Origin: Astrocystis sublimbata
Lineage: Eukaryota; Ascomycota; Sordariomycetes; Xylariales; Xylariaceae
DNA length: 64,000 bases
NCBI GenBank assembly: GCA_022453515.1
Contig: JAJNNY010000016.1
Coordinates: forward strand, 372,001 to 436,000
Direction of reading: 5' to 3'
Both the position numbers and the translations under genes were made by a program. Every line of letters begins with the position of its first letter. The stretch's first letter is position 1. Under the pieces are notes generated by a model that worked only from the letters and a program-made list of their open reading frames with translations, made no database searches and was not told the origin of the DNA. Shown here piece by piece: positions 1-64,000 of this stretch.

Positions 1-2395
1 TCGAGTGCGCTTACCTTGAGCCAGTTGCGACTTCGTTTACTTGGCTCGTATCCGCTTTCTTTTCCATCCAGCATCTTAACCATCAAGCCTTCGCAGGATG
101 CTTTCACGCTATCATCCAGGAACACTTGAATTTCCTCAAGCTCCTGACCGTTCATATGAGTTGCAAAGGTGAACTCGCCTTCAACCGGCTGGAAGGCGCC
201 GTGCAGCAGCTCACGACGTTCCCGTAAAGACTTCTCAACGACGGCCTCGCCGTTTAGATACAGAAGGTCAAAAGCGAAGACGCAAACCTTGACTTTGACA
301 TCTTCTACTTTCACGTCCTTCTTCTTCCTGGTCATGAGCTGCTGGAAGGGCAGCACTTTCTTCTCTGTGACATCCCAGGCCACCGTCTCACAATCGAGAA
401 CAAAGCTCTTTGTGCCCTCCTTAATCCACGTGTTCAATTTCCCAAGAATATCAGGGTACTTCTTTGACAGATCTTCCGAGTTCCTCGAGAAAATGGAGGC
501 TACACCCTTGGCAACTTCTTTCGTGGCACCCGGCAGAGCCTCTATATAATCATCGGAGCGTTCGTTGGCAACATAGTGGATCTGGGCACGCTCCCCGTCG
601 TATTTGTACTCACACGTAAATTTCTGGTTTTCGAAACGATCCAATACTTCTGTGATGGCTTTGGTCGGCTTGGCAAGCATAGGTTTTAAGGGTACGCCTG
701 GGCGCAATTTGCAGGTGTTCTTCAGGTTCAATATGCCGTCGTTGATCATCGCTGGCACAATGACGTCCCAGCTTGGCAGCTCACTAGCTAAGTCAGTAAC
801 GACATCCGAAGACTCGGGAGATTGGAATTCTTGGGCCCACATACCTATAGACGGACTTGAGAAGGGCCTCTGCTTCCTCCATCTGAGTCGATGATGGAAC
901 CTTGTTCTTCTGCTCCATTTCATGGGTGATGACGGCCTGGGCAATTGCCACGAGTACGGTCTTCTCGGCCAAACCAAGCCTTAGCTTTCCCTCGAGAAAT
1001 CGAACGAGGTATTTGGCCTCGCTGGGCCCTCCCTTGTCTTTAGAGATATCGACACGGCCAGTGGAGTGAGTGTCGGCAGCTGAAAGCATCTTCTTGATCA
1101 GGTCCACCTTCCGGCCTTGCGCCCCATGTCCACTCACGGTGGCGACATCCATGAGACCTTTGTGAACTCCGCTAATGGTGAGGGCTTTGGGCTTGAACAT
1201 GGTGGGTTGAGTCGATCTACTCTTCACGGCGACAAGCCCAAGATCACCAATTTCCTTTTGGTCGGATTTGATGACCTGCAAGCTGCGCCCCGTCGTCTCC
1301 CCGATAGATTTCATGATCAGAGACTCTCCAATGCCCAGCTCTATACCAGCATAGTCGGGAGCGAGTTTGTTTATCATCAGGAGGATAGTAGACAGGAAAT
1401 CCCCGGGCGTCAAGCGAAGTACCTGTCGGAGGAAGAGAGCACAATGCTCGGTGATGATTAATCGCTTGGTAGTGAGTTCAATGAGGGAGAAGGTGGTGCA
1501 AAGAGCTGCGTAGGGAACAGGTGTGCCGGCTTTCCAGTCGGGATAGGGGTCCTGAGGCTTAGTCGTCAACTTGGTCTGCATCTTCTTACGGCCCTTGGCA
1601 GCAACCTCGGAATTCTCGCCATCCTCATCTTCTTCCTGCCCTACCTCAGATGCAGACTCAGAAGCTGTTCCATCTCTAGATTCGTCATCTTCCTCAGCCT
1701 TCTGTGGTGACTTTCTCTTGGGAGTCGAGGCGGCCGCAGAGGACTTCTTGGGGGATTTCTTGGAGGCGGAAGCCGTGGCTTTCTTCGATTTTGCCGCTTT
1801 GACGACGTCTGGCATAGCCTCGTTGTCATCATCGTCGTCGTCATCGACCCGTTTTCGGTTCCGCCTCGGGCGCTTCGTGACAGGCGCATCCTCCTCCTCC
1901 TCCTCGATGTCTTCCACGGGTTCTTCGAGCTTGACTTTTGCAGGAGGCAACTTCACAGCTGGCTCGGGAGACTGACTGGACCGCGATCGCTTTTTCGTAG
2001 CTGCATCGGCATTAGTCAACATGACGTTAAGAACCACCAAGGTGTCGTGTTCTGGCATTACCCTTTCTGGGACTGGCATTTTCTTTGTCAGTAGTGACAG
2101 GTTCAGCTTTTACAGTCGAAGGGGGTGGTGGGCTTCTATCGCTCGCAGAAGACTCTGGCTCTTGTTTGGTCTTGGTGGTAGCTTTTGTGGCGAAGGAAAG
2201 CTTGGATTGCTGGGTTGGCACTGGCTTCGGGCCGTTTGGCTGACCAAAGAACTTGCTGTACATCACGCAGGCGCGTCAGTAATGCATATCGAACAAGTTA
2301 TGGTCATAAACTCGAGACTTGAAAAGGGCCACAACGGACCCTAGAGTCGTCTGGGCGGGCCTCACATACCCCAGGGTGGCTTGCTTCGGTGGCAT
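1..2395 (-). CDS. cdc9: DNA ligase I (ATP-dependent), 5' part; gene runs off the left edge
   Basis: Replicative DNA ligase that seals Okazaki fragments and repair nicks in the nucleus. I read exons 2370-2395, 2062-2255, 845-2000 and 15-783 (transcription right to left); a GTAAGC donor at 14 leads out of the window, so the C-terminal OB-fold part is missing. The true start is the ATG at 2395 in a 26-nt first exon. It encodes MPPKQATLG and joins KFFGQ, making a PCNA-binding PIP box QATLGKFF (residues 5-12) that intron 1 splits. A long acidic, Lys- and Ser-rich disordered region with KRPRR-type nuclear signals follows, then the ligase N-terminal DNA-binding domain from about residue 230. The adenylation site KYDGERAQ has its catalytic Lys at about residue 519. 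Introns are 114, 61 and 61 nt. The frame is continuous across all joins. It diverges from the HTD2-like gene at 3030. Certain of the family. Confidence 0.95.
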
Positions 2396-3029
2396 TGTGG
2401 ACAGTCGACGGGGCGCACTTGTTGCGACCGCGACGAGGAGACGGCGGGCAGCCACGGCGGGCAGGAATCCTTAGGATTGTGATTGGAGGTGTAAGGTATG
2501 AAACTAAGGTCAAGGAACAGTAGGTAGGGTCAGTGAAGGTTGGACAGTTTTATTGGGGCGACGGGAAAGACAATGGTTGTCTTGGTTAGGTAGGTAGTGG
2601 GTGGTGTGAAAGACGCAGGCAACAGCGGCTACCTACTCGCTCGATGGCGGGCTGCCGAAGTTCCTGCGCGACGCGTTAATTGATGCAGGTGGTGACGCGG
2701 GTAGGTTCCTAATTAGGGATTTACCTAGGTAGGTACCTAGATGAAGGCCCGGCCACTAAATCCTGCACCCGCGGGGTACCTACATGTAGCTACACTCCCC
2801 GCGCCCCGCTTGCCAGAGCTTACAAGAGCTGCTTACCTCCGGTCCTCATTATCTCCAAGACATGCCCGACATGCGAAGAGAAACAAAGTGGCGTGCTGCA
2901 GCCCACATTCTACATGGAGATGACCTGTTCGGCAACTCGCAATTGTCGTCGTTTCCTCTCCTGGATTAGGACACATCAGTTTGAGGATTCAGCATAGGAA
3001 GGAACCCAGCTAGGAAACAAAAACACGGC
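2396..3029. promoter_or_regulatory. Shared divergent upstream region, ligase / HTD2-like
   Basis: This 634-bp gap between two divergent starts should hold both promoters. A dense TACCTAGGTAGGTACCTAG palindrome cluster lies near 2720-2750. I see no TATA box or known operator that I would defend. Confidence 0.5.
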
Positions 3030-4513
3030 ATGAAAGGGCTCAGGAGGCCCAGCCTCCAGCTCCAGCTCCAGCTCCGGCCCACGACGCTGAGCCGTAGTCT
3101 CTTCAGCCAGCGCGAAGCCCCCAGGTCCATCTCGGCAGTGCTGTCATGTCGGTACAGCTCCTCTGCCCCCGAAGGCCCCGAGCCGGGCGCAGCGGGTGTA
3201 GACATCGCCGCCATCAGGGCCGAAATGCTGGGCCGCACGCCACAGGTGCACTTTGACATGATGACCAGCGTGAACTCGATCCAACTGAACACCGCGCTCT
3301 CCGATTTTATCCCCGAGGACATCTGGCAGCGGGTGCTGGTGCGGACGAAAAACCCTCAGCTGCCACTCGGTCACCACCTCGTCTACTTCCCGCTCCACCG
3401 GCGCGGCTCGGACCTCTGTCCAGACGGCACCGATCCCTTTCACAGCCCCCGCGACACGCCCTTCACGCGCCGCATGTGGGCCGGCGGCTCCATCCGACAG
3501 CGTTCGCCCTTATATCTCACCCAGCTCCCGGCCTATTGCCTCGAGCGCATCGTGGACGTACAAGCCAGAGGGCCTGTCGGCCACGAGAAGATCTTTGTCC
3601 AAGTGCTGAGAGAGTATGCGCCACCCAAGCACCTCTCCCGAGCCTTTAAAGCCCTGCCACCCCTTCCACAAAAAACGGAAGCCGTCGAGCTATATGCTCC
3701 ACACTCCCCAAATTACTCGGTCTTATACGACAGTGAACGTTTCGGTGTACGTGATCCAAGTGAGTATGTCCTGGACAGCATCACGGAGCGGAGGACTCTG
3801 GTCTTCATGCGCGAGCGGAGCGACGAGGAAAAGAAAGCAAACCTGGAGCAGGAACAGCGGATTGTTAAGGGTAGGTCCTCTAGGTCCTAGTTTCACTTCG
3901 ATCTGCTGAGCCCCCTCAATCCACTGTATAATCCCTTTGGAATTTTCTAGATCCCAAGAACTAAACCACCTCAAGAGAACAACCCCCCCCTCTTCCTGCG
4001 CAACACTGCATCTTTGAAGTTGCTGACCGCCCAGCAACAACAGCCCCAACATACCCCGACTACTCGATAACTCTAACACCAACACCTGCACTCCTCTTCC
4101 ACTACAGCGCACTCACCTACAACGCGCACCGCATCCACCTCGACCGGTCTTACTGCCGGGAGGCAGAAGGGTACCAGGACCTGCTCGTCCATGGGCCCTT
4201 GTCCCTGACCCTGATGCTCACTGTTCTCTATTCCCGGCTCAAACAAGGAAGACACACTTTCGACAGCATTGACTACCGCCACCTAGCGCCTCTGTACGTC
4301 GGGCAGCCCATGCGCATCTGCGTCAAGCGGCAGAAAGTGCCTGCGCGGGAGAAGGTCGACGAGGAAAGCGATGCGGCAACAGGATCAAACGGAACAAGTC
4401 ACGATCAAAATCCGGAAACTGCGAACACCCCTAGGTCTAAGTGGGATCTATGGGTGGAGGATCATCGCGGTGGGCTGTGCGTCAAAGGTACGGCTGAAGC
4501 TTCAGCTCGCTAG
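3030..4513 (+). CDS. htd2: Mitochondrial 3-hydroxyacyl-thioester dehydratase, Htd2-like (hot-dog/MaoC fold)
   Basis: Predicted dehydratase of mitochondrial type II fatty-acid synthesis, which removes water from 3-hydroxyacyl thioesters (the route supplying lipoate precursors). Exons 3030-3870 and 4044-4513 are joined by a 173-nt intron (GTAGGT..CAACAG). The join is in frame and gives 436 aa. The first about 45 residues are rich in Arg, Leu and Ser without acids, as in a mitochondrial targeting peptide. The first half carries the FAS1-like/MaoC N-domain (PLGHHLVYFPLHRRGSDLCP, then FTRRMWAGGSI). The second exon has FHYSALTYNAHRIHLD and then LLVHGPLSLTL, the conserved hydratase hot-dog segment of fungal Htd2 homologues. 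It ends in a KGTA-type tail common to the family. Mesaconyl-C4-CoA hydratase-like is the alternative database name. Paralogous substrates cannot be excluded. Confidence 0.85.
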
Positions 4514-5172
4514 CTAGATACCCATATCGGGCCGCTGTCTGTGTAATAGCACTATCAGAAAAGGTATTTCCACCCAGGAAATGACTACCACTAGGACTAT
4601 TTTGAGTAATTGAGCCCTCATAAGCAATGCAATCCAGTTTTCATCACGATTTCTCCATTGGACGTAACCAAAGCAGTTCACTACCTAAATAATAGCAACC
4701 TTATAGTTTGCTCGTGTAAGCTCATACGCGATTCGTCACTGTACCACAAACCCCCATTACCACTCCTGCCAAGAAGATATGAATCGATGTTGGCGCACCA
4801 TCTTCCAAGCCGGACGAAAGCAGAATGTCATTTTTGCGTATCACACGAGGTCAACATAATCGAGTGTTCCATATCGTACTTCTCTACTTGGGTAGGTAGG
4901 TATTGGGTATCATATATCTCCTAAAAGAGAATTCAAGGGATTGCCATCCCATGGTATCCTAGTTGCGCCTGCTGGTTCTCGCCCCAGATCTCGTTTTCCC
5001 TAGGAGAAATACGCCAGCCTCGTGGCGATACATGAAAGAAAGTTCAGTAGCGTCGGATATATACAAAAGAATATAGTGAGGTGCTCTCTGTGGAGCTCCC
5101 TGTATCAGCAGATTGTGAGTCGCCACTTGCAAGGGTAAGGAAGTAGATAGTTGGGTCCTGTCAACCTCGACT
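4514..5172. other. Convergent intergenic spacer
   Basis: This 659-bp spacer holds the 3' ends of the HTD2-like gene (plus) and the PH-LRR gene (minus). No ORF with coding character or RNA gene was recognised. Confidence 0.5.
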
Positions 5173-8100
5173 CTAAGCCTCCTCCTCGATTACATAGGTC
5201 TGGCGGGGCCCTGAAGTCTGGCAATCAAACGCACCCTGGTGTCCAGTAACCGTGACGGGGCTTGGTGTATGCAGGGGAGGGGATACGTCTCCGACAGATG
5301 TCATTATGCTAATCGTAGATGCCCTCCTCTTGCCTTTGTAGTATTTCGGTGGCTTGGGAACCAGCCATTGCGGAAGATCATCGTCTTGCCATGCCTCGAG
5401 GTACTCGCTCTCTAGTTGAAGGTCTTGATTTGCGGGGTTATTTTTGTTCATCTCCAGGATGGCCTTAACCTTTAAAGCCTCGGCATCCCAGCATTCTCGA
5501 ACGAACTTCAATGCGCCCTGAAGGCGGTTCTCGGCCGACCTCCCGAGCTTGTCGTTGGACTTCAAGGTCGGCCTTTTCTGTGTCTTCATAAACAGTCGCT
5601 TCTCCTTACTAACTGCGTAATCACGATCGGCCGGGGAAACCAGAAACGATATGAGCTGGTGATTGTAGCTTAGCGCTTGGACGAGCTTGCCGAGCTGGTG
5701 ATGATCAAAATTGTTGTGCTGAATATCAAACATGGCCAATCCTTTGTTGGCCGCAATGATACGACACAGCTCAGTCAAATCCTCGGCAGCGCCCATTTCA
5801 TGGTTTCGCAACCGGAGTTGGCGCAGAGACGTATTATACTTAAGTCCGCCTAATGCGTCAGAGAGACCCCAGCCAAGGTGACCGTCTTCGAGTTTCCCAC
5901 TGTACCCGGACAGATCCAGAAATTCTAACGTGTCATTGCTCCGAAAGAAATTCGACAGGAGCTCGGAAGTCTTTAAGGAAACGCGGTCGGGAGGCCCAGT
6001 TCCTACAAGACTTAAGAATTTGATAGTTTTGTTGTGTGAAAGCGCTCTCAACAGGTCGTTGAAAGTGGCTTCACTTTGGAATTGTATCATGTCGAGATGG
6101 AGCTTAGTAGGAGCTTCATTGCCATGAATGAGATCGATCCAATCCCTTGATCCAGCTTCCAAGGGGTTTCCATTGAGGTGTAGGTGTATCTCCCGACCGG
6201 TGCCAATCCGACAAAATATTCCGTTCACCAGCTCTCCAGTGAGAGCACAGTTGTTCAATGCTAGACGGCGCAAGTCGTTCGATTCGCCAATTTCCAGGTA
6301 CTTCATTATTCCACAGAGCGTTTCAAAATTCAGCTTCGAAGAGCATTAGCGTAGGTCTATAACGTGATGCCGTCAAGAAGAGAATCTCATACCTTCCATC
6401 CTGAGAGGTCCAAATCTTCTAAGCGCCATGCCTCAGAAGATGTGGACCTACTCCATGGTCGGAATAAAGGCCCGCCTAATTCTCCTCTTATTGTGTATGC
6501 AAGGTTCAGGTGTCGTAATCCGGTGGCTTCGTTCAATGTATATGCAATCCGAGATGCCTCTATGCGCCCAGAGTTGTACGATGTGTCGAGTTCCTCAAGC
6601 GAGAAACGTTGCTCGTGGAGTCCCTCCCATAGGTAAACGAGCGATGCTTCATCTAGATTACATCGCGAAATCTCGAAACCTCTTAAGAAATTAGGTCGAC
6701 TCTGAAACACCCGACCTATGTAGTGTTAGTAAAGGCCGCGTTCGAGGTCTGTGACTTCATAGGCAATGTGGCTACTTACAAAGCTCAATGGCGTCAACTT
6801 CTCCAATGGCATTTCCGTTCAGAGTCACTGAGTTGCAGCGCGTCTGTGACGAGCTCCATAGGAGAACCAGTGGAGGCACTACTTCACAAACTACAAGGGG
6901 TGAGGATGAATCAACGTTCTGTTGGGGCAAGACAGAGGGCACCTTGCGGAGCACGTTGGTCAGATCGATGTGCCGAATCGACTCAGTACCAATGAGTAGA
7001 GCTACAAGCTCTTGGAACAAGACCGACGATGTTTCGACCATGTCTGCCTCACTTCGCGTAAGGCTATGCTTTCCTGTCTACACGTTAATAGCAAAAAACA
7101 CAACCGTCAATGAAACCGGGACATACCGGTACGAGACAGCCATATTGTGGACTCGAGTCGTGTAGTGTTATCAAACTTATTTGATAGACTGGAAAAGTCT
7201 ACGTCTTGAAACGAAATGCTTCTGAAGAATTCGTTGAAGCGCAGAGCACGAAGGACGGCGAGTAGTTGGCGCGCGCTATAATGCGACTGGCCTCTAGGCT
7301 TGAGCAAGCAGAATCGTGGAGCGTGATGCACGTCTTTCCACTTCACTGTCCATTCGACTGGCTGGCAGCGGTAGCCTTCGACGAACGCCTCGAGCGTCGT
7401 GCGAAACCCACCGAAATCTTGACCGTTGGGTAGTGGCTGCTGGGCACTGTCGTCTATGTGGAAAACCTCCCGCCTAGTCCACAGGGGCCAAGCTGGCTTC
7501 AGATAAGTATCCGCCAGAAACAGCTTGGAGAGAATTGTCCGATAATGACGGCTAGCAAGCTGGATCTTCTCGGGCGCTTCCATGGGCAAACTAGGTAGGC
7601 AACATTAGGAACTACATGCCAAAGTCTACATGCCCACGGCTACATGTTGGGTAGACAAGAGGGCATTTTGTTGGCTACGCATTGGTGCGAAGGTGGAACT
7701 CACCGAAATGCTAGGTCAAAACGTTCATCATTCACATTCACCCGGACGCGAGAAAGGGTGACCAATCCAAATCGAGCAAAGTAAGGATTGACCTTCTGCC
7801 CATTTGGCGGTGTTGAGAAGTGAGCCAGAAGAAGCGAGTACTTGCTGAAAACAAGGTAAAAGGACGATGACTCCCGCCAGTTCTTCCTTAGTTCACCCGT
7901 GGACCCTGTATAAGGTCTTCGGGGAATAACTGGAAAAATTTCGACGGGATCGTCTCTTTCATGTCTGATGGGATCGAAATATGATTCAATCTCTGGTGGA
8001 GCTTGTTCATCACCCACCGCCTTCACCCTCGCTCTGGCTGCTTGTCGAATCTGCTTGAGCCAATCATCTCGTTCGTCGGGAAGAGGAAAGTCGAATTCCG

Positions 8101-8761
8101 CTGAGACGAAATTATGCGAACCAGTCCCCTTCCACCAGATTTCCAAACCAAACGAAGGCCTTGTCCCTTCGTCCTTGAAAACGGATACGATGCGCTCTAG
8201 CGGCACACTAGACTGAGCATTATCTGTAAGGTCCTTGAGAGAGGCATGAGACTCGACCGGAGACAGGGGGGTCAAGGCCTGTTCGACATTAGATAGCGTC
8301 GGGAACTGGGACACGGCGGCAGCGCGACTTTTGAATTTGAGTAGTGCGGCTGGCGTCAAGACGAGGTATTCTCTTTTCGATTTTAGGAGCGAGGCCTCGG
8401 GCTGCAGAGCCCCAGATTTTATGACAGGCCCGGCATCGCCATGAAGACTCGCGCTTCGACTGATGATAGATGGGGTGGTTGGTTGAGTAGAAGTGGAATC
8501 GCGGCGCGCGCTGCCCTCTGTTGACGACTTGGAGTCGTTTCGAATCAAGCTCTCCTTTCTCAGGGCTTCTGGCGGAGGATTGATCTTGCGCAAGGTTCGC
8601 CTCCTCTGCACCGCGTTGGACACATCTGTTTCGGAGCCGATTGACAGATGAGATATCTGAGAGCTAACACTGAGGGACCGGATCGCTTTCATGGGCGAGA
8701 AGGAAGCTCGTCTCTGTGACTTATCAGGCAGGATCTGCTGGGCCGGATTCATAGAGTCCAT
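5173..8761 (-). CDS. PH-domain plus leucine-rich-repeat protein, CARMIL-like architecture
   Basis: Large cytoplasmic protein of 1,099 aa from five exons: 7704-8761, 7127-7590, 6780-7073, 6393-6715 and 5173-6333. Introns are 113, 53, 64 and 59 nt, and all four joins keep frame. The real ATG is at 8761 (MDSMNPAQQ); upstream in-frame codons lack an ATG. Residues 1-140 are Ser/Arg-rich and disordered. From about 140-290 there is a PH-like fold (YLVLTPAALLKFKS, then GLEIWWKGTGSHNFVSAEF and DDWLKQI). A second beta-rich block with FYLVFSKYSLLLAHF follows. From about residue 540 to 950 there are irregular leucine-rich repeats (LSLVGTG, LEFLDLSGYSG, LRQLRLRNHEMG, LAMFDIQHNNFD). The C-terminus is charged and disordered. 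PH followed by LRR recalls the actin regulator CARMIL, but no capping-protein motif is visible, so the function is inferred only. Confidence 0.82.
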
Positions 8762-11700
8762 CTTCGCGCTTGAGCACCGATACTGGTGGTTACACGGCAG
8801 GCTACGCCTTGAGTCTTCAAGCACTCATTGTGAGTTCGGCGGCGAAGGCAAGGTGGGGGGGTCGGGTTGTCCTCTCGACCCGCAAGCAAAACGAAGCTGG
8901 AGTTAATATCGGTAGGGTTGCCGAACATCAGGATGACGTAGTTCAATCTGGCGAGGGACAATACCTCTCCACGTACATGGACAGCCCAGGCACACGTGTC
9001 GGATACGGTGATTGCGGTGATTGCGGTGGTTTTGGGAGGAATCTAACGAGTCGCTAGGGAGCAACGTCGACGCCGATTCCCCTGAGACAGACACGACAGA
9101 CTTCTTCTGATTTACGAGTACTCGTACGCGTAACGCAGCGACCGACACAAAGGACGGGGTTTTCGGCGACCTTGCAGCTGAAGGAAGAAAGAGGATGACA
9201 GGGCCTTTCCCTATCTCATATCTCTTCGTGTTGATCGTCTCACCTGGCTCGCGCACTAGCATGGACGAGCATGGACTAGCCGGCAGACTACAGCAGCCGA
9301 GCAGCAGGTCTTTGCCCAGTTGGGCGGCCAGGCACGGCCAAGATATGAGATATCCGCGCTGCCTCAAAGGTTAACAGATTACGCAGTGCGAGCGAGGGCG
9401 AGCGCAGTGCTGTGTCGCCGGTTTAGCGTCGAGCGATGACGCGATTAGGCCGCTTTGGGCAAGGTTGCCTATCCAATCGGCCGTGCCTTTACCTACCTGG
9501 CGAGCCTAGTACCAAGTCGCTGTGCTGTCCCTCCGTTCAGTGGTGAGATGTACCAATGAGAGGGCACAGAGGCGGCAGGGGGCCACGGGGTAGTCGACAT
9601 CATCGGCATCTCCATCCAAAAAATGATGCGCTTTCTCTAAACATACACAATTCCCATGAGACAAGTGTTCCCGTTTTCCCCGTTCCCCGGGGATCGAATT
9701 TGTTCTGGAATGCCGAGGTCTGTAGCCTCACTCTATATTGATTGTACTTGTCGCGGATATCACTTCGTTCCGTTGATGTTGTTGACGAGCCACATTGGGG
9801 AGATGGGTCTTGGTATGTATCTCGTCTTTGTCAGCGTCGATCTGGATGCTGACGTCATGCCAAGCACTAGAGTAATGAGGAAATACCCCCCAGCCGAGCT
9901 AGTCCCTTTGATCGGAACATGGCCTAGCGAGCCTAGGTATGCCCGTTCTCTGTTATCGAAATTGATTCAAGTCCATAAGGTAGGTACCATGAGAAACGCG
10001 GTGCAACAAAGTAATTTCCACGCTTCAATCGAAACATGAACCCTTACTCCTCAACAAGAATTTACTCACTTGCCAGCCTCAACATCAACAACACCTGTTT
10101 TCATCCCTCTTGCCTACTTCATCGCAGCCGTACCCGCACAGCCTACTCGCGCACACCTTGAGCTTGGCCGCATTATATGTTAGACATGGTATTTCCACGA
10201 TCGGCTACCACGGAACAAAGAAAGACCACGGAACAAAGGAAGCACATAGTTCCAAGTGGCTGGTCGAATAGTCCCAATGGTACAGGCGGTGCCTTGCCTC
10301 GACGATACCGCTCGGCCATCCTCTGCCATTGTACTACTTGCGTTACTACGATCACTACAGCATTTGCTTACTTTCCATTTATACTGACCAATGGATACCA
10401 GCGCGAACTCCCACTCGTGAACAAAGTGCCTGCGTCCTGCCATCGCGTGATTGTCAACCTTGGCAAGCCTCGTATCATACCATTGCTCCCAACCCCGTCT
10501 GCAGATGATATGACACATAGGCAATCGTCACGCCGCACCAGACAGACTTACAGACCCGACATGGCGTAGCATCAATGCCTATGTCATCGTATACAGACCG
10601 AAAAAAATTGTATATTCTTAATTGATGGACAGGCAATGGGTTTTGCGTGCTACCTCGACGCTCGGGTCTTTTAGTATCAAGTATCGCGAGGGTGATTCCA
10701 GGAGGCACATACGGTAACTCGTGAAGAAGTGGTGACTCTTGTTGCAGCTACGTGGGTTCCGCGAGTTGTTTTGATTTAGAGTGATGATATTAACATGTAT
10801 TTAATAATTGATTGTTGATTTCGATTCTGATAAGACTGAAACGACGCCGCCCCCATCCGCCTTTAATATCCATCCCCGGAACACGCATATTATAATCTAA
10901 TGTCAACATGAAACAATTATATTTACTAGCTGGTCCCAAGGGCGGCACCGCAATGCAGCATCGAGTCCAACTACAGTATCGGGTGCACGATGTTTGGTAA
11001 TGCGGCAGGCATCCAATGTGTAGATCTTGTTTACCTAAAGAGTCTCCATAGTCGCCTATGGTAGACGGGCATGCAGCTGCGTGGAGGCGAAACAGGCAAT
11101 ACCTTCGCCAGCACTGGTTCGAGCATGAGAAACCGCCCTGGCAAGACATTGGATTATATGACAATATGCGGGCCGTGTGCATCGTTGGCCGCCTTGCGAG
11201 CTTGCTCACCTGCAAGATGGCTGGCTGCTGCATAATACGGTTATCTTATGCCCCTACCTACCTGTAAACACGTACAGAGACGCAGCACGCCGACCTGACC
11301 CTCCCTCCCCCTTTCTAATTTTTCTTTCTATTGCCTGATTAATCCGACGAGGGGGCGCGACGACAAGTGGCTCACGACTCTTGCTATGAGGGATCATAGG
11401 TCGAGAGTGACTGCTTGCCACGTTGTATGGAGACAGACTGTTTCCTTTCAAGCAAACAAGGAAGAAGCAAGGTTGCAGCCAGTCGCGCCAGTCTTGAGGC
11501 GAACGGTGAATGCTGGCACCATATCTCGTGCCCTCTGCATATGTGACAGCCACCCGAGCCACAGGTGCCACCAATCCCGCAAGAGGATCGCAAGCCGTTG
11601 GTGTTGCAGTGCCGGGTGTTTGCCCTAACATGGGCGTGGCGCCTCTCCGTATATGCGGCAGCGTGCTTAGTTTCTTCTCAGCTCAACAGTAATAGCAATG

Positions 11701-14700
11701 CATCTGTTTGCGTAGACACACAGACGAACAAATGCTGACCAGGCCCTCATCCGGTCCTTCTTGACTCAGGGGGTGCGGAATAGAGCCGTGTTCCTGGCCG
11801 TATACCAAGTAGGTATGTACCTAAGACTCCTCAGCTACTAGGTACGCATGAGTGGAAGGCCAGCTGGGATTAGGTACTTTAGCGCTCGTGCATATTTACC
11901 GACACAAGGGATACTCGACGGGTGCTAGCAGCCTCGAAGGTACAGACCTTAGGTACCTAGATTAGTATCTAGGTACTTGGTACAGCCAAGATGTCAGGGT
12001 GCGGGCCTCAAAGGCCGTTGGGTCCAACGAAGTAGGTACCTCCTATCGCGGAATACCTACGAGTACCGGCAGCCTAACGCTACCGGTCGCAACTGGCCGA
12101 ATAGGAAAGGTACTTGCAGGTAGCTATAATAGCTCTGCTAAAGTCTCGTGCGAGCGTGGTCGAAACGCCGCGAGTTTCATGTTTGACGATTAGCGTGGAA
12201 CCCCTGTCGCCTCGGCCCCTGATTTGGACCCTTCGGACCTCTCGTTCAAGACGTTCTGCTATTGCGCCATCATGACTCGCCGCTGGATGGAGGGCGATCG
12301 TGGGACACGGGCCAATCAATCTGAGGCGTGCGGGTCATTTTGCTAAACACTCGAACACTCTCTACCTTACTGTACGGCCATGTAAGCGTATGTTTGTACG
12401 ATTGTTTCTCTAGATACGACGCTACCTACCGAGGCAACATTGATTCGACTGGTCATTTGTTTGCACGGGCTCGCACGGGGTAGTGGTCGATCATATCTGC
12501 CGCCCCTTCGAAGGAATCTGCCTCAGCAGCACCTACCTTGACAATGCCGGCCCTAGTAGAACGGCCCTGCTCGGGACTTTTGCTCGAAACTGTAGACGCA
12601 CATATCACAGTCTGGCAGTCAGTCATGTCAGTGTCAAAACTACAGATGATGGATCTTACGCTTCTTGACAACTACACGAGCAACGACCCATGTCTCGTCC
12701 ATTATCACAGTCTGGTAGGATTTAAGTACCGTAAGGCTTATTCCCACGCGCGAGATGTTAGGGTTGTGACTTGTCCGAGGGTTGCCTTATAATTAGAGGC
12801 GATTGCAGGAGCGAGTGAATAAAGCTCGACGATGGCCGAGATGGCCAAGGCGCAGCCCAGATCAGAACCCAGATAATGATTCGACATGGCGGTTTACTGT
12901 ACGTACAGTAGTAGTCATGCAGGTCCCAGTCAAGAGACTTGGCTGCCGACTAATATGCACTCAGAATAACAAACGAACGGCGATGGCCTGGCGACGGATG
13001 TTTCCAAGCTGTGATGACCGTCACGAGCTGCATCTCGCATGTGTCGATATTCTTAGGTTGGGATATTCGGAAGCATCCTGCTGGCCGTATTGATTATGCA
13101 AACTTGCTCACACTGATACAGATCTGGCACTATAACGTCCTGGAGGCGACTCCATGCGGGAGCTGGTAGGTAGATCGGACTGTAGTGACTCACATAGTCT
13201 GATAGTGTACCTATCGTGAATCTACACCACAGACACTACATAGTAAGTTGGTGAATGTCAGCGATCTCCATATGCTGATCAGGATCTGTTCTGGATACGT
13301 CATGTTTGATGAGCAAGCGCCAAAAATGGCGATCATCAGTGTGGTCGGCGTGCGTGTTGGCACTCCTTCTCGTTATTAATAGGTAGGACTAGGGCCTGCG
13401 ACGGCCTGTCATCCATCCATTTGAGATGAGAAGCTTGGACGCACAGTCGCATGTCGTCCCGCCTGCTATAGGACATGTGGCGGTTGACCGAGCAGAAGGC
13501 GCCGTGCTGGGGCAGAGTTGGGGGTCTCCTTAGTTGGTGGTGGACTATTATCTCAGCTCTCTTCCGTTAGGATATTGCAGTTACGGTCTGGCGCGGAGGT
13601 TAGGGAGATCGACATGGGTAAGCAGACAAAGCCGGCCGGGCTAGAGTTTCACTTTACCCAGCACAGGCGAGCAGGTACCGCCGCCATGCTTGAGGCCGGC
13701 GTGACGAGAGCCAATAGAACCTTCCAAGTCGGGTAGGGGTAGCATGGCGATGCCTGCATACATGTACGATGTGCATGTACATAAATCGACCCTGGAAAGC
13801 CCGGCGTTGAGGGCCGGCCCTCATAACAGCGATTCGGCAGCGACATAATGGCGATATCTGGGACCAGCAAACGGGCGAATGGGCGACCCGAACGTCGCCT
13901 ACCTATCGTGCAAGTGATTAGTGATGTATAATTACGATATGCCACTGGGCAGCTTCAAGTGCTTCCAGTTGGAAGCGGCCCGGGGCTAGGTAGACTGTCG
14001 AGATGTTGTTACGATGTACATATGCCTATGTAGTACCTAATGTACATGCATGTATCTGTATGTGGCCCATTGGGGCAGTGGTTAGGCTCAGATTATCTGG
14101 ATGAAGCATCTGGGGCCTCGCTCGGCTGGCTCGTCTGGTTTGGGGGGGAGGCCTGGGGGGAAGGCCTGAATATCTCAGCGTCTTAGGCACCGAAGGCATG
14201 CCGTTAGCATGCTCGGTAAGCCCGCCCCCCCACCAGCTGCCTGCCACTGAAGATCCTGTCTGTGTTGTACTCTCAAAGTGATGCAGGCTGCTTGGTGGTC
14301 ACGTCTCTGCTGCGTCTCTTACCAAATTAGGCATTGCATGTAAACACGGGAAAAAGTCCCCTACTGGCTACTACCTACCGCACATGGCTGCTAGCGCAAA
14401 AGATTGTACATGCACTCGTCCCCTTACCTAGTACCTTCGCATACCTACGGTACTAGGTAAGTACCAGCCTTCGACTCCCCATCCCAGAGACCCGCCGACG
14501 CAAACCCATCCACTCCTATTCCCGGGTACACAGCACGGTTGGCAACACTTAGCGCGCAAAGCACTTGCTGTTAGGTAGTAGGATGAGGTAGTATGAGGCG
14601 GTACCTACGTTGCAGAGGTATACTCACATAGGTGTTGTACTTACCTAAGTCTCCTGCCCCTAGCGCACTACCTACTTAGTAGTATACGCCTCCCCACCAA

Positions 14701-14838
14701 TGCTTCTCGAACCTCTTCTTTCATTCACTTGCTCACTGTCTCCAAAGCTGCGTGGTCGTAGATCCCGCTCCCCGCCGCTTTGTTTCCACCATCGCTGTGC
14801 GCCTTTCTTTCGGTTATTGTTCATCCTGTCTCTCCTTT

Positions 14839-14872
<34 letters not shown>

Positions 14873-15373
14873 TCTCTCTCTCTCTCACCAACGTGTCGCT
14901 ACGACTGCAACTGTATTCTCCCCGGCAGCCCGGGCGGAGGAAGCAGATGATATACATGGAATCAATCTCACAATCCTTGAACGTCAAGCGAGCCTAGCGA
15001 ACCGAACCCACTTGGCCTACGCAGCAATCCCCCAGCAATCCCACTTCTGAAACAGCCAAAGCAGTCCTCTCCAATAGCCAGAAGCTAAATCGGGAGTTAG
15101 ACGGCCTCTCATATCCCACCCTCACCCTGGGCAGGAACCTGGGGACCCTACGCTTCTGTGTTGTTGCCAATTTGTTGGTACTCTTGATATAAGCTTCCAC
15201 GAGCCCGCTTGTGCTTTGTCCAACTCGACGCTACTCTCGAAAGAGGTGGTACGAAGTCGTCGGAGAAGCAAGTCATCAGTCCCGGACCAACCCTTCACTG
15301 TCGACCACATCGTTACAGCCGTTCTTTTCTTGTTTTTCTTCGATATTGTGCTGTGCCTCCTCCTACCGCTAGC
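8762..15373. other. 6.6-kb gene-poor region upstream of STE11
   Basis: I found no reading frame with recognisable homology, no tRNA or 5S rRNA, and no clear transposon. ORFs here are short, overlap on both strands and lack intron-compatible extensions. TACCTAGGTA-type palindromes cluster around 11.8-12.06 kb and 14.35-14.65 kb. The last about 700 bp probably include a long pyrimidine-rich STE11 leader with short upstream ORFs. Small or lineage-specific genes could be missed. Confidence 0.4.
14829..14887. repeat. (CT)n(CA)n(CT)n microsatellite
   Basis: Compound dinucleotide tract about 490-550 bp before the STE11 ATG, probably within the transcript leader or core promoter. Pyrimidine tracts just upstream of the transcription start are common in fungal genes. 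Confidence 0.9.
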
Positions 15374-18174
15374 ATGGCGATGCTTGCTTCGAAATCGTCG
15401 TTCCCGTCCTCGATATCGAGTGGCTCGACGCTCGTCGGGAATACGACCTCTTCCTCCATGTCGCATTCCAGGAGAGCCGTCCCGGTGCCTGCCGCCGGCC
15501 AACCTTACGCCAGCCCGACCGAATCCGAATTCTCCGACGTCGATGGTTCCGATGCAGTTAAGAACTGGACTGAGGACCAAGTCTGCGAGTACCTGAGGAG
15601 TGTCAAATGCGGCGAATACGAGAAGCTGTTCCGGAGGAACAACATCAATGGCGAGAATCTACTGGAGATGGACAAGGAAGTCCTCAAGGAGATGGGCATC
15701 GATAAGGTCGGCGATCGAGTGCGCCTGTTCCTTGGTATTAAGAAATTGCGGACAAAGGCGTACGCGAACCAGAAGAAACGGAATCGGGTAAGCCTCCCTA
15801 GCGTACTCCGACTAACGTCGCCCCCCAGACTTCTGACATGCTGCTCTGCCAGGACTCCTTTGCTTTGCTTGATAACCAGTACACACCCTCGTCTGCCTCG
15901 CCACGTCCCGCCAACCCGGCCAGCCGGTCCATACCTAAGAGGTATTCCCGCATGGATGTGACGGGTCTCGGGATGCCGACGATCGAGATAGCGAAGTCGG
16001 TTTCGCGACCCAACTCGCCGCCACACACGGCCGATCTTCGACAAGCCAGGTTGCCTCGATTCCCAAACCAGCCGTACTTGAACACTGCGGCCCCTACCCC
16101 GAGAGGAGGACCTACTTCCCCCCCAGATAACTCTGCATCTGGCCGATTGGTAATGACCCACACGAGGAATAACTCTAGCCAGGATGGTTCGCTGATGGCT
16201 GCGTTACCACAGGACCAAGATTTCATCCGGGTGATATCCACGGGCGGGACCACCAAGGTAGTCAAAGTGGCTGGCTGCACCACATGCGAAGAAGTAATGC
16301 GTGTCACTTTGCGAAAATTTGCTCTCCGGGAGGACCATGATCGGAATTACTGCTTTTGGGTATTAGCTGGCGTCGACCCTGACCCCAGGCAATGTCGTCG
16401 TCTCGGCGACACTGAGTTGTGGCGCATCATCAATGACCACAAGCGCCCAGAAAGAAATAGGCTCATCCTGCGAAAAGTGCCATGTATGGAACCTGGCGAA
16501 GCGGAGTTGAAAAGAGCCGCTGCCATAGGCATGGAAGAAGCACAACAAAAGCACATCCGTGCGCTGGAGAACGTCGATAAGAGAAGCCAACTGAAAGTGC
16601 AAAAACTGCTGGGTGAAAATTGGAGCGAAGGCCTCCAGCAACCTCTTTCGCCCATTTCTTTCCAAGATCGTGAGAGAAACGTGCATAATGCAGCTAGGGA
16701 TCTGGAACGCCCTGCTCCAGCAGTTCCAAGCCCAACCAAAGCTGTTCCTCGGCGCAAGGGTCTGCTTCGACAATTTGGCGGGTTAAGACCTCCCAGCGAA
16801 CTTATTACATCCGATCTTACCTCCTACTTTCCCGATCACCCTAGGGAAGATATCGATCGGACCGCTCGATTGTCCATGCGAAGATCCACACGATTGAGTA
16901 AGGTCAACAGCCGGCTTAGTGTCGCCAGCAACTTCAGCTTCGCCTCGAGCATACAGGATGCACCCCCCATACCGACCATAGCCGACAGCTGGCTCAACAA
17001 CGGTCATCTTGCGAAAGTCAAGGCCCGTGAAGCTCAGGGGCGCCTCCCACATGCGTACAGAGACTCTGTGACCTCATCTGTTCTCGACACGCTACAGGAG
17101 GAGTCTTCTCTAGAGCCGAACCGGAAATCATATGTATCGTTCGCGGATAGCGGATCTGATACAAATCCCGTCAGTATAATTGATCCAGAAGGTAACATGG
17201 TGCGCCAAAGTTCTTATTTCGATGAGACAAGCACGCAGGGCTCGGGGTCTTTGAAAGAAATAACACAAGCGCTCAGCCAGGATGGTGAGGATCAAGATGA
17301 AGAACTTGCGAGTTTCCTAGCCGGCGAGTCCTGGGACGACAACAAGTGGATGAAAGGTGCATTGATCGGTCAGGGTTCATTCGGCAGCGTATACCTCGCG
17401 CTGCATGCCGTAACTGGAGAGCTACTTGCTGTCAAACAGGTCGAGGCCCCTTCGCCGGGCGCTAATAGCCAGACTGATGCCCGTAAGAAGAGCATGATCG
17501 AGGCACTGAAGCGTGAGATTGGTCTTCTCCGGGATCTCCGACATCCGAACATTGTTCAGTACCTCGGCTGCGGCTCGTCCAACGAGTACCTGAATATTTT
17601 CCTCGAATACGTCCCTGGTGGATCGGTACAAACCATGCTCAATTCATATGGCGCTCTACCAGAGCCTTTGGTTCGCAGCTTTGTTAGACAGATCCTTGAG
17701 GGATTGTCATATCTACATAATCGTGACATCATCCATCGCGATATCAAGGGTGCCAATATTTTGGTTGATAATAAGGGTACCATCAAAATCTCTGACTTCG
17801 GCATCAGCAAGAAGCTTGAAGCCACCAACATACTCAACGGCGCGAATAATAACAAAAACCGACCTTCGCTCCAAGGATCCGTTTTTTGGATGGCGCCAGA
17901 GGTCGTGAAACAAACGTCCTACACTCGCAAAGCTGACATTTGGTCTCTCGGGTGCTTGGTCGTCGAGATGATGACAGGGCAACATCCCTTCCCCGACTGC
18001 AGCCAGCTGCAGGCCATCTTCAAGATCGGAGGTGGCAAAGTTTCGCCCACTATTCCCGATAACGCCAGTGCCGAGGCAGTGGAGTTTTTGACCAGGACTT
18101 TTGAGATTGATCATAATCTGCGACCCAGCGCAGATGACCTCCGGCTCAGTCCGTTCTTGACGCCCATTACCTAG
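15374..18174 (+). CDS. ste11: MAP kinase kinase kinase, Ste11/NRC-1 type
   Basis: Top kinase of the pheromone, filamentous-growth and hyphal-fusion MAPK cascade (phosphorylates a Ste7-type MAPKK). Exons 15374-15787 and 15853-18174 give 911 aa. A SAM domain at residues about 63-128 (NWTEDQVCEYLRSVKCGEYE to RLFLGIKKLR) serves Ste50-adaptor binding. A Ras-association-like domain lies at about 262-350 (FIRVISTGGTTKVVKVAGC). The serine/threonine kinase domain spans about 637-908, with GQGSFGSVY glycine loop, AVKQVE lysine, HRDIKGAN catalytic loop, DFG and a GSVFWMAPEVV activation segment. The intron has two in-frame acceptors, at 15828 and 15852; I chose the second because RNR|DSFALLD matches the usual family junction and gives a 65-nt rather than a 41-nt intron. 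The start is the ATG followed by AMLASKS. Confidence 0.96.
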
Positions 18175-18183
18175 GAAGTCGAC

Positions 18184-18435
18184 ATGCCTCATTTCTCGGT
18201 CAGTTGGGATCGGGTGGTAATCAGTCTGTGCCCTGAAGGGCTAGAAAAACAAGTCAATGAGGACGAAGAAGCAACACTCTGCCTAGATGTCGAGATATCG
18301 CTGCGACTCGTGGAGGAAGACGCTCTCCCGCCGCTGTCTCCAGAGTTAGCCTCTATGGATGAGCTCGACATCCAAGATCTATCGCCTCAGGACATATCGA
18401 AGATGGAGGCCATGTTCAATATTCACAACACCTGA
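18184..18435 (+). other. Short downstream ORF after STE11 (83 codons), doubtful
   Basis: An ATG-initiated frame begins 9 nt after the STE11 stop and encodes an acidic 83-residue peptide (DELDIQDLSPQD near its end). It could be a translated 3'-UTR ORF, a separate small gene or chance. No family was recognised and no intron links it to STE11. Confidence 0.15.
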
Positions 18436-21400
18436 GCGACACCTGGTCAGCCGTGAAATACCACGGCCCATATAAGTAATTCTCTAGGATCGGTCCTTCC
18501 AGCAGTTGCATTCCATTTGGATGCGCAAATAGCGGGCATGACAGGATTATGATGTGCGATGTTATGTTGCTTATTAATGCGGGTAATAGCAATCTCGGCC
18601 CCCCTCCCAAAACACTAGGGGATCGCTTAATCAACCGCGTGGTCCCCTTCCACAATGGTTCCCTTTCACAACATGGCATCATATCGTTTCGATATAAGGC
18701 GTGGTGCTCACATAGGCGATGTCCGTGGGACAGGGTCTACAAAGAAGCTACTACAGCCACGATCTTTCTTTTCGCGTTGCTAAAGAGCATGCCATGATAG
18801 GCGACGAGGTAATGATTGGAACTGGATGACGGGATATGAATAGGAACGGAAGCATTGGGCAGGCAGAGCATGAGGGATGATTGTGATACCATGTGCATTA
18901 GCAAGAAGCCAATTGAATTGAAAGACATCTGATTCTAATCGAGTGTTTGCCGGTGTCGCGCGGCCTTGCAGCATCAGCAGAAAATACGAACCAAAACATT
19001 GAAATTGTCACCCAAATTGGCACCTTGTTTCAAAACGTCGTCGGAATCTTTAGACGGTAAGGATGTTGATAAGAGGCATAGTAAAGTCGGTGGTCGGAAA
19101 TTGTGCGATGCTGTTCAGCATGTCACCCCGACAAGACAGTAGACACACGAATGTACCTTCACTTACTTACTGGTAGCTCGTGTTCGGCTAATCCGACAAA
19201 TGTAGGGATTCGTTATTAAACTGATAGATATCTGCTATATACCTAGTTATTCAACAACGGGACAGCAGCCCGTTCCGTCCGTTCGTTCTACATCCACAGA
19301 CAAACCAAGTCTACGTCATCGGTTAGTGACCAGGGAACCTAGTGTTTGCTTTCTCGTGCGAGCAAGCCAGCTAGCTTATTTTATGTGTATTCGGACATTT
19401 ATATTTAGGGTCGGATCCCATGGACACGGCACCAGCCAGCTAGGTACTGGGAAGAAACTAGGTAGGACCTTGTTACCGCCTCAGAAACAAGGCAACAGCT
19501 TGCTTACCTTGCCTATTACGGTCTTCACTCCTAGTGTTGTCCTAGCTATTGCTAGGGCTCTCGTCATCTGAAGTTATATTAGGTGGACATCTCTTTCTCA
19601 ATGTTCAACACGAGAGATGAGGTGGAAGCGTTCACTTGGCTTTATAAATGGCAAAGGTAAGTAAATAAGTAAGTAAGTACTTTTCGACCAAGTCTTTATT
19701 TAAACCTCTTACCGGCACCCCCCCCCCCCCCCCCCTTATACCTTGCACTGCCTAGATCCCGGCAATTTATGCTAGGCATGCTAAGCTTTATTGATCTATT
19801 CCTGTGTACGGAGTACACCTGGCAATCGAGTCCGTAGCTACATAGGTACCTCCATCCTTCCATCCTTCCATTTCCACTGCCTTGCCTTGCACGTATATAG
19901 TACCTAGGTATATAAGTCGAGGTGAGCGAGGTGGGTAGATCTTCCAGATCCCCTCGCAACTGACTAACTGACTGCTGTACTTGCGTACATAAGTAAAAAT
20001 AATTAGTCTTACTTGATTAATTGTCCCATCTGTCAACTCAGGTTTATAGACACTACATTCATCTCGCGTAGAATAAAAAATTCCAGACCAACGAGTTTAG
20101 GAGTGAACATAATTTACCTACTTATTTACAGTACCTACTGAGGTACTTACTTACTACCTATTTGCCTAACGCTGCTACATAAGTAGTATTGTTCTGGGGC
20201 AGGAGGGTAGGCCGGGGGGAGCGAGCAAGGTTTTGAGTGTATTATGTAATTGTTAGCTCTAATTCTTCAGCTGTCAATGATGATATTAGAAATCACGTAA
20301 TTAACAATATATGTGATATAATATATTGCTATGTTTTGGGTCTTGAATCGGTAAACAATTCACTTCAGTTAATTTGCCCAATCACTAATTGTATCGTTCT
20401 TGCGTACATATGTGGGTAGGTACTTAGTCAAGCACCGGACAAATCCGTTGACCCACCCGAATCAGAATAGGTGGGTGTCAAGCGAACCAGAGGCAAAATC
20501 AGCCAGACATCCAGCCATAAAATGCCACCAAGTAAAGGAACAGCAAGGTGTTGATTCTGAAACACGAAACATAATGTGAACCAGGTACACATGTATGCGG
20601 ACAACTCTCAATAGGGTAGGTACATACATAAAGTAGGTTGATGGTGAGGAATCAGCGGATGCCCCGGCGTGCACTGAGTGAGTGAGTGAGTGACCTAATG
20701 TAAGCCGTTTCAGACAGGCGAGACGCCTCCTGCAATAACGAAGGTTCACATGCCCACATCCTTCACTGAAGCTTAGGTTACCGAGAATACCTAGATACCT
20801 AGTAGATCCTAAATGACGGTCGTCAATGCCACAGGGGGCCCCCAGCCTAGTAGCATTGAAGTACACCATGAATGTGATACTACATACGCCTATCCAGTCC
20901 ATCGGCACACTCAATGAATCCGCCTGGCACGACGCATGAGTATGTCTGTAGGTTTCATGTGGACTACCTATTTCGACAATCTGAAAATGCGAGACCATGC
21001 ACCCAACGGGCTATCCGGAAAGGCGATTGAATCAATGCATCATTATGAGCATATCACTAGGGTGGTCATAGTAATATTTGAGACAAATAAGCTGTCACTG
21101 TATTGTATGGCCAGGCCACCTGTCTCTGGTTCAAAGCCGAGCAGATCGGACCATCGTCTCGTCGAGATTGCTCTACTGCCCCCAAATGCCTCCCTCAAAT
21201 CAGGGTTTCCCAGATGTTGCGAGCTGTTGAGTGAAACCATCATAAATATATAAATACATGCGTTGTTGGTACAAAGGGGACCCGTCAGGTCGTATAATGG
21301 TGCCGATTGTGAGATCGTACTGCTTTGCCTTCCCGTAACTGTAAGCCGAGGATATGAGAGGCACAGTCCTAGTCCCGAACCTGCAGGCAGAGCGAACCGA

Positions 21401-21729
21401 ATCCCGAAACAAATCTCTTTTTCCTTCTCTGCTCAAACAACAAATGCAAACCCTAGTATGCGCCGTAATGCTATGCGGAAATTTGTGATGTGATGGTTTC
21501 GAGTGCCTGCCAAATCCCGAAACTCCCGGTATAATGCTGAAACCAATGGCCTGTCTATATTGTGTCCGTGAGGACTTGGCCAATAACTCTATAATGAACC
21601 TCCGTCTAAATAGTTCGCTCGTAAAAATGGGGGGAAAGAAGTCGTAGAGGGAGAATGGCCGTGAGTATGATGCCTTATTAGATGATTGATGTTGATGGTC
21701 AAATTATGATAAGGTGGCGATGATATCGT
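18436..21729. other. 3.3-kb intergenic region
   Basis: No gene recognised. AT-richer stretches lie at 19.95-20.45 kb, with an 18-C homopolymer at 19718-19735 and TACCTAGGTA-type palindromes near 19.84-19.92 and 20.79 kb. The 178-codon minus-strand frame at 20462-20998 shows no family features. Confidence 0.4.
19718..19735. repeat. Poly-C homopolymer, 18 nt
   Basis: Uninterrupted run of 18 cytosines in intergenic DNA. The length could be a sequencing or assembly estimate. Confidence 0.9.
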
Positions 21730-23166
21730 TTAGGCAATCCGGTCGCCAACGATGTTGTGGAAACCAATGTCGACATTGGGGAGGGCGAAAAAACTGGTGG
21801 GTACCCCATTGTCATTCCGGGCGACCAAGGCGGGAGCATCGAAAGACTGCAATACATCGTTCGTGGTGAAATCCTTCCGGTCTTCTGAGGAATTGCGGGG
21901 GAGGCTGTAGCTTGTAATAGGTGTTTGCAACTCGATCTCGGTGTGGATAATCCTATCTCTTTTCTCTTCACCTAGTAACGTGCGATCGCCTTCGTAAGCG
22001 GCGATGTCTTCATCATCGGAGTCGTCGAAGAAAGAGAACTGACTTAAACCTTGTGAAACGTAGGACCCAGGCGAGGCCGGAGCGGACACCATACTTGACG
22101 ACGCCATGGATGTTGAGGATTGGGATCGCGAGATGTTAAGCGCCGCGGGGCGGCCAGATCGCTTCTTGGTAACGGTGATGCTCGGTGCAGGCTTTGCGAT
22201 TGCTGCAATCTTGCTGTGGCTGGCAGGTGGTGCAGACAAACCTGCCCGCAGAAAAGGAGGAGGCGACAAGCTGGTCAGATGTGACGTCTCGGCTGGTATA
22301 ACTACTGCGGCTGTCGCAAAGTTATCATCGTCATCGTTGTCTTCAGTCTCCTCCTCCTGGATGTCATCGGGAATCGTAAATCCAGGCGTGGGCTCCGCGC
22401 CAGTTGACGAAGAGGAGACGTCATCGGAGAGGAATCTTCTCAACGACTCTGGGGACAAGTCTCGAGATCGTACGCTGCCAGATGGCGTCGCACTGCGTGT
22501 CTCGACCGACGGCTCCCGCTCTTCTTCGACAAATACATCCTCCATCTGTCTCAGGGTAGATTTGCGGCCACGGTCGCATTCCTGGTCTCGGGCATGGGAT
22601 TTGAATCCCAAGATGCGACGCGCAGTACCGGTCCAGCTTGGCGCGGGCGAAACCGATCGTGTAGCTCGTTTCGGGAGAACAGAAGAGGCTGAGGTAATGC
22701 GGAACTCTCGGCGGTGGCCTGCGACGGGAGCTGGACGAGGTGATGTGAACTTGTCGGTAGGGCCCACCTTCTTGTGCTCTGCGTTACGCAACGAGTTCAT
22801 CGAGATACTCTTCATCCTCGAACGACGCTCTCCAGGCACGTCAAGTGTTTTGACGGAGGGGGAAGGGCGGAAGGGCCAGTCAGTCGCAGTAGCCAACGAG
22901 GAACTGTACGTCGCTGTTGAACTGTCCACATCGTACTAAAACAGGGTAAGCATTGGTGAAAGAAAGCCCAGTGAGTAGAGTAGACTGTAGCTCCTCGTCG
23001 CACTTACGTAGTAGTTGTTATTCCTTTGGGCCATGACCAGTCCTGGGGTTGGTTCCACATTTGCCGACACGTCTCTGTCGTGGGATTTCTTGTCGAATCT
23101 GCGGTAGGGGCGCCATTGATTCGGGTCGGTTCGCGAATCTCGTTCCATGTTGTGATGTGTGCTCAT
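21730..23166 (-). CDS. Unrecognised disordered protein, 454 aa
   Basis: Two exons, 23008-23166 and 21730-22935, joined by a 72-nt intron (GTAAGT..TTTTAG, phase 0), starting at ATG 23166 (MSTHHNMERDS). The protein is mostly low-complexity and Ser/Pro/Arg-rich with many SP/TP sites (RSVSPAPSW, RSRDLSPESLRRFLSDD). It has an acidic patch (EEETEDNDDDDN) and a more ordered C-terminal part: QFSFFDDSDDEDIAAYEGD, then TSFFALPNVDIGFHNIVGD. No signal peptide, membrane segment or named domain was seen. The long open frame, clean intron and structured tail argue for a real conserved fungal gene. The SP/TP density suggests phosphorylation. The function is unknown to me. Confidence 0.75.
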
Positions 23167-25783
23167 GATGTCCGAAGATCCAAGTGGCTGAACCGAGTGA
23201 GTGGGAAGGTTCGGCGGTCTGGGGAAACAGTTGGCTTTTATTCGGGTGCCAGACCGTGCCAACGAGAGAGCTGGTTTACGAGTGAGTACTCGCTAAGTGC
23301 CAGTGGGACTCGTGCCAGTGCAATGGAACAGCAGGAGAAAGATCGACGGGTGACTCGTAAAGGGTCTGCTGAGACAAAACCAGGGCTGAGAACCAAGGAT
23401 TGGAAATGATCTAATGATCTACACTAATGTGTACGTGGTATCGTGTACCTACGAGACAAGCCACACCCCGGACCGCAAAAGCAAAAATAGGACCAAGAGC
23501 CCGAGACCTTGTCGTGCTTGTTCCCGACCTGATCAATGGTCGGGCAGCAGGGCAGCAGGGCAGGGGCAGACAGCCACGTAAAGGCCCGGCAACCAAGCCC
23601 TGCTCCAGCGAATATTGCGTACGAGTCCTCGTAGCAGGGGGGGTTGATGCTCCAGCTGGGATAATAGATGCTGGGATACCAGGGGCAGGTCTCGGTGATT
23701 GGGTCCTCGCGGGCCCACTTAGCACAGAACGTCCTTCTAGGTCGCTTCTAGAAGAAAAAGAAGCGGAACTTGCGAGTGGACTAGGGAGCCTCAGCTAGGT
23801 AATTAGCCCCGTGCCTGAGCTCGGACTGGCCCGTGCCTGATGTTAGAGCCCGTACCATGTATACACGTACTGCGTACAGGTATGAGAGGATGCAGCCAGC
23901 ACCTGTCGAGCCTGTGTCCGACAGGATCGTGACGACAATGATAACGAACAAAGACATGTAGCAGAAAACAGATGGGATATCCGAGCAGCCCAATGAGGCG
24001 AATCTGCAGCATAAAGGCGGATAATATTGAATTGATGCAGGCACAGCTGTCTACCTAGGTACCTAGGTAGGTAGCCTCAGGAACAGTGTAAGCTGGTTGG
24101 TCACTTTGGGCCAATGGCGTGACGTGACGTACGAGAGCAGGGCGGTCGACGGGCGCACCGCAATTGGGTGTACTTACATGTATGGATTAAATCCTACCTA
24201 CATAGGTACGTAAGGTTTAGGTAGGCACCTGCAGGTACACCTCGACACGACAGCTTTGCATCCCAGCACAAACCGTGATACACCTTGCTATGAGCATTCG
24301 TTCATCTCTACACAGTACTTTTCGCAATGAAACAACAATCTCACTCACAACTGAATATTGCATTGATGACTCACTTACCTTCTGATGATCGACGCAAATC
24401 AGAAAACTTTTTTTTTCTTCTTCTTCTCCTACTTCATGATTAGCTCAGTTGGCCGCTCTATTAGTGTCTCTTTAGTCTAGTCCTGGGCGAGCTAGTCCGG
24501 GAAGGGCCCTGCTCAACGTGATACTTTTTTGGTGTCGTTGTTTCAGTAAACACACACATTCATCAGCATCTACCGGTAGTGCCTACTGCCTGGACCGACT
24601 GCTACTCATGGTTCCCGAGCAGTGAGACCATTAACCGGCGACTAATACTAGCGTTGAATTTGTTTCAAAACACCCGTCGTTCGTAATCCGGTTCGTGATC
24701 AGATGATAGAAGGGGAAAGCTTGCGTCAAGCCATGGTTGCTGCACACCTGTGCGGTTGTCATGGTCACAGTGAGAACTAGACCTAGTTTCACGGCTTAGC
24801 ACGTTTGGGAACGATGCTATTGTGACAGTGTCTGAGCGCTCGTCGGGTTTTCCATAAGGCCCGCGGCTGGCAGCTGCAATAGTTCAGATCAAGGTGCTGG
24901 CTCACGCTTATGCGTAGAACAATGGTACGACAGCAATGACAGGTGAAGTTTCGCAATATCAATATCGATGGCATGATGCTATTCACGACAGCTGGCGGTA
25001 CTATGTAGTATGTAGATTCCAGCGCCTGCAGGGACAGCATGTACTAAAGCAAAAGCGGAAGATGCGTCAGGACCTCAACCAATGAGAAGCGTGCATGTCG
25101 AGCTGATGTTCCTAATCTGGACATCGAAATGGGGACGTCGATGCAGGTACCGCTCGCACAGTTCCTTGCACGGCTACCGGCACCCGGGTACTTTTAGGTA
25201 GCTCCAAGACAGGCTCCAAGATGTGTGAAACACCAGCACAGAGTAATCTCCAGGCCCATGTCAGACCCTGGCCTCTTCTGGCCCAGCCAGCGCCACGACT
25301 GCTTTGCTGGCAAAGCCACTAAAGTAAATCCCCGAGCAGGCAGGCAGTTCCAAGTTGTAAATTTACATTTACCTTTTGAGCCCGTGCAGCTGTGCCCGAC
25401 CAGAGTAATCCCCCGGGGATACCCGCCCTCATGTACCGAGTAGTTTTGAGACATTCCATGCTACTAGGGTGCCTATATGTTATGGACCTCCCTTCCCCAA
25501 AAGTCAACACCATTCTTATGCTCACGGCACGCTCAGCTTGGTGACATGTCAGCTGCGCTTGGCTCCTAACCGTTCTAAGAGGCAGCAGTTGGCGCGAAGG
25601 ATCTCCAAGCAGCCTGGGCGAGCTGGGGGTACAAAAGATTTTCCCCATATTCTCAATGCATACTGCCGATCAGTCCAGATTGCAGATAGACTCAGGAACT
25701 ACTGCAATATTACAGTCATGGCGCAGGTAGTGGACAATAGGTAAGCTCGGGGCTGAAAAGGTGCCGAGAGTCATCATTGACAT

Positions 25784-25811
25784 GCTCGACAGGCTCGACA
25801 GGCTCGACAGG
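25784..25811. repeat. 10-bp tandem repeat, unit GCTCGACAGG
   Basis: About three adjacent copies of GCTCGACAGG in non-coding DNA. Confidence 0.8.
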
Positions 25812-27340
25812 TCGAAAGGTAAGCGGCGCCAAAGCTCCCCCTTTCGAGCGTGAATCTAAGCGTCGGATCATTGTCACTGGGTTAGCCTGGGGCAAATAGA
25901 GCAGCTGGGCTTGGTTGGCAACTGGGGACTGGGTAAGCAGTAAGCCTAGATCATAGACATCGTCCGGCCATGATGTAGCACATGACAATCCGGGAATTTG
26001 TCTGGTGGGTCGGCTGCTGGGGTTAACCAGACCTCTGGGACCTTGATGGATGACGTTTCTGGCTCGTATTACATGCATTGATTGAGGCGTTCGAGTATCT
26101 GATGGCCGTGACTGCTGTGTGCCATCGGCTCATTATTATCGAGCCGTCGGCCACCTCGGGAAACTAAAGTCAACTTTCCAATAAAACCAACCCTCTCTTC
26201 CGGGAATCTACGAGTATCAAGCTCAGTAAGCATATGTATCGTTGGAGAGGTGCTTTCTAGGTCCAGATCAATAACAGCTCACAACGAAGACGCCGACGAC
26301 GCCGACGACGTCAACCGCCCTCTCATTGTGCCGAATGATGCAGGAACTCAGCTGATCCGCCTGCCACGGCGTGTTGCCCTGTCAACAAGTTGAGAGATGG
26401 AGCTGAGCAGCTGAAACATGCGTCAGCTTACTTTCTTTCAAAGAGGAAAATCGGCCAAGGGGACCGCAGCTTATCAGTTGCGCACAACCCTCGCAACCTT
26501 ACCAAGCCCGCCAAGCTTACCCGGATATTGGGAACCTGTGATCGCCTGATCCCCATGTTACAACACGTGAACGAATGCCGATCTATCTACGGCGTGATAT
26601 ATGTCCTAGGGTTATCACTCATGTTGAAGCTCATACTTAACGCCAAATGTTGACTGATGCCATCTTACAGGTAGTCTGCCGCAGGATCATATCGACTCAT
26701 TTGCGAAACTTGCCCTAGCGTCGGCCAGCGCAGAACACAGCAGCTCGTGAGGCTCGTACCTCTTCGTGTAATCGCCATTGCAGGATTCACGCTAATGTCT
26801 TGTAACAAGTGAGAAGGTTGGTTACCAAATAAGTTCGCCTTAGACTCCGTCGGGACGCACCGTCCCAGACTACTTAGCACAGTACAAAATGTAAAAAGCA
26901 GATAGGATCTGCCTCCAGACATAGTGCATATTCAAGACAATGGCAATAATCGACTTATCATTCTCCCGAGACAAGAACAACATGAACGAACCTGCGGCTT
27001 AGGGACAGTGTCTATTTCATAAGGTACTACAACAGAAACGCTTAATGGAAAGAGTCAGGATAAGTAAGCATGGCACGTTTATCACTTCAACATAATTTCT
27101 GGGCGCGCTTAGCGGCGAGATAATTAACCCGCATGCCACGTATCGGGTTGCTCAATCTCGCTACCAACCGTCCAATTTGTTCGGACTAGAACCTTGAAAG
27201 CCGAACATCACTCCGACGTGTGTTCCTATTCTGTACAATTAAGGTTGCAAAGACATGGCTATTCGTACTTAATTAACCCAATCAACTATAACCACAAGGA
27301 ACAGCCCTGGCGACACCATTAGCTGTGGGGCACGCAAGAG

Positions 27341-27378
27341 CCGCCCTCGTGGTTAATTAAGGGACAACCGCGAGGCGG
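27341..27378. repeat. GC-rich inverted repeat around TTAATTAA
   Basis: CCGCCCTCGTGGTT (27341-27354) pairs with AACCGCGAGGCGG (27366-27378) with one bulge or mismatch, giving a possible 13-bp hairpin. It is isolated in a gene-poor tract 0.6 kb before the tRNA. No transposon could be tied to it. Confidence 0.5.
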
Positions 27379-27974
27379 TGATCATAGGGGATGACAGTTT
27401 ACTTAGCGGCTACGATGAGCAGAAACATGCCATGTTCTGTAGTCGGCGCCGCTGTTCGCGCAAGACAGTTAACATTCGGCAGTCGCCGAGAGCAAAGATC
27501 GCCGCCCAATAGGAGCCACTCGGTAATCTTAATTGCACCTGGCACTTAGCACCGTAGAAATGAGTCATCTGCTGAGACTCAGACAGCTCGGTTGAGTCCG
27601 GCTATTGCTATTTACTCAAGCGACCGAAATCATATCAGTAGCAGATAGTGTAGTCTCTTACGATTGATCAGCGACGTATTACGCTGCGTACGAACATGCG
27701 ATATATAATGTAACAACAACCAGACTACTATAATATTCGCCGATGTCTGAGACACAATATTGATGGTTAGGACCGGCTTGCCGGTGATTACTTTGTTGCT
27801 TTTTATATCCTTGTAACCCTTAGGTGACCAATTGCTCATTAGCAGTCAATTGCTTTTCCCTTTGTTGATCCATCCATTTTTTCAGACGTTGTTACTATTA
27901 TTCACAGCATGCCAATCTACGAGCTATACCATCATTTTACAGCAGCATTTCCAGCATCAAACAAGTCGTCATGA

Positions 27975-28072
27975 GCTCGGTTAGCTCAGTTGGTTAGAGC
28001 GTCGTACTAATATTATAAGAAATTATAACATTGGTGATGCGAAGGTCATGAGTTCGACCCTCATACTGAGCA
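27975..28072 (+). tRNA. tRNA-Ile (anticodon AAU) with a 24-nt intron
   Basis: The cloverleaf is visible directly. The acceptor stem GCTCGGT pairs with ACTGAGC (one G-U). The D arm is GCTC..GAGC. The anticodon stem TCGTA pairs with TGCGA around loop CTAATA+A, with anticodon AAT at 28009-28011. The T arm is ATGAG TTCGACC CTCAT, and the discriminator is A. The 24-nt intron (28013-28036) sits between positions 37 and 38, the canonical site cut by tRNA splicing endonuclease. The mature length is 74 nt before CCA. A TTTT run follows at 28081. Confidence 0.95.
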
Positions 28073-28080
28073 GATTTATC

Positions 28081-28084
28081 TTTT
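28081..28084 (+). terminator. RNA polymerase III terminator of tRNA-Ile
   Basis: TTTT on the sense strand, 8 nt after the mature tRNA end. Confidence 0.7.
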
Positions 28085-28523
28085 GCCCTTTGTGGGCACT
28101 ATATATACTATTTCAAAGCCCTCTCTACATACCTAGCTAATTGACAACACCTTCCTTCCTCTTCCGCTTACGTTATTACAAAGAACGTGTAGCGGTGTTG
28201 GTGAGAATGCTTATAATCGTTGTAAACACTACTTAACTTAATATTCTAAGAGTCTGAACTTAGAATAAAGTTTCCGAGTCTGCCTCAAGTGCCTCGGCGC
28301 AATGCTTTATTTGGCATGCATAGTATAGGGTTACAGCTCGTTACTGGGTATCAGGTATATGGGGACCTGGCTGATTCCGTGCGTGTCCCTCACAGCCGCA
28401 GGGTTTGGTATAACATGGCACCTGAACACCCTACTATCCTTTGATAACTTGTGGTACTTGGGGAGATAAGTTACAGGGCCATCAGCTACCGCAGCACTTG
28501 AGACGTAAAGTCTGACTTGAGAA

Positions 28524-29107
28524 TTTGGAGAAGTGGGCGAAGCCTACTTGGCGCAGAAGATCAAGAGAAAGAGCCCTGTTATCGCCCTCCTGTCTCTACC
28601 TCCGATCGCCGGCTGTGTTGATACTCATAGTAGTATCACGCGATGCTTCCCATCAAGCCGTGCTACTAGTCGGTCACTGCCTCATCTCAGTCCATGCAGG
28701 AATCAGTAAGTCTTCTCGGCCCCTTCCCCTTGTTGGCACCACCAAGCCGCTCGCTACCCGCCATAGACCTTTTTGTATATTCCTGGTCCGGCTAGGATAC
28801 CGCTGACGACACGAAGCGGAAGTGCACGAACGCGGTGTTGTTCATCTTCCAGAGCGCAGGTAATATCATTGGCACGCTACTCTACACTCAGGAAGAAGCA
28901 CCGGGCTTTATACGTAGCCTACGTTCCAATCTCGCGCCATTTATCGTGAGCATTATTCTCTATGGCGTATTCAGCCTCTATCTTGCATGTCTAACCAAAC
29001 CCCCCTCCCGGAGGCGCGTCGCCATGGGCAGGAACGCAGTGGTAGTGAGCACGAGTGTCAATGGAGCGAAGGAAGATGCATTACGGGCAGAGGGGAAGGA
29101 GGGATAG
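28524..29107 (+). pseudogene. C-terminal relic of an MFS anion permease (Dal5/allantoate-permease family)
   Basis: Three successive frames spell the last about third of a Dal5-type transporter. Frame one at 28524-28617 holds GEVGEAYLAQKIKRKSPV. A +1/-1 shift near 28615 leads to VVSRDASHQAVLLVGHCLIS. A plausible 61-nt intron (28706-28766) leads to FVYSWSG, and then a TAG (28793-28795) stands where the family has Gln before DTADDTKRKCTNAVLFIFQS AGNIIG (28796 on). The tail to the stop at 29107 has the last membrane helix and a RRVAMGRNAVVV-like cytosolic end. The N-terminal two thirds are absent: a TGA lies directly upstream. Gln to TAG is a C-to-T change, compatible with RIP or ordinary decay. 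The family is clear; non-function is inferred from the shift, stop and truncation. Confidence 0.75.
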
Positions 29108-30005
29108 GCTGAACAACAGCAAGGGCAGCTGGGCGAGAGAGCTTTCGAAAATCTGATAGATCTCGAAACCGAGGAGTCGTTTTCTTCTTTTAAGGTGCAT
29201 GTGTAGTGGCTGTAGGGAATCATGATGGGGTTGAACGTGATGGACCTCGGGATCGATCGAAATCTAAATGCCATCATGTAGTGTGATATGACACCCCTAG
29301 AAGCGAGTAAGGAACTAGATAGTATATGCCGTATAAACAGATACCCTCAAGAAATGGAGACAGTATGGCTGACTACATGTAGCCTTTAATTCACGTCGTT
29401 ACTAGTTTGTCACTGTAGGGCTCCAGCTTCTTACCAGAAATAACAAAAACGGCGCTATATTTTTTTTGCAGAGCTCTCAATATACTAACAGCCCTAATTA
29501 CAAGACACCAAACAAATTTTCTTATCTCTTTAATTCCCGCGGCCGCACCGTGACATTTTTAACCGAGTCACAGTCTCCTCACTACCCTTACTATTATTTT
29601 CATACAACTTCGACAATATACAAAAAGTTTAGAATCTGAATACATAAGAAGTTGTCAAATTAGCCTATCTGGGTTTAACCTTGGAGTTTGTATTGTTCCA
29701 TCCCTTACACTACGGAGGTGTAGTGGTTAAACTGGGAGCGGAATAGGTACTGGCTGTAATTACATTACTTTCACTCACGGGCAAAGATAGGTGAGAAAAG
29801 AAGCATATTTCCAGCAAAGAATATAATGTTATATTTATCCTTGCAATTTTCTCTTGCAGGTCGCGCGGTGCGGCTATGGGATTTGAAGAGATAGCCTCGC
29901 TTTAGTCCATCGACCCGCCTCCAAAACTACAACTGACTCTCATAGGTGTGACAGTGCGCATCCACGATTCGACCAACAACCTTTGCCGCAAACACAATTG
30001 GATGT
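29108..30005. other. Intergenic, AT-rich
   Basis: About 900 bp with T-runs (29460-29468) and no recognised gene. It separates the transporter relic from the 3' end of the small secreted protein gene. Confidence 0.4.
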
Positions 30006-30330
30006 TTACCACTCTCCGAAACACCAGATCTGTCCATTCGAATCCCCATTGGGCTCCTGGCAAGTTCCCGAGGCGATGGGTCGGCCACCGAAAATACCGC
30101 CGTTCTCGGACGCGAAGAACTTGCACTCGTGCCCAACTGTGTAGTCGCAGTTGTTGGGGCACTGTTACCCAACTTGTCAGTCAAAGAAACTCGGATGTTT
30201 TCTATAGATGAGTAGTTGGAACTGGAAGGGGGCTTACGTTGCATGCATCGATTGGGTTCTCGGCGATGGCAGTGACGCCAGCCGCGAAAGCAGCGAGGGT
30301 GGTGACGATGATACGGGCGAGAACTGCCAT
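30006..30330 (-). CDS. Small secreted cysteine-rich protein, 82 aa
   Basis: Two short exons, 30238-30330 and 30006-30161, flank a 76-nt intron (GTAAGC..GGTAACAG, branch CTGAC 14-19 nt before the acceptor, phase 0). Exon 1 (31 aa) is a signal peptide: MAVLARIIVTTLAAFAAGVT, with likely cleavage near AIA/ENP. The mature part (about 59 aa) has six cysteines (DAC, NC, PNNC, HEC, GTC, IWC), enough for three disulfides, and ends CFGEW. This is the form of apoplastic effectors and small antimicrobial or self-recognition proteins of fungi, but I recognise no named family. I started at the ATG directly before the hydrophobic segment. An in-frame upstream extension to 30465 would bury the signal. The acceptor was chosen because only it restores the Cys-rich frame. 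Confidence 0.72.
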
Positions 30331-31504
30331 TGTGACTGTGACTGGAGTTGCTTGGAGAGTTGAAGCTTGAAATAGGCTGATGTTGCTTAGAGGTGGTTTA
30401 TTTGGTCTGAGGCTCTGTGATTGTGATGGTGATGGTGATGAGAGATGCAAATATGATAGAGCCATGTCGAGGTCGAGATGCCCTTTATATATTCATTTCC
30501 AGGCCCTCATGTCCCCACCGAGATCAACTCTTTAAACCATACTCCAAAGCCTTCGGCACCTCGCAATTGAGTCTCTCTATTTTTACATAATGATCGTCAT
30601 AGCCTAACCTAGGCCTGGTAGCTGGTGTTGCGGCACAGGTAACTGGTGTTGCTGTGCCGCAACATACAACGAGTTATCACGTTGAAGCGAATAAGTTCTG
30701 AAACATCTTCATGCGATTTATGGGTTTCCACAGTTACGCACGTGTCGATTTACGCTCGTGAATCTAGCCCTATGGAGGATCACATCAAGATCAACCTATA
30801 GTAGGATTCTATTGAGCTGAATCCTTTTACGGCATTTCGATTGAAGGCTTAGTTACCTAGGTTATCAGTTGTAACAGCTTTTCAATAGGATCAGATCTAT
30901 TGTGACATTTCCCCTCTCCCTTTAGCCAGTTCGACACAGTTATTGAATACGGAGGAACTGTTCAACACACATCTTCTACCCTGGCCGTGATGTTATATTG
31001 AACTCACTCAGACTTAACTGCGACCTGCTTTATATTGGACTTGTTCGCTTCTTCCTTTCATGTCGCCGTCAACAGAAGTCTCCTGACACTCAGTAGCTAA
31101 CTATGTAGGTGACCGTTCTTAGATTAGACCTCCCCACCGGGACTCCATACTTACATTTCCGGTTTGAGCAGTACGGGACTAACCGTCAAATACGTTATAC
31201 CATATATACCAATGCCAAGCTCGATAGTTTATATCATTAAGCACAGTAGTCTATATAAAGAAGGACAAACTCTTGGGCCCTTAGCGACCGCTTGGCATCA
31301 TGCATACATGAATAGACCAGGACAAGCAGGGAACGGGCACTACTTCTACTTTGCACCAAGCTGCCTGCGAGTGGAAGAACCCCTTTAAATCTTAAAACGC
31401 GGTAAATAAGTAGTAGAGTTGAGACAGTTGGTGGTGGACACGATCCTATATTTTTAACACAGCCTTGCCCGTACTGCTCAAGTCGGCTAACGGATGAAAA
31501 TAGG
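30331..31504. other. Intergenic; promoter of the small secreted protein
   Basis: The first few hundred bases should hold the promoter and leader of the minus-strand small secreted protein. A GTGATG repeat tract lies near 30423-30440. The sequence GGTAGCTGGTGTTGC and a similar GGTAACTGGTGTTGC lie close together at 30617-30655 as an imperfect direct repeat, and nothing further was identified. Confidence 0.35.
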
Positions 31505-32345
31505 ATGACTACCTACTTTTCGCACATCGTGCGGGCGCGACCGGGGGGGACGTCATCGCCAATAAGCATCGACGTAATCGGGGACACGTACGGGGCAAGT
31601 TCGTCGAAAAAAAACACAGTACCGTTCTCCATCCTCCATCGTCCCATAACCCATATGGCGGCGGCGACACGAGACTTGGCGGACAAATTCCACAATCTGA
31701 AAGGCGAAAGAACCAGGCTTGTCATAGATGTGGACAGCCGACTCCCGAGACAGCGAAGGATGAGATATTGGTAGTTGTTAGGTCTGGCCTGACGCCAATC
31801 CACCTGCTTGCTCTGCCGCTTGCTTTGCCGCTTGCTCTGCCACTTGCTCTGCCGCTTGCTCTGCCGCTTGGTGTCTAATCGCCTAGCTCTCGCGTCTCTC
31901 ATATGTTGCGTGTTGGTGGTATGTTCATATAATGGAGATGGATGTGAGTAGCCTGCTCGTCCACCGAAGAACCAAGGCGGTGGCTCTTGAACCAATCGAC
32001 TTCATGAACATCCAAACAATTGCGCCCAAGTCATTGTGGATTTGCTACCTCGAGCTATCTAAGAACATATTGGAATACGGAATTCGGCCATGGCTCTTGA
32101 CTCTGGCCATGGCAATATAGCAATGTTTACACAGGGGGCTGAGAAGGTATGGGAAAACGCAGTGAGCTGACGCACTCAGTGCGAGGTCACCAACCTACCT
32201 TTTCTCGGCGCAGATCATCACTACCATGAAGAAGCCAGCTGATGGAGACCAGAGTGACTGCGGCATCTATATCAAAGAAAAGCCCGAAATCAAACTGGTG
32301 ATGTATGCCAGGGCCATCTTGGGTGAAAACAATTTGCCTCGCTAG
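31505..32345 (+). pseudogene. Decayed Ulp1-like (C48) cysteine protease
   Basis: Three blocks resemble the catalytic core of Ulp1/SENP-type proteases in the right order. A His box ILHRPITHMAAATRDLADK lies in the frame ending at 31774; the family usually has His-Trp, here His-Met. VIDVDSRLP corresponds to the Asp box (usually YDSLP). DGDQSDCGIYI, near 32250-32285, corresponds to the Gln..Cys box and ends at a stop at 32345. Between them the frame is broken by a TAG at 31772 and a 12-bp minisatellite, and a possible intron (GTATGG..GGCGCAG, about 32147-32208) precedes the Cys block. Ulp1-like genes of this kind are often dispersed or transposon-borne in fungi. A different origin or chance resemblance remains possible. 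Confidence 0.35.
31803..31872. repeat. 12-bp minisatellite, unit CTTGCTCTGCCG
   Basis: About six tandem units with single-base variants (CTTTGCCG, CTCTGCCA). The length is a multiple of three, so on the minus strand it would read as a KRQS repeat. It lies inside the decayed Ulp1-like region. Confidence 0.85.
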
Positions 32346-33101
32346 TAATTAGCTCGACTGTGTAGTAAGGGTCATTTATTGACGGCGTCGAGGAATCTGA
32401 TAAGATATTCCAGGTCTGGCCTCCAGCATCGGGGTTGCCCATGCCACGCAGCACCAAGTCGGCAGCGGTGACAATTGAATTACGGTAGCATCGAACTCGG
32501 CAGACTGACCATTGGCGTCTCCGCCGAGGCTGCTCTTGCAGAATATTTTATCGCTGGCCACGTGAACCTATTCCATCATGCTGTTGTCTGCTCAGCTTCC
32601 TTACGACTTCACGACTAACTAGCACAGCACCAAGCCATGCATGTCATGCAGTAGTACCTAGGCTGCTATGAATGGCTTGGCAGCCACTTCAGATACATTC
32701 GCAGTTTTAAATTCTACGTTACTTCAAAAATATCAGTGTGATGTGGTAGTTCTTTTTGTCCAGCCACGGGTGGTCATTTGTGAACCAATGACTGTGTAAC
32801 ATTTGTATCTTACAATACTGGCACATGTGCCATAAAAGTATAGGATACAGAGCCCGACAAAAGGCCACAGAGTCGCTGTGGTTGAGTGATGCAGCAGGAA
32901 CCACTTATCACCACTCCGAAATTTCGGCTGCAAACCATCTCCAACCGGGCATCTTGTGCATGTGCATCTATGCTCCCGTATCAACATCAGTTGGAGAGTT
33001 GCTTTGAACCACCACTTTGACTTGTCCGAACAGGGCTGGACAAGCACTCGGTACTGAACGTTCTGCACTAGGTCAACCATAAACCAAGTTCACTGCCTCT
33101 C
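32346..33101. other. Intergenic; upstream of acyltransferase
   Basis: About 750 bp with no recognised gene; its right end should hold the promoter of the acyltransferase starting at 33102. Confidence 0.4.
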
Positions 33102-34342
33102 ATGATGACATGGCACGAGACCGATCAGAAAGGCGTCTTTTCGCGACCGATAGGCGAGAACGAGGCGTTCATTAAGCTTTTGGGAGATGTAGGACTACCT
33201 CTCAACCGTGAGCACTGGGCCATCAATTCCACCGCGACCATAATACCTACTGGTTCCATGGCGGCGTCTGTGGACCTGGCATCCCATTTCCGCCGGGCCT
33301 GGGCACATCTGCGTTTCCAGCATCCAAGTCTAGCAGCGGAGAGTGCACCCGACAACAAGAACCTCATCTACACTGTTCCGTCTGAAAATGAAAATCCGCT
33401 CGATGTCTGGGTCGCCCGCACCTTCAGCGTCGCTACTGGTTCCTCTGCTGATGTGATCGCAACATTGCAACCAACACCTTACGCCCAGCTCGTATACATC
33501 CCGCGATCTAGCGAGCTGCTGTTTCATACTTCACATTGGCGCTCGGATGGGATTGGTGTTATTCTTCTGTTAGACGCTTTGCTGTCTATTGCCTCTACGT
33601 TACCGCTTGCTGATCCTGCCTCTCTGCCGTGGAGCTCCGAGATCGAGCGCCTTGCGCCTTCAATCGAAGATGCTGCGGCCGTGCCAAAAGACTCGACCCC
33701 GGCATCGAAGGAGCGCAGCGCCGTCGCCGTACGCACTTTTGCTCATGCTGCGAGCCTGTATACGACAGGCTGGATGAAACGGGTCGACTCTAGCTCGTCT
33801 TGGTCGGAGCGCCTCGGCCAATACCAGAATGAGTACCGGAAAGGAATCACGCGCGATTTCCTGGACTCGCACCGCGAGTATGCAGTGCAGCTTGGCGAGA
33901 TGGTACGGAACGCGTTGTCGCAGAGCGTAGGAGGTGTGCCCCCTAGTGATGTTGACATCAGCAGCATCGGTGTATGTATCTCGCGAAAGTCATTCATTCC
34001 CGTTCCTGGCAAGTCCTGCAGGCAGAAGTTACCCTAACTCCCGTTTCACGAGCAAAGGCACTTACTGACTCCAGCGGTTTATAGGTGGCCGAAAGTTTGG
34101 TCAGGCAATCATATGGGACGCCCAAGGCAGGTTTCGATGTCGAGGCTATAAGCGTAGGAGTTGAGATTCTATCTCGACAGGCGGTGACTTTCGTGTGGAC
34201 CTTTCGCGGCCGCCTGAACATCAGTGTCGTGTATAATGAGTCGTTCCATTCCGCTGGCCAGATGGAGCGTTTTGCTACAGAGGTTCGGAAACAGTTGCTA
34301 AACGGGCTAGACATCCACTTTCATCAAACAAGCTCGTCCTAA
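33102..34342 (+). CDS. Condensation-type acyltransferase (HxxxDG), trichothecene 15-O-acetyltransferase (Tri3)-like
   Basis: Exons 33102-33971 and 34085-34342 are joined in phase 0 and give 375 aa. The N-terminus shows the family start RPIGENEAFIK..GLPLNREHWAIN. The catalytic HxxxDG motif is H145-W-R-S-D149-G150 within LLFHTSHWRSDGIG. The second exon supplies the closing block VGVEILSRQAVTFVWTFRGR LNISVVYNE and a terminal helix. Members of this fungal family transfer acyl groups from CoA to alcohols or amines in secondary metabolism. No polyketide, terpene or NRPS backbone gene lies nearby, so the substrate is unknown and cluster membership is unsupported. The protein is shorter than Tri3 itself (about 500 aa), so it is only a distant relative. 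Its single 113-nt intron belongs to the repeated intron family described separately. Either ATG at 33102 or 33105 could initiate. Confidence 0.82.
33972..34084 (+). mobile_element. Introner-like element, shortened copy (intron of acyltransferase)
   Basis: This 113-nt intron is recognisably related to the two 155-nt agmatinase introns in sense orientation. All share a GTATG start, AGTCATTC-TCCC--TTC-TG-CAAGTC in the 5' third, AAGTTACCCTAAC in the middle, and AAAGGCA-TTACTGACTCCAGC GGTT before the acceptor. About 40 nt, including the right arm of the internal hairpin, is missing, and the last bases are TATAG rather than GCAG. It therefore looks like an older, deleted copy. Confidence 0.75.
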
Positions 34343-35348
34343 ATTGTACTATGCTGATTTAGAGACAATAACCAACCTCCATTGAAAGTACCCATAAGGA
34401 GACTCGCAATGCCACCAGCCACTATCCCCACGGAAGAGCAATCGATCAAAATATATTGATTGTAATCTCTAGATATGTGATAGCTGAGAAGATGTAACGT
34501 TGGATAGGTGTGTCATCACTCATTGCTTTGATTACCTACGGAGTCGCCTCCGTCCGATTTGTGAACTTATTAGTCACATCCACATTAGACAGACAGTGGA
34601 ACTGAATGGCCGTGAGGCTTACAGTGACTGTCACTTCACAGTTTAAGGGCTCATGAAAATTGAGTAATAAGTATTGTGGGTTGCGACCCAAGATCTTGCC
34701 AAGGTGTCCCTCACTCCCACGCTCTGCCTTAGGGATATATAATTCGATTCGATATCAGGATTAGCAAGGATGAAGAATAATTTGACTCTGGGGACATTGA
34801 GATGTTGGCGCACAACTAATAGCAGCTCTGATATGATTTGCAACCATTTCTGCACGCACTTACAAGTAGATAAGATACCTACTCCCTGGGTACTTAGTGT
34901 CTACCTACTAGGTATCAATTATACATAAGTTTAGAAGTCAGGCGAGAGGTTAGGACGATAATCATCTTTAAACAAGGGCAAAAATAAAAATGGCTTTAAC
35001 TAGGAACAGTAAGCCTCTAAAGCTTGTATCCACTATTCCACTTAGCTAGCCCATCTTGCCTACCTATTACAGGCCTAACGAATCCGGTACAGCTAACAGC
35101 CAAGACAAGAAGGGCAGCCTTACGTACTTACTTACGGCTGTCTCTCGCTCTTTATATCCTCCGAATCTTTCTCTACCTACTTCCTAGTATGCTTTAGCAC
35201 ATCATTTCATCCAAATCGCATCTCAACTTACATACGCTCTACCTCTTCTCTCCTAAGCCTGCCAATTTCTGGTCCCTAAAACCAAAGCCTCCGAATCTAG
35301 CAACAAGGACTTCATTATCTGTTCACCGCAAGCAGGATCTCACCTACC
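34343..35348. other. Intergenic, AT-rich
   Basis: About 1 kb with TAGGTA and TACCTACTAGGTA motifs around 34.87-34.92 kb. The stretch 34990-35340 is pyrimidine-rich and probably the promoter or leader of the DUF7704 gene. No ORF of interest. Confidence 0.4.
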
Positions 35349-36230
35349 ATGGCTGTTACATGCCTCCCCACAATCCCATTGGTGATTTTTGGGGTTGTTG
35401 AACCAGTGCTCCTGTATGTACACCTGCGTTCACACTTATTACTTCTCTGGAACTCACACCATCTCTTCCTAGGTATGTATAAGTCCAAATTAGTAAAAGA
35501 GAGCGAATAAGAGAGAAATATCACAAATGCACGCGCAGATAGGGTAGTAAGAATAAGCCAACACTAACACAACATCACCATTCAACAGTGTAGTAGCATA
35601 CGTAACAACCCTCCAAGACCCTTTCGCCTTCTATGCTGCTCAAGCGCAAAACCATGAGCTCTCGGCCAGCGACCCGTCGTCATACCCGCCACAGGTCAGT
35701 CGATTGTTTTAAGCCTTTCCCTCTGTCCATCACTTAGTCCGATCCACATCCAACCCCATTCGAATGCCCTCATTCTCCAAAACAAAGAAACTAATACACG
35801 AAACAACAACCAGGCCCAGATCGTAACCCTTCAGCTCGTAAACGTCTACCTCCTCCTCGCAGCCATGGCGCTGATCTGCAGCTGGACGACGTCTGCGCGC
35901 ACAGCGCGTCTGTACCTCGCGGCCGTTGCGCTCGCTGATTACGGGCACATCTGGGCGTGCTACGTGGGGGTCGGGCTGGACTTGTTTTTGAAACCTGCCG
36001 AGGTATGTATGCTATGTTTTCTTTCATCACCTCTTAAGCCCCCCCCGGGCCCCCTGCCCCCTCGCATGATGGCTTTTGACTAACATAAAACACAAAAGTG
36101 GAACGATATGCTCTGGGGATCTGTGGGTGTTAGCGTGTTCCTGAACATTGTGCGTCTGGCCACGCTGGCTGGGGTCTTCGGAGTCGTGGAAGCTCGTGAT
36201 GAAGACCGTACGAAGAGAAAGGCTGCCTAA
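35349..36230 (+). CDS. Four-helix membrane protein, DUF7704 family
   Basis: Small integral membrane protein of 163 aa from four exons: 35349-35413, 35589-35694, 35814-36002 and 36099-36230. Introns are 175, 119 and 96 nt and every join keeps frame. The pieces give the characteristic order of this fungal family. Helix 1 starts IPLVIFGVVEPVLL. A loop has DPFAFYAAQAQN. Helix 2 has LQLVNVYLLLAAMALICSW. Helix 3 has LYLAAVALADYGHIWACYVG. WNDMLWGSVGVSVFLNIVRL is helix 4, and a short charged tail ends KRKAA. The NVYLLL and WND-W-G-GV signatures are diagnostic. Function is unknown throughout the family; an ER or plasma-membrane location is inferred. It converges with SUR2. Confidence 0.85.
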
Positions 36231-36803
36231 GCTGGTTATGCTTTGGTTACTTAACCTTGTGGACTGATATGTTGCTAAATCTAGTTGTGCTGGAGAGTGC
36301 GAAGCATTAAAAATGAGACCTTATTATCAGTGATGATATTCCCGGAGGCTACTAACAAAAAGAGGGAAGTCATAATAGTATTGTGTGAGAATAAATTATC
36401 ATTATTCACCCATGTATGTGTGGTGAGTTTTTCGTAACAATCAGTACAGGCCTATTCAAAACACTCAACTCTAGAGATAGAAGAGTTGAACAACTCTACT
36501 ACTTTACCTGGGAGACCTCGAGAGCAGATATACAAGCGTGCTGTTACGCTGCTACCTGTACCCTGTTATTTTTGAAGAGCAAACCGCCCTTTGAAATAAT
36601 TCCGACAGGCATCGAGCAGCAAGGTTCCAGCCCAACGATACTCGAGTCATCCTGTAGTTGGCATTTCTCTTGGACACAATTCACGCTGCTAGCCCATTGC
36701 TCTCATACGAACAACGGACCAAAAGGAAAAAAAAAGAACCCCCCCAAACCCCAAGCCCTAGAATGATACAACGAATAAAAGTCTTGAAAGGAGCAACGTG
36801 CGC
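36231..36803. other. Convergent spacer
   Basis: This spacer of about 570 bp holds the 3' ends of the DUF7704 gene (plus) and SUR2 (minus). An A-rich/C-rich patch at 36725-36750 has no further features. Confidence 0.5.
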
Positions 36804-37979
36804 CTACTGGGCCTTGGCAGAGATTTTCTCTGTTTCGGCCTGTAGACTGTTGGCAGCATTGATCCTCGAGCGTTCGTATTTCAAGGAAGTGTCGCCCTTC
36901 CATATGGTGCCCAGTATCCGGTCCCAGAAGGTGAAGAAAGGTTGGGAAAAGTTGGTCTTAATACCCCAGCTTTGGTGGTGGATGTCATGGTAGGTAGCAT
37001 TGTTACCGGTCAGGTGCTGGAGCGGATCCCATGGCAATGCGTAACCGCAGTGGTCGTCCACCGTCTTGATGGTGGAGCAGCAGAAAAAGACGATGCCCTG
37101 TTTTACACTCATGCCGGCAACCTTGTATGCCACACCAGCACCAAGTGTATCGAGGAGGAATCCTTCGAAAGGGTGATTGTACAGTGCGCCGTAGGCATAA
37201 GGAACATAAAGTCGATGGTGGCGGGAATGGAATTTGGCTTTGCCAGTATTAGTTGTCATAGTTTTCTTAAGAAGTCAGGGCTTGATTTATCGCTTACTGT
37301 AGAGCCACTTGTTCATATGCATACCGCGATGCAAGAAGTACTGCCAGGTGTCCAGGACGATGACGGCAATGGTGAACTGGACGGCAGGAATGATGAAGTA
37401 GTAGATGGCCTTGGCAACCATGAGCTCCCAAATGGCGAAGCTGGGCACCAACGCGCCATCGGTCGCGTCAAGGCTGGTACTCAGAGAGGGGTAATATCCC
37501 CCAGCGAGGGCACCGGCCAAGAGAGGATGGGTGAGGGCCATGTTCTTGGAGATGGTGGCGGCATTGATGCCTAGGAGGGCCAGCACGGGAGGTAGTGCTC
37601 TCTGGGCGAGACGAATCCTGGTGGCCCAGACGGCGACATCGTAATGTTCCTGACCCGTCAGTTGCGGAGGGTCGGTGATGCCCAGCACGACGGCCATGCC
37701 GATCTGGATGATTTGCTGGATGATGACATCGCGGAAGACCTCGTATCGCGTGGCTCGGTTGCGCTGGGCGATCTCGGCGGGCGTGTGCAATCTGTATTTG
37801 GGGAATAGGTCGTAGACGTCAATGAAGTGGAATATGCCTGACACGACCCAGTAGGCGACAACAGGCGCAATGGCGGACAGGTAGAAATCAGGAAGCCATG
37901 CTAACGTATCGGACGCCTCGACGAGGGTGTAAGCTGGGAGGGGAGGGAGGTCGGTGGCGGACGTCAGATTCGTCGCCAT
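36804..37979 (-). CDS. sur2: Sphinganine C4-hydroxylase (Sur2), fatty-acid hydroxylase superfamily
   Basis: ER enzyme that 4-hydroxylates dihydrosphingosine or dihydroceramide to the phyto form, the normal long-chain base of fungal sphingolipids, using a di-iron centre. Exons 37298-37979 and 36804-37237, with a 60-nt intron, give 371 aa. Histidine boxes are present in order: HRGMH near the end of exon 1, HSRHHRLY just after the intron, and YHDIHHQSWG about 90 residues later. At least four hydrophobic stretches span the membrane (FYLSAIAPVVAYWVVSGIF; IYYFIIPAVQFTIAVIVLD). The segment VPYAYGALYNHPFEGFLLDT is typical of Sur2 and separates it from C-5 sterol desaturase. Divergent from TCTP. Confidence 0.92.
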
Positions 37980-39365
37980 CGCTGCGGGATGCGGGAGCCG
38001 GGTCGTCGTTGGCCGTGACAGTGGCAGGGTGAGTAGATATTCGAAATCAATTACAATGTATTACGATGTATTAAGGACAAGAGTGCTTGCTAGTGTGAGA
38101 ACGAGTACGGTTAGGAAAGCGTCGGTATAAGGAGCGTGGCGAAGAATGGCAAATGGCAAATGGCAGTAGAGTGTCGTTGAAAGGAAGGTTTCGGGGGGTG
38201 GGTTGACGGGAGCTTAAGAAAAGAGAGCTGCTGAGTGAGGTAACGCGTTAATTACTGGTTGCGTTTGACTCTACCTAAGCTGCTGGTACCTAGATACCTA
38301 GGTACCTCCGTTTCTCGTTGCTACTACCCGGCCTTTCCGACGCACCAGGGATGCGGGCAGCTGCTCGTGACTGTATAGCGCAGCTTCTGAGCTGCCGACA
38401 GCTGAGACTAGCAGCTTATGTAATACGGCGCCTTGCCAGCAACGACGGCGCAGAAGTACCCTCTACCTCCGAAAAGTGGAATCCCCTGCAACTGGCAATG
38501 GGGATGCCAATTCGGTGGTCCAGACATGCAGAGTTGCGATTGCCGGGATCAGCTGTTCAAGATGGCGAGGACACAAGATCTGTGGCCTGATCATCTATTT
38601 TAGCATGCATGCACAGGTACCTACCTCTCTCTCTACCTTGACGCGCCTTGAAGAGACCTACTGACTTAGGTACCTAGGTAGGTGAACACGCGCGCCTCCT
38701 ACTGCAGGCGTGAAGGTAGCTACAGGAGTGGCGTAATGGTCGGTATCCGCGGGTCTGAACGGATGGCAAACATGTGGTGGCGTTCCGTTAGCATGTGCGA
38801 ACGACTGCTGCGATAGGGGTCGATCATGTTAGAATGGGCCGAGTTGGGAAATTACTTATTCAAGCCTGAAGGTTGTCAAGGCTCCAGGGCCGGCCAGGGA
38901 CTTAGCTGCCCTCTCCACCAGCGTGACAGCTGGCGAAGACCAGACTGCCAGACCGCCAGACTAGCATGGTTGCACGCATAAGTGTAGATTGCGCTAAGCC
39001 TAACGGCGCAAGTCGAAAGGTTATTTTTCGTGATTCAATGCTCCAGGCATAGGGCAGCCAGGGGACCCGGCTGGGGTCTTGGTTGGGGAGTACCCCTCCA
39101 AAAAGGCCCCCAGACTTGCCTACTGGTACGTACGTAGAGCGGTAGAGGTCTCGCCCGCCTACGCCCGTGCCCCGCTTTTGCCGAGCCAAAATTTTGAGTG
39201 TCCCTCTCTGTCTCGCGCCAAATCTGCCCCTCATTAATAGCCAAAATCCGTCTCCGTCGGGAATCCTTCCTTTCTCTCTATTCTCTGTGATCCTTGTTGC
39301 CATCTTCGCTTGACCGTGACAACCACTCAGCCAATCGCCCGTTAAGTCAAACCCAACACTTCAAC
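37980..39365. promoter_or_regulatory. Divergent promoter region, SUR2 / TCTP
   Basis: 1.4 kb between two divergent starts. TACCTAGATACCTAGGTACC (38287-38306) and TAGGTACCTAGGTAGG (38666-38683) palindrome clusters lie near its middle. The last 150 bp before TCTP are CT-rich, as in highly expressed fungal genes. Confidence 0.5.
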
Positions 39366-40200
39366 ATGATCATCTTCAAGGTCCGTCCTCCGGTTATGTT
39401 TGATCCGTGACCCGACTCCTCTCGCTGGCAGGAGAAAACCCCAGGATTGAAGATTGGTCCGAAGACTGACGGATTCCCCGCTTGTAGGACGCCGTTTCCG
39501 ACAGCAAGGATGAGCTTCTCTCCGACTCGTACGATTTCAAGGAGGTCGACGGTGTTGTCTACGAGGCCGACTGCGCTATGATCACCATCGGCGCAGTGGA
39601 AGTTGGTGCGTCTTGTCGCGTTGCTTACCTAGTTGCAGTCGTCCATTTCAACCGAGCATGTCCCTAACTCTGCGTGCGATTCTTAGATACCGGTGCCAAC
39701 GCCTCTGCCGAGGAGGCCGATGAGGGTCTTGAGGACGATGCCCTCAAGGTCAACAACATTGTGCACTCCTTCCGTTTACAGCCCACCAGCTTCGACAAGG
39801 CCGGATACGGCGCATATCTTAAGGGTATGCTTTTGAACCTACCTAACAGGATACGGAAGAAACACCGGCTAATAATTGCTTCTAGGCTACATGAAGAAGG
39901 TCCTCGGCCACCTGAAGACCAAGGGCGCCCCTGAGTCTGATATCGAGGCCTTCAAGAAGGGGGCCGCGGTTTTCTCCAAGAAAGTGCTCGGCAGTTTTAA
40001 GGACTGGGAATTCTACACGGGCGAGAGCATGGATGTCGACGGAATGTAAGCTGACCTATCATCATCCGAATGCGTACTGTAACGAAACGCCGTACTAATT
40101 AATTCCTTGCTACAGGGTTGTCCTGCTGAACTACCGCGAGGACGGTGTCACTCCTTACGTTGTCGTTTGGAAGCATGGTCTCGAGGAGATGAAGGTCTAA
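39366..40200 (+). CDS. tma19: Translationally controlled tumour protein homologue (TCTP/Tma19)
   Basis: Abundant cytoplasmic, ribosome- and microtubule-associated protein of 171 aa. Five exons: 39366-39380, 39488-39605, 39687-39824, 39886-40045 and 40116-40200. Introns are 107, 81, 61 and 70 nt, all in frame. The first exon is only 15 nt (MIIFK). The core reads [20 protein letters not shown], then [17 protein letters not shown], the TCTP signature region, and [13 protein letters not shown]. It ends [10 protein letters not shown]. Length and termini match the family. Four introns in about 0.5 kb of coding sequence make it the most intron-dense gene here. Confidence 0.97.
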
Positions 40201-40622
40201 ATGTCGGTTCTGATTAAGGGGGTGGTTCGGCGTTTTTCCTCGAGAAGAGGATGGGATTTGATGAAATACACGATTCGTGCTATTGATGATACTCTTTTTA
40301 GACGTAAAAAGCATCGTCTTTCGATAGACCGCGCTCTATCAACCGAATACATGACGTGTCAACGGGAGGTAAAAGCCTAGCGATTGAACCTTCTCATGAA
40401 TGGTCCGTGATATTCACTGCGATCAATCCCCCCATACCTCTGAAGCATGAAAATTGCAACTCATTCTAGGCGATGTTGGCCATACTGTGATGACACGTTA
40501 CAGGTGACCGACTCTTTCACTTCAGCTCATTTCTGAAAAATGTTTGTGATGTGTGGACCACCGTGGACTCTTTTCGAGAGTAACTGTAGTGGCATCGAAA
40601 TGTGCCATGCAGGGGAAAAGGT
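40201..40622. other. Convergent spacer
   Basis: 422 bp containing the 3' untranslated regions of TCTP (plus) and the AIM3-like gene (minus); nothing else seen. Confidence 0.5.
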
Positions 40623-41595
40623 TTAGTCGAATCTAGGTCTTGTAGCTAACGGCACCGGCGGTGGAGCACCGATGTTGTCTGCCTTTAATTCGAATTTCTT
40701 CGGCATAGGCGGCGGTGGTGGCTTTTTCTTGTTCAATGCAGCCGGAGCTGGCCCACTGGCCTGACTGGGAGATGATGCACCCAGGCGCGCAAACCGGGCC
40801 TGCAATTCGTTCACCTGGCCGGAGCTCTGGCCCTGTGGTGGTGCACCATCTCCGCCTCCTATTCCTAGGCCCGGAACATTGATCCCTGCCGCTCCTAAGC
40901 GACTGACAGCACCTTGGTTCACCTGTCCCTGGCCAGCGGCTTGCTCAATGGTCCGTATCGGGCTGCTGTTCCCACTCCGAGGTGGAAGTCGCGGTGGCAG
41001 CGAAGGGGGCGCTCTCGGCTTCGCCGCTGTTGTCTGTGGTGTTGTCGTCGTTGGGGCTGGCGAGTGCACTGCCGGCAACTGTGGTGCTCTCCCCCCAACG
41101 CTGCCGCCACCAGACCGCGTAGGCGGCGGGGGGAGATGCGAGGTGGATAACCCGGTCGTGTCTACCCGGTACGGTCTCGGTTCTGCCGGCATTTCTGGCT
41201 CGGCCTCGACATGCGCTTGGTATGCGGGATCTGCCGCAGAGCTCTGGGTCGGCATCGTCGGGGTTGAAGGGTACGGGAAACTGGTCCTCGCGGCTGCAGG
41301 CGGCTGTGCTGGGGCCGATGGCGTTCGTCCATAGGCAGCTACGTGTTTGGGCGGCGGGGCGAACGACGCCGGGTCGCGGAGGGAGGACCTTGGTATCGCG
41401 ACATGCTCTTCACGGGACGAGGATGTCGAGTCCCCTTTGCCTACTAGCCCTTTCTATGGGCAAACGGAGAATCATGTCAGTTCCATGTGGTTTCGTGCTT
41501 CATACATGACACACACGTACGACCGAGTTTGTAATTGAGCCTCCATTCTTCTCGGGATGCCACCCGCTCTTCATCACGTCCTTCCACCCAGACAT
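40623..41595 (-). CDS. Proline-rich Aim3-like protein, 301 aa
   Basis: Exons 41521-41595 and 40623-41453 are joined by a 67-nt intron (GTACGT..CCATAG, phase 0). The short first exon MSGWKDVMKSGWHPEKNGG is the conserved start of fungal Aim3 homologues. SLRDPASFAPPPKHVAAYG follows at about residues 43-61, the family's DPxSFxPPPKH motif. The rest is low-complexity Pro/Ala/Ser/Thr with polyproline runs (HLPPPPTRSGGG, KKKPPPPPMPKKFE) suited to SH3 binding, plus a short helix NELQARFARLG. In yeast, Aim3 sits at cortical actin patches with Rvs167. That role here is inference from family. It is shorter than many homologues. The 5'-terminal exon is easily missed because it is separate and only 25 codons. 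Confidence 0.75.
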
Positions 41596-42203
41596 TTTGG
41601 AGTTTTGTGGTGTTGAGCTTGAGTAGGTACCTGTCGACACGTCACGGATTGTGGGCTGGAACTTGTATAGGAATGCGAGGAATGGTGCCGATATCCAAAA
41701 TTGAGGACTGTAACGTAAGGTTGTCTCTGATTTCACTAGGTACATAAGTAGCGGTGTTTCTTTGAGCAAAGTACAATTTAGGTTGCAATGAGGATGAAAT
41801 AAAGGTCCTCAGCACATCTTAACTCCGTGCCTGTTGTTAGCACAATGACGTACATACTCTTAGCTAAGCCACCCACCAGTCTTGATCTATTTGGGCTGCT
41901 TGTAAGCTGCTAGCTACATGTGGGTAGGCTCGGTAGGGAGGGAGGTAAGTGCCTGGAAGGACAAGCGGGTCGGTCACATGCAGTTGCCGCGGGCAGCCCC
42001 TCCAAAGCTAAGCCAAATATTGACTTTCCTCGAATGCCAATCCAAGACCACGCTGCCGGTTATCGCGTCGCGTCGCATCGCATCGCATCACATTACCGAC
42101 TCTTTGGACCTCCCGCTCGACCAACAGCTAGACACACACACACACACACACACACAGCAATCAATATCCAGACACTGTGAACTTCCATTATCATGCGCCA
42201 GCC
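41596..42203. promoter_or_regulatory. Divergent promoter region, AIM3-like / MTW1
   Basis: 608 bp with a (CGTCG/CATCG)n tract at 42064-42090 and a (CA)n microsatellite at 42131-42157. A five-codon upstream ORF (ATG at 42193, overlapping the MTW1 start) may dampen MTW1 translation. Confidence 0.5.
42131..42157. repeat. (CA)n microsatellite
   Basis: About 13 CA units some 50 bp before the MTW1 ATG; a second CA-rich tract (42352-42394) lies in the MTW1 intron. Confidence 0.9.
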
Positions 42204-43840
42204 ATGACGACGTCTTCCAATTCAGAAAGCGAGCTCTTGACTGAGCACTTCGGCTACCCCCCAGTTGTCAGTACTCGCCCGCTCCCATGCTCCCGCTTGG
42301 AACACCAAGCTCAAAACGAATCCATCTTGCCTTGAAGCGCATATTTACCCAACCACACACACACGCACACACACACACACACATAGACACACAGATGCCT
42401 AGCTAATCACCGAACCGTTACTGTCCACAGAGTCTGATCGACGACATCATCAACAGCGTAAACATCCTCGCCGACCGCGCCTTCAATAGCATCGAACAGG
42501 GACTCCTGAACGCCCCTCCCGCCTCTCTCGGCTTCAAGCCGCCCAAGCCCCATTCCAAATCCTCCAAGACCCAGCAGCAGAAGCAGCCGCCCGAGCAAGA
42601 CGAACAAGCCCTGTCCCCCGCCGAGCGCGTCAAGAACGAGGTCGAGGCCGGCACGCACCAGCTCGAGACCCTGCTCTGCGCCAGCGTGGACCGCAACTTC
42701 GACAAGTTCGAGCTGTACGTGCTGCGCAACATCTTCACCGTGCGCCCCGCCGAGCTGTGCAACTGGATCCGGCTGTCGCACTACGACGGGCTCGACTTCG
42801 CGAGCAGCAGCAGGAGGAGGCGTAAGAGCAGGAGACGGCTGGGCGCGAACGGGGATGGGGACGGGGACGTCTCGGCGGAGGCGCAGGACGGGCAGCAGCA
42901 TGAGACGAGAGAGGGCGACGATGACGAAGTGGTAGAAGGGGAAAGTGGGGACGGCGGCGATGGCCCAACTATACAATCCGTGACGGCCCTCCGTCGCCGA
43001 CTGCGCGAGTCCATGCGTCTCAACGCGCTCCTCACGGCCGAGCGCACGCGTAACGAAGCCCTGCTCTCGGACCTGCGGCGTCTCGTCGGGGCTCCCTCTG
43101 CCTCTGGCACGCAGGTGAAGGAGGAAGGGGACGGGAAGGAGGGCCAGTCGCCCGGCGCCCGGCGGCGACAGACACGATCCGGCGCCAACGACGGCATCGC
43201 CATAGCAGACGGCATAGGCCTAGAACAACAACGACAAGAAGGAGGAGAACAGAACAGTACGAGATCGCCCTTCGCCTTCCTCCACCAGAAAGGCGACCTC
43301 GCCTCCTCCGGCGGCGGCGCCGCCGCCCCGCTGGCCACTACGGCCGCCTTCACGCTGTCGCAAATGCAGGCCCTGCGCGCCCTGTCTTCGGCGCTGAGCC
43401 ATGTCGCGCCCGACCTCGGAACAGCTTCGGGGCAGAACGCCGAGGACCGGGAGCACAAGGACGAGGATGTGGAAGGACCGAACGGAAGCAGGCGCCGGGG
43501 CTGGAGGAGGGAGAGAGTCGAGTACGTGGAGACGGCGACGCGACGCCACCTGGAGACTGTGCACGGCCTCGAGCTGGGGAGTCATGGCGAGGTCCGGGAC
43601 GGTGAGTGGCAGGGCCCTGGGAGGAGTCTAGCGCGCGGCGAAGTCGAGGGTCTGGAGCGCATTGTTGCGCTTCTAGGAGGGGACGGCGATGGTGAGAGGA
43701 ATAGGAGCCGGCGCGGAAGTGGAAGTGGGAGTGCAAGAGGTTCTGCCACGAGGAGGGCACCTGCCGGAGAAGAGGATTCGGAGGGATACGGGCAAGTAGA
43801 AGGGGACGAAGGAGAGAGAATGGATTTGGACGGAGCATGA
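42204..43840 (+). CDS. mtw1: Kinetochore protein Mis12/Mtw1
   Basis: Subunit of the Mis12/MIND complex that links CENP-C to the Ndc80 complex at kinetochores. Exons 42204-42266 and 42431-43840 give 490 aa. The 21-codon first exon ends TEHFGYPPV and joins SLIDDIINSVNILADRAFNS, the diagnostic Mis12 N-terminus. QGLLNAPPASLGF follows, then the helical segment ETLLCASVDRNFDKFELYVL RNIF (about residues 90-125). A second helical part (TALRRRLRESMRLNALLTAE) includes a coiled coil. The remainder is unusually long, acidic and Arg/Gly-rich compared with yeast Mtw1 (289 aa), with several low-complexity inserts. The 164-nt intron is CA-rich. GC content is higher than in neighbouring genes. Confidence 0.92.
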
Positions 43841-44247
43841 GGTTTGCAGAGATGTTCTTAATAGGCAAAGGGGCTAGATCCATCGCCATGGACTATATCG
43901 ATGATTGACGAACGAGATATTGCATTTGGGTCATGTCTGTCCGCACCTTGCTTACACAGGCTTTGGATCAATCGGAGATTTGGCGTTTTGGGGTGGTGTT
44001 CACAGGCTTTCGCGCGACTTTGAAGCACATCGCGGCGAGTTGGAGTCACGGGCGTCTCCCACCCTAGAAGGAGTAGATGTCATGTTCTGTCATGGCTTAG
44101 GGTTTAATCACTTATATATCATACTACGACATGTGTATACGTCTGCACAGAGTAACTAACTACAGTACAATGCAATGGATGAATGGCACCACCGCCTTGT
44201 AAGGCCCATGGCCAACAGAGCCAAACCTATCTGCCATCCAACTCAGA
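43841..44247. other. Convergent spacer
   Basis: About 400 bp between the 3' ends of MTW1 and the PPR gene; no further feature recognised. Confidence 0.5.
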
Positions 44248-46965
44248 CTACGAGTCCGCCGCAGCCCTTGAGCCAGGCAGCTTGGAATCCAAAAGATTAC
44301 GCTCCTCCGCCAAGTGCCAGAACTGGTGGGACCAATAGGTCGCATGCCCCGCTGGGTCCGGGTTCTGCTTCTCGAAACGCTGCTTCTCGAGATTGACCAG
44401 CTCCCTGGCGTCTTGCGTCCGTTGTTGGCCGAGCAACCCGCGCAGCAGATCATGCAGGACAGGCACACTCATACTTGCACCAGACGCGACAACGTGCTTG
44501 ATGATATCTAGCGCAGCCGACGTCTCGCCCACCTGAATGTAGCCTCGCGCAACGCGCTCGTAGAAGATATGATCCATGTCGTCGAAGTCGAGATGGCGTC
44601 TACGCTCCACGACCAGTCGCACAGCGTCGAGCGCCGGCGGGTTCATGACGAAGCAGTGTTCGACGAGCATCGTATAGATGTGCGGCGAAAGCTCCTTATT
44701 ATTTTTGTAGATATCATTCACGACTTCCATGGCGCCAGTCGTGGAGCCCGAAACCAAAAGGAGGTAGATCATCTTACCGTATGTCTGCATGTTGAGCGTC
44801 AACCCGTCAGCGGCCATAGCAGCAGCTATGTCGGTGACGATCTTCTCTTGTTTTTTGGGATCCCGCACCTGCTCCTTGGAGAAGGACGCGTCGAGGATAA
44901 TTACGTATGTTGCCTCGTCGGCACTCACGCCCTGGGACCGCATGGTAGCAAGCAGCTTCTGGACATCGCTGTCACGATTTCCCGCGCGGACTAACAAGCG
45001 CAACATAGTATTGTATGTGAAGATGTCAGGCTTGATACCCCTTTTATCGGCCCACGCCAGCAGCTTTTCTGCAACGTCTTGTCGCTGAGACTGTATCAAG
45101 CCCGCGAGCGCGGCATTGACTGGCCCAATAGTAGGCTCTACAGCGGCCGGGTCCTTCCGCTTGTGCTCCCACAGTCGGGCCATCTCCTCCAATGCGTTAA
45201 GACCCCCTTGGATGTCACCACAATCGATCAGGCCTGCCACCCGTGTTGTCCATATTGCCGTGTCCAGTGCCATGCCAGACTTGGCAAGCTTAACCCATAT
45301 ATTCTTAAGCCCGTTCAGATTCTTTGCTTTCCTCAGACCGTCCATCATCAGATTCAAGGTCCTCAGACTCGGCTTGAGCCCAACTTTGCCCAGCACGTTC
45401 CATGCGACCATAGCCTTTTCGGGCTGGTTGAATGCCATGTGTATTTTGACGAACTCGTCGATGAGGTTAGGGTTCTCTCGGATCTGCGCGGCTTTCGCTT
45501 CTGAAATGGTCTCATCAGAACCGACAAACTCGACCCACAGTCTGTCAATTTCGGCCGAATTTCGCGTCGAATACGTATTCACAATACGACGTCCTATATC
45601 CCTTGGATTGAACAAACTGAATTTCTCATCTCTTTCATTATCTCTGAGCGGCATGAGCCTTCTTCTGTCAGCAGCCCTGCCGTCATCAGCAGGTTGGTTG
45701 TGACTCAGATATGCTCTGATCTTTGGCCATAGTCCCATGATATAATCTTCCAGCTCGGGATATGCAGTGGCGATGTTTTGCCTGAGAGCGGTATCGCTGT
45801 GCTTTACGTAGACGATCAAATGAGCTACTTTAGACATGAAGCGCGTGGCTTTGTCTCTCACATCGACTGGGCATCGGGCGCTGTCGTGCAGAAGGGTGTA
45901 TGTAGCAATGGCCAGCACGGACACGGGCTTACCGAGCTGGCTAGGTGGATAGTGCGGGAAGAGCGAGCTGAAGGCGGCAGTGAAGTCGCCTCTCTTGGCG
46001 TGCTTCAGCAGGGAAAGGGAAAACTTGTCCAGGTTCGGGAACCAGAAGCCGTTGGTCAGCTCATTTTCGGCCTCTGGGGATATGGTATGCCGCGGCAGGG
46101 ACAAGATCTTCCACGACTCAACAAGGTCTGCCAACATGGCCTTTTGCAGGGCCAGCTGATGTGCATGCTCGAGACCGGATTGCGCTTTGTTGGAGGCAGG
46201 ACCGGTTTTGATGATGCACCGAACTAGCTCAGCTACCAGTGCAGTCCACTGTTTCGGCTTCAGCTCGCCGACCTCTGCGTAGGCGCGGCAGATGTCGGCC
46301 ACGGTGGGGAGGGCATCTGTGAACATGTCGGCCCTTTTAGCGGCAGCGAGCTTCTCGAGAAGCACGAATCTGAGCCTGTGGTAAGCTTGGGGCACATGGG
46401 TGCCGGCCTGTTGTGCCAAGGGGGCGATCTCGGAGTTGTAGTAGGCGTAGGCGGAGGCTACGGGTGTGCTCTCGTCCTCGACCATGTCCTGGAGATGGCC
46501 GATGGCCTGGACGAGGGAGAGGTCGACCGAGGCATGGGAGTGTGCGGGGGCAGCGGCGGCGCGGTCCTGGGCGAGACCGTGCTGCTCCTGGAGGATCTGT
46601 TGGAAGAGGGCATCGACGCGGGCAGACGATTGCTGGGCGCCGGCGGCTTCGGGGCGGGGTGTGCGTAGCTGGGACTTGAGGTGTGGTTTGTTGTTGAATA
46701 GGGTCCTCCGCATGTACTGGGGCGACTGGTTCTGTGGCTGTCTGCTGTGGGGGTGGGGGCTCACGGGGGCTGCTGCGTCGTGGCCGGACGCCTCAGGTCT
46801 CGATGCCGTGGTGGAGAGGCGGGCAGTTTGAGTGTGAGGGTGGCTGTGATGAGTGTGAGCAGTCGGAGGGCGCCATTGTGTCGCGCGCGTCTTGGTTGTC
46901 GTCTCGCTGGCCGCCTTGGCGACTCGCAGGCGACAGAGCAGGCAGGCAGGTTTCGACGACCTCAT
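44248..46965 (-). CDS. Mitochondrial pentatricopeptide-repeat (PPR) protein
   Basis: Single-exon gene, 905 aa. The N-terminal about 60 residues are Arg/Ser/Thr/His-rich with almost no acids, a mitochondrial presequence. A disordered stretch leads into an alpha-helical C-terminal half built of about 35-residue helix pairs. Examples are KAMVAWNVLGKVGLKPSLRT LNLMMDGLRKAKNLNGLKNI, GIKPDIFTYNTMLRLLVRAG, and ADGLTLNMQTYGKMIYLLLV SGSTTGAMEVV. Such proteins bind single mitochondrial transcripts and govern their stability or translation. The layout and length resemble fungal CYA-5-like factors needed for cox1 expression, but a specific target cannot be read from the sequence. Absence of introns is unusual for this window. 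Divergent from the acid phosphatase gene. Confidence 0.9.
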   Translation of the reverse strand: MRSSKPACLLCRLRVAKAASETTTKTRATQWRPPTAHTHHSHPHTQTARLSTTASRPEASGHDAAAPVSPHPHSRQPQNQSPQYMRRTLFNNKPHLKSQLRTPRPEAAGAQQSSARVDALFQQILQEQHGLAQDRAAAAPAHSHASVDLSLVQAIGHLQDMVEDESTPVASAYAYYNSEIAPLAQQAGTHVPQAYHRLRFVLLEKLAAAKRADMFTDALPTVADICRAYAEVGELKPKQWTALVAELVRCIIKTGPASNKAQSGLEHAHQLALQKAMLADLVESWKILSLPRHTISPEAENELTNGFWFPNLDKFSLSLLKHAKRGDFTAAFSSLFPHYPPSQLGKPVSVLAIATYTLLHDSARCPVDVRDKATRFMSKVAHLIVYVKHSDTALRQNIATAYPELEDYIMGLWPKIRAYLSHNQPADDGRAADRRRLMPLRDNERDEKFSLFNPRDIGRRIVNTYSTRNSAEIDRLWVEFVGSDETISEAKAAQIRENPNLIDEFVKIHMAFNQPEKAMVAWNVLGKVGLKPSLRTLNLMMDGLRKAKNLNGLKNIWVKLAKSGMALDTAIWTTRVAGLIDCGDIQGGLNALEEMARLWEHKRKDPAAVEPTIGPVNAALAGLIQSQRQDVAEKLLAWADKRGIKPDIFTYNTMLRLLVRAGNRDSDVQKLLATMRSQGVSADEATYVIILDASFSKEQVRDPKKQEKIVTDIAAAMAADGLTLNMQTYGKMIYLLLVSGSTTGAMEVVNDIYKNNKELSPHIYTMLVEHCFVMNPPALDAVRLVVERRRHLDFDDMDHIFYERVARGYIQVGETSAALDIIKHVVASGASMSVPVLHDLLRGLLGQQRTQDARELVNLEKQRFEKQNPDPAGHATYWSHQFWHLAEERNLLDSKLPGSRAAADS

Positions 46966-47990
46966 AACATGCGATGCGCAGATCGGCGGAGAGACCTCGA
47001 CGAAGGGCAGTGTTCCGTGTTCCGTGGTCTGCGTGTCGCAGTCGCGAATCTACGGCATGTCGCACTTAGCATGCAAGCTGAAGGTCGACGCCCCAGGCCG
47101 GGCACGGGAGGTGGGATAGATGGAATCCTTGTACCGGGTTATCTGAGCCTAGCGGGGTGGTAGATAGGTTCTACCCCCAGGGACCTCGGGATGGATCCAC
47201 CTAACCGTGCCCCTGCCCGTGGCGGGGCGCCGTCGGCATAAAGGGTCCCGGGCCGCCGGGCATGCGTCGGTCCAAGCCCCTCGCCGAGCCCTGCACTCAG
47301 CACCTGGGCAGTACCTAAGTACCTACTAGCTACAGTACCTACCCAGGCCCCCAGGTACCTAATAGCAGACACTGGACAGATGCCGTCACATGCCACCTTC
47401 AAGGTTCTCACTCATCCGTGTCTTCTATTACATATTTCACGATTCAAGCATAATGGGATGGGGTGGGATGGGATGGAATGAATGACCTTGACCAGCCCAG
47501 CTGCTTGAGATCAACTAAAATGGCTGCCCCTGAGCGAGCCATGTGCTATAGTTAATATCGGGGTAGCATACTACCTAAGGTAGGACCATGGTTGGTGTCA
47601 GTGAAAGTTGTTAGTTGTTGTATGCTGTCATCTTCATGTAGTACTCGTAACTACCTAACCTAAGGTAAGGTATCGTACCTCCGTATTCCAACATGTTCCA
47701 CGCGGCATAAGCGACTGCGAACAACCAGGGCGAATATTGCACATTGATGTACCTACCTGTCCTGCACACCTGACCTTTGTCTCTGTCCCGAGTCGCGGCC
47801 ATTCTCTACTGCCCGGTTGGTGCCTATTGTCCCCAGTTCAATCGGGCGATTCCAGAAAGAAGTGAATACTCGACCTCAGTACATATAGATGTAGGTATGT
47901 ATATATAAACAAATACCTATCTGTCTGCTACCTTCCCGGCCATAACTAGGTAACTAACTTATTTCCCATATTCCTGATCTCCCTCCCACC
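46966..47990. promoter_or_regulatory. Divergent promoter region, PPR gene / acid phosphatase
   Basis: 1.0 kb with TACCTAAGTACCTACTAGC and further TAGGTA-type motifs around 47.31-47.36 kb and 47.65-47.67 kb, and a GGGATG short tandem (47455-47480). No gene recognised. Confidence 0.45.
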
Positions 47991-49648
47991 ATGACCACTC
48001 TAGTTCCTCGCCCGCCTTACAACCACGATGAGCTCAAGGCTCTCTACCCAGCCGGCCTCGAACTCCAGCTCGTCCAGATCCTGCTCCGCCACGGCGAACG
48101 CACCCCCGTCACACCTCGATTCCAGAATACCGGCCTGCACCCGTTCTGGCCCTACTGCGCCGCTGTCAAGCAGTGGAAGTCGGCCGTGCTCGACCGCACC
48201 GCCGACCGGTTCACCACTCTAGAATGGAAGCGTCGCCTCGAGAGCTTCGGCCCCGACGACGAGCCCGTCACCGCTGTCGGGCCGAGGGGCGAGCTGGACG
48301 GCATCTGCGAGATGGGCATGCTGACGGACCGCGGCCGCGAGACCACCTTCGACCTGGGCCTGCGCCTGCGCAAGCTGTACGTCGACCAGCTGGCCTTCCT
48401 GCCGCCGTCTCTTGAGCGACGCAACGCCGACGCCCTCTACCTGCGCGCCACCCCGATCCCGCGCGCTCTCGAGTCCCTGCAGGAGGCCTTCACCGGACTC
48501 TACCCGCCGCACACCCGCGCCCCGAACCTGCCGCCCATCACCATCGTCCAGCGCTCGCACGCCGACGAGACCCTGTTCCCGAACGACAGGGACTGCCGAC
48601 GCTTCGCCGTCCTCGCGAGGGCCTTTGCGCAGCGCACCGCCGATAGGTGGAACCACACCGACGACATGGCCTACCTGAACAAGCTGTGGGGGAAGTGGAT
48701 GCCCCCGGCCGCGCCGCGCGTCGCCGTCGACGGCTCCCCGAGGCTCAGCGGCATCCAGGACACCGTGAACGCGACACTGGCTCACGGCCCGGAGACGCGG
48801 CTGCCCAACGAGTTCTATGACCCGAAAGCGCGCGCCATCACCGAGAAGATCGCCGTCGACGAGTGGTTCTCGGGTTTCTCGGAAAGCCAGGAGTACCGCA
48901 TGCTGGGCATTGGTGGGCTCATGGGCGATGTTGTTGGGAGGATGGTGGGGAGCGCCGAACATGGTGAGCACGACGCCGGCAGGAATCGAGTCGACGACAG
49001 CAAGGAGGGCACGCCAATCAGGTTCGGCCTCAGCGGCTGCCACGATACAACTCTGGCCGCGGTGCTCGCCAGCTTAGGCGCCTACGAGGATAAGAGATGG
49101 CCTCCTTTCACAAGCCACATCGCCATCGAAATGTTCCGTAAAAGCAACGCTACGTCCGGCACAGCTCCTCAGATCACCGCCCCCTCAGATGCGACAGCGC
49201 CCAAATCGAGGACTGGCTGGTTTGCTTTCCTTTTCTCATCTCCCGCAGCACCGGGAACACCACCCCCAGGCATCGGGCGGAAGGCAACCGAAGATATGCA
49301 GCCTGACGAAAAGGCGAAGCTACAGGGCTACTACGTTCGCATGCGGTATAATGATGCGCCCGTCACCCTGCCGGGCTGCCGGGCGCCGGGAAGGCATCTC
49401 GAAGGCGATGAAAGCTTCTGCACACTGGTGAGCTCAGGAAGCGAACCGTTTTCTCGGTTCTCACTCTCTCTCTCTCTTTTTTTTTCTTGGTCTCGTTTTC
49501 CACATATTTGCTGACGTGAGTCTTGTACGTACAGGAAGCTTTCAAATCCATCGTCGACAAGTTTGTGCCGGCGAATTGGAAGCAGCAGTGCAGGACGAAC
49601 ATCAAGGGCCCAGCCTTTCCCGAGAAGCCGGAACCCGCTGGTCATTAA
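47991..49648 (+). CDS. Histidine acid phosphatase, intracellular type
   Basis: Phosphomonoesterase of the histidine-phosphatase (branch 2) superfamily. Exons 47991-49427 and 49535-49648, joined in phase 0 over a 107-nt intron, give 516 aa. The catalytic RHGERTP lies at residues 33-39 and the proton-donor His-Asp in SGCHDTTLAAVLASLGAYED at about residue 350. The conserved LYLRATPIPRALESLQ block lies between. There is no signal peptide, so unlike the secreted phytases this form should be cytosolic or organellar, closer to the lysophosphatidate-phosphatase ACP6 group; that assignment is inference. Exon 2 supplies EAFKSIVDKFVPANW and a Pro-rich end. The intron has a (CT)n/T-run tract. A (CGTCAG)n repeat follows 120 bp after the stop. 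Confidence 0.9.
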
Positions 49649-50934
49649 ATGATGCTTAATATTCCAATCCGTGAGTGGCGTCTCACACTAACAGCGACAG
49701 TCAGCTCGGTCAATGGTGTGTAGAAGCGTGCTTTGAAAGTTGAAGGAAAGACGCATCGCAGAGCACAGCGTCAGCGTCAGCGTCAGCGTCAGAAAAGCTG
49801 ATGATCAGCTAAATCGAAGGGAGTAAAGTAATTGACTAGGTGCCGGATGATCGGAGAACTAATACCAGGCAGGGGGTTTACATGACATGCGTGGCACTAC
49901 TCGTAGATTATGTATGCGTATCTGGCTGAGGAATAAAGTGACCTATTATATCAGGTGTCCCCCTCGCCTCCCCTTACTCTTATTGGGTACCTAGCTACAT
50001 TAGTATCAATTTCGGTTGCTTTTTCTCGCCACCCTCGACGTAGGTATTGAAACAGACAGTCATGATTGGCAGACAGGTATAAAGAATCACACAACATGCA
50101 TCCTTCACATCTATAATCCATCTCTATTTTTACCGTGCCTTGTGTTACACACGATTCCGTATCCATGTCTCGTTTCAAATGTGAACCTGCTCATGCTTGG
50201 CTGGTTGACGAATCCTTTGAGAGCCGTGTCCCGCGGGCATCGACGAGTATCGAAATCTACCTAGGTATTATTCATGGAATAAAGCATCTATTTGGAGCGC
50301 GAAGGTAGAAGTGGAATATGTGTAGCCAATGCCAATATTTGATGTCTCATGCCTAGGTAGACATGCATCGTCTACAGTCACTTTGCATATTTTGCAGGTC
50401 AATGTGACATTCAGCTTACTTCTGAACAAACGCGAACTTGACAACAACCATGACCAAGGTAAATAAATGCGTTGTTGAATCACGACTGTGGGTCAAAAGG
50501 ACCACCAGGGAGATGTATGTCTCTTTCCTTTAATCGGTTTCTTGTATTATACCCTTCGATCTCCCTAAAGCAAAAAAAGATGTATACGCCGATGATAGCA
50601 ACTGAGGATGTGGCCGAGGGGCGTCAAGAGAGGTATGGCTTGTTTTTACACAAGATCCTCATCATATGCCCATGCTGCAATCCTCCATTCTCTCTCCTTC
50701 CCAGAAGTATCGCCAAAGCGAAATGCAACTCCTAGAATTATCGATTTCCAGTCCACCCGCTGGCCAGGCGGTGTGGTCTATTCGATGCCGCCTTAGATTG
50801 TTTTAACTTTGTCCGAATATCCCAACAATCATACATGAAAGAATCTGATAAGCAAAGCCGTTTGTCTGAACCGTGAATAAATCAACGTGGCAATTACAAC
50901 ATATTATGTGAGCTTGCAAAAAGAAGGTGCTTTC
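49649..50934. other. Convergent spacer
   Basis: 1.3 kb holding the 3' ends of the acid phosphatase (plus) and the four-RRM gene (minus). Apart from the hexamer repeat at 49766-49792 nothing was recognised. Confidence 0.45.
49766..49792. repeat. (CGTCAG)n tandem repeat
   Basis: About 4.5 copies of a hexamer just downstream of the acid phosphatase gene, probably in its 3' UTR. Confidence 0.9.
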
Positions 50935-53340
50935 TCAGTTGGCGACTTCCTCCTCCCATCCATTCAAACCGCCTTGTATGGCGAGGCCCAGACCAGAGCC
51001 GATTCCACCAAAGCTCGATTGGTACTGGTGTCCTCTGCGTTCACCCTCCCCGCCTATTGGTCCATGAGCATTGATGGGGGAGCCGTTCCCGTTTTCCAGT
51101 GGGGCAAAGACAGGCAGGCTGAGTGCTCGGTTGTGCTGACCGCGAGGACCAGGTGCAAGAAGCCCGCCGATGGTTGTGGGACCCGTAATAGCACTCTGCG
51201 GCGCCCCGAAGCCGTTGGAGATGCTGGCAGATTGTCCATGTCCAAGAATATGGTTTTGTTGAGGTATCTCCAGCTTCAGCTCATTTGGCGACGATGACGC
51301 GGTACCAAACAATGCTGCCTGCTGCGACACGAGCATCTGTTGTTGATGCTGTTGCTGCTGCTGAGCCTGCTGCGAAACTTGCTGCAAGTACATGGTCAAA
51401 GGGTTGTTGTTGCCAGAGAACATATTTGCGTTGTTGGTGGCAGTCAGTGGTGACGTTGGGTTGGTGGGCGAGTTTCCGTTTCCGCTACCACCAGTGACAG
51501 GCGAAGGTATTCCGTCACGGGGTGACTGGGCTTGCTGCTGCAGCTGCCGAGGCTGGTTTCCACACCTATCTTTGCCAAAGTTGACCTTGAATTTTCTATA
51601 CTCTTCCTTGCTCCGAATTGCTTCGATGGCTTTGATAGCGTTGGCGATGTTGGTGAAGTTGACAAATGCGCAGCTCTTTTCTCGTAAAGCGTTGACTAGC
51701 TCAATTTCACCAAACTCGGAGAAGTCTTGGCGCAGTCTCTCTTCAGTCCATGTCTCGTCAAGATTGCCGATATACACATTTCGAGACGCACCACCGCTGA
51801 CGGCCAATGCGATTGCTGGAGGGAGAGCGCCGGAGTGCTTGCCCCAGCCAATCTTGAGGCGGCGGTTGTGAATCATGAGACCCTGCAAATTGCTCAGTGC
51901 ATAGAAAGAGGCCGCTGCCGTGGGGTCAATGAACGTGACGAAGCAAATGTGCTTGTCGGGAATGTAACGGATGTGATGGAGCAAACCACCTCGCACAACG
52001 TTGCAAATTTCCTCCACAGTAGTCTCGGGGTGAATGTTACCCAGATAGATTGTCCTGTTACCTAGGTTGTTGATCCCGCCAGCCGTGGTAGCGACGGCTG
52101 CTGCTGCAACTGATTGCTGGGCAAGCACGTTGGAAATGACATCGCGGTCCTGGCCCGTCAGCATATGGGCGTAGCCTGGAGCAATACCAAGATACTGGGC
52201 TGCATTTTGTTGCTGCGTTTTCGAAACGTAAGCGCAGCGATCCTTGCCATAGTAAACACGACGGGGTGACTGCCATTTAGGCTCTTGAGGCAGCTGCTGC
52301 ACGGCCTTCATCGCATTGGTAATTGACAGAAAATGAACAAATGCAATGTTCTTCTCACGGACAATCTTGATGGTGTCAATAGCACCGAACTTGCCAAGAT
52401 CTTCGCGTAGCTCTTCATCCGTGATTTCCTCGGACAAGTTACCAAGATAGACATTGCGGGATGCTCCTGATTGCTGGACAGCCAGCGCAACCGATGTGGG
52501 GACCTGCGAGGGCTTGCCCCAACCAATCTTGATATCCTGTCCCTTGATGCAGAATTTCTTCAGGATAGCATCAGAATGGAAGTGAGTCGCGGCGTTGGCA
52601 TCAAGGAACGAAATGAAGGCACAGTTCTTGTCGGGAAGGAGTCGGACCGACTCGATTTGACCGCTTCGAACATGCCCGAGAATCTCCTCGGCTCCTGTAT
52701 CAGGAGGAATATTTCCGAGATACACTGTCCTGCTAGTTCCCGTGATGACATTGTTGGCCGCCATGCCGATGGGCGATTGAGGTGGCATCTGCAGCTGGTT
52801 TCCCATGTTGTTATACGCACCGGTGGGCGATTGGGGCTGGTAAAACTGGGGAGCCCCATAGGCGGAGGGAGAAACCATGGCTTGGTACTGTTGAGGAGAC
52901 AGGTTTTGCTGAATCGGGCTTGTCAATGCATTTTGCTGCTGCTGCTGTTGAAGCTGTTGTTGCTGACTGTTTGTCTGCTGAAAGGCAGGCATGTTCTGGA
53001 AGCCGGGGCTAGCAAAGGCGGTTGGGGAGCCAGGTTGGAAAGGGCTTCCCAGAAGAAGCTGGGAAGGAAGCAGAGGAGTGAACTGCATGTCGAAACCAGT
53101 GCCAGGAGTTGCCATATCCGCCGCCATGTTGTGACCAGGTTGGCTCATTTGCTGGGTGTTGATGGCAGGAATGTTAGCACGTCTCTGGGGTCTGTCGGCA
53201 AATCCAGAGACATTAGACGTGAAAGCGCCATGAGAGAAGCCAGTGTCGCTGTTGGAAGGCTTGGAGGCGTGGCCGAACCTGTTGGTCGTGTTGGTGGCAG
53301 AGGAACCGGTGGGAACGCCCGAGGCCGAGTACTCCTGCAT
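50935..53340 (-). CDS. mrn1: Four-RRM RNA-binding protein, Mrn1/Nrd1 type
   Basis: Single coding exon, 801 aa. It has an N-terminal disordered region with a glutamine tract (residues 124-136). Four RNA-recognition motifs start near residues 204 (RTVYLGNIPPDTGAEEI), 296 (RNVYLGNLSEEITDEEL), about 437 (RTIYLGNIHPETTVEEI) and about 530 (RNVYIGNLDETWTEERL). Their RNP1 cores are CAFISFLD, IAFVHFLS, ICFVTFID and CAFVNFTN. RRM1 and RRM3 are followed by the telltale KIGWGK. This duplicated arrangement is that of S. cerevisiae Mrn1 and S. pombe Nrd1/Msa2, which bind mRNAs in stress granules and restrain sexual differentiation; the role here is inferred. The C-terminus is Gln/Asn/Gly-rich. A leader of several hundred bp with short ORFs probably precedes the ATG. 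Confidence 0.9.
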   Translation of the reverse strand: MQEYSASGVPTGSSATNTTNRFGHASKPSNSDTGFSHGAFTSNVSGFADRPQRRANIPAINTQQMSQPGHNMAADMATPGTGFDMQFTPLLPSQLLLGSPFQPGSPTAFASPGFQNMPAFQQTNSQQQQLQQQQQQNALTSPIQQNLSPQQYQAMVSPSAYGAPQFYQPQSPTGAYNNMGNQLQMPPQSPIGMAANNVITGTSRTVYLGNIPPDTGAEEILGHVRSGQIESVRLLPDKNCAFISFLDANAATHFHSDAILKKFCIKGQDIKIGWGKPSQVPTSVALAVQQSGASRNVYLGNLSEEITDEELREDLGKFGAIDTIKIVREKNIAFVHFLSITNAMKAVQQLPQEPKWQSPRRVYYGKDRCAYVSKTQQQNAAQYLGIAPGYAHMLTGQDRDVISNVLAQQSVAAAAVATTAGGINNLGNRTIYLGNIHPETTVEEICNVVRGGLLHHIRYIPDKHICFVTFIDPTAAASFYALSNLQGLMIHNRRLKIGWGKHSGALPPAIALAVSGGASRNVYIGNLDETWTEERLRQDFSEFGEIELVNALREKSCAFVNFTNIANAIKAIEAIRSKEEYRKFKVNFGKDRCGNQPRQLQQQAQSPRDGIPSPVTGGSGNGNSPTNPTSPLTATNNANMFSGNNNPLTMYLQQVSQQAQQQQQHQQQMLVSQQAALFGTASSSPNELKLEIPQQNHILGHGQSASISNGFGAPQSAITGPTTIGGLLAPGPRGQHNRALSLPVFAPLENGNGSPINAHGPIGGEGERRGHQYQSSFGGIGSGLGLAIQGGLNGWEEEVAN

Positions 53341-54342
53341 CTCGTGAAGATGAGGGACAAGGCTGCCCCTCGAGACGTGTGAAAGAACCGCCGTTTTGAA
53401 AGAATAAATCGTGCCCGATCAAAGGCACGGATGCAAGAAAGAATATGCTAAATATGGAATGCAGGCGCTGTATGGGCGGGCCAAGCAACGTCGATTGGGT
53501 ATTACAAAAGCCGTCTAACCGTTCGTCGAAAAGGAGCAGACGAATTAGCCCGAGTTTGCTCTTGATAATGGGCAAATAGTTGCTCGGCAAACAAACAATC
53601 GCTAGATGAGCAGTGAGATGCTGCAAATGATCATTGATGTAGACTATACGCGATTCTCGATTGTTCAAGTCCGATAGCTAATCAAGCTGGCTGGCAAGCT
53701 ATTGTGCAAGAGATTCGTCTTTCGAGATTTCGCAATAGCCGTGTGGTGATTTACACCAAAGCTGGCAATATTCCCTGTTGGTCGAAGTCACGCGTATCGA
53801 GTACGAGGCAGTGAAGCGGCCTTTGACGTGAGTGGTCGGTCCCGGTTCGTGGCAAACAAAGGCTGGGCGAGGGCGATGCTCCAAAGAAAGCGAGCGCAAT
53901 GGAGATCGGCCTGAAATGAGCGTCGAGAAGATAGTCCGCCAACAAAGGCTTCCTCTTACGTTCTACTACGTTCTTCTTGCAGCTGCTCTGCCGCAACAGC
54001 TCGGTTTAGGAGGGCACTTCGCGGCGCTTACGTTGGATGGAGTGTCGTACGCAGGCAAGCATGAGCGGAAAGTAAGGGGGAGACTCGTGGGGGTGGTGTG
54101 GTATGAAAGTCGAACACGTTGGTATGTCAAATATTAAGAAGCTATACAGAACGAGTGTGGACAAATAGAAGAGGGACAAGACTCCCAGAAGCTCTGGGGA
54201 GGACAGCAAGAAGCAAGCAGAAGGTAGAGAAGAAGGGTTGAATAAGGGTAGGCGAGAGGTAAGAAGTGTACAGGAAGCGGTGGCGGTAAGGGTACTATGT
54301 AGTTTAAGGCAGGGATGTGTGGGCTGGAGATGAGGTTTAGGC

Positions 54343-54405
54343 GTGTGGATGGAGTGGATGGAGTGGACGGAGTGGATGGAGTGGATGGAGTGGATGGAGT
54401 GGATG
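54343..54405. repeat. 9-bp minisatellite, unit GAGTGGATG
   Basis: About seven tandem units with one CGG variant. The unit is nine bases, so any frame stays open. No supported gene covers it. Confidence 0.9.
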
Positions 54406-54583
54406 AATAATAAGCCAGGGGTAATGCGCTAGGATGAAAACGAGGGGACATGTTGGAATTAAAGATATTTGAACAGTACCAGTCTGCCATCCATCATGGA
54501 TCAGAGAGGCGGTTGAAAGGTCTCGGGACGGGACGGCTAGAAAGCGGCAAGCTCTATCTAATTTCTGGTAACACGCAGGCAGG

Positions 54584-54650
54584 CAATCAATCAATCAATC
54601 AATCAATCAAGCAAGCAAGCAAGCAAGCAAGCAAGCCATCAATCAATCAT
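54584..54650. repeat. (AATC)n(AAGC)n(AATC)n tetranucleotide repeat
   Basis: Compound tetranucleotide tract about 180 bp from the preceding minisatellite. The inner block differs from the outer by one T-to-G change in each unit. Confidence 0.9.
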
Positions 54651-56351
54651 CCGTAGTGACAAGATATGACTAGCAAAAGAAGACAGCAAAATAACGTCTA
54701 GGGAGAAGGCCAGAAGGCCAGAATTTGCGCCACAGAGGGAACATCTGGGTTACTGAATGCTCACTGGTGCGCAAAGGGACCGGACCAGCGATGCGACTGT
54801 CTCATTGGTCCATTGCCAGAAACGGAGAAGAGGGGGGGTGCGCTTTCTACGCTAGGTATGGTAATTTTTTTCCTTTAGGATATTGGAATCCGATGTACAT
54901 GCGTGAGGGTACGTACTTACCATTACCGGGATAGCGCGGTGGTTCCTGGCGCTGTATTTCGCGAACTACCCTGCCCGTCTCCTGCCCGTCTCCGCACCGC
55001 CTGGCATACGCGCTAACCCTGATCCATCTCATGGCTGGCCCCAAACCGTGCCTGGCTCGTGCTTAATTTGTAAGTAATAAGGCTCAGGCTCGGGCTCAGT
55101 AATAAGTACGGAGTACCTTAGGTACCTAGGCCTAGGTAGGTACTTTCTCGCTACTGCGGCGATGCTGCCACTGTCTGGCCACCCAAAACTTGTCTGACAC
55201 TCTGCCCAGGTGGTTGGTTACTGGCTGTTCGGATAGGGATGAGGCTGGATTGGGAATGGAGGCGATGGAGGTATCTCGTCTACCTCTCGTACAGTTACAG
55301 GCCGAGGTAGCTCTCTGCAAGTGGGCTGCTGTGAGAGTGACCTGCATCATTAACGCTTGGCTCTTCTCAGCTTTTCATTTTCGTCGCCGGGACCTAGCTG
55401 GTAGCGCGTGGGCAGGTACACCCATCCATACACCTATCCCATCCAGTCGAGTCGCGAGGGCAGGCGAGCAGGTATTTGCAATTTCACTTTCAGCAATTCC
55501 AGTTCCTGTTCGAGTGCTAGGTATGCTCGCGCCGAACACTACCTACAGATTGCACATCACTCACATCGCTCGGTCGATACTCAAATACGAAGAGACGGTC
55601 AATGGTTTTTCTGGGATAATCCATTGGGCCAGGCACTTGTCTCCTAAGCACTCTTCACTAACAAAACCTCGCGGAGCTCGCCAATCCTCGTAACGCAACC
55701 TTGCGGTGTGGTTGTAGGGCGTTGGGGAGTATGACCAACGGCATTAAAACATCACCGTCATCTAATTTCATGCAGGATTGATGGGTGATGGTGATGCCAA
55801 TGGGCAGGATGGGGGATGGGGGGTGGTTGGCTCTACTTATTATTCTATTATTACATACATACGTGCGGTGTGCTGCTCCTTTGTGCTGTGCTGTGCTGTG
55901 CTGTCCCTATGCGATTAGTATGCAATTCCTCCGGGCTGTCAGGCACACCGTGACGCAAAAACATGTGTCCACCCACTTCGCGCCCGCCCCTATCATCAAT
56001 TGCCGATCTGCCATCTGCCCAGACAGATGCTCACTCATTTCTCACTCATGCCTCCAGGCTCGCCAGGTCCTATCCATAACCCAACGCTGTAATTACCTGC
56101 CTAGACTTACTTAAGTATCCAACGTACGCAGGTTGTGAGCAGCTAAGTATGAATAATGAATGAATGATGTGACAATGATTTGTTTCGAAGTCGGATCCAT
56201 TTTCGGAAGATTATACGTACTACATCACAATCTTCCCTTTTTTGACAGGCCCCTATACTCACGTCTTGGCCGTACGTTGTATTTTGTTGCCATGGTCCCA
56301 CGGAGCCTTATCACAATACTAGGTAGCCTGAGTGCCGTGTGATGTGCAACG

Positions 56352-56376
56352 TACACACACACACACACACACACAC
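56352..56376. repeat. (CA)n microsatellite
   Basis: About 12 CA units in intergenic DNA. Confidence 0.9.
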
Positions 56377-58879
56377 CTACCTATGCGTACCAGATCAGCC
56401 TGCCTGCTCGTTCATGAGTGTACCGGTGGTATATGCATCCGTACTACACGTGCAACTGGGGAAGATAATGACTCACGGAGAAACAGTCCACCAAATACAT
56501 AAACCGTCGGCGGGTCTTCTCGAGGCTCTGCATAATATCTACTAATAACACCGTGATTACGAGGTTTCACGTTCCATTCCCTCTCTCCGCCCCATACATC
56601 GCGTGCTCTTCTTTAAAACGACTGGGGAAACCTTTTCTTCTCGAATCTCCACCTCCAAATTCGATCATACAACGACCCCAATAGCCAAATAACTAACGAA
56701 TTAAGCCCCGTCGGTATCGGACGAGTGTGTACAGCCAAGGAATGATACAGGGCCGCCCGTAGCGGTCTAGATTGTTACATGTATGCACATTGAAAAGCTG
56801 CCAGGTGCACCGATATATGCCGGGCAACGGTCGCCGCCTGGATGCAGGTACAGTACCCCAGTACGATGCGACCTGACCTGGCTGCGACCGGCACGTTGCA
56901 TTACCTGAGAGCGTTGCACAGAAACCTATATAGTATTATCTGCATGTGTGGGCGGGCATATCAACCATCCATAGATACCCGGGCTGGAAGCCGGCTGAAC
57001 TGTACGAGCTTGAGGAAACCTGAGTATTATTCTGGTGAAACATTCGCGACAATGCTGAAAGTTTCATGAGGCTCGTTTGCTACGTAATATCGACTCGCCT
57101 TTCCTATCTAAGGCTAGAAACTTAGGACTATTCGCCTCCCTAGCAGCGACTAAGACGAACCAAAGGGGGTTGACTTGCTTAAATCCCGTAAAGTCGTGCA
57201 ATGTTTCAGGACACAGAAGCCACCCCCAATAATGCGTTGTTGTTTATGCCATGTTATCCTAGTAGTGTACCGAGTGTACCAGTGTACGAGTGGCCATACG
57301 AAGTTCCTGATTCGATTCAAGATCGTGTCGTCCGCGATTCGGGGCCAGGCTGCGCACCTTCCAATTGGCTCGTCTCTTTTCTTCTTCTTTCCTTTGCGAA
57401 GACCCTGAACAGATCTGGGGAGCCATTAGGATGGCGGTTGCGGTCCAAACGAGCTAGCCCTTCCAACGTCCACGCATACAATAGCCTTGCCATGGCATGC
57501 AATCATACCAGGCAGTAACACGAGATTATCCCCTGGTATGTAAGTACAGTTGAGTTAAGCTAACCAAATAGCCCCCTCGGCCCCCGACAACCATGGCGTA
57601 TGGATTCCAGGCACGAAAGTAGCCTATCGTAAACCCCTCAATGTTCTTCTGCTTGCTCACCCGCCCAGACCAAGCCAACATGACGTTTGGTCTGCGAATA
57701 ATGAACCAAACAGATACTATTCAGGCGAACCAGATCTCGAGCCTAAACCATAGGTCATTCCTCCGTTACGTCGTAGCCACAGCCCTATGAGACACAGCCA
57801 CGAACGGCATCACACCTGAAACTGGGGAACCCATGAGGTTGCGTCTTTGGGAGGGGATTATCCTTCCACATGATAGACTTGGCGTGTCTTTCGTTGAGTG
57901 ACCTCGCCATTATACGTTCTCCCCTCGAGACTTGAGGGAGAATAAAGAGAACGGGGAGTCGTGCACGGATATATGTCACTGCCACCGTGTGAGCATTGAG
58001 GGCATCGAGGTCCCTGGACTCGGGATGGATGAACGTGCGGTACATATTAAACGCCGGGATGTAACATAACACCGACTGGGTAATCCGAGCAGTGGTGCCG
58101 ATAGTATAAGGCGGCGTCGCTATCACCGAGTTACGCACCGCCATACTAGTCCTCTCGCTGCTTCCCTTTAATGAATTGTATGTTTGGCAGTTTATTGTGC
58201 CGTGTCTAAGTGACGGTGTCAAATTGTCAAATTGTCAAGCGTCAAGCATGCTGTGTGTACCTAGTGGCATCTCGTCTTTATAAGAGTGCCATGGAAACTA
58301 ATCCAAGTCAACGTCGTCGCCCTGTCTTCGATTAAACTTGGACTTAGCCGTTCCGCCCGTGCTTGATGATGAACGCCGTTGTAAGGCCGCACGCCGCCAG
58401 ACACGGCGCGGATGCCGATGCAGCCCGCTTTCTCAGAAACGACCTCACTCGGTGCAATTCTCCGCGAGCATGCTCATCATACCCTTGCAGCTCTCTGAAC
58501 ACCGCCAACTCACCTCTCAATACATTTTACAGCCAAATTCATCGTCAACTTACTTTCTTTTTCCTTGAAAGTCTCAATCCCATGCTCCATTGCACATTGG
58601 TAATCACTTGGGCTTACAGCAAATGGAGAGCATGTTAGTGACCGGGGCGTAGTTTTTGATACCAGCATTGGGTAATAGTTAATACGTACGCTGCAGGCTA
58701 CAGGTTGTAAGTCACCAAGTGTCTTGTTCCGACGCATCTTATTGTACCGTGATCAGCAAGGAAAATATTGCTTACATTAGGTACCTATACACCCTTGAAT
58801 GCGCAAGCCTGTTCGGCTCTCACATCACTCATCGCATAAGTCTCAGATATACCAGCTCAGCGGTCACTTCTCACCTTAC

Positions 58880-60766
58880 CTACAACTCATCCTTCCCAAT
58901 TCTCCTCTCGGCCCCAGCAGCCTCGGTCCCTGTTTTCCCCATCTCCTGCATCCCCCTCTTGACCATCGAGCTTAGGATCTCGTAGACGACCTGTGCAGCC
59001 GCAAGCGCCGTCTCCTCTCCATTCCCCTGGTAGGCCGGGGCCACCTCGACGACGTCCGCGCCGACCACATTCAGCCCTTCCACGCCCCTCAGGATCCTAA
59101 TCAACTCCCTCGTTGTCCAGCCTCCGGGCTCCGGCGTTCCGGTGCCCGGCGCGAAAGCCGGGTCGAGCACGTCGATGTCGACGCTCAAATAAACGGGATC
59201 CTCTGTTCCCAGAATGTTCATGATATTCTTCACAATGCCAGCCGTGCCCAGCTCATCGATATCGTCCGCGGAAAAGCGCACCCAGCCTTGCTGGTCGTCG
59301 TCGTCGAGGTCTTCGAAGCCGTCACCCGAAAGCCGGGTTCGTAGTCCCGCGTGGACGGAGGCTGCTCCCCCTGCACCACCAGATCCTCCGCCGGAGGAGG
59401 AGGAGGAGGAGGAGGAGGAGGAGGATGAATTAGCTAAAAGACCCTCCTGCCCCGCCAACCAGAACATCGACCCGTGGTTGAACCTCGACTGCTCACTGGT
59501 CCAGTAGCTTGGGTACTCTGCAACCGCTGGAGTCAGTAATTGCCTTTACAGTACAATAACTGCTCATGAAACAGAGGTTTGTAGGTGTCTCTGGAGTATA
59601 GATACCTGTTAGGGCATTTTATGCTTCCGAGACTTGTCAGAAGGGGGAATCAAAACTCCAGCGGTTGCATACTTTCCGGGTGCCAGGTATCCAGATGCGC
59701 GTCAAAATGCAGCACCCGCAGTCCCTTGCCGTAGGCTTTCTTCAGAGCCCGCAGGGCTGGCAATGCGATGCTGTGGTCCCCCCCGAGAGTGATTAGCTTC
59801 GGGAAAGTGAGGAGCGGCGAGAGCGGGCTGCGCACTGCGAGCTCGGAGAATGCTGTCGACATCTGCAGCAGCGCCTGCGCGTTGTCCACTGCAACCTCTG
59901 GAGTCAGTAAATGCCTTTTACAGTAAAATATTGCCCATAAAGAAGTGGTTTGCAGGTGTCTCGGGAGTATAGATACCCGTTAGGGTAAGTTTTGCTCCCG
60001 AGACTTGCAAGAAGGGGGAGGAATGACTCCAGGAGTTGCATACTCGGCGTCACGGGGATGTCGCCACAGTCGAGGATCTTCGCCCAGCCCATGTACGGGT
60101 TTATGCTGGCCCGCGGGTTGAAGCCACGGTACGAGGTCTGGCGCGCCGAGGCGGCGCGGATTGCACGCGGGCCGAAACGGGCTCCTATACGGATGGTTAC
60201 ATGAGATTAGTAGGAAAATCCAATGCCGGGCTATGTATTCCGGCAGTCGAGCCATGTGATGGAGAAACATAGGAAAGTTGCGAGACAGCCATGAACCGAA
60301 AAGCTTGCTGGCGATTAATGCCATACCTGGGCGATAAGTGACGGCTGTATCGAAAGGGGCGCCGATAATAGCAATATCAAAGAGTTCATTCGGTCTCGTC
60401 AGGCATTTGACATGTTTGAGATGGGCGAAGGTAGATATGCCGCTGAATGCCCACTATGTTGAAAGGCGAGTCTTACGCATTAGCTTTGGGAGCTATCATT
60501 CGAACAATCGCAATGGACATCCATTTTCCGTTGCACTTCCACAGTTACAGATCCAACAATAGCCAGTTTTTCCCCACCTCTCTCCTCATCCGCGTAAATA
60601 CAGTCTAGGGAGAACGAAAACTTACGTCCGTATCCCATCTCGCCTCAAGCTCATCGATCTCCGCTTGACTCCATTCCCGGACCTGCTCACCATAGCCACC
60701 ACCACAAGCTGCAATAAGAGCGGAGCCAAAGCTCAGTATCAGCAGAGAAATCCCTCGGCACCTCAT
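58880..60766 (-). CDS. Agmatinase-family ureohydrolase with signal peptide
   Basis: Manganese hydrolase converting agmatine to putrescine and urea (or a related guanidino substrate). Five exons: 60626-60766, 60327-60453, 60044-60184, 59673-59888 and 58880-59517. Introns are 172, 142, 155 and 155 nt; all joins keep frame and give 420 aa. The N-terminus [20 protein letters not shown] is a clear signal peptide, as in many fungal agmatinases. Metal-site motifs are [35 protein letters not shown] and [48 protein letters not shown] is the conserved N-half. In a surface loop after [12 protein letters not shown] there is a run of 12 Ser then Gly-rich sequence (GAG/GGA repeats on the plus strand). Introns 3 and 4 are near-duplicates of each other (listed separately). 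Substrate specificity is not provable from sequence. Confidence 0.93.
59518..59672 (-). mobile_element. Introner-like element copy 1 (agmatinase intron 4)
   Basis: 155-nt intron beginning GTATGCAACCGCTGGAGT and ending GACTCCAGCGGTTGCAG in sense orientation. The ends form a perfect 14-bp inverted repeat (59520-59533 against 59655-59668). About 80% identical by eye to intron 3 of the same gene over its full length, and the same size. It splits Glu|Lys of HPEK in phase 1, so both ends are bona fide splice sites, confirmed by the conserved protein around them. Confidence 0.85.
59889..60043 (-). mobile_element. Introner-like element copy 2 (agmatinase intron 3)
   Basis: 155-nt intron with the same ends as copy 1 (GTATGCAACTCCTGGAGT to GACTCCAGAGGTTGCAG). 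The terminal inverted repeat matches 14 of 16 positions (59891-59906 against 60024-60039). Inside, a perfect 10-bp inverted repeat GTCTCGGGAG/CTCCCGAGAC (59958-59967, 59995-60004) would form a second hairpin. It is inserted in phase 1 in the codon for Met of TPMDNAQ. Confidence 0.85.
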
Positions 60767-62450
60767 ATCTTTTGGCGGGATCGTTTCTGTCGTTCAGTGT
60801 GGGTGAGTGATGGTGCGTTGAGATGTTGATTCTACCATAGCGCGGGGCGTCACTCCGGTCTTCGGTTTGGCGATAGTGACGACCTGCAGCCAACGGAGCC
60901 AACTAGTAAACTTCCCCTCAAACAACAATCTCATGTGGATAAGCTCCTTACTTTACCAATTCAGTAATGAGTGGTATGGGGGCGAGGGGTAGGTAACTGC
61001 TCGACAGCCACGTAACGCATCTAGCCCTAGGCACAGGAATTGCACAAACTCTCTGCGGATAACAATAGCCATCAAGCCCCATCGCCTGCTGCATCACTTG
61101 GTCAGTGGTTCGCACCGAGCAGGCGGTGCGTGGGTCCCTTATCTCTTTCAGGGTCTCGATGGACGAGGAGGATGCAAATGAGACATTCGACGTGCAGCGC
61201 TAGTGACGTCGCATTGCTAAATAAGCTGGAGATTGATGACATTTCTCATCCCACTTACATGCCCATTGTTTCATTTCGTCCATCCACACTAGGACATCTA
61301 CTCATTTTACATCAGTTCACATACAAACATACCATCACGAGTAACTCAAGCCTAGACCGAACCCAATACTACACAACTACACAATCCTATAAAAAGAAAC
61401 GAAGCCAGACAGGATTGACCGGGGCCTGAACAAATCTGCGGGACCACGAGTCATCTGCCTGAACTAGCTAATGTCTCGGGCGACCGTCCCAGATCAAACA
61501 AAGAGGACTCTATGAACCGATCGAGGTGACACGCACAAAATAAGCGGATGAATGTACCACCGCAACCATACCTTACCGCCTCATTTCGAATGCTTTAGGT
61601 TATGAATGAATCATTAGGCCAGAGTGGTGCCAACTTGGTTAATGGCGGCTATAATGCAGGGGACAGAGGTGGTGTTCTAAGTAGGCAGGTAAGAAAAGAG
61701 TTGGGCACTGGGCAAGCTTGCTCATGCAGTTGAGGGTCTAAATGGAGGGGCGGGCTGTAGAGTCAAATGTGATGAATCAAGACACCGTCAGGAGCTTTCA
61801 ATGCCATGCATACCACACCTCAAGGTAGCAAGCAAGCAGTATGCAGCAGATGCAATGTCGTGCTACGTGTCGAAAGCGGCAGCATTCAGCGATGACAGGG
61901 CAACAACACATGTAGGATCTCTAGAAGAGAAACCAATTCAATTCAGATGCACTCCGATCGCCAAACAACCTTATCGAAATCCTGTCTCCATATGTGAATG
62001 TCCCTTTGGACCCCGCTGTCGAAATGTACCAGGAAAGGAGCCGGTGCAGAAGGAGAGAATAGCCATACCGACCTTCTCGCATAACTTAGGCGCCCAAGGT
62101 ACCAGACTTTTGTACCTAATCTTGCATCCGCATTCTCCTTTACAATGCGTCCCCAGATGGCATCGATGATTTGCAGATGATCTGGGAGTTAAAGTCGCAC
62201 TGGTTTCCTCGATGCCTTTGAAGCCTATCAGCAACCCCCCTTGTTTTCCGAGGCGTATTATATGTGGCAAAGCTGCTATGAGCAAGAGCCGCCCATGATA
62301 CTGGCAGCCTAATGCCCCGAAAGCCGCTGCTATGCAGCGACGTCATATAGGGACGTTCAAAACCACAGTAGAAGTCTTCATCCACCCGTTAATAAGATAC
62401 TCTCGCCAGTAACAAAACAATTTCCATTCTATTCCCAAAGCCAAAGATGT
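60767..62450. other. Intergenic; agmatinase promoter and CDC42 3' flank
   Basis: 1.7 kb; the left few hundred bp are the promoter side of agmatinase. No gene, RNA or repeat was recognised in the rest. Confidence 0.45.
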
Positions 62451-63511
62451 TTAGAGTATGAGGCAATGCCGATTCTTCTTCTTCGGGGCCGGGGGCTCTA
62501 GGGCAGCAACAATCGCCTAAAGAAGAGTCAACATTGTTTTGTCCACAACCCGTCAGTCTCACATAGATGGTTCCTCACGTACCTCATCGAAGACATCTTT
62601 CAGCTTGTACTGCGTCAGTGCACTGCATTCGACGTATTTGACAGCACCAAGCTCTTTGGCCATCCGTTCACCGTCCTCTTTCCGCACTGGCTGCATTTTT
62701 TGCTTGGCCAGTTTATCTCTCACGCTCTGGTCCTCCCGCAAATCCGTCTGCGTACCAACAATGAGGCAAGGAACTCCTGGGCAGTGGTGGTGGACTTCAG
62801 GGAACCATTTCTCGCGGACGTTCTCGAATGAAGCTGGAGACGTGACACTAAAGCATACAAGGAAAACGTCCGTCTGGGGATAAGAAAGAGGTCGCAGGCG
62901 ATCGTAATCCTCTTGTCCTGCTGTATCGAATAGCCCTAGAGTATATGGCTCATCCCCAATCCTATGGTAGGTTCTGTCAGTATTTATTCGCCGCGCAAGT
63001 GAATCCATCCATCTTGTCCGATGGCCAGAGCAGCTCAAGGGGCACAAGACATGTGTCTCGATCTCAACGGCAACGGCTAGGCAAGCACTTATTCCACGCA
63101 GTCATGTTCCAAAATCTGAAAGGGGAGAGGCTACCCACATTACAGTGACGGCATAGTTGTCGAATACAGTAGGAACGTATTCCGAGGGGAACTTGTTCGT
63201 TGTGTAGCTGATCAGGAGACAGGTCTTACCGACAGCACCGTCTCCAACGACGACACACCTATAATTGACAGGGGAGCAGTCAGCCAAAAGGTCCAATCAG
63301 AAAACTGCCTACACATGCCTATCGAGTCATGCGCAATCGATGATACTGTGTTGCTACTGGTTTATGGTGCACATGCGCAACTAAGATGACATGGTACGAC
63401 CAAGGGGAACAGGAGACAGCAGCGATTGACGATATGCCCAAGTCATGCGGCGCAAGGCTACGGCCAATGGGACAACAGATGGCGTACTAACTTGATGGTA
63501 GCAACGACCAT
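62451..63511 (-). CDS. cdc42: Rho-family GTPase Cdc42
   Basis: Polarity GTPase controlling actin, hyphal tip growth and PAK/MAPK signalling, anchored at the plasma membrane. Exons 63492-63511, 63139-63258, 62583-62961 and 62451-62516 give 194 aa, with introns of 233, 177 and 66 nt. The first exon is 20 nt (MVVATIK) and joins [13 protein letters not shown]. The P-loop is residues 12-19. Switch I is [11 protein letters not shown], switch II is [20 protein letters not shown], and the base-contact motifs are TQTD and [24 protein letters not shown] separates Cdc42 from Rac and Rho1. The last exon ends [15 protein letters not shown], a polybasic stretch plus the CLIL prenylation box. Both terminal exons are too short to appear as ORFs. 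The three intervening junctions match usual fungal CDC42 structure. Confidence 0.97.
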
Positions 63512-64000
63512 TTTGGCCGAATGAGTTGCTCCTTGAAAAGGGGCGGAGCAAGCAGGGTGATCACGGATGGAATCGTGGGCGAGAGTTCGTTGGACGGACG
63601 GACAGAGGCTCCTTATCGCAAGCGCGGACGTTGAGACGTCAAGTGTGCACCGGCCGCGAGCAGCGGTCTATACTGCACTGGCTCGAAGGGGATCCAATGA
63701 CAACGGAATGTATGTTGGCCAGAATAGCTAGTGGGATGGCGAACTGACACCGTGGAGAAATAGGATAGGACACGGGCCCAGCAAAAGCGTGAGGAACTGG
63801 GAGACGGAGAGACGGAGAGACGGAGAGGCGGAGGTGGAGGCGGAGGCGGCGTCGAGGGTTGAAGGTTGTGGGTTGAGAGAGTCGAGGGTGCGGACTGTCT
63901 CACAAGTTCGCAACGTCGGAGCGTGGTGATGCGTCAGGCGGTGCAGGAGGGTGTTGCAGGGCAGGATGGCGGCTGTGGTGCCGGCGGTCGGGTGGTCGGG
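63512..64000. promoter_or_regulatory. CDC42 upstream region
   Basis: Promoter side of CDC42, with a purine-rich repeat on the plus strand (GGAGACGGAGAGAC, then GGCGGAGGTGGA, about 63799-63851). On the transcribed strand this is a long pyrimidine tract, as often found near fungal transcription starts. Confidence 0.45.

Follow-up and report, generated by a model that had tools for sequence, protein, structure and literature searches.

Two look-alike introns of an agmatinase gene are very probably independent insertions of a multicopy introner-like family in a Xylaria-like fungus

Introner-like elements (ILEs) have been described in the Dothideomycetes Fulvia fulva, Dothistroma septosporum and Zymoseptoria tritici (PMC4457414). 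Some site bias is already known for such elements, since earlier work is cited in PMC8469720 for a preference for AG/GY sites and for codon phase, and inverted repeats as such are not new, because the same source refers to earlier ILE papers in which these or stable structures were seen. According to the passages devoted to them in PMC8469720 and PMC12403724, stwintron families of Hypoxylaceae and Xylariaceae carry inverted repeats and occupy apparently random sites with no bordering exon pattern. In the relevant part of PMC9860276, an Acanthoeca introner family is credited with terminal inverted repeats (TIRs) and no target-site duplications (TSDs), and ascomycete introner families are stated to lack both. 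In these portions of the literature the papers disagree on inverted repeats in fungal introners, some reporting them and one survey (PMC9860276) denying them. How new spliceosomal introns originate is unsettled, as is the form, RNA or DNA, in which ascomycete introners are mobile, and the family described here offers a concrete test. Among the papers listed on introners, Xylaria and Sordariomycetes, titles and abstract openings contained no prior description of it.

A pair of look-alike introns in an agmatinase gene

The window, by which we mean the whole stretch of 64,000 nucleotides analysed, carries an agmatinase gene with two introns of the same size, introns 3 and 4 (Table 1). The 420-residue product aligned along its entire length with proteins of Xylaria flabelliformis, X. 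cubensis and X. scruposa at 82-84% identity, and an alignment inspected by eye showed that both intron junctions are gap-free in 8 orthologous proteins (for example DIPVTPMDN versus DIPVVPIDN and WHPEKYPSYW versus WHPAKYPSYW). Both introns interrupt codons after the first base, a Met codon for intron 3 and a Lys codon for intron 4. Of the 8 relatives, 7 have Ile, Met or Val at the intron-3 junction and one has Thr, so the T that follows intron 3 is probably old; at the intron-4 junction, Lys was present in 8 of 8. A poly-serine run encoded by TCC repeats (59392-59428, minus strand) was longer in this agmatinase than in the 8 inspected orthologues. In the window as a whole, a single Rfam match exceeded the gathering score, a tRNA gene (27975-28072, plus strand).

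Table 1. Positions of the features in the window, and tips of the intron types
Feature	Position	Strand	Basis or remark
Agmatinase (arginase-family) gene	58880-60766	-	five exons, four introns, 420 aa; spliced translation
Agmatinase exons	60626-60766, 60327-60453, 60044-60184, 59673-59888, 58880-59517	-	
Intron 3, alpha-type introner-like element, 155 nt	59889-60043	-	splits codon A/TG
Intron 3, left inverted-repeat arm	60024-60040	-	intron nt 4-20, right after donor GTA; 15/17 opposite-strand match; stem in fold
Intron 3, right inverted-repeat arm	59890-59906	-	intron nt 138-154; opposite-strand match; fold
Intron 3, putative branch site ACTGAC	59903-59908	-	sequence; conserved in family alignment
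Intron 4, alpha-type introner-like element, 155 nt	59518-59672	-	splits codon A/AG
Intron 4, left inverted-repeat arm	59655-59669	-	intron nt 4-18; 15/15 complementary; fold
Intron 4, right inverted-repeat arm	59519-59533	-	intron nt 140-154; opposite-strand match; fold
Intron 4, equivalent putative branch site	59532-59537	-	
Third, decayed family member, 113 nt	33972-34084	+	beta-like ends GTATGTAT...TATAG/GTG, in another gene
Alpha tips			GTATGCAAC...GTTGCAG
Beta tips			GTATGTAG...GTATAG
Gamma tips			GTCAGT...AAATAG
Delta tips			looser type, GTATGTG...CTGAAG

A preliminary description of this DNA had reported that the two introns share their length and termini and match at about 80% of their bases from end to end, that the exon between them resembles neither neighbour, and that the likeness is bounded by GT and AG. 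Our comparison bore this out. Both introns run from GTATGCAAC to GGTTGCAG, starting with GTATGC and finishing with GCAG, and they were identical at 121 of 155 positions without gaps (78%) and at 82% over 156 columns with gaps (blastn, E 1.1e-38). When the window was compared with itself, this pair was the sole match at E <= 1e-4; it comprised 157 columns and ended at the intron borders except for one base past the 5' border, and the intervening exon had no match within the window at that threshold.

A dispersed family of intron copies

The same description had read the pair as introner-like elements and had proposed a search of the source genome with each intron. In the genome from which the window comes (42.6 Mb in 189 contigs), scored matches, selves included, numbered at least 41 for intron 3 and at least 40 for intron 4. 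Three family patterns of 25-26 nt gave 56, 101 and 72 matches with up to three mismatches (100 of the 101 being listed), and none of the reversed patterns gave any (0, 0, 0). A shorter 18-nt pattern from the 3' arm gave 258 matches versus 119 in the control; from it we took the 25 listed places with 0-1 mismatch and none with two or more, the remaining rows with 0-1 mismatch being places already counted or left-arm matches. Merging yielded at least 146 family places (positions are given below as contig:position), 10 of which rest on the 18-nt pattern alone, and decayed copies were surely missed. Members are dispersed, about 157 nt long and bounded by GT and AG, where the similarity among copies ends, conservation fading within one or two exon bases. 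A 21-nt family pattern found 0 matches in viral_contigs and 0 in genome_contigs, collections that are uninformative on fungi.

The spread looks recent, because the introns at C102:606872 and C104:437350, one of them in a 6-phosphogluconate dehydrogenase gene, are 100% identical in differing exon contexts; other copies reached 96-97.5%. Such identical copies suggest that polymorphic insertions may occur between strains. The opposite stage is illustrated by the 113-nt relic in the window (Table 1), which the pattern search recovered again as C67:406053-406077 and which has decayed towards an ordinary intron; its joined frame is open for 300 codons on the left and 85 on the right, and had no Pfam match. 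Places are unevenly spread, the 538-kb contig C107 holding 14 of the 146 on 1.3% of the genome (26 per Mb versus about 3.4 overall), and this region may have an unusual tolerance of, or exposure to, insertions. Identical introns with identical flanks occur at C11:53720 (plus) and C11:39255 (minus), an inverted duplication within that contig, and at C107:516618 and C95:5870, the small contig C95 repeating part of C107.

The reading frames around the copies behave as expected of introns. Usable sequence was available for 84 of the 146 places; the 62 left out, C106:484026 among them, may hold intergenic or antisense copies. Splice sites could be defined in 79 of the 84 (the exceptions being C2:650966, C88:350374, C88:377081, C110:391774 and C179:660031), the donor being chosen automatically and remaining doubtful for C146:644758, C67:654178 and C179:226472. 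After joining, 62 of these 79 copies had a frame open for 99 nt to the left and to the right of the junction in the sense orientation and 17 did not, versus 28 of 79 open in antisense, and the shorter open arm had a median of 49 codons in sense versus 25 in antisense (Wilcoxon p 1.7e-11, n=79). Where a single phase was open on each side, the two phases agreed in 17 of 20 cases, as compared with a mean of 0.38 and a highest value of 0.67 for shuffled partners, and moving the acceptor by 1-2 nt lowered the agreement to 1-2 of 20-21. Phases picked by the longest open frame can be wrong, as with intron 3, called phase 2 against phase 1 in the gene model, and we therefore claim no phase bias.

Protein domains pointed in the same direction. 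A Pfam scan of 30 of the 79 spliced peptides, mostly the longer ones, found in 16 a domain that extends 8 residues or more beyond the junction in both directions: GH43, 6PGD, RecQ zinc-binding, Na/H exchanger, alpha/beta hydrolase, two AA9, two MFS, amino-acid permease, FAD-binding, methyltransferase, S1, P450, DUF3425 and PTR2. The rest comprised 3 marginal cases, 1 junction between two domains of one enzyme, 2 peptides with a domain elsewhere and 8 with none. At the same ten loci, a Pfam match was obtained for 8 of 10 sense peptides and 0 of 10 antisense peptides, the latter being shorter. From these reading frames and the orthologous proteins we infer that the copies are removed by the spliceosome. 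The 79 readable copies are strongly biased towards the coding strand and towards frame-preserving positions, and the 146 places amount to many similar copies which, where readable, are mostly introns in unrelated protein-coding genes; the outcome of the proposed genome search thus supports the introner-like reading.

The proposal that the pair records intron gain by copying stood in part: a family of copied introns exists, and these two were not copied from one another. Among 78 neighbours, intron 4 ranked 20th closest to intron 3, and intron 3 ranked 26th closest to intron 4; relatives in other genes come closer, at 85-88% identity, and they are 81% identical to each other in the same comparison. 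A tree built from the core alone, with few resolved forks, placed them in different parts of one alpha clade. Since neither is the other's closest copy, introns 3 and 4 appear to be separate insertions. Tandem duplication or gene conversion within the gene, by which one intron would derive from the other, would account for their shared gene, equal length and 82% identity; given the closer relatives in other genes, the genome-wide extent of the family and an intervening exon that matches nothing else in the window at E <= 1e-4, such a local event is hardly credible, and we rejected it on the neighbour ranks, the tree and the genome-wide copies.

Close spacing of copies recurs in the genome, with 8 same-strand pairs of places within 2.5 kb versus 0.62 expected, and 0 opposite-strand pairs. 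Some genes seem to receive separate copies, because the members of the four readable close pairs are only 66-82% identical. Paralogues that are uninterrupted at the corresponding positions give no more than supporting evidence for intron gain. In an agmatinase-like paralogue of 45% identity on contig C113, residues 156-374 are matched within 639 nt, too short a stretch for an intron to fit where intron 4 would lie. An AA9 gene containing a family copy, with its junction at query residue 40, gave 16 other matches, 11 of which cross that residue in one stretch (starting at residue 35 or before and continuing past residue 60), one of the 11 having two stops. The C113 paralogue (C113:453162-453800, minus strand) contains one in-frame TGA and is possibly a decaying copy.

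Tips, exon neighbours and inverted repeats

All copies share a core like CTGGAGTCATTTATTCCC...TTACTGACTCCAG, and their tips define four types, alpha, beta, gamma and the looser delta (Table 1). We compared exon flanks in 77 copies, two gene duplicates having been removed, and found, as the new observation here, that the neighbouring exon bases differ among sub-families according to their tips. The first exon base after the intron was T in 51 of 53 alpha copies (p 4e-31), intron 4 of the agmatinase gene being one of the only two exceptions; the two following bases were GT in 8 of 8 beta copies, the two preceding bases were AG in 7 of 8 gamma copies, and the following base was A in 7 of 8 delta copies of this set. 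Genome-wide pattern rows gave T in 66 of 70 for alpha (first 20 bases with up to 2 mismatches, ending in AG) and, by manual count, GT in 13 of 14 comparable rows for beta and AG in 12 of 15 for gamma, two of these 12 belonging to one duplicated gene; delta was mixed, with 8 A, 7 T and 1 G in 16 manually counted rows (up to 2 mismatches). Reversed-pattern controls for alpha, beta, gamma and delta gave 3, 2, 0 and 0 matches. A general preference of 3' splice sites is not the explanation, because the sub-families differ within a single genome.

Tip labels are not all clean clades. In the core-only tree, for which 69 copies were long enough, the alpha label required 5 changes, with 37 of 47 rows in one clade (support 96/96), and beta, gamma and delta required 2, 1 and 6, the clustering of delta being no better than chance; two copies labelled alpha by the script (C67:405926 and C102:498453) are by eye beta and delta. 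Inheritance of flanks from the donor copy beyond the first base was unsupported, since the flanks of nearest-neighbour alpha copies (1.08 and 1.13 matches of 4) were no more alike than those of random pairs (1.19 and 1.25).

No target-site duplication was detected in alpha (53 copies, k = 2-5) or delta (8 copies), and direct repeats between the two exons showed no clear excess in alpha at k = 3-8. In beta and gamma, the flank (GT and AG) repeats the two bases with which the intron itself begins or ends, so that a 2-bp target duplication could be present there and would be indistinguishable from a site preference.

The ends of the alpha copies are complementary to each other. Arms TGCAACTCCTGGAGTCA (left) and TGACTCCAGAGGTTGCA (right) of intron 3 pair in the predicted fold, the right one starting inside ACTGAC and stopping one base before the final intron G. 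We take ACTGAC to be a good match to the fungal branch-site consensus; the putative branch A of intron 3 lies at 59904, 15 nt before the last intron base. Folds predicted for these two copies were far more stable than those of shuffled sequences (intron 3, -59.5 kcal/mol, z -6.8; intron 4, -55.5 kcal/mol, z -6.2). The arms paired in 94.3% of cells across 28 distinct aligned copies and in 16-47% when slid by 1-3 columns. Covariation lends no support to the stem: 0 of 15 pairs showed compensatory changes in these 28 copies, and paired cells reached 94.1% in among-sequence shuffles. We therefore see no sign of selection keeping the stem after insertion, and the symmetry of the arms can be explained by descent. 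End complementarity had a median of 15 of 24 bases in alpha (shuffled mean 8.6, 99th percentile 13) and was less marked in the other types (medians for beta, gamma and delta 12, 12 and 10; 99th percentiles 12, 13 and 13; shuffled means 8.7-8.9). The stable fold and inverted repeats of introner-like elements are thus present, and the terminal inverted repeats of a MITE-like introner are found in alpha and, more weakly, in the other types. Alpha copies also contain a second CAG (in CTCCAG) in frame, 9 nt upstream of the 3' splice site (59898-59900 in intron 3), whose use would add three codons.

These ends bear on a different kind of element, a non-autonomous, MITE-like DNA transposon with inverted-repeat ends in which splice sites happen to lie; it would be moved by a transposase acting in trans, and its exonic copies would survive in the sense orientation only, since only these are spliced out. 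The alpha complementarity and the hairpins speak for it, as do flanking bases that resemble a target preference, the beta GT and gamma AG that a 2-bp target duplication would give, and the assignment of most introners to DNA transposition in the part of PMC9860276 concerned. Against it stand the absence of target duplication in alpha and delta, the weaker complementarity of the other types and the tips themselves, which should be the binding place of the transposase and yet differ among sub-families while the ends stay GT and AG. The close pairs, all on the same strand, also count against it, as does the lean of readable copies to the coding strand, although exonic survival alone could cause the latter. 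On balance we regard a MITE-like origin as rather unlikely, while granting it an appreciable share of the probability.

A source in the same order of fungi is the [D1,2] stwintron family of Hypoxylaceae and Xylariaceae, from which the copies could be canonical introns that were cropped. Inverted-repeat ends, seamless insertion and a branch site near the 3' end are common to both, as far as the stwintrons are described in the portions of PMC8469720 and PMC12403724 used here. By eye, the published near-terminal repeats GUAUAAAAAC / GUUUUUAUGU are absent from our consensus, and the exon base before the intron, which must be G in a [D1,2] stwintron, was G in just 12 of 56 alpha-labelled copies. 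Descent from stwintrons is accordingly improbable. The [D1,2] structure itself was rejected, stwintrons being compared by description, on this base and on the agmatinase frame, which needs a direct A/T join.

The explanation that we consider very probable is that a single multicopy introner-like family of a Xylaria-like fungus inserted twice, independently, to give introns 3 and 4. As to what moves, we lean slightly towards the spliced intron, because unrelated tips all end in GT and AG, the copies that could be read favour the coding strand, and alpha and delta lack a target duplication. An excised, hairpin-forming intron RNA would be reverse-spliced into transcribed sense-strand DNA or RNA, at sites where one or two adjoining exon bases fit the ends of the sub-family, and would be fixed as DNA through reverse transcription or repair. 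Insertion into an exon would make a new intron at little cost, since each copy is presumably spliced out, and copies would then degenerate into ordinary introns as point changes and deletions accumulate.

Flanks that are specific to a sub-family are not predicted by reverse splicing in its plain form, and these flanks, together with the inverted repeats, look partly transposon-like. Neither the simple RNA version nor the simple transposase version explains a specificity that shifts with the tip; any mechanism must account for the association of GTTGCAG with a following T, of GTATAG with a following GT and of GTCAGT with a preceding AG. One speculative reading, which we hold to be doubtful, is that introners carry their own target specificity, the tip dictating the adjoining exon bases (T, GT or AG), which change as the tips change. 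Group II introns choose their targets through intron-exon pairing. If the reading is true, tip-set specificity would resemble theirs, and a family of spliceosomal introns would be a directed mobile element and not a random entrant.

Comparison with described introners

The family belongs to the introner-like elements, a known kind, and its variant features are new. As in the ILEs of Dothideomycetes, in the account considered here (PMC4457414), similar spliceosomal introns occur in unrelated genes, form several sub-families, can be present twice in a gene and decay into ordinary-looking introns; inverted repeats or stable folds are likewise shared, as cited in PMC8469720. Unlike those elements, ours reside in a xylariaceous, Xylaria-like sordariomycete; compared with what these sources describe, the inverted repeat of the main type takes in part of the putative branch site and stops a single base short of the 3' end, and exon neighbours vary by sub-family.

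With the sister stwintrons and cropped sister introns of the Xylariales, as presented in parts of PMC8469720 and PMC12403724, the family shares its order, terminal inverted repeats, seamless coding-strand insertion and the double occupation of some genes. It differs from the stwintrons of these accounts in consisting of canonical single introns, which are about 157 nt long and lack the published NTIRE-10 sequences, and in the strong bias of the adjoining exon base. Like the DNA-transposon introners in the corresponding section of PMC9860276, the family has inverted repeats at its ends and splice sites at its boundaries; unlike the ascomycete introners of that survey, as characterized there, the main sub-family here combines TIRs with no TSD.
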